Source of the DNA: Chrysochromulina tobinii
Taxonomy: Eukaryota > Haptophyta > Prymnesiales > Chrysochromulinaceae
Assembly: GCA_001275005.1 (NCBI GenBank)
Contig: JWZX01003171.1
Span: 1 to 43,323, forward strand
Direction of reading: 5' to 3'
Length of the DNA stretch: 43,323 nt
Shown: one piece after another, positions 1 through 43,323 of the stretch
Layout: each line of letters opens with the position of its first letter
Position numbering within the stretch: position 1 is the first letter of the stretch
Position numbers and translations under genes: made by a program
The notes under the pieces: model-generated
Told to the model about the DNA's origin: nothing
Seen by the model: only the letters and a program-made list of their open reading frames with translations
Databases searched by the model: none

Positions 1-100
1 TCCTGCTGATCCCGCTGCTCCTGCTCTGCTATGGCCTGCTGTTGCTGCTGCCTGCTGGTGCTGCTGCCTGCTAGAGCTGTTGCTGCTGGGAGAGGACACG

Positions 101-672
101 TTATCCGGAAAAGCCATTACAAAAGGGGACGAGGGTTCGTCCCCTGAGTTGGCATGGTATGTACAGCGTGGATGGTACGATATGCACTGTGCTCTGTGGT
201 AAGTGGTATTCGACAACAGCGAACAGGTAACGAGGTGTAAGGTGGGCGCCACGCGGACTCGCGGACAATGCTCGCGCGGAGTAAGGATCGGTAACAGGGA
301 AAGTGACAGGGGAGCCCCCCGCCGCTCCGTCAGCCGGCGGCGGTGGCGACGGATACGAGCACAATCTCCAGTCTTCACCCTGAGTACCAGCCCATTGGAT
401 CGTTCCCGGGCCCACGACGAAATTGGAAGGCCCGGTAAATCCTGAGAAGCTCGTCAACGACCCTGACGGGTAGCTAGGTATGCGAAGAAGTCCATCCAAG
501 TATCCATATGGATAGGTCGCTGTCAGGGGCTTTCCTATGGCGAACGCAGTCGGCGTGATGGAGCACGACTGGTAGCTGCCGTAATTCGACGAAATTCTGG
601 GCGAGAGAATGCAGTTCGGTGAGCTGGGATCGACGGTGCAAGAGCCGGAGACGACGGTAAAGTAGGTGTTCA

Positions 673-709
<37 letters not shown>

Positions 710-1120
710 GAGAGGGGGCGAGGGCGGAGAGTGGCCGTGCGGAAAGTGGCTGTGAGACGGCAAGCGAGGGCCACAATCGTAGCAGTCGGTGCCCAAGGTG
801 CAGTGTGAGTACTCTGATCCGGGGCTGCCGTCATCGCAGTCGCCGTCGGAGGCGTAGTTTGTGCACGTGTTTGAGCATTGTCCCGCGCCAGAGGGAGAGT
901 GGCCGTGCGGACTGTGGCCGTGTGGATCGTGGCCGTGGAAGAAGAGCTGTCTGCGGATTGAGGCCTGCACGAGCAGGGTTGTGCAGAGATGTCCCACCGT
1001 GCCGCGTAGCTGGAGGAGGAGCAGAGCAAGTATGCAATGAAGATGATGGCCGCACTCGCTCCTACCGCCGATCCGGCCACGCCGGCCAAGGTGTGTCGCA
1101 TGATAGGGGTACGGGTACAT
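101..1120 (-). CDS. CUB-like, Cys-rich secreted or membrane protein
   Basis: I recognise a family frequent in haptophyte genomes, of unknown function. Around residues 80-120 there is a Cys-rich stretch with an NYASDGDCDDG core and a following TDCYDCGPR. A long Pro-rich linker follows (about residues 130-150). After it comes a CUB-like segment containing CTVDPSSPNC, SCSITPTA and GPGTIQWAG and ending near WRLCSYP. These features suggest an extracellular protein that may bind partners or carbohydrate (inference). His/Gly repeats (HGHSP type) precede and follow the Cys-rich part. The amino terminus is doubtful: a good hydrophobic signal-anchor (AIIFIAYLLC) is encoded in another frame starting at the ATG at 1101, one base out of register with the Cys-rich part. 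Either an indel or an unrecognised splice joins them. The CUB-like segment is the most secure part. Confidence 0.6.
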
Positions 1121-1841
1121 ACATCATGCTGTGATAGATTGTAACCGGGCATACCATACGCCCGCCACGGTCCACACCTCAGATGGCGAGGTGGTTGCAC
1201 GGTCGGAACCGTGTCCGTGGGGACTATAGGTCCTGCCCGGGGTCGCATACGGTGGGGCTCGGCCGCGCGGTTTCGTCAACGGCTGACGAACCCAAGTTTA
1301 GTCAAACGGTGGCGAGACGCGCGGGCCGGGCAGGTTACGCCACGGCTAACCGCCCACCGACCTTCAGGAGGTATTTTGATCATCATTAATCACTCAGTTT
1401 GAAATCAGGGTATGAGGATAGGGTGCAAATCCAGATATAAATCCCTCCCCTGCCTCCTTCTCGGTCCTTGGTTTAAACGATGTGGATGAGAACGCCGCTG
1501 AACGGGTCTACTGATAGAGCAGACTACTGCGGTCGACCCGTTTGAACTTTCACACACACGGCGGAACAGGACCACTCAGAACTCACACAGACGAACCTCG
1601 TAACGGCCTATAAGGGCGCCGCACATGGGTACCACGTCTAGAGACTACACCCACCTCCCCAGTACTCACAAAACTTCGAATCCCACCTTTCCTCGCACCT
1701 CAGTCGCTCGTGGGGCGGGATTGAGGATTCGCCGTTTCGGGAGATAGTTTCACCCGCCAGCTGGCGCCCTGGCTCGAGCTGTTGCGCCTGCCGCCCTTCA
1801 CGTTGTTCGCTCTGGAAGACAACAAATCTAGTGCTAACGCG
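1121..1841. other. intergenic stretch without a supported gene
   Basis: I see no convincing coding sequence here. Two overlapping short ORFs on the plus strand resemble nothing known and have no domain. The only structure is an 8-bp perfect inverted repeat (AACGGGTC at 1501-1508, GACCCGTT at 1535-1542) with a 26-nt loop. It is followed directly by TTTGAACTTTCACAC, which resembles the GTTAAC-TTCAC motif found upstream of other genes in the window. Confidence 0.5.
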
Positions 1842-3998
1842 CTAGAACCCACCGCATGCGGCATTCCGGCACCTCTCGTCTTCTGATCCCATTATCACAT
1901 TCCGATCGTTAGAGATGTACTTGCGCTCGCGGTGGAAGGCGACGCGCTTGAAGAGCTCGATCGTGCCGGTCGCCTCGAGCATTGGGAGGAAGTAGCCGGC
2001 GGCGGTGACCATGCGGATGGAGTCGAAGGCCGTCACGACACCGTCGATGAGCGGAAAGCTCCCGTGCCTCATCACGGGCGAGTGCAGCCCCATCTTACTC
2101 ACTTGGGCGATCTTGGTCACGGCGGCGGGGATGGCCGCGCCGGTAGTCGAAGCGAGCCACATGGTGTCGCCCAGCTTCATCTCGCTCGCCGTCTTGACGG
2201 TGGCGCAGCAGGACGGGCCTACCGGTACGCGATGGCCCTCGGTGAGGGTCACGTTGCGGCCGTCGGCCGTCGAGAGCATGAGGAACGTCGACACCGCGTC
2301 CTTGTTGGCGAGCGAGAGCGAGCTCACGGAATCGGTAGTCAGGATGCCATCAGCCGTGGCCACGACGATCTCGTCGCCCACATGGAGAGCATCGAGCGAG
2401 CGCTTGGCACCACTGGCCAGCACGACAGTTGCTGAGGATGGGAAGCACGGGTCATCATCATCATCATAGCAAGTCCAAGGTCTCCGTCTCGCTGCAGGGG
2501 GGCAAGTTGTTGGCGCTGCGACCCCCCCAGACGGCCTCTCTATCGCACGCAGAAAGACTTTATCGCTGGACTGGATCTGCATCGTGGCGGTGTATTTCAT
2601 CGACGCATGCCCTGGGAATGTCCTCCAGACGCAGCCTGCGGTACGGGTGAGGGTAACGATGTTGGTGAGGGTGGGGTGGAGGGTGCGGGTGCGGGTGAAG
2701 GAGAGGTGAGAGTGAGGTTGAACCTGTCGTGGCCTGGGCGAAATTGAATGTTGGGACGTCGTCCTCGTGGTTGTACCAGAGCAGGACGTACCTAAGGTTA
2801 TAGGGTGAAAAAGGGGCATTGAGGAGGTGAGAACAGCGGGAGAGAAGGATGCGGTCCGGACGATGGAAGGCTCTTTGCCGGGCTGTCAGGCGAGACATAG
2901 GACGTACTGCTTCGTTGTGTCCGTCGAGAGGCCTTTGACGGTGATGGTCAGCGTGAGGTCCATCGATGCCGGCCGGGGACTATCAGGGTTAATTTCTTCT
3001 TTCTCGATCTCGGGCGCTTCGAAGGTCTTGTCACTCGTCATGACGACCTGGAGCAGCTCGTTGTTCAGATCGACTGGGCCAAGATGAGCTATGCCAGAGT
3101 TATGCTCGTCGTCTGGCATTGTATACATGGAGCTGGTGCGTGCGACGGCATCGTATCGGGAACCAAAAAAGCGGTCGGTCAAGTTGTTCAATACAATGCG
3201 TGTGCAACTTGAGGCGTCGACGCCGCCGTTCGCTGCAATATCCTGCCAGTCACTTGCCGTGTAACCTCCATCATCCGTGTCATCATCATCATCGCCATCG
3301 GCGCCCAACAAATCGAGGGCGAATCCGAACAAATCGAGGGCGAGTCCGAAATTACCCCTCCTCAACCTCCTGCCTGAGGCGCGCGAACCACGCCGATCAG
3401 GATGGGCACCGAGGTGGTCACAGATCGTGAAGGCGTCTCCGGTGTGGAAAAGGTCGTCGTTGAAAGTCGACTCATACGAGATAGCGGTCATGAAATGACG
3501 GCCCGGATAGTCGAGATCCGGGCGGCAGTCTTTGCAATACACCTCAATGATCGGCGCGCGGCCTTGCCGAAGCTGCGCTTTGATCCATCCTAAGTAATGG
3601 CTCACGTCAGGGGCAGTCGGGTTGTAAAAGTCCCTACAACCCACCGGAGCGGAACTGTAGATTTCATACCGCAGCTTGAGCTTATCGGAAGCGACCTCGG
3701 CCTCATCTTCGAACAAATCACAGTTGAAGTTAAAGTGATTACTTGGAATGCGAAGCTTATACTCCTTTTTTTGCGCTCCGCAGTCGCTGAGATAGCGGTT
3801 AGCAGCAGCCCTCACATCGTACTCGGAGACGTATTGGCCAGCCAGATGCATGCCAGCCATGATGAACGACGTTTCTGCGCTGTAGGCTCCGTTGTTCTGC
3901 CACTGCTGCCGGTCCTTGATCAGATTACCATTGGCATCCCTGAGATCCCACGTGATACTCGCAACAAGCGCGCTCCATGAAAGTAAGAGAAAAAGCAT
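1842..3998 (-). CDS. Secreted C39-like peptidase-fold protein with C-terminal Hint domain
   Basis: Three exons (3998-2908, 2791-2724, 2635-1842) join in frame across introns 2792-2907 and 2636-2723 to give about 650 aa. Residues 1-14 form a signal peptide (MLFLLLSWSALVAS). Residues 30-190 resemble a protist C39-like cysteine-peptidase family: NNGAYSAETSF, then QYVSEYDVRAAA, a His in GRHFMTAISY, and a closing DAFTICDH. The position where family members carry the nucleophile (YCGE-type) reads YSAE, so the peptidase is probably inactive or altered (inference). An Asp-rich acidic loop follows. From about residue 450 there is a Hedgehog/intein-type Hint domain: Cys1 in DPCFPSSATV, RSLDALHVGDEI, the TxxH-type LTEGHRVPVG, and the terminal PLIDGVVTAFDS. 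Hint domains self-cleave or splice, so autoprocessing of a secreted precursor is plausible but not shown. Intron 1 begins with GTACGTCCT, repeated at the start of the next exon. Confidence 0.75.
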
Positions 3999-4034
3999 TG
4001 TACGACCCTGATAGTAGACTGTGGAATCCGAGTC

Positions 4035-4131
4035 CTAGATTTCAGTCAAGTCAAGTCAAGTCAAGTAGACAGGCTTTTGCATGGTTGTCTGTTGTTTATG
4101 TATTGACTTGACTTGACTTGACTAGATTTCA
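4035..4131. mobile_element. Small MITE-like inverted-repeat element with direct-repeat flanks
   Basis: About four and a half copies of TCAAG (4045-4066) face a reverse-complementary CTTGA array (4102-4121) across a loop of about 36 nt. The structure is bracketed by a perfect 10-bp direct repeat, CTAGATTTCA, at 4035-4044 and 4122-4131. Flanking direct repeats around an inverted-repeat core are the signature of a very small non-autonomous element with target-site duplication. A chance pair of simple-sequence expansions would give the arms but not the matching flanks. It lies 37 bp upstream of the Hint gene start and could form a strong hairpin in its leader or promoter. Confidence 0.45.
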
Positions 4132-4455
4132 TGTATGGTTTGTTCGTTGGGAGCGCTCAAGCTCTCTGTGAATGGTATCCTGTGAATGGATACATGGAAC
4201 ATCTTGCTATGCTATAAGGAAAAATTTTGGTATTGGGTGCCCAACCGATCCTCGGTTGCATCTCGCGCTTCCACGGGCGCTTCACCAGAACTCGCCGAGA
4301 TATCAATATGGGTTCTCCCGCATAGCGTCGTGGTGCGGGGAGCCGGCCCGCGTGTTGGCGGAGATGCGCGCGCGTTGTGTTGAACATCAACTACAACTTC
4401 TATTCTTAGATTTTTTAATTCTTCTTCGCCGACACGGCCTTTACTAATAGCAGTT

Positions 4456-5160
4456 GTGTCGGCCACACCTCCATCCAAAGCGCTGCTACGTGTCAACGAC
4501 GTGTGCTACGACCGACCCCAGGTTTGGACCGCGCTCGGCAACGCACACGATGCGATCTCGGGCGACATGCTGCACGCGCAAGAGAAGAGCTTCCAAAGGG
4601 GGGTCTTGCACGGCAAGTGGCTGCTCAAAGCGCAGTTTAAAGTTCGACGACGCGGCCTCCCTGCAGATGAGGGTCAAGCACCTCGAGTACGTCGTCGGGC
4701 ACTACGAGCGCTGGGTGCGCCAGCTCAAGACCCAGCTCGGAGAGCGCGAGCCTTTCTCATCTAATTCTAACTTCCCACTAGACCCGTGAAGATGAGCGAA
4801 GGTCAGCTCAAGAGTCTCTTGGTGCAGGCTGCGCAGGGCGCCATGATGGTCGGGGGTCTGTATGCAGGCGCGGCGGTGTTGTGTGAAGTAAACTCGATCG
4901 ATGACATGCGGACTGTTGTTATGGCATCGAGTGCTGAAACCCCGATCCTTTTGATGGGCGCGGCGTTTCTCGGTTACGGACTCCGGACCTACGGACCCCC
5001 ACTGCGGCGTTTCTCGGTTACGGACTCCGGACCTACGGACCCCCACTCGTCGCAGTGCCATCGGCGCATCGGCCGCTGTAGCTGGCGCAATCGTCATTGG
5101 GGCTCTGGCTGCGACGTGGGAACATGCCGGTGGCTTCATGGGCATCCACATCCACACTCA
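4456..5160 (+). pseudogene. Broken small gene: helical region plus three predicted TM segments in shifted frames
   Basis: I do not recognise the family. Three stretches look protein-like but lie in different frames. The first (4480-4640) reads RPQVWTALGNAHDAISG and LHAQEKSFQRGVLHGKWLL. The second (4645-4750) reads RVKHLEYVVGHYERWVRQL, an amphipathic helix. The third (from ATG 4792) reads MSEGQLKSLLVQAA, followed by two hydrophobic segments. A further hydrophobic segment (IGASAAVAGAIVIGAL, about 5060-5110) lies in yet another frame, put out of register by a 44-bp tandem duplication. A frame change near 4640 and the tract ending in CTAG at 4783 allow either sequencing indels, an unresolved intron (TTCTAACTTCCCACTAG looks like an acceptor) or real decay. 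The region is followed by a long microsatellite. The call as a single gene is tentative. Confidence 0.35.
4960..5047. repeat. 44-bp perfect tandem duplication
   Basis: A 44-bp unit starting GCGGCGTTTCTCGG and ending GACCCCCACT occurs twice head to tail (4960-5003, 5004-5047). Because 44 is not a multiple of three, each extra copy shifts the reading frame of the small membrane-protein ORF around it. Confidence 0.9.
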
Positions 5161-5222
5161 CTCACTCACTCACTCACTCACTCACTCACTCACTCACTCA
5201 CTCACTCACTCACTCACTCACT
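5154..5222. repeat. (ACTC)n microsatellite
   Basis: About 17 uninterrupted tetranucleotide units. It is translated as Ser-Leu-Thr-His runs in the overlapping ORF, which is not evidence for coding. It lies between the broken small gene and the LRR gene promoter. Confidence 0.95.
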
Positions 5223-5339
5223 GCATTCATAATGAACGTTACAATTGTAACACGACAGTCACAGCTCAGGACGCGGCACGCGACAACCAAGGTGTGCCGG
5301 GGTCTGGCTGAGTGTCTGGCCGAGGGCCCTGATACTCGG

Positions 5340-5346
5340 ATATAAA
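5340..5346 (+). promoter_or_regulatory. Candidate TATA box of the LRR gene
   Basis: ATATAAA lies about 108 bp upstream of the ATG at 5454 in otherwise GC-rich DNA. It is the only clear TATA-like string in this intergenic region, and its distance fits a short 5' leader. Function is inferred from position only. Confidence 0.4.
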
Positions 5347-5453
5347 CCGACTGCGCTAGACCTGGCCGCGTCTGCCTCCGCGCTCACGCGACCCTGCCTG
5401 CCCAGGCTCTTTTCGTTGCAGGCGGTCGCGAGAAACTGTTAAATTTGTATACA

Positions 5454-7640
5454 ATGATGAGCCACGAAGGCGAGAAGGAGAAGAAGATGAAGAAGCTCCA
5501 GAAAGTGTTGCGTCAGATTGACGAGCTCAAGGCGAAGCAGGAGAGCGGCGTACAGCTCGAGAAGACCCAAGAGGGTAAGATGGAGCGGGAGGAGCAGCTG
5601 CGCGCCGAGCTCGCCGAGCTGGAGAGTAGTTATGCAGCAGGAGAGTATACGACAGCTCCGCCAGTTGTGCAGCAGGAGAGTACGCGACAGCAGCAGCAGC
5701 AGCAGCCTGTGCCAGGCGCCAACCCAGGGGACGCGGCTCCGAGGCCAATGATGAGCAAAGCAGCGCTCAAAAATGAGAAACGCAAGGCGGCGCGGCGCAA
5801 TCCTACTGCTGTTGCAATAGAAACCGAGCTCGCACGCGTCAAAGACCTGACAGAGCAGGAGCGTGCGCTCGTGGGCAAAATCTACACGGACCCAAAGGAG
5901 TTGTGGCGTGCGCTCGATGCAGGCGGCGGCAGTGCGACCTGCATTCTCCGCGCGTCGTGGTTCAAAAAGCAGCGTGGTGGACGAATGCCCAAGCGCGGCG
6001 ACGAGCTCCCGCCCGAAGCGACCATCACAGTCGCCGAGCTGCGTGACATCTCAAGGCGCGCCAAGTGCAAGTACGGCGCGCTGCCAGTGATCGCGCTCTC
6101 GCATTTCTGGCGCACCATGGAGCATCCCGACCCGGACGGCGAAACGATGGAGCTGATCGTCGCGGCGCTCACACAGCGCTGGCACGAGTTTGAGGACAAG
6201 GGCGTCACGGACCTTGGCATCCTCGTAGACTGGTGCGCCCTCTGGCAGGCGCCGCGAGAGACGCCCGAAAAGGAAGCCGCATTCGAGGCGGGGCTCGAGG
6301 GCATCAACCTTTGGTATGCCCACCAAGGCACGACGGTGTGGCTCGTTACGGGGGGTGCCGACCGCACCAACGGCCTCACGTATTGGGACAAGGGATGGAC
6401 GTCATTCGAGTTCGCGCTGGCGATGCTCATCAAGCCAGCAAACTCGTCCCAAATCAAGGACTGGCCGCAGGTGGTCGACCTGGGCAAGGAAGGGGACGCA
6501 CAGACTGCCTTTGCCCGCCCCGCGCTGTCGGAGCCGCTCGCTTTCTTCAGCGGCCATGCATACGGCGACAAGACATACACCAACGGCGCGGACCGCGACA
6601 AGATCGTGGCGCCCAAGTATCGGGACACCATGTTTCAGGTCATGGGCGGCGTGGAAACGCTCAACTTGAACAAGCTCAACTGGGGAGATGAAGAGATCAA
6701 GGCGCTGGCTGTCGTGCTGCCTCTGTGTGGGCAGCTGAGGGAGCTGTATGTTGGTGCGAATTCCTTTGGTGACACTGGCATGATCGCCCTGGTAGATGCC
6801 ATTGTGGCCATGGCGTCACTCAAAGTGCTCTGGCTCAACGGCAACCAGATCGGCAAAAATGGCGTCACCGCTCTCAAATTGGCCTGCGCGCGCTGCGCCG
6901 GTGGGGCCATGTCGCAGCTCCGGCAGCTCGATATTTCCCTCAACCAGATTGGCGATGATGGTGTTTCAGCCCTCGCGTCGGCCTGTGAAACTGGGGCCAT
7001 GGCACAGCTCACGTGGCTCAATCTAAGCGGCAACCAGATTGGCGACGCGGGCACCACTGACTTCGCCTCGGCCTGTGCCGGTGGGGCACTGAAGCAGCTC
7101 ACGCATCTCTATCTCAGCAACAATCAGATCGGGGATGCCGGCTGCAAAACCCTTGCCTTGAAATGTGCCATTGGGGCCATGAAAAAACTTGAAAAGCTCT
7201 GGCTCGACCAAAATCAGATCGGCGACGTTGGCGTCTCGGCCCTCGCAGAGGCGTGCGCCAAAGGGGCCATGGCAAAGCTAAAGAGGCTCTTTCTCGGCGC
7301 TTTTTCGACGACCCTCCCTCTACCGGTGACGTTTTCGACGACCCTCCCTCTACCGGTGACGTTTGTGCACAGCTGCCACAAGGGCGGCGGCGGCAAGGCC
7401 CACGGCCGCGGCAAGGGCGGCGGCGGCAAGGGCCGCGGGAAGGGCGAAGGAGGCGCTACGACGGGCGCCGGTCGCGGTCAAGTCTTTTCGACGACCCTCC
7501 CTCTACCGGTGACGTTTGTGCACAGCTGCCACAAGGGCGGCGGCGGCAAGGGCGGCGGCGGCAAGGGCGGCGGCGGCGGCAAGGGCCGCGGGAAGGGCAA
7601 GTTAGGCGCCGCGACGGGCTCCGGTCGCGGTGGCTGTTGA
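5454..7640 (+). CDS. LSxxW-module leucine-rich-repeat protein
   Basis: The first ATG of the open frame is at 5454 (MMSHEGEK), giving about 728 aa. Residues 1-65 form a charged coiled coil, followed by a Gln-rich spacer. Residues 140-400 hold a module I also see in two other genes here: GGRMPKRGDELPPEA, then LPVIALSHFWRTMEHPDPDGE, LGILVDWCALWQ, a YAHQGTTVWL strand and the WDKGWTSFEFA segment. The ALSHFW core recalls the fungal HET-domain start (LSYxW), but true homology is not shown. Residues 400-615 are ribonuclease-inhibitor-type LRRs of about 30 aa with NQIGDxG signatures. The last 110 residues are Gly/Lys-rich (KGGGGKG) with a repeated STTLPLPVTF block, so this tail may be translated repeat, or intron sequence at the GTGACG/GCACAG sites. 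The protein is probably a cytoplasmic binding or sensing scaffold (inference). Confidence 0.75.
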   Translation: MMSHEGEKEKKMKKLQKVLRQIDELKAKQESGVQLEKTQEGKMEREEQLRAELAELESSYAAGEYTTAPPVVQQESTRQQQQQQPVPGANPGDAAPRPMMSKAALKNEKRKAARRNPTAVAIETELARVKDLTEQERALVGKIYTDPKELWRALDAGGGSATCILRASWFKKQRGGRMPKRGDELPPEATITVAELRDISRRAKCKYGALPVIALSHFWRTMEHPDPDGETMELIVAALTQRWHEFEDKGVTDLGILVDWCALWQAPRETPEKEAAFEAGLEGINLWYAHQGTTVWLVTGGADRTNGLTYWDKGWTSFEFALAMLIKPANSSQIKDWPQVVDLGKEGDAQTAFARPALSEPLAFFSGHAYGDKTYTNGADRDKIVAPKYRDTMFQVMGGVETLNLNKLNWGDEEIKALAVVLPLCGQLRELYVGANSFGDTGMIALVDAIVAMASLKVLWLNGNQIGKNGVTALKLACARCAGGAMSQLRQLDISLNQIGDDGVSALASACETGAMAQLTWLNLSGNQIGDAGTTDFASACAGGALKQLTHLYLSNNQIGDAGCKTLALKCAIGAMKKLEKLWLDQNQIGDVGVSALAEACAKGAMAKLKRLFLGAFSTTLPLPVTFSTTLPLPVTFVHSCHKGGGGKAHGRGKGGGGKGRGKGEGGATTGAGRGQVFSTTLPLPVTFVHSCHKGGGGKGGGGKGGGGGKGRGKGKLGAATGSGRGGC
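7302..7549. repeat. 30-bp repeat unit, three copies, in the 3' end of the LRR gene
   Basis: A 30-bp unit starting TTTTCGACGACCCTCC and ending CCGGTGACG occurs at 7302-7331, 7332-7361 and 7485-7514. The second and third copies share the same downstream tail (TTTGTGCACAGCTGCC and then GGCGGC repeats), so a larger block was also duplicated. Each copy contains GTGACG (donor-like) and the tail contains GTGCACAG (acceptor-like). Confidence 0.85.
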
Positions 7641-8076
7641 TAGCTGTGCCGGTGGCAACTCTTGAGTCGGCCGCCGTGTGGGCCGTGGCATGGCCGAGGG
7701 TTTGCTTGCGCGTGCGTCCGTGAATCGGACGCTCGGACCGGTGCCGGTCTTGTTCGTAGTGTGAACAATTGAGTGTGAATTGTGTGTGTCCGGCTCCCCC
7801 TGGTTTTTAGCCTTTGACGCACACGCAGCCCTGGGCGCGCAGCCGATACGCCCGATCGCCCGAAGCCTTATGTTTTCCTGTACTCATACAATGGCTACTG
7901 CCAGTGCCTTGCCCTTGGTGTCTGTGGACGTACCCGTATCGAGGAAAGGGGTTTTGGTAAAATGTTAGGTCTGATTTGGGTCTGATTATCATTTGACGAA
8001 ATCACCGGTCAAGTACAGGTCAGTACAGTACCGGTACCTAAGGTATCTGAAGGGTGCGCGAGGTCGAACCTGGAAA
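7641..8076. other. intergenic region and 5' leader of the EF-hand gene
   Basis: I see no gene here. Around 7760-7785 there is a GTGTGAACAATTGAGTGTG stretch, similar to the GTGAAC elements near other gene starts. The open frame of the downstream gene reaches back to 7993, but that start codon is a weaker choice than the ATG at 8077. Confidence 0.45.
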
Positions 8077-9528
8077 ATGTCTCAGCGCACTCGAAGAGCA
8101 CCGGCATCGCCGTCGGCCGATATAGTCTTGTCGCCAGCATCGCAGGCGCTGCTGGAAACGCTTTGGGGAGTTCTAGATCAGGATCACAATGGCCGTCTCA
8201 ATCAAGATGACTTTGCTGCGCTGATCCCAAACGGTCAAGCCGCAATGCAGACATGGGAGAGGATCAGGGGAATGTTCGACAGGGACTACTCTGGAGACAT
8301 ATCGCCTGCGGAGTACATCGAGGGTTTCAAGAGACTTGCGATGGAATCTGCAATCGACGACGGAGCCTTCGACTTCGCACCCACGACACCCCTCGATGGT
8401 ATCCAGCGAATCAACACTTCGCTCAACTTGACAATCGACAGACTATGCAGGAACCTGCATCAATCTGTTGTGCCTGGTCGGGCGGTTCCCGTGGGTCCAC
8501 CCAGTGCTTTCTGGGGGGGGGATCCAGGGCTCGCCAGCTTCGGCAATGGCCAGATTCTCATCAGCCAAGAGCGTCTTAGCCAGCTCGAGGGCTTGTGGAC
8601 ACGTCTCGACGCGGATGGCGATGGAGTCCTCACGATCCACGACTTTCAGCGTGCTCGTGGCCCAGGCGCGCGTCAGCGTGCTGGCGATCTGTGGAGCCGG
8701 CTCTCCGCTCGCCTGGACATGGACGGCGATGGGAGCATCACGCCGGAAGAATTTGTGGCGGGGTTCAGGGATTTGGCGCTCCGCTCTGAACTGAGGATGA
8801 CCTCGAGGCCTGCGACCCATCACGACTTCCTCAATAGGCTCTCTGAGGACATCAACAGCAAAGTCGCAGGGCTCGTTGGTGAGTGTGAGAGAGAGTTCGT
8901 GAATCTGGCGCCTCCGCCACGTGGCAACTGGGGCAACGGCAACTGGGGCGCAGGCGGTGGGAGGGGAGGTGCAACTGGAGGTGCCGCAGCCGCAGCCGCA
9001 GCAGCCGGGCCGCCGCGGCGACCGCGTCGTGGCAGACGGCGGCACAGTGTGGAGGACGGCGAGGACGAGGGCTGCGACTGTGGCCATCCTTGGAGTGTGT
9101 TAGATGGCATTCACGTCTGTCGATACTTTGGCCACTTTCAGTGCGACTGTGGCCGTTGGTGGACGAGTCCCTGGTGTTGGAGGGACACAGCAGTACCCGA
9201 GCAGTGCTTTCCCCAGCAGTGTCAAAGCTGCGGTACGAGCACTTGGCCGTACCAAACAGACCAACTTGATGGCCGCCTGCACGTGAGTGACACAGTGCTA
9301 GTGCTTAGCGCATCTGACCGGGAGACGCGCCCGTACGTGGGCGCGACCGGCAGGCTAGTCGAAGACGACCAGTCGCGTCGCCCGTTCAAGGTGGAGTTCG
9401 ATGACGGCCAAGAGTTGTGGTTCAGGGAGAGTGAGCTCGAAAGGGTCACCACTATCACGCCCCCCCACGACGTGAGTCGCTGCAGCATGTGCCAGCGTCT
9501 CGGTTACGACTGCAGCACCGTGAGGTGA
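8077..9528 (+). CDS. Four EF-hand protein with 3CxxC-type zinc finger and SH3-like C-terminus
   Basis: I start at 8077 (MSQRTRRAPASPS), giving 483 aa; the frame is open from ATG 7993. Four canonical Ca2+-binding loops are visible as two pairs: DQDHNGRLNQDD (about residue 34), DRDYSGDISPAE (68), DADGDGVLTIHD (178) and DMDGDGSITPEE (214). A Gly/Ala/Arg linker (285-330) follows. Then comes a Cys-rich module with CDCGHPW, FGHFQCDCGRWW, QQCQSCG and WPY, which matches the 3CxxC zinc-finger pattern known from receptor-transporting proteins and some fungal and protist proteins. The C-terminal part (VSDTVLVLSA, VEFDDGQELWF) resembles a small SH3/Tudor-like barrel and ends with a CSMC pair. A calcium-responsive adaptor with a zinc-ribbon is the natural reading (inference). 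No intron is needed. Confidence 0.8.
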   Translation: MSQRTRRAPASPSADIVLSPASQALLETLWGVLDQDHNGRLNQDDFAALIPNGQAAMQTWERIRGMFDRDYSGDISPAEYIEGFKRLAMESAIDDGAFDFAPTTPLDGIQRINTSLNLTIDRLCRNLHQSVVPGRAVPVGPPSAFWGGDPGLASFGNGQILISQERLSQLEGLWTRLDADGDGVLTIHDFQRARGPGARQRAGDLWSRLSARLDMDGDGSITPEEFVAGFRDLALRSELRMTSRPATHHDFLNRLSEDINSKVAGLVGECEREFVNLAPPPRGNWGNGNWGAGGGRGGATGGAAAAAAAAGPPRRPRRGRRRHSVEDGEDEGCDCGHPWSVLDGIHVCRYFGHFQCDCGRWWTSPWCWRDTAVPEQCFPQQCQSCGTSTWPYQTDQLDGRLHVSDTVLVLSASDRETRPYVGATGRLVEDDQSRRPFKVEFDDGQELWFRESELERVTTITPPHDVSRCSMCQRLGYDCSTVR

Positions 9529-10074
9529 CCATGCCAAGACCTGGCGTCGTGGCGAGCGGAGCGGAGGCGTCCAGCGGAGAGCGGCAGGGCAAGGCGCGGG
9601 TGGGGGGCGGCACCACGCGCACAGCAGGGCCGAATGTGCATTTGCATAGACGGGATGGGAGACCTCGATGGGTTGAAACCGGGGGGGCAAATCCGTTATC
9701 AACATATGCCGTTTCTGCGAAAGTATGTGAGGCCGCGTTCCGAATTCCGGTGCCGGTCTAGAAAAATGCCGTTAGAGGGCGGGGTTTGGGACGCTGAGCG
9801 GCGTGTGTCCCATGGTGTGTCCTTTCGTGATCGTGTTTCGAGTGCAGTTGCGCGTCCGCCTCTCGACACGGAGTACACGGTACAAGTGCGGTACTGTATA
9901 CAGTCTTTCAGCGTGTACAGCAGTGCGCCGGGTTCATGTCTCGCCTCGTCTCGTCTCATTGGGAATAGGATGGTAGCGTTGTGAGTTGCTGACAAACTTG
10001 AATAGGCCATCAACCATTATCTCTGATCTGTGCGGTTCTGTGCGGCCACCCCGGGGGGATGGCGCTGGGGGCGC
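9529..10074. other. convergent intergenic region
   Basis: The region lies between the 3' ends of the EF-hand gene (plus) and the copper ATPase gene (minus). I find no supported gene, conserved domain or large repeat. Short ORFs on both strands have no recognisable content. Confidence 0.5.
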
Positions 10075-13000
10075 TCACACGCGCTCGAGGCCACGCGGGA
10101 GGGCGTCCGCCCGCGACGAAGAAGTCAGAGGTGGCCTCCACCGCGAGCGCTGTACCGGGCGCAGCTCAATGTCCATCGGCGCTGTGTCGAGCTCCGACCT
10201 GCCTATTCTGGACTTCGGCGCCGTATCGAGCGCACTCGTGTCGGCGTCGGGCTCGTCGCGCAGCTTGCCCCCGCGCCGCACGGCGCCGCGGCCGCGGCTG
10301 CTCTCGTCGGTGCTCTCGTCGGCGCGCGCGGCGCTTGCGCCGGGGACGTACACGAGGGGCGGCCGGTAGAGATGGAGAAGGAGCGACGAGCAAACGACAG
10401 AGACGGAAGAGAGGCCCATGGCGGCGCCCGCGAACATCGGTGGTAGCTGGATGAGGAGCCACGGGTAAAAGACGCCCGCGGCGAAGGGGATGCCCACGCA
10501 ATTGTACCCCGAAGCCCACAGGAAGTTGATGCGGATGCGTCGCATGACACGCGAGGAGAGGTCGAGAGCAATGCACACGTCCGTCAGATGGCTCTTCATC
10601 AGGACCATATCGGCCGTCTCGATCGCAACGTCCGTGCCCGAGCCGAGGGCAATGCCCACGTTGGCCTGTGCGAGCGCGGGGGCGTCGTTGACGCCATCGC
10701 CCACCATCGCGACCACGTGTCCTAGGCGCTGCAGCTCAGCGAGCTTGGCGGCTTTGCCTTGGGGCTTCACTTCCGCGAGCACTCGATCTCGCGCGATCCC
10801 CGCCTCCCGCCCAATTTGGGCCGCCGTGCGCTCATTGTCGCCCGAGACGAGCCACACCTCGATGTTGCGCCGCTCGAGCCATTGCACGACGGAGAAGGCC
10901 TCGGGCTTGAGAGAGTCGCTCACCTGCATGCAATGGAGGGAGGCCATCAGAGGCCATCAGAGGCCATCAGAGGCCATCAGAGGCCATCAGAGGCCATCAG
11001 AGGCCCTCGGGCTTGAGAGAGTCGCTCACCACGACCAGCCCCACAAGGCGCAGCGCCGCGACGAGCGCCGTCTCGGGCGCCACGGCGACGAGCACCGCCG
11101 TCATCCCTTTGAGCTCATAGCCCGCCATCTCCTCCTCCTGCGCCGCATCGAGCTCGAGGGCATGCGCGTGCATCCACGAGCGCGCGCCCACGAGCACGCG
11201 CGCGCCGTCGACGGTGCAGCTCACCCCATGCCCGGGCGAGGACCGAAAGTCCGAAGGCTCGGTGAGGGACAAGCCCCGCGCCGCAGCGTACCTGGCGAGC
11301 GCCTTGCCGATTGGATGCTCAGAGCCACGCTCGGCAGAGGCCGCGTAGCGCATCAGGCGCGCCTCGGCGGCGCCGCCGTGGTGAGCACTTGCATGCATGC
11401 GCGCCTCGGGCGGCGGCGGCAGCGGCGGCGGCGGCCGATTGCAGCGGCGGCTCCTGCATGCGAGTGTTCACCACGGCGCCTGTAATCTCCTGCGCGGGTG
11501 GCTGCAGCGACGCGGGCGCGGCGGCAGGTAAGCCATCGACCCCCCACACGCTGACGTGCCTTACTCGGAGCTCGCCCGTGGTCAGAGTGCCCGTCTTGTC
11601 GAAGCAGACGGCCGAGACGGTTGCCGCCATCTCGAGCACATCGCCCCCTTTGATTAGGATCCCGTGCCGGGCAGCGACGCCGCCGCCCACCATCACGGCG
11701 GTTGGGGTGGCGAGGCCGAGCGCACACGGGCACGCGACGACGAGCACGGCGCACCCAAACATGAAGGCAAAGAGTTGCGTGTCTTTCAGGCCGCAATGGG
11801 TGAGGTAGTAGTGGGGCAGGTAGCCGAGCACATCGACCGCCGTCCACGTCAGGTAGGTGAGCAAGGCGAGGCCCACCACTACCGGCACAAAGTACGTCGA
11901 GACCCGGTCGGCGAAGGCTTGGATTTTGGGCCGTCGGTGCTGCGCGTCGGCGACGACCTTCATGATCTGCGGGAGGGTCGAGCGAGCCGTTGGAGAAGCA
12001 ATCAGGGAGGCAATCAGGGAGGCCATCAGGCGCCATCAGGCACCATCAGGCGCCATCACCTGCGAGAGGGTCGAGTGCTCCGGCGATCAGGGAGGCAATC
12101 AGAGAGGCAATCAGACGTCATCAGGCGCCATCAGGCGCCATCACCTGCGAGAGGGTCGAGTGCTCCGCGGACGCGAGCACACGCACGAAGAGGACGCCGG
12201 TGCCGTTGATGGTGCCTCCCATCACCTTGTCCCCCGGCGCCTTGGGAACCGGCATGGACTCGCCCGTGAGCATCGCCTCATCGACCGACGAGGCGCCGCG
12301 CAGCACCAGCCCGTCGACTGGCACGTGAGCGCCCGGGAGGACCTTGACGACGTCGTCCTTGGCGAGCGAGCTCACGGTGACCTCGCGCGGCTCCGAGATC
12401 GTGCTCGAGATCGAGATCGTGCTCGAGGTCGAGATCGTGCTCGAGATCGAGATCGTGCTCGAGATTGTGGCTGGCCCGCTCGGGTGCTCGTCGCTGGCTG
12501 GCTCGTCGCTGTAGCTCACCCAGGGGCCCTCGCACAGCAGGGCGGTAGGCGGCTGCAGCGTGAGAAGGGCCGACATGGCTTCAGACGCCTTGCCCCTTGC
12601 CGCTGCCTCGAGAGACTTGCCTGCCAAGATGAAGGTGATGAGCATAGCCGAGGTCTCGAAGCATTGCTTGTTCTCGCCCTGCAAGCCCGCGCTCGCGATC
12701 GAGAGCACTGTGAAGGTGAGCGAGTAAAAGTAGGCTGCCGACGAGCCGAGCGCGACGAGCACGTCCATGTTCGTCGCCCCATGTGAGAGCGCCGCGTACG
12801 CTGAGCGGTAGAAGCGCAGCCCGAAGCCGAACTGGACTGGGGTCGCGAGGATCCAAAGGAGCAGCACGCTCACGTCGAGGCCGGGGACGACGGCCACGGA
12901 GAGCGGCGCTTGGAGAGGCGTCATCGGCAGCACCATCGAGATGACGAACACCGGCACCGAGAAGATGGACGCGCCGAGGAGCTGCCGACGCCACGCGCGC

Positions 13001-14093
13001 GCCTCGGCCCCATAACCGCCCTCGCCTCCGCCTCCGAGGCGCTCGCTTTCTGGGCGGAGCTGCACCTCCGCCTCGTAGCCCAACCGTTGGATGGCCGCGA
13101 CAATCTCGTCGGGGCGCGTGGAGCGCTCATCGTACCTGATGAGGGAGGCCATCAGCATGCAATCAGCATGCAATCAGCATGCAATCTCGTCGGGGCGCGT
13201 GGAGCGCTCATCGTACCTGATCTTGGCCGCCTTCCCCATGAGCGACACCGACGCGCTCAGTACGCCTGGGTGCGCTCGCAGCCCCCGCTCGACGGCGCCG
13301 ACACACGCGGTGCACGTCATGCCCTCGACGGCGACTGTCAGGGTGCGCTCGAACTTGGAGGCCGCCCAGGACGGCGCCCGACCTGAGCCGTTCAACAGCC
13401 CTTCGGATTCGTCCACGGGCCCAGCCTCGTCCGCGGGCCCAGCCTCGCACGCCTCGGCCGGAGTCTTCGACGCCATCGCTGGGAAGACTGGCGGCTGGCG
13501 AGTCCGTGCAGCCCCGCTAGAGGTCGAGAGCGCCGACGCCGCGGCGAGAGGCAAGGCGCCGACGCTCCCGAGCGGTGGCTGCGGCTGCTGCGGCTGCGGC
13601 GGCGGCGGCTGCTGCTGCTGCGGCTGCTGCTGCTGCTGCTGCGACGGCGACAGCGCCTCGCAGCCGAAGCCCGACGGCCTCGACCAGCCGCCACCAGCTC
13701 TGCGACCGTGGCGGTCCCGCGCACGGTCGCCGTCTCGGCGGCGAGGTCGACGCTCGCCGCGAGCACACCCGGCAGTGCCGCGAGCGTCTCCTCCACACGT
13801 CCGGAACAGTGCTCGCAATGCATGCCCGTGACGCGTAGGAGCGTCTGCAGCTGCAAAGATGACGGTGATGACGACGACGGTGAGCCCGCTGCGGGCACCG
13901 CCGGTGCTGCCTGGAACCCGATCGCATTGACGGCGGACACCAACGCGTCCATGGACGCCACGCCCTGGACGGTCGCCGTCTCCGCTTCGAGGTCGACGAC
14001 GACTGTGCCCACACCGGGAAGCGCCCTCAGAGTCTCCTCGACTCGGCCCGAGCAGTGACTGCAGTGCATGCCTTTCACGGAAAGAAGTTGCAT
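10075..14093 (-). CDS. P1B-type copper-transporting ATPase
   Basis: Five exons fit by frame: 14093-13217, 13135-12145, 11966-11472, 11362-11030 and 10923-10075 (about 1180 aa). The start MQLLSVKG at 14093 leads straight into metal-binding domains. There are three HMA domains: GMHCSHCSGRVEE, GMHCEHCSGRVEE and GMTCTACVGAVE, with a Gln/Pro-rich linker before the third. The core shows the actuator loop TGES, the CPC ion path (VVACPCALGLATPT), the phosphorylation site CFDKTGTLT, SEHPIG in the nucleotide domain, MVGDGVNDAPAL, and the last membrane pair with YN and MGLSSVSVV. All catalytic and Cu+-coordinating motifs of a P1B-1 pump are present, so it exports Cu+ from the cytosol at the Golgi, plasma membrane or plastid (location not visible). 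HMA2 contains two +1 frame breaks (about 13686 and 13670); with both corrected, phases match exactly. An Ile/Ser/Thr repeat expands a loop before the TGES segment. Confidence 0.9.
10924..11029 (-). repeat. Copper ATPase intron 4: duplicated exon start plus CTGATGGCCT minisatellite
   Basis: A 106-nt phase-0 intron with GTGAGC donor and GCATGCAG acceptor. Its first 25 nt (GTGAGCGACTCTCTCAAGCC and on) are identical to the first 25 nt of the following exon. Between the two copies are six perfect 10-bp units reading CTGATGGCCT on the sense strand. Removal joins VVVSDSLKPE correctly. Confidence 0.85.
11363..11471 (-). other. Copper ATPase intron 3 with inverted repeat over the donor
   Basis: This 109-nt GT-AG intron (phase 0) is inferred from a frame change between ITGAV and ARLMRYAASAERGSEHP. 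The exon end and donor (GGCGCCGTGGTGAACACT) are nearly reverse-complementary to intron sequence 11369-11389 (AGTGCTCACCACGGCGGCGC on the sense strand), so the donor could be buried in a stem. A GAGGCGCGC direct repeat offers two possible acceptors. Confidence 0.55.
11967..12144 (-). repeat. Copper ATPase intron 2: repeated exon-end copies and CTGATGGCGC units
   Basis: A 178-nt phase-0 intron. The exon ends CTCGACCCTCTCGCAG, the same string recurs inside the intron (12058-12080, sense strand), and a diverged copy CTCGACCCTCCCGCAG forms the acceptor. Each is followed or separated by CTGATGGCGC and CTGATTGCCTCC-type units. Removal joins STLSQ to IMKVVADAQ, as expected for P1B ATPases. Confidence 0.8.
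13136..13216 (-). repeat. Copper ATPase intron 1: 40-bp flanking direct repeat plus CTGATTGCATG units
   Basis: An 81-nt phase-2 intron. A perfect 40-bp direct repeat (13101-13140 and 13182-13221) spans the intron start and the following exon start (GTACGATGAGCGCTCCACGC and on). The centre holds about three units of the form CTGATTGCATG on the sense strand, ending CTCATCAG. Splicing restores KAAKIRYDERSTRPDEIV. Confidence 0.88.
13601..13652. repeat. CAG/GCC-rich trinucleotide tract coding poly-Gln/Pro linker
   Basis: An imperfect CAG/CCG trinucleotide tract on the sense (minus) strand, in frame between HMA2 and HMA3 of the copper ATPase. It encodes alternating Gln and Pro runs, likely a length-variable flexible linker. 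Confidence 0.7.
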
Positions 14094-14413
14094 CTTTTCC
14101 CGGCTGGTTCTAGACTCCCGTAGGCGTTCCCGTAGGCGGGCCGCCGCTCGGACTGCGGCGCTCTCGGTCGCCCTCGGGGCCGCCGGCTCGCCCGTGGTCG
14201 ACGTGATGGAAAAGCGCAAAGCCGGCGCTAGTCCCGCCTCGGCGCAAGTTCGCTATCGAGCGCGTCCAGTTCGGCAAATTTCCCACATACTCTGCTTCTC
14301 ATTCGTGGGCTCCATGCACCAGCGTTCCCTCTGCAGTGAGAAAACGTCTCGCCGAAACTCGTTGCAAAGGTTTACCGGTACGAAACAAGCGAGGTCGGGT
14401 CCGTCGGCGACAA
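14094..14413. promoter_or_regulatory. Divergent intergenic region, copper ATPase / amidohydrolase
   Basis: 320 bp separate two divergent start codons. It presumably contains both promoters. The ATPase frame is open upstream to 14219, so part may be coding if an upstream start is used. I see no clear TATA box. No longer repeat is present. Confidence 0.4.
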
Positions 14414-17023
14414 ATGGAGACTCGGGTCGGGAAGGTGCTGCTACTCATCGTGACGGTCGCGGAAGCTGTCAACAACCAATGGCGTATTGTGCATGAGCGA
14501 CGACGCCTGGTCGCACCCATCTCGGAAGAGGCTCAGAATCGCCGCACCCTGGAGCGCTTCACGAAAGGCCATCCCGACAACTCAATCTGCTGGGACCGCG
14601 ACGGCCTCGACGGCTTCATCAACGTGATCGACGCGCACCAGCACCCGGTGCCCTTCGGCGGGCCAGAGGTGCCTTTTTCGCTGTACACCGACTGGTTTAT
14701 CCAGCACGGCACAGTGTTCTCTGTCTTCATGGGCATCGGCCAGAAGATCACCAAGCAGAACGCGTCGGCGCCCGACTGCTGCTACTACATGCACTGCCCG
14801 ACGTACGACTACCCGGTGATCCCGAGCGTCGAGAACGACGAGATCAACGCCATCGCTCGGCTCGAGCACTACTACGGCAAGGTTGACCATAGGCTCCACC
14901 TCATCACCTCCGCCACGTTCCCGAGCCTCCAGAAGAGCGAGGGCGCCAAGGATCAGCTGCTCGCGCTGTGGGCAAAGTACCCGAATACGTTCAAGTGGCT
15001 GGGCGAGATCAACGTATTCAAGCACGCGCTCGCGGGCAACGCGTTCTTCTCCGACTTCACCGGCCCTCGGCTCACCGTCGCACGCGTCGAGTCGGGTGAG
15101 CTCGATGCTCTCTTCAGCGTCATCGGTCCGAAGCAGCCCAACGGCGAGCAGATCCCGGCGGCGACGCTCCACTCGGACATGGGGTGCGACACGTACCACT
15201 TCCTGCCCGGCTCGGGCGATGGCGTCACCCCTCTCAAGTGTGAGGCGTCCGATGAGGACAAGCGTATCGCGCAGAGCAACCATGCTTGGTGGAAGGCGAC
15301 GCTCGGCCCGTGAGTGCTCGCCTTCTGACTGCCTCTGACTGCCTCTGACTGCCTCTGACTGCCTTCTCTGACACGCGCGAGCTCCGGCGACCTCCCACGA
15401 TCTCCCGTGACCTCCCGTGCTCACACGCGCGAGTTCCCGTGCATGCATGCATGCGTGTGTGTGTGTGTGCCCCCCGACCTCTTTCGGGTGTGAACGCAGC
15501 TTCTACTCCGGCTTCTTCGACGAGAACGACTACCCCAAGTCCAACTTCCGAGAGATCATGCACATTCACGTGACGCACGCGATCATGGACCGGTACCCCA
15601 AGGTCAAGTTCGTCTGGGCGCACGTGGGGCTCAGCCAGGAGCTTGCCACGCTGCACCCGGCCGTGCACGCGCGCATCCTCGAAGTCTTCTTTGAGCGATT
15701 CTCGACCAACCTTTGGCTCGATACGTCGTGGGACGTGCTCGCCAAGCAGAACTTTGTGAGAGGTTACGGCGCGTCGAACCCGCCCGCGGCCCCATCGGAG
15801 CCCCGAGATGGGCCGAGATTGCGACCGAGATTGCGACCGAGATTGCGACCGAGATTGTGACCGAGATTGTGACCGGATTGTGCTCGTGCCTCCTCGCCCT
15901 CCACCGACCCCCCCCTCAAGGTTAATTACGACGGCCAGCCGATCGAGAACCTTTGGTCCTCGTGGGCGTCGGAGGACCTCACCGACGACGCTCTCTTCGA
16001 CATGCCCAAGTGGACGAGCGCGCGCGAACGACTCGATAAGATCTGGCAGGCGAAGAAGGGTTCGATCTCGAAGACGGAGAACCTCTGATGACCTCTGATG
16101 ACCTCTGATGACCTCTGATGACCTCTGATGACCTCTGATGACCTCTGATGACCTCTGATGGCCTCTGATGGCCTCTGATGACCTCTGATGACCTCTGATG
16201 ACCTCTGATGACCTCTGATGACCTCTGATGACCTCTGATGACCTCTTGATTGCCTCCTTCATCAGGTTTGATCTCGAAGACGGTCACGACGCTCACGGGA
16301 CCCTCGCACAAGATGGCCGTGCTCCTCGACCTGATGGAGCGATACCCGGATAAGTTCCTCCCCGGAACGGACTACGTGGCCTCCTTCGGCTCTCACGACG
16401 ACTTCCCCGGCTACACGCCCCTCACCGGTGCCCCGAACAACCCCGCGCACAAACGTGAGGATGCGCTCACGGACCGTGTGACTGGCGACGGCTCGGCCGC
16501 GCCGGACCTCGGCCTCGACCACGACCGTGGCGGCTGCCATAAGACGGAGATGACGCACTCCGAGCAGATCACGGATACCTCGTCGCTCAACATGTTCTTC
16601 AACGACGAGCTCTTTAGTGCCATGGTGCTCGGCACGAACTTCTTCCGCGTGGCTGGCCTCGCCACACAGTTCGCCGCCCCACCGCTGTGTCGCAACGACC
16701 CGGACACGCCGTTGCCCACCGCGACCGTCGGGTGGAAGCCGGGGGCAGCCGTCGCCACCACTATGCAGACGCCGACGACCATCTCCACGCTCGGTACGGC
16801 GCCCGCCAGGGTGGACGCCCGCGACGGCGCCGAGACCGCATCGGTTACGTCCTTGGGACGTTTAGGGGTCCCGTCGCAGGCGGTCGTGCCGCTGATGCTC
16901 CTTGCAGTCATGCTCCTCGCTGGCCTAGTGTACAGGGTAGGCGTCACCCAAGGGCAGAAGTCCGCCGTCGATCGAGATTACGCTCTCCATCAAGATGGTG
17001 CGAAGCCGCTCCTCCCGTCTTAA
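14414..17023 (+). CDS. Amidohydrolase-type TIM-barrel metal hydrolase with C-terminal membrane segment
   Basis: Four exons (14414-15309, 15500-15755, 15921-16059, 16266-17023) join with matching phases (2, 0, 1). I start at ATG 14414, whose first residues (VGKVLLLIVTVAEA) look like a signal peptide or anchor. The first metal-ligand strand is INVIDAHQHPVP. Later signatures are KWLGEIN, the His strand KFVWAHVGLS (exon 2), LWLDTSWDVL, and the final Asp/Gly strand LPGTDYVASFG (exon 4). This order fits the Amidohydro-rel (PF04909-like) superfamily, whose members hydrolyse or decarboxylate varied small substrates; the substrate cannot be read from sequence. A hydrophobic helix (PLMLLAVMLLAGLVYRVG) lies close to the C-terminus, suggesting membrane anchoring. 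The stop codon sits at the junction of a 30-bp tandem duplication. Introns carry direct repeats. Confidence 0.78.
15310..15499 (+). repeat. Amidohydrolase intron 1 with CTGACTGCCT units
   Basis: A 190-nt phase-2 intron (GTGAGT donor, GAACGCAG acceptor). Near its 5' end are about four 10-bp units CTGACTGCCT on the sense strand; further on are imperfect CTCCCGTGACC and ACACGCGCGAG repeats and a GT run. Removal joins TLGP to FYSGFF. Confidence 0.75.
15756..15920 (+). repeat. Amidohydrolase intron 2 with GATTGCGACCGA units
   Basis: A 165-nt phase-0 intron (GTGAGA donor, CCCCTCAAG acceptor). It contains about six 12-bp units GATTGCGACCGA/GATTGTGACCGA. Removal joins AKQNF to VNYDGQPIENLW. Confidence 0.7.
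16060..16265 (+). repeat. Amidohydrolase intron 3: duplicated exon start plus 16 CTGATGACCT units
   Basis: A 206-nt phase-1 intron. It starts GTTCGATCTCGAAGACGG, matching the next exon's GTTTGATCTCGAAGACGG at 17 of 18 bases. From 16081 there are 16 contiguous 10-bp units (14 ACCTCTGATG, two GCCTCTGATG), then CTTGATTGCC and a CTTCATCAG acceptor. The same 10-bp unit fills the intron of the minus-strand LRR gene 22 kb away. Confidence 0.88.
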
Positions 17024-17050
17024 GATGGTGCGAAGCCGCTCCTCCCGTCT
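16992..17050. repeat. 30-bp tandem duplication at the amidohydrolase stop codon
   Basis: A 30-bp unit starting AAGATGGTGCGAAGCC occurs twice (16992-17021 and 17022-17050, the last base differing). The TAA stop (17021-17023) spans the junction between copies, so the duplication itself supplies the terminator. Confidence 0.85.
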
Positions 17051-17665
17051 CGGCTTCACGCGTGCGTTCGGTTGCCGTGGGGTGTGCCGTCTCGCCGGCG
17101 ACTCGATGCCATCGGCTCGGCGGCCGGACCGTGCTACGTGGCTGAGCCGTTGCACCCGTTAGTTTATTTGTCGTCGACTCGCCCACCCGGGCGTGAACCG
17201 TCGCGTGGATGCATTCAGATTCATGACTCCTGGAAGCTGGATCAGATGGAATCTCGTACCGTGGCGTTCCCGTCAACGCCGAACCCCGCCCGACCGCGAA
17301 CCGAACCGACGCCGGGTCCCGGTCCCGGTCACGTGTCGTGTGAGCTCCGTCGTCTTCGCCTCATCGTCCATACGGTAAGTCGAGTATGCGTTGACCGTTG
17401 TGCCATTGTGGGCCTGGGTGGCGTGGGGGGTTCTTTAGGCGTTCCCGCTCGCGTACACTATTTGGAGTTAAAAGGGTTAACTACATTTGTGCGGTGGGAT
17501 TCGATGGGCGATTTGACCGAAGGTCGCGTGTCTCATGCATGCGGGTAGGGGTACGTGTATGATCCTATGGAGATCGATGCTCGTGTGGAATGGGGAGATC
17601 GAAGCGGCGGGCGTCCCAGAGTAGTAGAGAGTTGGGTCCGGCCGCTCGCAGCGCCCCGACGTGAT
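17024..17665. other. convergent intergenic region
   Basis: The region lies between the ends of the amidohydrolase (plus) and ZIP (minus) genes. Apart from the second half of the 30-bp duplication I find no conserved domain, large repeat or RNA gene. The longest ORF is Pro/Arg-rich and unconvincing. Confidence 0.5.
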
Positions 17666-18793
17666 CTACGCCCAGATCGCAAGCAACGCCATGAGGGCGG
17701 CACCCACTCCGGTGCTCATCATCCGAAGCACAGGCAGCGAAGGTATGCAGCGTGCTGGCAGGCTGGGCCAAGGGCTGGGCGGTAGTCTCTTCGCGTCGCA
17801 CGAGTCGAGCATGATCGCGAGCATTCGATCCTGGGTGCTCTCGGTGAGATTCGATCTCCCCATCAAGCCCTCGGTGAGATTCGATCTCCCCATCGCGAGC
17901 ATTCGATCCTGGGTGCAGCAATCCGTCATCCCCTTCTCGTCACGCCCGGCCGGCCAGCACTGCTGGCCAGCAGTCAGACTGCGGCAGTTCAGATCGTGTA
18001 TGAGCGCCGGTGGCCGCGGCTCGTCGGCATGCGCGCTCACCATGTGCATACTGATGTGGGTGAGGGTGCCTGCAGCTAAGCCATTCATCAGTCCTGAAGA
18101 CCATCTGAACGTGAGATCGTGGGCCAATCCGGCGTAGACCTGACGCGCCGCGAAGCCAATCGCGACCCCAAGCGGGAGCGAGAGGGTGAAGACAAGGTAG
18201 GTACGGCGCCATGCGGACCGACGGAGGCCGCTCTTCATCCCGAGGAGGCCTATAGCGAGCCCTTCGAGGCATTGGTGGACGCTCAGCGCGAGGCCGAGTA
18301 CGAATTGCTCCTGGGCGCCGAGCTCTCCCAAGCCAAAGCCGAGCCCGACGAGCACCGAATGGATCGAAATTGACGCCTCTAAGACGTGGAACGTATGAAG
18401 GAGCTGCGGAGAGCCGAGCTCCGCCACCGATCCTTTCGACAACAGCGGTAAACCAGCAACGCTTGGGACATGATGACAGGGCCACGTGAGTTCCTGGACG
18501 GTCGCCATCATCAGGTAGCCTGTAAGCATGGCAGCATTCGCGGCAGGATACATCGTCAGCCCTTCAAGCCGCTCCTGTGCGTCATTGAGCAGGTGCAACC
18601 ACGCCACTGCCACGAGAACACCGGCGGACATGCCTTTTAGGCACTCGAGTCCACGCGATGGGCCAGCAGTCTCGGACGCCTGCGCTGAGAGCAAGCCGAG
18701 TATCGAGCATAGAGTGATCCCCAGCACCACGCAAATGGAGACGAATGCGTTGCGCATGGGGCGGTCAAGAACCCAAGCAGCTCCGAGTACCAT
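17666..18793 (-). CDS. ZIP-family divalent metal transporter
   Basis: I start at ATG 18793 (MVLGAAWVLDRPMRN); the frame is open further upstream only from a GTG. The protein has about eight predicted membrane segments. Helix IV carries EASISIHSVLVGLGFG and helix V carries SVHQCLEGLAIGLLG, the paired His/Glu metal-binding signatures of ZIP (zinc/iron permease) proteins. The final helix STGVGAALMALLAIWA is also typical. ZIP proteins move Zn2+, Fe2+ or similar ions into the cytosol; specificity is not readable. The cytosolic loop between helices III and IV is short and not His-rich. The segment between helices VII and VIII is unusually long (about 90 aa) and contains an in-frame duplicated QDRMLA...NLTE block. 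It could hide an intron, since GTGAGC follows HISMHM, but no acceptor stands out. Confidence 0.82.
   Translation of the reverse strand: MVLGAAWVLDRPMRNAFVSICVVLGITLCSILGLLSAQASETAGPSRGLECLKGMSAGVLVAVAWLHLLNDAQERLEGLTMYPAANAAMLTGYLMMATVQELTWPCHHVPSVAGLPLLSKGSVAELGSPQLLHTFHVLEASISIHSVLVGLGFGLGELGAQEQFVLGLALSVHQCLEGLAIGLLGMKSGLRRSAWRRTYLVFTLSLPLGVAIGFAARQVYAGLAHDLTFRWSSGLMNGLAAGTLTHISMHMVSAHADEPRPPALIHDLNCRSLTAGQQCWPAGRDEKGMTDCCTQDRMLAMGRSNLTEGLMGRSNLTESTQDRMLAIMLDSCDAKRLPPSPWPSLPARCIPSLPVLRMMSTGVGAALMALLAIWA
17806..17925. repeat. Nested direct repeats in the ZIP loop region
   Basis: A GAGATTCGATCTCCCCATC unit occurs twice, and this pair is bracketed by two copies of a GCGAGCATTCGATCCTGGGTG-like unit. 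All stay in frame in the ZIP gene, lengthening the loop before the last membrane helix by roughly 25 residues. Confidence 0.75.
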
Positions 18794-18950
18794 CGCGTTC
18801 AGGACAGCCCCTCTTTTCTCATTGTGAATGGGGGCTCCCCCGCCGAGCGCCGGCGCCGGGCCGACTCCCCTGTGGGGAAAACGGGGAGGAGTGCGTTCAG
18901 GAGGACTGCGCCCAACACAGGACGTCCTGTGAACGTAACGCGACACGGGC

Positions 18951-18988
18951 CGTAGCACCGGTTGTCGCGTGTGTCGCGTTAACTTTCA
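18951..18988 (+). promoter_or_regulatory. Promoter-type module A, copy 1 (GCCGTAGCACCGG...GTTAAC...TTCAC)
   Basis: The string CCGTAGCACCGGTTGTCGCG followed by TGTCGCGTTAACTTTCAC is nearly identical to 30876-30914 and lies in the divergent region between the ZIP gene and the gene starting at 19099. The orientation matches the plus-strand gene. GTTAAC is a palindrome. Function is inferred from recurrence and position. Confidence 0.5.
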
Positions 18989-19098
18989 CACAAGCGGTGT
19001 TTGTATGAATGTGAATGTGTGTCTGTGTGATTTCTAACACACGCGGGAAATCCGCGTCGCACTGAGCACATTGAAAACTATGCGGTGAGCCGTATCGT

Positions 19099-21951
19099 AT
19101 GAACGCGCTGCGTGCTCGAGACGTGAAACAGTTGAAAGTCCCCTTTTTCAGATTTCCCCTGGCATTACACTCGTTTCCTCGTGAGAGACAAGGTTCGAAG
19201 TCCGGAGAGTGTGCGCGTTGTGTTGAACAGCAGCAGCAAGGTTCGAAAGGTTGTGCGCGTTGTGTTGAACAGCAGCAGCAGCAAGGTTCGAAACCGTCCG
19301 ACTCTCACGATGTCGAGTTCTCGCAAATAGAACGTACGCGCGCGCCGCGCGCCGCGCTCCCGCCTTGTTTGCAGGTAGAAGGCCTTCGAGCGAAGCTGAT
19401 GGCGAAGGAGCAGGAACTAATGCGCATGCGCCAGGCCATCTCCGAGCTGCGCCAGCTGCATGATGGCGAGCCCTTTGCGCCCTGGGCACGCACGTCATTC
19501 ATGCTCGCGCCAGAGGCCGCTCATGATCCGGCAGCGGCCGCGAGGTCACGGCAGCCATCGGTAGAAGACAACTCTGTCGCTGTCAAAGCCCCTGTGGCCA
19601 CTGTCCGGCTCACCAGGCCGTCCTCGAATAGGCCATCAATCGACGACGTCCGGCGATCCATCAACGACCACCCCTCCTCGATGCGTATTCACACGCAGTT
19701 GCGAGCAGCGAGTGCATCCAGGGAGCTGCCTCAAGAGGACAGGGCCCGCGCTCTACAAAAGGCACGCGAGGAACGGATTGCACGAGGCTCGACGCTCGTG
19801 ACAATCCTGTACGGTGGAACGAGGATCGTCGATGGCTCTCTCTCAAACCAGTACCTCGATGCCATCCACACGGCAGACGGTCTCTCCAGCGCCTTTGTGC
19901 CGGAGGAGAGCGAGCCCGACGACTTTCTGCCGCCGCATCAATCTGACCCGGGGTCGAACTTAGCACTGAGACCCGCGACCGCACCAGACCTGGCCTTGTC
20001 TTCGACTGCTTCGGCTTCAATGCCAAACCTCCACAGCGTTGCGCACGCTCCAACAAGGCCTGCAACCGCCTTGGCTTCATATTGGAGCACTCCGAGCCCG
20101 CCACATGCCAACGCAGCGAGCTGGCTGCCAACTAGTGTGCCAACCAGCTCTTCCAAGAAGCGAGTACCGCTGGCATTAGCAGCGAGCTCCCTTCGGGCCA
20201 ATGGTCAAGGCTGGCGCGGGATGGATATTGTTCCAATTGAGGTGCCAACCAGGGAGATGGCCATCCAGGGAAGTGGCACACCAGTGGCGCTGAAAAGGAG
20301 GGCGACCAGAAGAAAGCGCCAAGTCTCAGTGTCGATGCAGGCGGCGTTGAAAAAGATGCAGAGTGATGATATTGGGATGCCGCTGCTGCCAACGCCGCAC
20401 AAGCAATTGACGAAGGTGCAGCTGGAGCAGCAGGGGAGGATGCGCACAGCCTGGCGACTCTACAACTCTCGACAGACGGCGCGGGGCAATCACGCCAGCC
20501 GCGTCGGTGCGATGATCGATCGCCAGTCAACCAGCGCGCCACAGCTCCAGCTCGCCTACGATCACGCGTACTTCAACGTCTACTCCAGCCGTTATGTTGC
20601 TTCAGAGCCCCCGATGATTCTTCTGCGACGCAGAGCCACTGCGTCGCCGAAGCAACCAGAGCAGCCACCTAAAGTGGCACCCAAACCTGCGGAACAATCG
20701 CGCCAACAAAAATTCATCTGGCAGCCGCGCGCCGCGTTCGCCGACTCAAAGGACATCTTCGACACGGATGAGGTGGAGCTGAAGCGGTTCAACGTCGACT
20801 GGAAGCAGGCCTGCGAGCTCGGCCTTTCGAAGCTTATCGACAAGCTTGACGATGGCGGCGGCGTTGATGCCGACGGGGATGGCATCTCGGACGAGGTGGC
20901 GGAGACGAAGGCGGTGCTGTGGGACTACCACGACCGGATCGTGCAACTCTTCGAGTACTACGCGGCAGTCGGCGGCAGCCTCTCGTCCCTCGCCCTCAAC
21001 CAGTGGAGCGCGTTTATTGAGGACTTCAAGCTGGTGGTCGACGGCTCCAAGTTCTGCAAAAAGTCGGACATGGACACGCTCTTCATTGCCGTGAATGCAC
21101 GCTCTGTCAACTACGAGAAGGCCAAAGCAAAGGTGCAAGGCAAGGCCGTCACACACTCGGACGCCAAGGCTCTCAATCGAGTCGAGTTTCTATACTTGCT
21201 CGTTGAGGTCGCGATCAATCGGTGGGTGAAGCCGGGAGCTATCCGCGACATCTCGATGGCAGTGCGGCAGCTCTTCGCCGAGTTGATCGAGCCGCGCGTC
21301 GACAAGAGGATCTTTCGAGACTACAATGACTTCCGCAAGCTCGCGTATGAGTCGACCGTGAATGACGTGTTGTGCAAGTACGAGAGCTCGCTGCGCAACG
21401 TGTTTTCAGTGGCCTCGGGCACGGAATTTGGACACAAAAACTTGCTCAGCCTCGCAGAGTGGTCAGAGTTCATCAGGGCGCTCGGATTCATCGGAGTGGA
21501 CGTTTCCGAGCGGGACGTTACGCTGAGCTTCGTGATGAGCCGCATGGCCGTGATCGACGCACGCATGACGAAGGGCGAAACCAAAGAAAACCACCTGCCG
21601 TTCGAGGGATTCATGGAGGCGATTTGCAGGCTGAGCTTGGTCAAGGCGTTACCAACTGACGAGGAGCTCTCGAAGGCGAAGTGCTCCGACGGGGGAATGT
21701 TTCTGCTCATGCTCATGAAGAAAGAGTTGGACGAGGAGATCCTGGACGAGTTTGTCGATTTCAAGAGCACACATGCAGTTGCTTGGGGCGGCGAGCCTAT
21801 GCAGCCCCTCGCCCGCTGCGTGGAGCATATGGTCACAAGTATCATCAGGACCATCATTGACGAGGTGTCCAGTGCAAGCGGCAGTGTGGTCCTGCATCTC
21901 AGCATAAGAGATGCCCGTGCCTGGGCCAAGGTCAAGCTCGGCGAGGATTGA
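19099..21951 (+). CDS. Long conserved protist protein, N-terminal coiled coil and C-terminal helical (EF-hand-like) domain
   Basis: The frame is open for 950 aa from ATG 19099. A more conservative start is ATG 19399 (MAKEQELMRMRQ), because residues 30-70 are translated from promoter-type repeats (CARCVEQQQQ twice) and a strong acceptor-like TTGTTTGCAG lies at 19360-19374. A short coiled coil (residues 95-125) leads into a long low-complexity Ser/Pro/Ala region. Residues 540-930 are a dense helical domain with FNVDWKQACELGLSKLI, CKKSDMDTLFIAVN, FLYLLVEVAINRW, IEPRVDKRIFRDYNDFR and LPFEGFMEAICRLSLVKALP. I know similar uncharacterised proteins from flagellated algae and protists, with EF-hand-like helix pairs but degenerate Ca2+ loops; one loop (DADGDGISDE) looks able to bind. 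A flagellar or cytoskeletal role is a guess. Confidence 0.7.
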   Translation: MNALRARDVKQLKVPFFRFPLALHSFPRERQGSKSGECARCVEQQQQGSKGCARCVEQQQQQGSKPSDSHDVEFSQIERTRAPRAALPPCLQVEGLRAKLMAKEQELMRMRQAISELRQLHDGEPFAPWARTSFMLAPEAAHDPAAAARSRQPSVEDNSVAVKAPVATVRLTRPSSNRPSIDDVRRSINDHPSSMRIHTQLRAASASRELPQEDRARALQKAREERIARGSTLVTILYGGTRIVDGSLSNQYLDAIHTADGLSSAFVPEESEPDDFLPPHQSDPGSNLALRPATAPDLALSSTASASMPNLHSVAHAPTRPATALASYWSTPSPPHANAASWLPTSVPTSSSKKRVPLALAASSLRANGQGWRGMDIVPIEVPTREMAIQGSGTPVALKRRATRRKRQVSVSMQAALKKMQSDDIGMPLLPTPHKQLTKVQLEQQGRMRTAWRLYNSRQTARGNHASRVGAMIDRQSTSAPQLQLAYDHAYFNVYSSRYVASEPPMILLRRRATASPKQPEQPPKVAPKPAEQSRQQKFIWQPRAAFADSKDIFDTDEVELKRFNVDWKQACELGLSKLIDKLDDGGGVDADGDGISDEVAETKAVLWDYHDRIVQLFEYYAAVGGSLSSLALNQWSAFIEDFKLVVDGSKFCKKSDMDTLFIAVNARSVNYEKAKAKVQGKAVTHSDAKALNRVEFLYLLVEVAINRWVKPGAIRDISMAVRQLFAELIEPRVDKRIFRDYNDFRKLAYESTVNDVLCKYESSLRNVFSVASGTEFGHKNLLSLAEWSEFIRALGFIGVDVSERDVTLSFVMSRMAVIDARMTKGETKENHLPFEGFMEAICRLSLVKALPTDEELSKAKCSDGGMFLLMLMKKELDEEILDEFVDFKSTHAVAWGGEPMQPLARCVEHMVTSIIRTIIDEVSSASGSVVLHLSIRDARAWAKVKLGED
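19197..19298 (+). promoter_or_regulatory. Module B copies (GCGTTGTGTTGAACAGCAGC), tandem
   Basis: The string GTGCGCGTTGTGTTGAACAG followed by CAG units occurs twice (about 19209 and 19249), each followed by AAGGTTCGAA. Similar single copies lie near 4367, 22454 and, more diverged, 30660. This may be a transcribed leader or promoter element rather than coding sequence. Confidence 0.45.
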
Positions 21952-22004
21952 TATTTTGAGATACGCGACGTGGCAATGAGGCGCGGTATACATTTAGACA
22001 CTTC

Positions 22005-22406
22005 ATGATCTATGTAAATGTTGGTGCTTGGCATGTCGTGGAATTTACTTTGCTAGGACCCCTTCTCGTTAGAAGACACACACAAGACTCATGGCCATGC
22101 GTTAACAGCGCCCCAGCGCTTCCCCAGGTCGCCAGCAGAGTGTTTGTGACACGCAACAACGGAAAGGAGACTCTCGCGTATGTCAAAGCGTACGATGCCG
22201 TGCAGCAAATCTACACGGTGGAGCTCGAACAGCTTGACTCTAAGAAGTTCAAGAAGTGCGACGAAACATCTCTGCGAGAGGCCAACATGCTCGAGGGGAT
22301 GATCTATAGCATCTCTGCACGCGCCAACCCTGCACGCGTCGACGATGACTTCTTCTTGGGTCATACAATCGGGTACTGTAGGAACGGGTCGGATAGATTT
22401 CGGTAA
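22005..22406 (+). CDS. Small Tudor/agenet-like ORF
   Basis: The 133-aa ORF has a convincing part from about residue 43 onward: SRVFVTRNNGKETLAYVKAY, IYTVELEQLDSKKFKKCDE and SLREANMLEG. The alternating strand pattern with a basic/aromatic character resembles small Tudor, agenet or SH3-like barrels. A CTTCCCCAG acceptor-like site at 22119-22127 directly precedes it, so it may be the last exon of the preceding gene (53 bp upstream) or a separate short gene. The first 40 residues have no recognisable content. No further assignment is possible. Confidence 0.4.
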   Translation: MIYVNVGAWHVVEFTLLGPLLVRRHTQDSWPCVNSAPALPQVASRVFVTRNNGKETLAYVKAYDAVQQIYTVELEQLDSKKFKKCDETSLREANMLEGMIYSISARANPARVDDDFFLGHTIGYCRNGSDRFR

Positions 22407-22447
22407 GTCAGTCTGGTCAGCGCGCTCCACGCCGCGCGCGCCCCAAT

Positions 22448-22500
22448 TTCCTTTTAGGGGTCCGGAGATCGCGCGCGTTGTGTTAAACAGCAGCAGCAGC
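22448..22500 (+). promoter_or_regulatory. Module B copy upstream of the ADP-ribosyltransferase gene
   Basis: GGTCCGGAGATCGCGCGCG runs into TTGTGTTAAACAGCAGCAGC about 115-165 bp before ATG 22614. It shares the GTCCGGAGA...GCGTTGTGTTRAACAGCAGC layout with 19197, which supports a common upstream element. Confidence 0.45.
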
Positions 22501-22613
22501 AGCTTTCCTTTTTGGGAAAGTGACAAGTCACAAGTGCGGTGTGAGGGGCCGTCGTTTTACTTCTCCTGGAGAATGCACGTTGTGCCCGTCGTGTCGCACG
22601 CCCGCGGGACTGC

Positions 22614-25600
22614 ATGGGTGCCGGATGGTCCGCACGGGTGGGCCCCGTCGAACAGGCTGTGGACGCCAAGAATTCATCATCGACAATTGCGTTCCCGATC
22701 AAGCTCTTCAAGGACAGCTCCCCGATAGGGATCTTGCTTCAGGGCAATTCTTACGAGCCTCCCACCATTATCGGCGTGTCGGAGGACTCGCCAGCCGTGC
22801 GAGCGCGACCTCGGCTAGCCGTGGGCATGCGCATCTTGTCCATTAACGGAATAGCAGTGAACGGTCCGTACGAGGCCAGCCAACTCCTGAGAGCTGCAGT
22901 TGGCATTGTCGAGCTGGAGGTGGAGGGAGAAGAAAGCCTTGTTAAAGGCGCGGACATTGATTGGTTCCCCATCTTCAAGATGGTCGAGCTGCGCAAAAGG
23001 GCCGTTGCACGACTGGAAGAGAAGAGCGATCGATTCGCACGGCTGCGAAAGCAGGCCGAAACCGGCATACCGGTAGCACCCCGCGAGCCCACAATATTCC
23101 AAGTGGTGCTTCGCAACCCACAGGGCGCGAAATCGCTTGGACTGGTTCTCGGAGGCAAGGCAGCAGAGGCGCCCAGGATTGTTCAGGTGACCGAGAACAG
23201 CATCATCTCGCGCGCTGAGCCCCGGCTGCTTCCGCGCATGCGTATTCTCGAGGTAAATGGCCGACCGGCTGTCGGCGCTGGCCCAACGAATATGGAAGCG
23301 CTCGAGGCGTCCATCGCAAACGGCGAGGTGCGCCTGACAATCGAGGATCCTGAGCGGAGGGTTCCATCGAGCACGCCAAATGTGTCGTCCGTCGAGGCTG
23401 GCTTCGAGGCCCTGCTCCGAGCTCGAGAGTCGAAGCGGCGAGTCACAAGCTCAAAGCTTCGTGTCAGGAAGAAGAGAAGAAGCAGCGAAGAGGACATCCC
23501 GAAGCCTGCAGTCGAGTCGTCAGCCGAATCGGCAAGCGTGTCGTCAGCCGAACCGGCACGCGTATCGTCAGTCGAGGAGGTCGACTTCGAGGCCCATCTC
23601 CGACTTCAAAAAATGAAGCGGCGGAAATCTGTGACGTTGTCGAAAAAGGAAAACAGAACGTTGGCCGACGCCGTTGTCGAGGCGTTGCAGGGTGCTTCGG
23701 CTTGTGCTGATGGCATTGACGGCGACGACGACGACTTCATGGATTGGACCCTAGATGCATGGCTGGACGCCCTCCAGCCGCACCGCGTGCTGTCTTCTGG
23801 CTTGCAGGCTCTGCTCCAAGAAGAGGTGCAGAAGCTGAGCCGCCCCTTGACCCCCGGTCTCGAGTATCACTTTGTCACGGCTCTCGGCGCGATGCCCGCC
23901 GAGCGTGCGATGAAGCTGCTCGTCTCACTCATCGGCCATAAGACGGTGATACAAGCAATTGCTGAACTGTTGCTCAACGGTGCAGGCGTGGTTGCACGCG
24001 CCAAGCCGCACACCGCAGCACATGTTGTACGCATCCCTAATGTTGATGACGTGTCTTCTGGCAAACATGGACACGCCTTTGACAACGTTGATCGCATCGA
24101 CGGCAAAGACGAAGACCCCGATTCCAAGCCCCTACGTCCGCCACTGATGGCGACGATCGATCGTGAGTTGCTCAGGCTTGTGTTCGACAAGTTCGACGCC
24201 AATGCATCGGGGCGTGTGTCCACGGCGGAGATGTCAGCAATGCTCACGGAGATCGATGCCAAAAAGACACCGGAGGAAATCGCAAAGATGATGTCAGATG
24301 CTGACCGTGATGATGATGGTGAGATTAATTTTGAGGAGTTTGTTGCAGTTGTGCAGAAGCAGACGGCGAGCGGCGGCGATTTCGCCAATGTCTTCATAAA
24401 CGCACCAGGATTTTTCGGCTTTCTCAATCGGAACACGAAGCTCGATGAGGCTAAAGAACGCGTCGAGTTGGCGGCCAAGGAGGCGGCTATACGGGTAGCT
24501 CAAGAGACGGCTGACTTTGCCGCGGCCGCCTCCGCGGCCGCGGCCTCTTCAGCCGCCGATGGGGCTATCGCACGCGCCGAGCGGGACGCCAAGGAGGTGA
24601 CTCAAAGGGCCATCCAAGAGGCGGCTGAATTAGCTGCGGCCGCCGCTGCGGCCGTCGCCGAAAATCAGAAACAGATGGACAGTTTCGCGGCCGAGAGAGA
24701 TGCCATGAACGAAAAAGTCGCCAAACTCGAGGCGGCAGCTGAAGCACAGGCTGCCCAGGTTGCCCAGGCTACCCAGGCTGCGCTGGCTAAACTTTCTGAA
24801 GAAGTGGCAGCTGCCAAGAAACGTGTTGAAGAAGCGGCTACTCAGCAGAAACGTGCTGAAGTGAGCGCCGCTGCCGCCGCCGCCGCCGCCGCCGCCGCAG
24901 AGGCGCAGCACAATGCGGACGCCGCACAGAAGTCGCGAGAGCTCGAGGAGCAGGCGGCCACCTTGAAGGCGGAGGCGGAGAAACAAAAGCAGGTGCTCAG
25001 GAAGCAGCAGCAAAAGCTCGAAGAGCAGATGCTTGCCGTGCAGGCGGAGAAGGAGCGAAGAGAGCGCGAGGCAAAGGAGGAGTCGGAGCGCAAGGAGGCG
25101 GAGGCCAAGGCCAAGTTGCTCAAGCTCGAAAAAGAGAAAGAGCGCGAGAGGCGGCGGCTCGCGGAGGAGCTCTACAAGACGCAGGAGCAGCTGCTGCAGG
25201 CCAATCTGACCTTGAACAAGGACGGGGTGCCGGTGATCCTTGACCGTTACATCGAGAATAACCCGGCAGGCTTCGAACTCAAGTACGGCACACTCGATGA
25301 CTTTCGCGGAGGTCTCAAGGTGCTTTTGGGCGCGGACGTACCGCCGCCCGATCAGGTCTTGTCCGGCATGGAGGCGGAGCACACCAAGCGCTTGGACAGC
25401 GATACGCCGTTCGAGGTGTACAATTACGGCACTGTCACCACGAGCCGCTATGAGTTCTACTTTGTAATAGATCCCAGCGGCACCCGACTCAATAGCCTGG
25501 GAATCGATCAGTGGCCAGTCGACACGAAGCTCAAGGCTGCTGGTCGACCGTGCCGCCAGGCCAATTCTGTACGATCCTTTCGAGAGGTGCGCGCCAACAT

Positions 25601-27089
25601 AAATACGCAGCTTGAAGAGGCTGGCTCCTCACCACTGAATCTCGAGGAATTCTGTGCTGCTCGACTCTACACGGGCCCTCTGTACATGAAGTACAATGGC
25701 TGCCTTCGAGGCATCCTACCGGACTCGCCGCAATTCTTTCAGATCGCCTACGAGCGCCTTTGCCAGGGCAACAGCTATGCCGCAACCATCCACACAATCA
25801 ACCTGGCCCTCGTCAAACTGAGCATGCTGCAGAAGGTGCAGAAGGTGTACCGCGGCCTCGCTGGCAAGCTGCCCAAGCCCTTCCGCGTCGAGGACAAGTA
25901 TTGTGCGCGCGGGGGCGTCGAGCTGGGTTTCATGAGTACCACGACGAACCAGCACGTTGCCGAGGAATATGCGTCGTCCGCGCCGGGCTCTCTGCTGCTC
26001 GAGATTGAGCAAGGGCTTCTGGACCGAGGTGCCGAGATTGCGTGGCTCAGTGAGTACCCTGGCGAGGCGGAGGTGTGTTTTCCTCCTCTGACAGCCCTCG
26101 GCGTGCGTACGACCAAGGTGAAGGGCGCCCTCCTGGTCGTGAGCTGCAGTACATCGATCTGCTCACGGCCAGCTCTGCGTGACAAGAACGAACGCTTGCC
26201 TCAAGAGCTGGTGAGATTGACGGAAATGGCACTCGCTGCTGTTGGCGACACAGTAGCCGGAGCGGTGAAGTACTTGACCGGGTGCCCTGCTACCGTGCAG
26301 CACACGCCTCTTGGCAACAAAAAAGCATTCCTACCGCCTGTCCTACAGGCTGGCATCTCGAGGGTGGCGCTAGTGCCCAAGGAGACGCGGACCAGGGACG
26401 CTATTCTCGACGTGTGCCTTGACATCGACCTGGTCAATGCAGGCGATACCAAGAGCGAACGCGAGGCGGTAGTCGCACAGCTTTCCGACGTGCTCAGTGT
26501 GGCGACGGAGATCATCGACGGGCTCGCGCACGCCGAGCTGGCCATCAATCCGGATGAGGAGCAGGCGGAGGCCGAGTACTGGGCGCGGCTGTTCTTCGAT
26601 CGTCTATTTCCTATTGTGGACGCCGACATGCGGGCCATGGTCAATGTCGAGAAGTTGGCCGAAATTAAAAGGTACAGACAGCCTCCAGAAGCCGTTGCAA
26701 AGATCTTGACGGCTGCCGTGATCCTGCTCGAAGGAGCCCCCGGCCGCGGAGCGCTTCCAAAATTGAATCATGACGCGCTGTCCAGCTGGACGGGGACCGG
26801 AGGGCTCCGAAACGCGCTTGATGCCCATGCCATCCTCAAGGCGCTCTCCGATTTTGACCTTACCGCCGTCTCGACAGCGCGCTGGAAGAAGGTCAAGAAT
26901 GCGCTCGGTGACGTTACGACGCGCGAGGCGATGATGAGCTCGGCGCCGCTCGCTGCTCTCTTCCGCTGGATGAAGATGCAGGGGCTGCGCGCCGAGAGGG
27001 TCAAAACCACGAAGAAAGAAGCAAATGCGGCGGCCGATATGGCGGCGGCCATTGCGGCGAAGCCCGATCCGGATGAAGACTTCACTTAG
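22614..27089 (+). CDS. PDZ-EF-hand-coiled coil ADP-ribosyltransferase with dynein-stalk-like tail
   Basis: A single-exon ORF of 1491 aa. The start MGAGWS has Gly2, so N-myristoylation is possible (inference). Residues 27-110 and 150-250 are two PDZ-like domains (GILLQGNSYEPPTIIGVSED, VGMRILSINGIAV; LGLVLGGKAAEAPRIVQV, MRILEVNGRPAV). Residues 515-580 form an EF-hand pair (DANASGRVSTAE, DADRDDDGEINFEE). Residues 610-860 are an Ala/Glu/Lys coiled coil. Residues 1010-1170 are an arginine-type mono-ADP-ribosyltransferase (PF01129-like), which transfers ADP-ribose from NAD+ to protein. The R-S-ExE triad is visible as KVYRGL, GFMSTTTN and GEAEVCFPPLT, with YAATIHTINLAL before it. Residues about 1340-1470 (AEIKRYRQPPEAVAKILTAA, W, FD, AALFRWMKM) resemble the dynein heavy-chain stalk/microtubule-binding region (PF12777-like). 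A calcium-regulated, scaffolded modifier acting at the cytoskeleton is a reasonable inference. Confidence 0.82.
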   Translation: MGAGWSARVGPVEQAVDAKNSSSTIAFPIKLFKDSSPIGILLQGNSYEPPTIIGVSEDSPAVRARPRLAVGMRILSINGIAVNGPYEASQLLRAAVGIVELEVEGEESLVKGADIDWFPIFKMVELRKRAVARLEEKSDRFARLRKQAETGIPVAPREPTIFQVVLRNPQGAKSLGLVLGGKAAEAPRIVQVTENSIISRAEPRLLPRMRILEVNGRPAVGAGPTNMEALEASIANGEVRLTIEDPERRVPSSTPNVSSVEAGFEALLRARESKRRVTSSKLRVRKKRRSSEEDIPKPAVESSAESASVSSAEPARVSSVEEVDFEAHLRLQKMKRRKSVTLSKKENRTLADAVVEALQGASACADGIDGDDDDFMDWTLDAWLDALQPHRVLSSGLQALLQEEVQKLSRPLTPGLEYHFVTALGAMPAERAMKLLVSLIGHKTVIQAIAELLLNGAGVVARAKPHTAAHVVRIPNVDDVSSGKHGHAFDNVDRIDGKDEDPDSKPLRPPLMATIDRELLRLVFDKFDANASGRVSTAEMSAMLTEIDAKKTPEEIAKMMSDADRDDDGEINFEEFVAVVQKQTASGGDFANVFINAPGFFGFLNRNTKLDEAKERVELAAKEAAIRVAQETADFAAAASAAAASSAADGAIARAERDAKEVTQRAIQEAAELAAAAAAAVAENQKQMDSFAAERDAMNEKVAKLEAAAEAQAAQVAQATQAALAKLSEEVAAAKKRVEEAATQQKRAEVSAAAAAAAAAAAEAQHNADAAQKSRELEEQAATLKAEAEKQKQVLRKQQQKLEEQMLAVQAEKERREREAKEESERKEAEAKAKLLKLEKEKERERRRLAEELYKTQEQLLQANLTLNKDGVPVILDRYIENNPAGFELKYGTLDDFRGGLKVLLGADVPPPDQVLSGMEAEHTKRLDSDTPFEVYNYGTVTTSRYEFYFVIDPSGTRLNSLGIDQWPVDTKLKAAGRPCRQANSVRSFREVRANINTQLEEAGSSPLNLEEFCAARLYTGPLYMKYNGCLRGILPDSPQFFQIAYERLCQGNSYAATIHTINLALVKLSMLQKVQKVYRGLAGKLPKPFRVEDKYCARGGVELGFMSTTTNQHVAEEYASSAPGSLLLEIEQGLLDRGAEIAWLSEYPGEAEVCFPPLTALGVRTTKVKGALLVVSCSTSICSRPALRDKNERLPQELVRLTEMALAAVGDTVAGAVKYLTGCPATVQHTPLGNKKAFLPPVLQAGISRVALVPKETRTRDAILDVCLDIDLVNAGDTKSEREAVVAQLSDVLSVATEIIDGLAHAELAINPDEEQAEAEYWARLFFDRLFPIVDADMRAMVNVEKLAEIKRYRQPPEAVAKILTAAVILLEGAPGRGALPKLNHDALSSWTGTGGLRNALDAHAILKALSDFDLTAVSTARWKKVKNALGDVTTREAMMSSAPLAALFRWMKMQGLRAERVKTTKKEANAAADMAAAIAAKPDPDEDFT

Positions 27090-27533
27090 TAACCTCAGTC
27101 CGCTACGTGACGGAAGACGAGGGGAGAGCACAACAAGAGCCGAGCCCGTCCGAGCACGAGCATGAAAGCGCGAGCATGATGTCACGTGAATCATGATGCG
27201 TGCATACGTGATACCTCGACGGGGATGGTTCACGTCTCGTCTTGACATCTTGTGCAGGGGTGGAGAGAGAGGCAGCAGAAAGATTTACCGACCGGTAAGC
27301 GGTATGCCCGCGTTAGCCCCTAGTGGCACGACGATCTCTTCACATATCACGACCGTTGTATTTGACGATTACACACGCGCGAATAGGTCGGCACCTCGTC
27401 GTCGTGCAGTCCCACCGCCCACGCGCGCATCTCCGCCTATAAAGCGGCGCGTCCGCGCACGGCTGCACCGTGTACGTGCAAGTCGTGGAGCCGTGGTACA
27501 TGTACCCGATGCGGAGGGGAGCCATAGTCGCGC
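27090..27533. other. convergent intergenic region
   Basis: The region lies between the ADP-ribosyltransferase gene end and the DUF72 gene end. It holds repeated GAGCACGAGCATGAAAGCG-like text near 27150, with no gene I can support. Confidence 0.45.
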
Positions 27534-29179
27534 TCACCCGCTTCGGCGTGGCTGCTTCCGCTCCGGCCCTGCGCCGTCGCGGCCGTCAGCCAACCCCTCA
27601 TCGTTCGCCGTGGCGCGCTTGGGAGCAAAGAAGGCACCGATGCCTCTGGCGGCGGCCTTGGGGGCACGTGGCAACGGTTCCCCTGCGAGTGCATGCACGA
27701 GCTGCTTGAGCTTGCGCGCGTTGTGAGGCATCGCCGCATTCTGATCGCAGTTGAGGAAGAATACGTACGTGCGGACGGCGCGCTGCCGGTAGCCGTGAAG
27801 CGCCGTCGCGAGCGTCGCCAGCTCACCGTCCGAGTACGTGTACGTGTGCTCGTCATTGTCGCCATGCAGGCGCACATACGCCCAGTCACATGTGAGAGGC
27901 CACTCGGCGCCACGAAGTGGCTCGAGCTCATAGCGCTTGCCGTTGAGATCACCGGACTTGTCAACCGTCGTGGAGCGGTCGAGCGTGTTGGGATGCTCAA
28001 CCAAGCACCAGCGCAGCTCATGCAGCAGCTCGAGCACTCCGTTCGTCGCAAAGGCGAACCACGAGCGGTGACGAACCTCAAAGGCTATGCGGGCATTTGG
28101 GATGGGACTGGCCGCGATGACCTCCGCCAGCGCGCGCACAAGACCAAGGTCGCACGTGATCGAGCGTGGGAACTGGAATAAGATAGGGCCGAGGGCCTCG
28201 CCGAGCCCGGCAGCACGGGCCAAAAAGGTGGCGAGCTCGCGCCGCGCCTCGTCACAGCCCGGCTGCCCGTCGCGCCGGTGCGTCACTGTGGCAACCATCT
28301 TGAGGCAGAGAGCAAAGCCTGGGGCCGCGCGTGACCGCCACAGCGCGATCGAAGTCTCCGAAGGCATTGCATGGTTGGTCCCATTCACCTGCAGTCCGCG
28401 GCACTCGGAGACACCATCAGTCGCACTCGCTCTCCGTCTCACTCGGTAGCAAACCGGTGGGCGCGGCGCACCTCACACACATCGAAATACTCTTGAAGAA
28501 AATCAAGCGCGGTCGAGGCTGGCTTCCCCTTGGCGCCCGGGGGGAAGAAGGCGCCAGCCCAGCTGGCGGTGACGTCAGCAAAGCCCGCCGTGCCCACGTG
28601 GATGGTGCCGCACTTCGCATGCGGCTCAGCGGCGGCCGGAACTGCGATGGAAGTGCTCGAGGTGCTCGAGGGAGCGGCAGCGGAAGTGGCGGCGGCAGGA
28701 AGCGTGGACCAGGGCGCGCTGGGTGTTGAAAGCGCAGACGATGGCGCGATGGATGGCGCGGGCGGCGCAGTTGGCAGCGGTGACGAGCCGGCGCTCGTCG
28801 AGATCGTCGTCATCGGCGAGATGAGCTGCTGCCGGCCTTCGTCACGGAGGACGTCGGCGGCGCTGCGGAAGCCAGAGGCGGGTGGCGTGTTGCTGGCTAC
28901 GGAGAGCGGCGTGGCATGAGAGGCAGCAAGTGAAAACGGAGTGACAGCAGCTGCTTTGGAAGGAGCTGCTGCGGGAGCCGTAGCAGGAGCTGGGGCAGCA
29001 GGAAGAACAGCGGCCGCGGCAGCCGCAGGCTCTGCGCCCATCAGCGTGGCACCGTCGAAGTAATGGTTGGCCGCTGTTTCGACGTCCATGCCCGCTCCAC
29101 GGAGGAGCGCCTCAAGGTCAGTCCGGCTTACAGACTCGCCCACGATTGAGCGGAGCCCTGCGATCGCGTCGGGATCCAT
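27534..29179 (-). CDS. DUF72 (YecE-like) protein with N-terminal UBA-like domain
   Basis: Two exons (29179-28472, 28388-27534) join in phase 0 over the 83-nt intron 28389-28471 (GTGCGC donor, GACTGCAG acceptor), giving 520 aa. Residues 1-45 (LRSIVGESVSRTDLEALLRG, AANHYFDG) resemble a UBA helical bundle. An Ala/Ser/Pro-rich linker follows. The DUF72 barrel starts with GTIHVGTAGFADV and FFPPGAKGK; the splice creates EYFDVCEVNGTNHAMPS, the family's FNTVEINSTFY position. Later come GFALCLKM, LGPILFQFPRS, IAFEVRHRSW, WAYVRLHGDN and YVFFLNC. DUF72 proteins are TIM-barrel proteins of unknown biochemical role. The C-terminus has GIGAFFAPK, a degenerate PCNA-box-like string lacking the Gln. The UBA and PIP-like ends hint at ubiquitin or DNA-replication links (inference only). 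Confidence 0.8.
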
Positions 29180-29183
29180 CCTT

Positions 29184-29232
29184 TTGCCGCGAACTGTGAA
29201 AAAGGTGTGAAACGCATGCGCAGTTTGTGAAG
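29184..29232 (-). promoter_or_regulatory. TTCACAGTTC element upstream of the DUF72 gene
   Basis: On the sense strand TTTCACACCTTTTTCACAGT is followed by TCGCGG, ending about 10 bp before the ATG at 29179. The YbjQ-repeat gene has ATTCACAGTTCAGTG some 20 bp before its ATG, in the same orientation. This may be an initiator or leader element. Confidence 0.4.
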
Positions 29233-29491
29233 TCAGGCAGTTGACTCGTGTGAACACTTGGTTTTCTCACGTACAGCCAGGTTGTCGTGAAAGTAACGCG
29301 TAGTGCGAACAAAGCCGGCTCAGGGTCGAGTGTGGCGCGCCCCCAAAATACGTTTGCAGGCCCAAGAAATCCTCTAGGCAGAGAATTTCTTTTTCGACAG
29401 AGTCAATCAACCGGTGCCGGGGGGCATCGGTGCGTACAGTACAGCGTACACACACCACACAGCTCGCTGATCCGATACACGAAATTCGAAA

Positions 29492-29905
29492 TCAAACGTC
29501 TCGTGAATCAATTGAGCACACAGGCGCGACCGCCCTCGCCGCTGTCGGTACGACCTGCCCGCTCAGCGCAGCATTGTCGGCAGGCCCCCTCGGCAGTGGC
29601 TCAATGGGCTTCCTCATCAGCCGCCGGCTAACCGTTTCTAGTTCGAGAGACCAGCGCTTACGTACAATTTCACGGCCGAGAGTGATCCCGGCCGTTTCGT
29701 ATCCCAGGCGCTGGCACAAGTGACGCACGCAGCAGTCAGCGCGATAGGCAGTGCGACAGTCAGAGTGACAGGACATAATGGGACATCTGAGGCACTCAAT
29801 GGCAGTCAGGGGCATCGTCATACCTGGTAGAAGTCAAATGCGCCGGTGTTACTCATCGACACCTCGAGCCAAACGCAGGGACTCTCCCTGCTGCTGCTGC
29901 CGCTG

Positions 29906-29938
<33 letters not shown>

Positions 29939-30549
29939 CTGCTGCACTGCTCCTTCCAGGCGCGGCTGCTCTGCGTCCAGCTCGCCGCCTCCGCTTCGCA
30001 TGCTGCCACCAGCCGCTGCCCGATGCCACTGCGCCGCTGCGACGCGTCGACGGCGAGGTTTGACAAGTACGGTCGCAGCTCGTGCGAATTCGAGGCCACA
30101 ACGCGTGAGTCACCCTCAGGCCGCTTCGGGAGGCTGAAGCTATCCTTCTGGCGGTCGTACAACGAGAGCCCCACGTCGGCAAAGCCGAGTAGCGCGCCCG
30201 TGGCCTCAACTTGAGCCACGTAGACTGCTCCGACGTGCGTGAGCTCGCGGCAGCGCGCCTCTTCGTAGTAGCGCAAGCGCGCTGCCAGATCGAGGAGCAC
30301 GTCCGATTCGATGATGCCGCGCTGTACGTACATCGCTGGGCCGTGCGTCCAGCTGTGCTCGCCGTAGAAGGCCTCCACCGCGAGCTGTGATAGACGCCTG
30401 CATGTGAGATAATCGCCCGGCTCGGCTCGCATGATGCGAATCCCATCGCTGCTGGGTGCTGAGACGAATCCTGTGGTTAGGCTTCTGCTTGGCACCAGGT
30501 GGAGGGTCCAGAGAAGAAGGAAAACCATGGATGGATGCGCATCTCTCAT
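29492..30549 (-). CDS. GNAT-family N-acetyltransferase with N-terminal targeting sequence
   Basis: Two exons (30549-29824 and 29710-29492) join in phase 0 across intron 29711-29823 (CAG|GTATGA donor, TTGTGCCAG acceptor). The acetyl-CoA site is VDASQRRSGIGQRLVAACEA (R-x-x-G-x-G/A pattern), preceded by the strand LSNLAV. A variable Gly/Asp/Ser loop (GGDGGDGG) is inserted before VWLEVSMSNTGAFDFYQ. Splicing continues as RLGYETAGITLGRE, the expected last motif, which proves the intron at protein level. The start is at MRDAHPS (30549) or MVFLLLWTL (30528); the hydrophobic stretch followed by SRSLTTGFVSA looks like a signal peptide plus transit region, so plastid targeting is possible. Substrate unknown. 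The intron contains CTGACTGY-type units in sense orientation. Confidence 0.82.
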
Positions 30550-30801
30550 GACGAAAAATAAATAAAAGTGCTCACCAAATCGCGCTATAAAATGGGCATC
30601 AATCTCTACAGATCGATACGAGGTGCGCCGTGTTGCATTTCTGCCCAACCGTGCATGGGGGTCCGGAGAGTGCGTGCGTTTGTGTTTCACAGCCAATGGT
30701 TATAATTCGACACCCAAGACACCGGACCGGCGTATATACGGATGCGTGGATCACAGCAGCAGCACAGTGAAATTCCGCACACGTGTTGTCGTATTGTCGA
30801 G

Positions 30802-30918
30802 TTAATTCTCGCGTCTGTCGTGTTAACGTTCACGGGTCATGTAAGGTGTGTGTATTCTGAGCGGGCAGTAACAGTGCCGTAGCACCGGCTGTCGCGTCTG
30901 TCGTGTTAACGTTCACGC
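30802..30918 (+). promoter_or_regulatory. Promoter-type module A, copy 2, plus partial copy
   Basis: CCGTAGCACCGGCTGTCGCG followed by TCTGTCGTGTTAACGTTCAC (30876-30914) matches module A at 18951. A shorter copy, TCTGTCGTGTTAACGTTCAC, lies at 30811-30830. Both lie 60-170 bp upstream of the U-box/ankyrin ATG. Confidence 0.5.
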
Positions 30919-30979
30919 GTGACGGGAACTCGCGCGAGCCACAGCACACACGCTTCCGGCGCGCTGACGCCCGCCCGCG

Positions 30980-32767
30980 ATGGCAAAGGCAGCCAAGGCG
31001 AAGACGAAGCAGTTCGCGGCGACCACGCGAATGATCACGCCTCACGGCGGCCGCATCGTCAAGCCCGCGCACCAGCTGCTCCTGCAGCAGCAGGTTAAGA
31101 AGAAGCCCGCCGGCGGAGCTGCGAAGGGTCGCGCTGGCGCTGGGCGACGACTTTGGCGTGCTCTTCGTCGCGCTGTCCTATCGGTGGCTCACGAAGGAGC
31201 ACCCCGACGACGTCCACCTCGGCATCATGGCCCCGGTCGCCGAGCTCTGCCTCAACCTGAGGGGGGCACCTCTTGGGGCGGCGGCAGCAGCCGCAGCCGC
31301 GCTGCTGAGGCCGAGGACGAGAAGGCACAGGAGCTGCGCCGGCACAAGAGCGCCATCGAGGAGGCCTTTGCCGAGCTCGTCTGCCCCATCACTTTTTCGC
31401 TGCCCTTCGACCCGGTCATCGCCAAGGACGGGAAGGTGTACGAGCGATCGGCCATCGAGGAGTGGCTCAAGCAGCAGGGCAAGAGCCCGTTGACGAACTT
31501 GCCGATGGGCAAGAAGCTGCTGCCGGCAATGCACGTCAAGAATATGATCCGTGTGATGGTCGCCTCGGGCACTCTCACGGGTGACAAGGCGGACGAGTGG
31601 GAGCTGAGGCGGAAGGAGGAGGAGCAGGCAGCGCCAGAGAAGGTTGCGGCCGAGAAGGTGGCGGCTGAGAAGGCGGCGGCTGAGAAGGCGGCGGCCAAGA
31701 AAGCGGCGGCCTTGAGGAAGGCTGCTCGTAGAGGAGACGTCCATCAACTTCGCAATCTGCTAAAGGCGGGGGCGGCAGTTGACGCAGCCAGCGACAAAGG
31801 CTGGACTGCCTTGATGAATGCTGCCCAAAACGGCCACGAGCCCTGCCTTCTCGTCCTGCTCGAGGCGAAGGCCGACCCAAATATGGCAAAGTCGAACGGC
31901 TCGACCGCCTTGATGCTCGCTGCCCGAAACGGCCACGAGCCCTGCCTTCTCGTCCTGCTCGAGGCGGGCGCCGCCGTGAACGCTCAGAACAACGCCGGCG
32001 TGACAGCCTTGATGCTCGCTGCCCAAAATGGCCACGAGCAGGTTGCTCATGTCCTGCTCAAGGCGGGGGCAGCCGTTGACGAAACCGAGGAAGACGGTTG
32101 GACGGCGCTCATGTTTGCTGCCCAAAAGGGCCAGGAGCAGGTTGCTCTCGTCCTGCTCGAGGCAAAGGCGGACCCAAATAAGGCTTTGCCCGACGGATGG
32201 ACCGCCTTGATGGCAGCTGCCCAAAATGGCCACGAGCAGGTTGCTCTCGTCCTGCTCAAGGCGGGGGCGGCCGTTGACAAAACCGAGGAAAACGGTTGGA
32301 CGGCGCTCATGTTTGCTGCCCAAGGTGGCCACGAGCAGGTTGCTCTCGTCCTGCTCGAGTCGGGCGCAGCCGTGAACGCTCAGGACAACGCCGGATGGAC
32401 CGCCTTGATGTTCGCTGCCCAAAGTGGCCACGAGCAGGTTGCTCATGTCTTCCTCAAGGCGGGGGCAGCCGTTGACGAAACCGAGGAAGACGGTTGGACG
32501 GCGCTCATGTTTGCTGCCCATGATGGCCACGAGCGTTGTGCTCTCGCCCTGCTCGAGGCAAAGGCGGACCCAAATAAGGCACAGCCCGACGGCGTCACAG
32601 CCTTGATGCTTGCTGCCCATCATGGCCACGAGCCCTGCCTTCTCGTCCTGCTCGAGGCGGGCGCCGTCGTGAGCGCTCAGAGCAACACCGGCGTGACCGC
32701 CTTGATGTTGGCTGCCAATAATGGCCACAAGCAGGTCGCTCTCATCCTGAGCGGTGCTTCTTACTAA
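30980..32767 (+). CDS. U-box / ankyrin-repeat protein with remnant LSxxW module
   Basis: The ORF is 595 aa from ATG 30980. Residues 1-40 (PHGGRIVKPAHQ) resemble the lead-in of the LSxxW module. The module core itself (ELRRVALALGDDFGVLFVAL, SYRWLTKEHPDD) is encoded in another frame at 31110-31260, so a pair of compensating frame breaks (about 31105, and a G6 run at 31261) is likely. Residues about 133-200 are a U-box: LVCPITFSLPFDPVIAKDGK, YERSAIEEWLKQ, SPLTNLPM. U-boxes bind E2 enzymes, so this is a probable E3 ubiquitin ligase. A Lys/Ala/Glu coiled coil follows, then 11 ankyrin repeats (GWTALMFAAQ...HEQVALVLLEA). Neighbouring repeats are almost identical at DNA level. The ankyrin array would bind targets for ubiquitination (inference). 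Confidence 0.85.
   Translation: MAKAAKAKTKQFAATTRMITPHGGRIVKPAHQLLLQQQVKKKPAGGAAKGRAGAGRRLWRALRRAVLSVAHEGAPRRRPPRHHGPGRRALPQPEGGTSWGGGSSRSRAAEAEDEKAQELRRHKSAIEEAFAELVCPITFSLPFDPVIAKDGKVYERSAIEEWLKQQGKSPLTNLPMGKKLLPAMHVKNMIRVMVASGTLTGDKADEWELRRKEEEQAAPEKVAAEKVAAEKAAAEKAAAKKAAALRKAARRGDVHQLRNLLKAGAAVDAASDKGWTALMNAAQNGHEPCLLVLLEAKADPNMAKSNGSTALMLAARNGHEPCLLVLLEAGAAVNAQNNAGVTALMLAAQNGHEQVAHVLLKAGAAVDETEEDGWTALMFAAQKGQEQVALVLLEAKADPNKALPDGWTALMAAAQNGHEQVALVLLKAGAAVDKTEENGWTALMFAAQGGHEQVALVLLESGAAVNAQDNAGWTALMFAAQSGHEQVAHVFLKAGAAVDETEEDGWTALMFAAHDGHERCALALLEAKADPNKAQPDGVTALMLAAHHGHEPCLLVLLEAGAVVSAQSNTGVTALMLAANNGHKQVALILSGASY
31110..31265 (+). pseudogene. Out-of-frame LSxxW module core inside the U-box/ankyrin gene
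   Basis: Frame +1 relative to the ORF reads ELRRVALALGDDFGVLFVAL and then SYRWLTKEHPDDVHLG, closely matching the module in the minus-strand LRR gene (TLRRLATALGADFGLLFVIL, then SYKWL). The downstream half of the module is missing, so it is truncated as well as out of frame. Confidence 0.6.
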
Positions 32768-33272
32768 GGGGGGTCTTGTTAGTGTGCATCACTGCAGACT
32801 GTACACTGCGTAGTACACGCCCATCGCTTTGGGAAGGCATGCTGACCCTTGGGTGCGTGCGTGTATAGGTGTGGCCCGGTCACCAAAAAAAGCAAACTTT
32901 CCTAGGAGCGAGCGGATACACGTATACAGGATGGATTTTTTACTCATGATGTGTCGCGGTCCGCTGTGGTTCGAATTCCGATCGCGTTGGAACCGTATCG
33001 ACGGTCCGGATTCCATACCGTACCGTCGATACGCCACGCATCGTATCTTTCAAATGCTGCTGCGGCGTCGAGGGCTGCACATCCGGGCACGCGGAGAGTC
33101 GGCATGTCTGCTTCGTCGCTCACAATTGCGCCGTCACAATCGCGCCGTCTCGGATCATCTCTCGCACGTGGTCGGCCAGCAGCGCGTGGCATTTTACATG
33201 GCTCAGCGTAGTATAAGCGGCCAGCAGCGCGCGGCACGTGGTTCAGCGTAGGATAAGCGGGCAATACATGGA
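32768..33272. other. convergent intergenic region with hairpin and imperfect repeats
   Basis: No gene is supported. A perfect 12-bp inverted repeat (CGTATCGACGGT 32994-33005, ACCGTCGATACG 33022-33033, 16-nt loop) could fold as a transcript-end hairpin. At 33170-33265 there are three imperfect copies of a unit containing CAGCAGCGCGTGGC and TCAGCGTAGKATAAGCGG. Confidence 0.6.
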
Positions 33273-35210
33273 TCAGCGGGTCCAGCCTAGCCTTCTGGCA
33301 GCCTCGGGTGAGGGTGGCGCCTCCGACGAGACCAAGTCCCATCGATTTACAGGCACGAGTGCTCCCGAGTGCAGCAGCCGGTTGACAAGCGAATCCTCCT
33401 CCTTGGCGAGAGCGAGCTCGGCACGGCGCGTCTTGCTCCCCCTCGGCTTGCGGGCTCGCGCCCGCGCCGGGCTGCCGCGTGCACGCAGGTACGCATCATC
33501 GGCCTCATCAAGATCGACCCATCGCCGGGAAGGCGATGCAGTCGACCGTCCGGACCCCGGCGTCTTCGGGGTGGCGCCCTTCCCGACCGGCGACTCGTAC
33601 CGGAAGGACGAGGCGTCGTCGTCGTCGTCGTCATCTTGACGAAACCGGACCGAGCTCGGCTTCTTGCCTTTCTTGGGCGAGGACGACATGGCCGCCGCCA
33701 GCGCCGCCTGCCCTAGCTCACGGGCCGCGGCTGCCTTTTGCGCCTCCGCAACCGCCAGCGCAGAAGCCTTGCGCTTCAGCTCCGCCTCCGCCACCTCCAT
33801 CCTCGCTCTCGCTTCGTCCGCCTTGCGCTTCATCTCGGCGAGGAGCTTGGCCATCTCGGCCAGCCTCCGATCGGCGTCCGCCCTCTCGGCGCGTGCAGCG
33901 GCGGCCTCGGTCAGCTGATGGGATGCCGCCGCGAGCTTCGACTCTGCCTTCTGGGCTGCCGCCTTTGCTTCGGCCATCTGTGCCTCCATCGCACTCATCC
34001 GCTGCAGGACCTCTGCACTCGCCGGCACACCGCCCGATTTCGACTTGTATTCGGCGTGCTGCCGCGCCAGCTGTGCCTTGAGCTCCTCAATGAGCCTCTG
34101 CTTCTCCACATTCTCCGCGCGCAATCTCGCTATCTCGGCCTCGCGGTCGGTGGCCTTCGCCTGGGCCACCCGATTGGTGGCGACCTTGGCTGCGAGTGTT
34201 GGCTTGTACTCGCTGCTGCTCGCACCGGTCGAGAACGCGCTGTCCTCTTTCCCCTTCTTCGCCGCCCGAAGCGCCGCTGCGAACTCCGCCTCCTGTTTCG
34301 TGATCCGTGCAACAAGCTCCGCCTCCTTTGTCGCCATGCGTTTCTCCATCGCCGCCAGCGCCTCCTCCGCAGCGTGCTGCCTCGCCTCAGCCTCGTGCGC
34401 GACGACTGCCATCGCCTTGGCCGCGCTCTCGGCCGCCCGCTCCTCGTCCAGCTTGGCAATCCAATGCGCCGCCGTCGCTTGCAAAAGGTCCTCTTCCGAT
34501 TGTACATCGTCGACATGCTTGTCGTGCCAAGTGGCCATCCTCTTCAGAGGCACCCGGGGGGGCGTCGGATGAAACAGGGCACCTTCCGTCGTCTTCGCGG
34601 CCGTCGCCTCCGCCGCCGCCGCTCGTGCGAGCGCCGCCGCGAGCTTCGCCTCCAGCGCCGCCACCTCCGTCGACAGGCAAGCTCGCACCACCTCAGCTGA
34701 AGGGTCGTCCACAACCTTGGTGACCACAACGGCGCCGCCTTTCTCGACAAAGCCTCGGACGGGCGCGTCGTGGCGGATGTCCTGACCTTTGATGTCGGTC
34801 TTTGCCTTCGCATCCTTCAGCTTGGCCTTCATCTCCGCATTCTTCTGGCGCAGCTCGCGCTCAACATCAGCTGGCGACCGTGTCAGCGCGTGCTTGAGCT
34901 CACTGAAATCGACATCGCCGCTGCGGTCCGCGTCGAACGCGTCGAAGACAGAATCGATCGCCGCCGTCGGCGCCGAGAAGCCCATCGCCCTGATGCCGGC
35001 GTGGAACTCATCGCGGGTGACGGACGCGCTCTTGTCCGCGTCCCACTCCTTGAACAGGTCCATGACCGTGAGAGCGTTGGCATGGAGCTGCACCTGGAGC
35101 TGCTCGCCCACACTCAGGTCGGCCTTGGGATCGATCTGGATCAAATGCGACGGCAGCGGTTTCGTGTTCTTGTTGAGCTGCTTGGCAGGCTTCTTGAGTG
35201 CTGGCGGCAT
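33273..35210 (-). CDS. EF-hand pair plus long coiled-coil protein
   Basis: A single exon of 645 aa from ATG 35210 (MPPALKKPAKQ). Two EF-hands lie at residues 57-68 (DADKSASVTRDE) and 93-104 (DADRSGDVDFSE). The first loop has Ala instead of the usual Gly, so it may bind Ca2+ weakly. Residues 115-500 are mostly Ala/Glu/Lys/Arg heptads, forming a long coiled coil broken near 215-235 by a Pro-rich turn. The last 120 residues are basic and disordered with an Asp run (about residue 520) and the WVDLDEADDAYLRARG segment. EF-hand plus coiled-coil architecture suggests a calcium-regulated structural protein of centrosome, flagellum or cytoskeleton (inference). A second ATG at 35269 is out of frame. 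Confidence 0.75.
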   Translation of the reverse strand: MPPALKKPAKQLNKNTKPLPSHLIQIDPKADLSVGEQLQVQLHANALTVMDLFKEWDADKSASVTRDEFHAGIRAMGFSAPTAAIDSVFDAFDADRSGDVDFSELKHALTRSPADVERELRQKNAEMKAKLKDAKAKTDIKGQDIRHDAPVRGFVEKGGAVVVTKVVDDPSAEVVRACLSTEVAALEAKLAAALARAAAAEATAAKTTEGALFHPTPPRVPLKRMATWHDKHVDDVQSEEDLLQATAAHWIAKLDEERAAESAAKAMAVVAHEAEARQHAAEEALAAMEKRMATKEAELVARITKQEAEFAAALRAAKKGKEDSAFSTGASSSEYKPTLAAKVATNRVAQAKATDREAEIARLRAENVEKQRLIEELKAQLARQHAEYKSKSGGVPASAEVLQRMSAMEAQMAEAKAAAQKAESKLAAASHQLTEAAAARAERADADRRLAEMAKLLAEMKRKADEARARMEVAEAELKRKASALAVAEAQKAAAARELGQAALAAAMSSSPKKGKKPSSVRFRQDDDDDDDASSFRYESPVGKGATPKTPGSGRSTASPSRRWVDLDEADDAYLRARGSPARARARKPRGSKTRRAELALAKEEDSLVNRLLHSGALVPVNRWDLVSSEAPPSPEAARRLGWTR

Positions 35211-35379
35211 TCCGGCATTGTGTGGCCGGATGTCGAATTGAGGCAGAAACTTTTTTGCTGTGAAGACATGGCCGCCTTCTAGTGAACTTCACATTGTGAA
35301 GTGTTGCGACACGACACCCAGCTGAGAACAGACACACCGGACCGCGATAAATGAGAAAGACAGTCGCCCGTGGCAGATC

Positions 35380-36924
35380 TCATTTCTCGCGGGGCTTGAC
35401 GAAACTGTTGAGGAGGTTCAATCCGAGGTTGATGGCGCTGTAGCCGGCGTTTGCCTGCTCGGCGCTTGCCGACGCGATCGAGGCCTGTCCGTCGCCTTCA
35501 CCGCTCGGCGAGGCGCCGACTCCGCGCCGTCCGAAGACCTCGGTGAAGGCTTGTCGGCTGACATGGAGCGCCTGCGCCGGCAGTTGGGTGGAGCCCTCGG
35601 GCTTGTACACTTTCAGGTCGCTTCGCACCGCCGTGCCGTAAGCGTGGAACTCAACCAGCCCGTTCGCGACCTCGACGATGTCGAGCTCCAGTCCGATGAT
35701 CTCGTCCGCGCCGAGCGCCAGGGCGTCTTGGTAGATCCCGTCCATGACGTGTGCACGCGCCGCCTCGAGCACCTCATTGTATCTGGTGATCTCGCCACCG
35801 CGCATCTCTTGCCCCCAAGATTTGAGCATGCCTCCGAAGCCCACGTTGAAGACGCTCGTGCGTGTGACCACTCCGACGGGCAGCATCCCACAGTCCATGC
35901 AGGCCCACAGATCCGCTTCCGGCAATGAGGAGGTCTTGACGTCCTCGGGCGACGCCGGAGGCCGTAGGTCTGAGTGGGTGCATGCCGTGCCGCGCACGGC
36001 AACCTCCTGGAGAAAGGACCAGTTGGACGCCTGCATCTGCACGCCCGACACGAAGGGGCACCCTTGCTCGTGCGCCTCGACGCACAGGCGGTAGAGCGCG
36101 GCATTGCGAGCTCGATTGAAGACGTCCGAGATGGCTGGCACCTCCCCGGACGAGATTGTGCTCGCAACGGCGGAGCGAAAGAAGCCTCCCAGCCCTCGGG
36201 AATAGGCGTCGTTGCCAAAGACCACCGTCTTGGGCGTGAAGCCGCACTCCAGCAAGCAGTAGAACTGCTCGCCAGAGCAGCCAGCCACGAACAGAGTGGG
36301 CGGCGGAGCCACCTTAGGATGATGAGTCTCCTCATCAACGGAGAGCCAGTCGGAATGGACTCGTGGAGATGCCCCCTCGGTCGGTGGAGACGCCCTCTCG
36401 GTCGGTGGAGACGCCCTCTCGATTGGCACGGGTGGACACTTCTCATGATCTTCGAGCGCGACCACGGTGCTGCCGATTGCCACGACCTCGAAGTGCGATG
36501 CCTTGTGCACGAGTTGCAGGCTCGTCCCTACGACGCCCGCCCCGCCGCGTGCCACGGCCTCTGCCATCAGCTTGTCCATCGCCGTTTGCCGAGCACTCGA
36601 AATCAGCCCGGTGACCTCGGCGTTGCTTCCTCCCTGAGTTTGCGACCACGACGAAAGGAAGCCATTGATCATACCCATGCTCTGTGCAGCCGAGCCGAGG
36701 ACCAGGTGGTGCGGCCGGAAGCCCTTCTTCCTCAAGCAGTAAATCTCGCTCCCATTCAAACGGGTCGCGCGGCACGAGCTCCACCATTGCGCAGGTGAAA
36801 GTGACTCATCCACTGAGGCGGGAGGAGATGAGCGAATGGGCTCGGCTTGCAACCAGCAGCGCCGTCCGAGCCGCAGCACTGGGCCCCTGAACGGTGCCGA
36901 CACCAGTTCCGGCACCTTGAACAT
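35380..36924 (-). CDS. Protein with three tandem YbjQ/UPF0145-like repeats
   Basis: I start at ATG 36924 (MFKVPELVSAPF), since the upstream frame opens only with GTG. The 514-aa protein has three diverged copies of a YbjQ (heavy-metal-binding, PF01906-like) domain. Each has a helix (SSARQTAMDKLMAEAVARGG; FNRARNAALYRLCVEAHEQG; EAARAHVMDGIYQDALALGA), then a central strand (GVVGTSLQL; FVSGVQMQ; EIIGLELDI) and a final strand with EVxxxGT (FEVVAIGSTVV; LQEVAVRGTAC; VEFHAYGTAVR). The third is the most canonical. A repeat-coded ERASPPTE spacer lies between copies one and two. Bacterial YbjQ proteins form pentamers; function is unclear and metal binding rests on weak evidence. A three-in-one chain suggests oligomer symmetry built into one polypeptide (inference). 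Confidence 0.75.
   Translation of the reverse strand: MFKVPELVSAPFRGPVLRLGRRCWLQAEPIRSSPPASVDESLSPAQWWSSCRATRLNGSEIYCLRKKGFRPHHLVLGSAAQSMGMINGFLSSWSQTQGGSNAEVTGLISSARQTAMDKLMAEAVARGGAGVVGTSLQLVHKASHFEVVAIGSTVVALEDHEKCPPVPIERASPPTERASPPTEGASPRVHSDWLSVDEETHHPKVAPPPTLFVAGCSGEQFYCLLECGFTPKTVVFGNDAYSRGLGGFFRSAVASTISSGEVPAISDVFNRARNAALYRLCVEAHEQGCPFVSGVQMQASNWSFLQEVAVRGTACTHSDLRPPASPEDVKTSSLPEADLWACMDCGMLPVGVVTRTSVFNVGFGGMLKSWGQEMRGGEITRYNEVLEAARAHVMDGIYQDALALGADEIIGLELDIVEVANGLVEFHAYGTAVRSDLKVYKPEGSTQLPAQALHVSRQAFTEVFGRRGVGASPSGEGDGQASIASASAEQANAGYSAINLGLNLLNSFVKPREK
36371..36423. repeat. In-frame tandem repeat in YbjQ-repeat gene
   Basis: CCCTCTCGGTCGGTGGAGACG recurs about 2.5 times with a 21-bp period. 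It stays in frame and encodes an ERASPPT-type spacer. Confidence 0.8.
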
Positions 36925-37308
36925 GTCGACCAGCACCACACTGAACTGTGAATTTGAATCGGCGGGACCCAGATTCGTCAAGCCTCTAGCTGCAAGCTGG
37001 TATCCCCCCGACCCTCGCCAGATTCCTTTAGAAGGAAAATCGGTCAGCACATTTGCACATAATGAACTCACGCAATCTTTGAAAAGTTGGAGTGATGAAC
37101 ATGACTCAGTCTCTCAGTGAGTGATGAACTGTCCATGTGTGATGATAAATTCCTAATCTGTGTAATACTGTAACTGTTCACAATGAGCTGAGCGCAAAAC
37201 TCTGGAAATGTCCTCTCCGTTGCCCTTTTTCATCTAGATGTTGCCCCGCACTCCTCGAGCGTTTCTTCTACACTGCGTGTACATAAGGAGTGGCCTCCTC
37301 GCCAGGCT
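36925..37308. promoter_or_regulatory. Upstream region of the YbjQ gene and 3' flank of the LRR gene
   Basis: On the minus strand ATTCACAGTTCAGTG (36940-36954) lies 16-30 bp before the YbjQ start codon. The rest (37080-37300) is relatively AT-rich with short ACTCAGTCTCTCAGTGAGTG repeats near 37105 and no gene. Confidence 0.4.
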
Positions 37309-40139
37309 CTAGATCAGGAGCTCCAGCTGCGCCGCCTCGCCCGCGTCCCGGAGTGCCGCCACCGCCTGCTCGTCGTGCGTCGTGCGGAGCAGACCGTGCG
37401 CGTCCGGCGCGCGCGCCTCGTCCAGATAGTTCTCGCGCACGTCCACCCGCCGCAGTCGCAGTGGCGGCGCCCGAGACGACGCTCCCGCCTCAGCCGCCGC
37501 CCGAGACGACGCTCCCGCCTCAGCCGCCGCCCGAGACGACGCTCCCGCCTCAGCCGCCGCCTGACTCGCCTCGTCGCACGCCTGCCGAAGGCATTCGGCC
37601 AGCAGGGCGGCGCCGCCAGATCCAATCTGATTCTCGGCGAGATCGATCGAGGTGAGAGATCTCGACGCGAGCATGGCGCGCGCGAGAGCATCGAGACCGC
37701 TCAGATCGGGTGCGAGCGGACACACCTTGACTTCGGTGCCATCCCAGTGCGTGACTACTACGGCGCGCCCCAAATGGGCGACGCGCGCGCCGACCTCGAT
37801 AGGGCCACCCTCCACCGCGCTCGCCGGCAGGTAGCCGCTCTCGCCGTCGCCGAGATTGTTCGAGCTCAGTCGAAGGCAAGTGAGGCTCGAGCAACGCGCG
37901 AGAGCGGCCGCCACGGCCGAGGCGACCGCGGGTCCATCCACCAGGTTGGCGTCATCCACAGACCTGATGAGAGAGGTCATCAGAGGTCATCAGAGGTCAT
38001 CAGAGGTCATCAGAGGTCATCAGGGGCCATCCGCCAGGTTGGCGTCATCCACACACATGGACAGGTTGAGTTCCGTCAATGAGGGCGTCGTCTCGAGCGC
38101 GCGCGCGATCGCCTCGACGCCAACAGCCCCCATACCCGTCTCGGATAGGTCGAGGGAGCGCAGCCGCGGCAACTCCTCGAGCGCCGTCGCGAGCGCGACG
38201 GCTCCCTCCGGGCCGATGGGATTGTGCGCCACATCGAGGCTCGTGAGGGCCGTGAAATGGGGTAGCGCCGCGCTGAGCGCCGTCGCCTCTGCCGCCGTCC
38301 AGGCCAACGTGCTGAACGAGAGGCTCGTCGCGCTGACCGACACGGCGCCAAAAAACGTGCGGTACACGCGGCTCACAACGGCCGCGTCGGCAGGGTCGCT
38401 AAAGGCCTTGGCCTCTCGGAAGAGGGCGTCGGCGGCGTCGGGCAGAAGCGGCGGGGGCCGGTGCGTCGAACAAACGTGCTCGAGCCGCCGGCTCGGCTTC
38501 CAATAGCCTCCGGCATACGCGGCCGATGCGTCGCGGCCGGCGTCCGGCGACCGATGTCGAGGCGGCGCGCATGGCTCTTGACCACGGCACTCGTGGCCGC
38601 CTCGCAGAAGCAAAAGCCAGAGGCGTCGTAGGTGGCGCCGCTGAATCCGGCCGGGACGGCGCTCTGCATCCAGACGACTGTGTGGGCGTGGCCGCACCAG
38701 AGGTCGGTCGAGTCGCGCAGCCCACGGACGAAGAGGAGCTCTTCGGGCAGGGTCCGTGGCGGCTGGAAGAGGGAGGCAAAGTCCCAAAAGAGGCCGAAAT
38801 CGGGAGGTTCCGTCAAGCCGGCGCCCTCAAAGGCGGCGGTGAGGGGCGAGCGTGAGATGAGGGATCGCTCGGCCTCGAAATTGGGCAGCAGGTAGGTCTG
38901 TGCCACGTCGGCGACGGCGTCCAGATGGAACCGATCCGGGTCGCAATGCCACGTCGCTAGCCACTTGTACGACAGGATGACGAAGAGCAGCCCGAAGTCG
39001 GCGCCGAGAGCGGTGGCAAGGCGGCGGAGCGTCGGCGCACCGAGGAAGGCCTCAGGCGGCAGATCCTGCCGGCGCTCGATGCGCCCGCCAGATCGGCGCA
39101 GATTCACGAGCCATCGGCCCGAGATCGGCGAGATTGCACCCGATTCGACCGTCTCGAGCAGCGACTCGACTGCGAAGTAGCGGTCGACTTGGCTCAAGGC
39201 CGCCGTGGTGTACGAGCGTTTCAGTGGGTGCGGGATGGAATAGCGCTCGTTGAGAGTGAAGCTGCGGCTCAGCGCGTGCCCTCGCGTAGCCTCCGACGCA
39301 GCCGCTGTGCTCGTGGACTTGTCAGCTGCTCCTGTGGAATCCTCAGGAACGCTCTCTGAGAATCGAATCTCTGAGAATCCAGATGTGGAATCCGCAGGAA
39401 TCTCGTCGAATCGAATCTCTGAGAATCCAATCTCGTCGACCTCCTCGTACGTCTCGGGCACGCCGAGGCCGGAGGAGGGACCGACGTCGATCTCGAGCAG
39501 CATGCCCGCGTACCCATCCTCGGGCACCATCACGATCAGTTCGGAGCCCTCCCATTCCACGGTGAACTCTTCTCCCGGCACACAACCGTCGGGCACCACG
39601 GCTTCAATGGTCGTCCACGTCGTCGCAGAGGGCTCTGAGGCCGTGGCGTCCAACCCGTTCGATGCTGAGGACTCTGAGGCCGAGGTCGACTCGATGATGG
39701 CGGCGGCGAGTTCGCGCGCGAAATTCCGGGTCTCTGTGCGGTTGAGCTTGAGCGGAGGCTTTGGTAGAGGCACGGCGAGCAGCAAGTCGTCGTCCTCCTC
39801 CTCGCATCTCCCATCCGTGCCCAGGAGCGCATTCGCGACGGCCCGCAGCGGCCAGCCCGGCGCGTGTCGAGCATCGTTGAGGACCTTGGAGAGTGCTGCC
39901 GCCAGCTCGTTCAGCTCACCCGCACTGGGCCTTGTGGCGGTGGAAGGCGCAGCAGCGGTGGGCGGAGCCCTGCCGTCTGCTTGTGCCTTCAGGTGGCTGC
40001 CGATGAACCCGAGCCGTTCGGCGGTTGGCACAGGCAGCGATGCTTGGACTGCCGCCGTCAGAGCGGTCTCTAGACTGGCGCGGATATACTGCTCCTCAAA
40101 GTACGGCGGCAGCGTCTGCTCGTCGAGCGCTTCTAGCAT
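37309..40139 (-). CDS. LSxxW-module leucine-rich-repeat protein
   Basis: Two exons, 40139-38057 and 37963-37309, join in phase 2 over a 93-nt intron. The first in-frame ATG is 40139 (MLEALDEQTLPPYFE). Residues 1-300 are poorly conserved, with EGSELIVMVPEDG and a repeated GFSEIRF acidic block. The module follows: GGRIERRQDLPPEAF, TLRRLATALGADFGLLFVIL-SYKWL, FGLFWDFASLFQPPRT, WCGHAHTVVWMQS, YDASGFCFCEAA and SHARRLDIG. It is the same module as in the LRR gene at 5454 and the U-box gene. Near 38545 one base is out of frame before the conserved HRPPPLLPDAADALF segment. LRRs of ribonuclease-inhibitor type follow (LTSLDVAHNPIGPEGAVAL, RSLDLSETGMGAVGVEAIA, LTSIDLAENQIG). Three in-frame 30-bp repeats add an AEAGASSRAA spacer. 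Probable ligand-sensing scaffold (inference). Confidence 0.75.
37471..37560. repeat. Three perfect 30-bp in-frame repeats
   Basis: The unit CCGAGACGACGCTCCCGCCT-CAGCCGCCGC occurs at 37471-37500 (first base differs at the boundary), 37501-37530 and 37531-37560. It encodes AEAGASSRAA units near the end of the LRR protein. Confidence 0.9.
37964..38056 (-). repeat. LRR-gene intron: duplicated exon start plus CTGATGACCT units
   Basis: The intron starts GTGTGTGGATGACGCCAACC and the next exon starts GTCTGTGGATGACGCCAACC; the similarity runs for about 34 nt. In between are about five 10-bp units CTGATGACCT on the sense strand and a CTCATCAG acceptor. Splicing gives LNLSMSVDDANLVDGP. Confidence 0.88.
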
Positions 40140-40281
40140 CCCGAGGCTTCCGCGCTTTCCGAAAACATCGAAAACATTTTGAAAAGTGAAGTTCAACACA
40201 GAACACCAATCGGGCCAAACTCACCTCGAGCTCTCTTCGCGAGTGCCCTAGAACTGTGAACGCATATTCCGCAATCCTTCC
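40140..40281. promoter_or_regulatory. Compact divergent promoter
   Basis: Only 142 bp separate the two divergent ATGs (40139 minus, 40282 plus). It contains GAAGTTCAACACAGAAC (40190-40206) and AGAACTGTGAACGC (40250-40263), related to the TTCACAGTTC elements of other genes here. A short out-of-frame minus-strand ATG at 40177 opens a 14-codon upstream ORF in the LRR gene leader. Confidence 0.45.
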
Positions 40282-40782
40282 ATGTCTCGCCGAGCCCGCG
40301 CTGCACCCAAGGCCAACGTCTCCGCCTCTGTCCGACTCGGCCTGACCTCGCTCGCCGAGGGCAACGAGGACGCCATTGCCTCGATGCTCTCGGTCGCCCC
40401 GACCGACGACCTGGTCGAGAAGATGATAGACTGCATGGGTGTGAATGGCCTCTCCGCCGAGATGCTGATCGCAAGTTACTTTGGGCAGAGCATGCTCGCA
40501 ACGTACTGCGTTCGGCGGCTCAACAAGAGCGACAAGGGCTCAGTGCCAGCGCTCGCCGAGCGGATCGCACGTGAGTGGGCCAAGCCGAGCTTTGAGCCGT
40601 TGTCCGCGCATGCAGGGCTCAAGAAGAGGTCGGCGGAGGCTGCTCCGGACGACGAGGAGGACGTAGCCGCGAAGCGCGTGAGCGCGCTCGAGGAGATCAA
40701 GACAAAACGCGCGAGGCAGGCCGAACAGGCTGCCGCACGGGTAGCGGCGACGGCGGCCAAGGCGGTCGCGAAGGAGGAGTAG
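40282..40782 (+). CDS. Small nuclear-type protein with TFIIS N-terminal-like helical domain
   Basis: An uninterrupted 166-aa ORF with a good start (tcc-ATG-TCT, MSRRARAAPKANVSASVRL). Residues 15-100 are helical and end with GQSMLATYCVRRLNKSDKGS and VPALAERIAREWAK, resembling the TFIIS N-terminal/LW domain pattern of a basic helix followed by a helix with a conserved Trp and Lys. Residues 105-166 are charged and Ala/Lys/Arg-rich, with KKR and KRAR clusters as possible nuclear localisation signals. LW domains bind disordered partners of the transcription elongation machinery. The match is by pattern only, so the function is tentative; the gene itself is convincing because of codon use and its clean divergent promoter. 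Confidence 0.65.
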   Translation: MSRRARAAPKANVSASVRLGLTSLAEGNEDAIASMLSVAPTDDLVEKMIDCMGVNGLSAEMLIASYFGQSMLATYCVRRLNKSDKGSVPALAERIAREWAKPSFEPLSAHAGLKKRSAEAAPDDEEDVAAKRVSALEEIKTKRARQAEQAAARVAATAAKAVAKEE

Positions 40783-41177
40783 AAGGTACATGTCATGTAG
40801 GTCCAGGACTCTATAACATTCAAGTTGTTCAGCTAACATTCCAATGCGTCGTAGTTTCATAGATCGTTACCGCCTTCCAGCGACGCACACGTGGCGAGGG
40901 TGAGGCCTAGAGGAGCAGAGCGTGGTCAGCGCTAGTGAGGGGGAGTGTGTCTGAACTGATGAAAGTTCGCATCACGCAAAGGCACATCCGAGAGGCGGGG
41001 GTCGCTACCGATCGGCGCGGTCTCGGTTTACTATTCTTCTCTGCATCTAGCCCCCATCAAAGATTCGGTTTCGGAATCGAGCGGATAACTTTGGCATGCA
41101 TCGACAGATACGTTCAGATTACAAAAGTTCACCAGGGCCCGACGGGCTGTAAAGACCTCTGACCCGCCGCCGACTCC
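40783..41177. other. intergenic region
   Basis: No gene supported. It may contain the 3' end of the small gene and the promoter of the next. No repeat or motif stands out. Confidence 0.45.
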
Positions 41178-43323
41178 ATGCGGTACTCTGCGCCGTACAT
41201 GTACGACGCGCCCAATGCCTTCGCCGCGCAGCCCACGCATCTGCGCGGCATCGCACCGACGGTTTTGAAGCTGCAGCTCACGCCGCTCGGGCTTCCATTG
41301 CCGCACATCGCCGGACCTCCATCGCTCGGCGAGCCCGCGCTGCCACGAATCTTCAACACGTTTAACCCGTCGATCGCGCCGGCGCCGCACTCGCTTCGTC
41401 GACTTTGCCCTCGCTGCGCATACGTAGTGGCCTTGCGCGCCGAAGCGCTGCACCAGTGCAACGCCTCGTCGCCGCTATTGAAGCCGACCAGCAGAGGCAA
41501 GGCCATCGCAACGGGCGCCTACTTCAAGGGCACGGCGCTCGCCGTGCTTGACGCGTCGCTGGAAGTACTCGCATGGACGTGGATGCTGCCGCGGCCCGAG
41601 GATCAGGTCTCGATTGCGCACAACGGCAGCCGCTGGTTTGTGCCTCCGGGCGTGCACGACGGCTTCGCGACACCGCCGTGGGGCAAGCCCGCATACGATA
41701 CGAGGCTGCTCCTCTTGGATGGGGAGCACCTGTTCGCGACGACGAACTGCAAGGCGTGCACATTCATGGTCGCCAAGCTCGAGGTGACCGCCGAGCCGAC
41801 GGCGAGCCATGCATCCTCGCCCAGCATGCAAGCGCTCACCACGGCGGGCCCTGCGAGCCATGCATCCTCGCCCAGCATGCAAGCGCTCACCACGGCGGGC
41901 CCTGCGAGCCATGCATCCTCGCCCAGCATGCAAGCGCTCACCACGGCGGGCCCTGCGAGCCTCGCCCAGCATGCAAGCGCTCACCACGGCGGGCCCTGCG
42001 AGCCATGCCTCCTCGCCCAGCATGCAAGCGCTCACCACGGCGCCGTGTCCCTTTCCCACAGGTGACCGCCGAGCCGACGGCGAGCGGCACGCTCACGGCT
42101 CTGCGCGTGTGGGCGCCCTACCGTCTCCGTGGCTTTGAGAAATGGCTTCAGGGACGGAACCAAGCGCTCTTTGGCGGGCCGAGCGCGGCGCCGATGGAGC
42201 GGCACGAGGGGGAGGGGATGGCGGCGGAGGTAACGACGCCGTCGCCGGCCGGGGTCCGCACGGCACCGTCGGCGACGAAGGCGAGCGCGGTGGTCCGCGG
42301 ATCGCCTTCAGCGCTCCTGATTCAACCGTGGCTGGGGCTGGTGGCCTCGATGGGTGTTCCTCTGTTCCGACGGCAGTACCACGCCCAATGCTATCCGCAG
42401 CAGGCTCAATGGTGGGGCTCGACCACGGTAGAGGCGATGGCTGCCAAACTAGGCAAGGCGAGGGCGCACCGCCTGTGGGAAACGTCGACGTGTGGGCCGA
42501 CACCGATTGGAGCACCTCTGAACGCGACCGTCCTTGAGCCGCGCCGCTGGGCGCTCGAGCACGGCGTGGATGACACGGTGAGTGCGCGCCGCCTCGCCCG
42601 CCAGCTGCTCCGCGCGCACCGCGCGGAGCGCGCGGGCTGGCACAATGCGAGCGGCGCGCTGATCGGTCTTGCCAACTTGGGAAACCAGACAGTAAACCAG
42701 ACAGGGTGGGGGCCTAGCGCGTTCTCGTCCTCGTCTTCGTCCTCGTCCTCGTCGTCCTCTTCCTCGTCGGCGGTGGGCGAGGGGTCGATCGCGCGGGGTC
42801 CTCGAACGCTCGATAGGACGCTCAACGGCCATCCATTGCGCTTCGGAGAGATCGCACTGCTCTTCAACCACACGGGCCTCGAGCGACGGCGAAGGACCTT
42901 CGACGTTGGGGGCTCTCGTGTGTCTCCAACGGCCAATCTCGTTCTCATCTCGCGCCCTCGAGGCTCGGCCATGGGAGACGGCGGCGGCGAGGGCGGCGGC
43001 GAGGGCGGCGGCGAGGGCGGCGGCAGGGGCGGCGGCAGGGGCGGCGGCAGGGGCGGCGGCGAGTGCGAGGCGCTGCTCGGGATCGGGCACACGCACCGCG
43101 GCACCGGCCATCTTGAACGCCGAATGCTTCGTGCAGACGCGGCGCGTCGAGAAGACTATTCCGCAGGCCTCATCTCCGGCAATGGTCGTCATGCGATGCG
43201 GCGGCGCAAGGGTGGCGGCAAAGGCGGCGGCCAGGGCGGCGGCAAGGGCGGCGGCGGCGGCCTGGGCAGCGGCAAGGGCGGCGGCGGCGGCAAGGGGGGC
43301 GGCGGCGGCAATGGCGGGGGGGG
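41178..43323 (+). CDS. Uncharacterised algal protein (probable glycan-related family), 3' truncated by window end
   Basis: Exon 1 is 41178-41783 and exon 2 starts at 42062; the frame then stays open to the end of the window, so the gene is incomplete. Exon 1 encodes FNTFNPSIAPAPHSL, YVVALRAEALHQCN, AYFKGTALAVLDASLEVLAW, VPPGVHDGFA, YDTRLLLLDGEHLFAT and CTFMVAKLEV. Exon 2 continues WAPYRLRGFEKWLQGRN, several NxT/S sites (NATV, NASG, NQTV, NHTG), VGGSRVSPTANLVLISRP and LLGIGHTHRGTGH. I recall this order (NPS..AP, LAVLD, a repeated strand pattern, then an LLG-GH-H-GTG motif) from uncharacterised secretory proteins of haptophytes and stramenopiles, beta-propeller-like and possibly linked to glycan metabolism. 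Long Gly-rich tracts (42970-43065, 43200-43323) disrupt the later part and may be intronic or unreal coding sequence. Confidence 0.65.
41784..42061 (+). repeat. Intron with duplicated exon start and 51-bp minisatellite
   Basis: The intron starts GTGACCGCCGAGCCGACGGC-GAGC (41784-41807), identical to the start of the next exon (42062-42085). It contains five copies of a 51-bp unit beginning GAGCCATGCATCCTCGCCCA (41804, 41855, 41906, a 9-bp-shorter copy at 41957, a partial copy at 41999). The acceptor is CTTTCCCACAG. The intron is 278 nt, phase 0, open in frame, so gene finders may read it as coding. Confidence 0.87.
42965..43323. repeat. GGC-rich trinucleotide tracts at the window end
   Basis: Imperfect GGCGGCGRG and GGCGGCRAG arrays (42970-43065 and 43200-43320) run to the end of the window. 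They resemble the GGCGGCGGCAAGG array in the LRR gene at 7382-7600 and are probably unstable; the terminal G run may also mark a scaffold edge. Confidence 0.7.

What the first reader, a model, noticed from the sequence alone, without database searches (positions are those of the whole stretch)
16060..16265. A shared 10-bp intron minisatellite, CTGAYNNCCT, always on the sense strand, that repeats the branch-point consensus
The introns of the copper ATPase (minus strand), amidohydrolase (plus), minus-strand LRR gene and GNAT gene are filled with units such as CTGATGGCCT, CTGATGACCT, CTGACTGCCT and CTGATTGCATG. The unit CTGATGACCT is identical in two unrelated genes 22 kb apart on opposite strands, and in each case it reads CTGAY on the transcript strand. 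CTGAY fits the yUnAy branch-point consensus, and the CCT supplies pyrimidines. These introns therefore look like arrays of branch sites (up to 16), perhaps selected for splicing or spreading as a splice-competent repeat family.
Basis: partly seen in the sequence, partly recalled or inferred. Interest (0 to 1): 0.9.

Follow-up and report, generated by a model that had tools for sequence, protein, structure and literature searches.

The report
Introns born with duplicated exon ends
The odd repeats are the filling of young introns that appear to have been inserted into genes as a small copied splice cassette together with a duplicated piece of the neighbouring exon, so that the protein stays unchanged.

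Summary
The repeat is real, abundant and on the sense strand wherever I could assign the strand. But the array is not the main story. Intron 16060-16265 starts with an 18-nt copy of the start of the next exon ("X") and ends with a shared 3' cassette (CTGAYNNCCTCYCTCATCAG type: branch-site fit, pyrimidines, AG). The same plan (X of 13-43 nt starting at GT, filler, cassette, AG|X) recurs in 33 curated introns. The genome holds 671 strict cassettes followed by GT, and 446 of a second family. Homologous proteins show presence/absence: a relative lacks intron 16060, others lack ATPase intron 10924, one carries a family-2 insert where the window is empty. These look like introner-like insertions that take their 5' splice site from a long target duplication and bring branch site and 3' splice site. 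The 10-bp arrays look like tandem growth of the branch-site unit used as spacer: X and filler lengths trade off, few introns being under 70 nt. A row of 16 working branch points is not supported. RNA data are lacking; the insertion chemistry is inferred.

The parts
16060..16265 (+). Family-1 intron of the amidohydrolase-like gene, the finding itself; 206 nt
   Evidence: GT..AG; removal restores ..IWQAKKGLISKTVTTLTGP.., of the same length as in 7 of the 8 homologues printed (P0051 differs); unspliced reading hits stops at once
16060..16077 (+). X copy inside the intron (supplies the 5' splice site)
   Evidence: 17 of 18 nt identical to 16266-16283
16085..16244 (+). 16 tandem CTGATGRCCT units
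16246..16265 (+). 3' cassette, variant form: branch-site fit, pyrimidines, CATCAG
   Evidence: sequence; the strict cassette is counted
16266..16283 (+). X copy in the downstream exon
10924..11029 (-). Family-1 type intron of the copper ATPase (3' end CATGCAG); X 11005-11029 = exon 10899-10923, 25 of 25 nt
   Evidence: presence/absence in homologues
13136..13216 (-). Family-1 intron of the copper ATPase with CTGATTGCATG units; X 13182-13216 = exon 13101-13135, 35 of 35 nt
12060..12144 (-). Tandemly doubled X + CTGAY filler in the copper ATPase (nested case, left out of the curated set)
37964..38056 (-). Family-1 intron of the LRR-like gene; X 38023-38056 vs exon 37930-37963, 31 of 34 nt
41784..42061 (+). 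Family-2 intron, 51-bp array; X 41784-41807 = exon 42062-42085, 24 of 24 nt
15310..15499 (+). Amidohydrolase-like gene, intron with four CTGACTGCCT units (15325-15364); I saw no X
   Evidence: no row in the X scan
15126..15145 (+). Empty site in the window: homologue P0004 carries a family-2-like insert here with this stretch repeated in another frame

Best explanation
The repeat-filled introns are introner-like insertions. A short 3' splice cassette (branch-site fit, pyrimidine stretch, CAG) was placed into a coding exon, mostly at a G|GT site, and 13-43 nt of target beginning with that GT were duplicated on both sides. The upstream copy of X provides the 5' splice site; the cassette provides the branch site and the 3' splice site; splicing removes the insert plus one X, so the mRNA is unchanged. 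Shown: the structure, the genome-wide recurrence of two cassette families, and, from protein sequences, presence/absence between near relatives with unchanged protein. Inferred: that splicing happens as drawn; that the insertion step is repair or templated synthesis at a staggered break (short sequence overlaps join X to the filler) rather than transposase cutting; that the 10-bp arrays grew in place by tandem duplication of the branch-site unit and serve mainly as spacer, keeping introns at about 70 nt or more.
For: X duplication: in 26 fetched family-1 3' ends, the own downstream exon aligned to the intron better than all 25 other exons in 17 of 26, 14 of the 17 starting at exon base 1. In 223 kb (window plus 18 contig starts not chosen for arrays), duplications starting at YAG|GT: 10 of 521 sites, against 44 of 10,600 for the other 15 dinucleotides before GT, the next highest rate being TC with 9 of 1265. 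Recurrence: 1007 cassettes, 671 followed by GT, reversed control 0; family 2: 822 cores, 446 followed by CACAGGT within 5-30 nt, control 0. Gain: P0049, whose longest contig is 27.5 kb and which reads through intron 15756-15920, so taken as genomic, has no intron at 16060, nor have P0044, P0045, P0009, P0011, P0050 and P0014. P0052 and P0055 begin with MQVSDSL, the reading of the ATPase intron end plus exon, whereas P0053 and P0054 run through the site without an insert. P0004 carries the mirror case with a family-2-like insert. Length: X versus body Spearman -0.56, P 6e-4; 3 of 33 introns under 70 nt against 8.2 permuted, P 5e-4. Overlap at the X end: 3.2 nt against 0.8 in 18 testable of 32 introns; 2.1 against 0.9 using other introns only, 13 testable.
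Against: 9 of 26 fetched ends fail the own-exon test, two of them ties and two missing by one point. 336 of 1007 strict cassettes are not followed by GT; only 1 is followed directly by CTGA, so direct tandem runs do not explain them. The empty and filled sites are read from proteins, not DNA; P0053 and P0054 could be transcripts. A looser boundary count showed no special place for AG|GT (16 against a median of 9, many pairs higher). The overlap at the X end can also come from tandem growth that took in the X end (seen in L099 and at 41784). Intron 15310-15499 has units but no X. No RNA evidence of splicing.
Confidence: 0.75

Rival explanations
1. The arrays are rows of branch points kept by selection for splicing.
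For: CTGAY fits yUnAy; the A is the least changed position (229 of 232) and units rarely hold AG on the sense strand (28 of 232 against 228 of 232 antisense).
Against: Sister introns have few YTRAY (median 3); unit positions T2 and T5 change in 17 and 26 of 232; bodies are long where X is short.
Confidence: 0.12
2. A DNA-transposon introner of the usual kind, with a transposase that makes target duplications.
For: Family-1 cassette has inverted ends CTGAT(G)..(C)ATCAG; introners that take the 5' site from the duplication are described (PMC9860276).
Against: X varies from 13 to 43 nt, against the 3-9 bp named for introners in PMC9860276; I see no such inverted ends in family 2; the 5' end of the body is not fixed (YTRAN within 1 nt of X in 10 of 32).
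Confidence: 0.2
3. Target-primed copying of excised intron RNA: the 3' end of a spliced intron is reverse-transcribed into the exon at a nick.
For: 3' end exactly at AG, variable 5' end, variable-length duplication and short overlap at the 5' junction; two different cassettes use the same plan.
Against: The scan itself required AG|GT, and selection for a working intron would also fix AG and GT; no reverse transcriptase or RNA data examined.
Confidence: 0.15
4. Plain tandem duplication of an exon piece holding AGGT (Rogers/Hellsten model).
For: Duplicated exon start at AG|GT.
Against: Between the two X copies lies a cassette found hundreds of times in the genome.
Confidence: 0.03
5. Old introns that merely picked up minisatellites.
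For: Intron 15310-15499 has four units and no X seen; 9 of 26 ends fail the X test.
Against: Relatives lack intron 16060 altogether; shared 3' ends.
Confidence: 0.1

Closest known systems
Introners (Gozashti 2022, PMC9860276; read: abstract, results part 1 of 2, sections on DNA-based propagation, low-complexity filtering and TSD/TIR calling)
   Same: Many similar introns in one genome, insertion into exons, mostly unchanged mRNA, in some families the 5' splice site taken from the target duplication (their Fig. 2B class, from the legend)
   Different: Duplication 13-43 nt rather than the 3-9 bp named there; similarity only towards the 3' end; minisatellite body. Their pipeline removed low-complexity families, so family 1 would probably have been dropped
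Newly gained Daphnia introns (PMC4202315; passages read)
   Same: Direct repeat of an exon end at the far end of the intron, laid to staggered breaks; internal repeats common in young introns (55 of 90)
   Different: Exon-intron repeats of 4-12 bp; the passages read describe no shared cassette
Amoebophrya introner elements (PMC7789003; passages read)
   Same: Repeated introns with direct repeats at the borders
   Different: Direct repeats 3-5 nt, inverted repeats 8-20 nt, mostly non-canonical introns; here GT-AG
Intron gain by tandem duplication, including the potato RdRp case (PMC4974935, PMC3443670; passages read)
   Same: Duplicated exon sequence supplies the donor; in the potato case putative branch site and 3' site are inherited from an intron
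   Different: Those reuse local sequence; here a cassette shared across the genome lies between the copies

Membership tests
Introner | Groups of similar introns in different genes of one genome | tested here: met
   671 and 446 strict 3' ends followed by GT; that all lie in introns was not checked
[quoted passage not shown]
   3' end shared; the 5' end is the locus-specific X
Introner | Creates an intron by insertion into an exon | tested here: met
   Presence/absence at 16060, 10924 and 15126, read from proteins
Introner | Short target duplication (3-9 bp) where present | tested here: not met
   13-43 nt in 33 curated introns
Introner | Terminal inverted repeats (in some families only) | tested here: inconclusive
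   CTGAT(G)..(C)ATCAG in family 1; none seen by eye in three family-2 introns
Introner | Spliced in vivo | not testable with these tools
   No RNA reads at hand
Tandem-duplication intron | Intron body consists of duplicated local exon | tested here: not met
   Only X is exonic in most bodies printed; the rest is a shared cassette and array
DSB-repair intron (Daphnia type) | Flanking direct repeat as from a staggered break | tested here: met
   X repeats, longer than the reported 4-12 bp
DSB-repair intron (Daphnia type) | Insert without a shared family sequence | tested here: not met
   Two shared cassettes; that this feature is defining is my own reading

The most novel reading that the evidence does not exclude
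Excised introns are themselves the mobile unit: the free 3' end of spliced intron RNA, whatever its sequence, is copied into exon breaks by target-primed synthesis. New introns therefore inherit only the branch site and 3' splice site and build their 5' splice site from a long duplicated exon start, a host-level intron-making route without a dedicated transposon.
Probability: 0.15. Interest if true: 0.92.

Novelty: new variant of a known kind. Interest (0 to 1): 0.72.

Why it matters
How introns are gained is a long-standing question with few lineages caught in the act. Here an unnamed eukaryote shows two different cassettes entering exons by one plan, with long exon-start duplications, low-complexity bodies and presence/absence between near relatives. 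A survey that demands similarity at both intron ends, or drops low-complexity families, would tend to miss it. The trade-off between X length and filler length also gives a handle on minimum intron size.

Tried and rejected
A first direct-repeat finder was swamped by the arrays. Two tables of all 256 boundary dinucleotide pairs on direct repeats did not single out AG|GT: 4 against a top of 8 with a strict filter, 16 against a median of 9 and a top of 79 with a loose one; protein repeats and a boundary tolerance of several bases blur them, and the test replaced them. A first upstream-match test on 54 3' ends gave a score of 12 or more in 23 of 54 against 2 of 54 with a random other exon, but part of these are array or tandem matches. 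Rfam gave 0 matches at gathering score in the window. Viral contigs: 44 stretches with one dimer match each, 0 matches of the family-1 end, 1 of family 2; a viral carrier is not supported. A mis-specified dimer pattern found nothing. The organism was not identified: the rRNA search did not complete, and the protein hits carry no species name.

Rows dropped: of 46 scan rows, 13 were left out of the curated 33 (4 ankyrin, 1 antisense image, 1 nested ATPase, 1 L013, 2 L032, 3 L037, 1 L038); for L044 the nearer tandem copy (63 nt) was used instead of the listed 126. Of the 33, 5 are in the window, 15 in the 10-kb loci (10 of these from contig C33, which was picked because it is rich in arrays) and 13 in stretches fetched for the cassette. 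L044 was dropped (32 introns). An earlier count said 15 of 17 alignments start at exon base 1; the number is 14.

Full report
What was claimed and what is there. The repeat is there: 36 matches in the window against 3.0 expected, none of 100 shuffles reaching that, and 16.6 tandem copies at 16081-16246. The genome in which the window lies (53.15 Mb in 2253 contigs, no name, no relatives held) contains 2256 + 2258 dimers of the unit against 1 + 0 for the reversed pattern.

The intron itself. Splicing 16060-16265 out of the plus-strand gene gives ..IWQAKKGLISKTVTTLTGPSHKM.., of the same length there as P0049, P0044, P0045, P0009, P0011, P0050 and P0014; P0051, the eighth printed, differs. Reading on through the 5' splice site meets stops at once. 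The gene is called amidohydrolase-like because some more distant homologues carry PF04909 (the name of that Pfam family is recalled).

The missed feature. The first 18 nt of this intron repeat the first 18 nt of the next exon (17 of 18). The same holds for the ATPase introns 10924-11029 (25 of 25) and 13136-13216 (35 of 35), the LRR-like gene 37964-38056 (31 of 34) and intron 41784-42061 (24 of 24), which has a quite different 51-bp array. I call the repeated piece X. In each case X begins with the GT of the 5' splice site, and the other copy follows the AG of the 3' splice site.

Is X more than chance? Of 26 small stretches fetched for their 3' motif (L095-L120), the own downstream exon aligned to the intron better than all 25 other exons in 17; 14 of these alignments begin at exon base 1. 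The motif used to pick them contains AGGT, so the GT is given but the duplication is not. Nine of the 26 fail, two by a tie and two by one point. In 223 kb (window plus 18 contig starts not chosen for arrays) duplications starting at YAG|GT were found at 10 of 521 sites; with any of the other 15 dinucleotides before GT, at 44 of 10,600; the next highest rate is TC, 9 of 1265. Two earlier, looser tables did not single out AG|GT.

Two cassettes. Family 1 ends in CTGAYNNCCTCYCTCATCAG: 1007 copies, 671 followed by GT, none of the reversed control. Only one of the others is followed directly by CTGA; what follows the rest was not worked out. Family 2 has the core CATGCAAGNGCTCANCACG, 822 copies, 446 of which are followed within 5-30 nt by CACAGGT, none of the control. 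Both hold a YTNAY branch-site fit and a pyrimidine stretch before AG in the copies printed. In 32 curated introns a YTNAY lies in the last 45 nt of all 32, with A at -16 to -18 in 27 and at -23 to -28 in five; in the following exon stretch it occurs in 7 of 32. Since 25 of the 32 end in the family-1 CATCAG, the fixed distance partly reflects how they were found.

Presence and absence. P0049, whose longest contig is 27.5 kb, reads through intron 15756-15920 and so is taken as genomic DNA; at 16060 it has no insert and an unchanged length. For the ATPase intron, P0052 and P0055 begin MQVSDSL, which is the translation of the intron end ATGCAG plus exon, while P0053 and P0054, identical to the window over the aligned part, run straight through. 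P0004, 99% identical over the 65% of the query aligned, breaks off after KQPNG, reads MRPCLACTRSPRRPFPSSQ and then the same exon in another frame, VRSSPTAS; the window's family-2 array reads PACKRSPRRAL in one frame. So the window is empty at 15126 where a relative is filled. These are protein readings; the DNA behind them was not at hand.

Strand. Arrays lie in the sense of the gene for the copper ATPase, the amidohydrolase-like gene and four loci with a Pfam match next to the array (TPR, Cupin_8, GCV_T, VWA), 6 of 6; 16 of the 20 neighbouring ORFs scanned in those and other array loci had no Pfam match, and the VWA match is only just above its cut-off. The LRR-like gene agrees by eye. A likely reason: the unit holds AG in 28 of 232 copies on the sense strand but in 228 of 232 on the other, so an antisense array would offer many false 3' splice sites. 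This is inference.

What the array does. In 33 curated introns X is 13-43 nt (median 23) and total length has a median of 82 nt. Short X goes with long body (Spearman -0.56, P 6e-4); 3 introns are shorter than 70 nt against 8.2 in permutations (P 5e-4). YTRAY per body has a median of 3. I read the array as filler grown by tandem duplication from the branch-site unit. In L099 and at 41784 the repeat has taken in the end of X, which speaks for growth in place. The conserved A (229 of 232, among units with at most two mismatches at eight positions) leaves room for some selection on branch sites.

How it gets in. The left end of the filler is ragged (YTRAN within 1 nt of X in 10 of 32), the right end is AG by the way the set was made, X varies in length, and X tends to overlap the filler by a few bases (3.2 against 0.8 nt, 18 testable; 2.1 against 0.9 when only other introns are used, 13 testable). 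That fits templated repair at a staggered break, or target-primed copying of intron RNA, better than a transposase with fixed ends. Survival of working introns only would also fix AG and GT, so the case stays open. The base before the first X is G in 28 of 33, and position +3 is a purine in 31 of 33.

Place among known things. Introners are introns made by mobile elements; in PMC9860276 (results part 1) duplications are given as 3-9 bp in some families, 49 of 130 assessed families show them, and some take the 5' splice site from the duplication. That survey required similarity near both ends and removed low-complexity families. Daphnia neointrons have exon-intron repeats of 4-12 bp (PMC4202315, passages); Amoebophrya introners 3-5 nt (PMC7789003, passages); a survey of 213 introns gives repeats of 4-30 bp, mean 11.4, at 71-100% similarity (PMC11782384, passages), so long repeats near splice sites are not unheard of. 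Fungal twin introns have no short duplications (PMC8469720, passages). Mirusvirus introns peak at about 80 bp with a CTGAC branch-site consensus in one order (PMC12768974, passages), but no viral contig scanned had the family-1 end. Seven library searches listed, by title and abstract start, no paper on introns with long exon-start duplications and a shared minisatellite cassette; most subscription papers are not held, and I read only the parts named. I file it as a new variant of the introner kind, not as a strict member: both-ends similarity and the short duplication were tested and not met.

Noticed in passing
window 11357-11407 (-): A family-2-like piece sits in frame in the ATPase exon (EAR-MHASAHHGGAA-EAR, GAGGCGCGC on both sides) and a near-identical stretch is in P0053: apparently an insertion kept as coding sequence.
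   Followed up: partly
G000, rows listed: Family-2 copies keep the core and mostly CCCCACAG while the pyrimidine stretch between differs in length and sequence from copy to copy.
   Followed up: no
window 15813-15880: 12-bp CGAGATTGYGAC array in intron 15756-15920; the relative P0049 seems to have fewer units, read through in frame.
   Followed up: partly
L044:4365-4491, L032:2735-2810, L104: Tandem copies of X plus cassette as a unit of about 56-75 nt, with several AG|GT in a row.
   Followed up: no
L097, L105: Intron bodies that also hold copies of upstream or deeper exon stretches, as if built by repeated template switches.
   Followed up: no
family-1 cassette: CTGATG..CATCAG (5 nt in the CTGATT form) is an inverted repeat around the cassette.
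   Followed up: partly
L121:4496-4517 (IMGVR_UViG_3300027760_000958): One family-2 core at the end of a 4.5-kb contig classed as viral; perhaps misclassed eukaryote DNA.
   Followed up: no
L031, L032 (G000:C33): A 16-kb contig rich in family-1 arrays and 3' ends.
   Followed up: no
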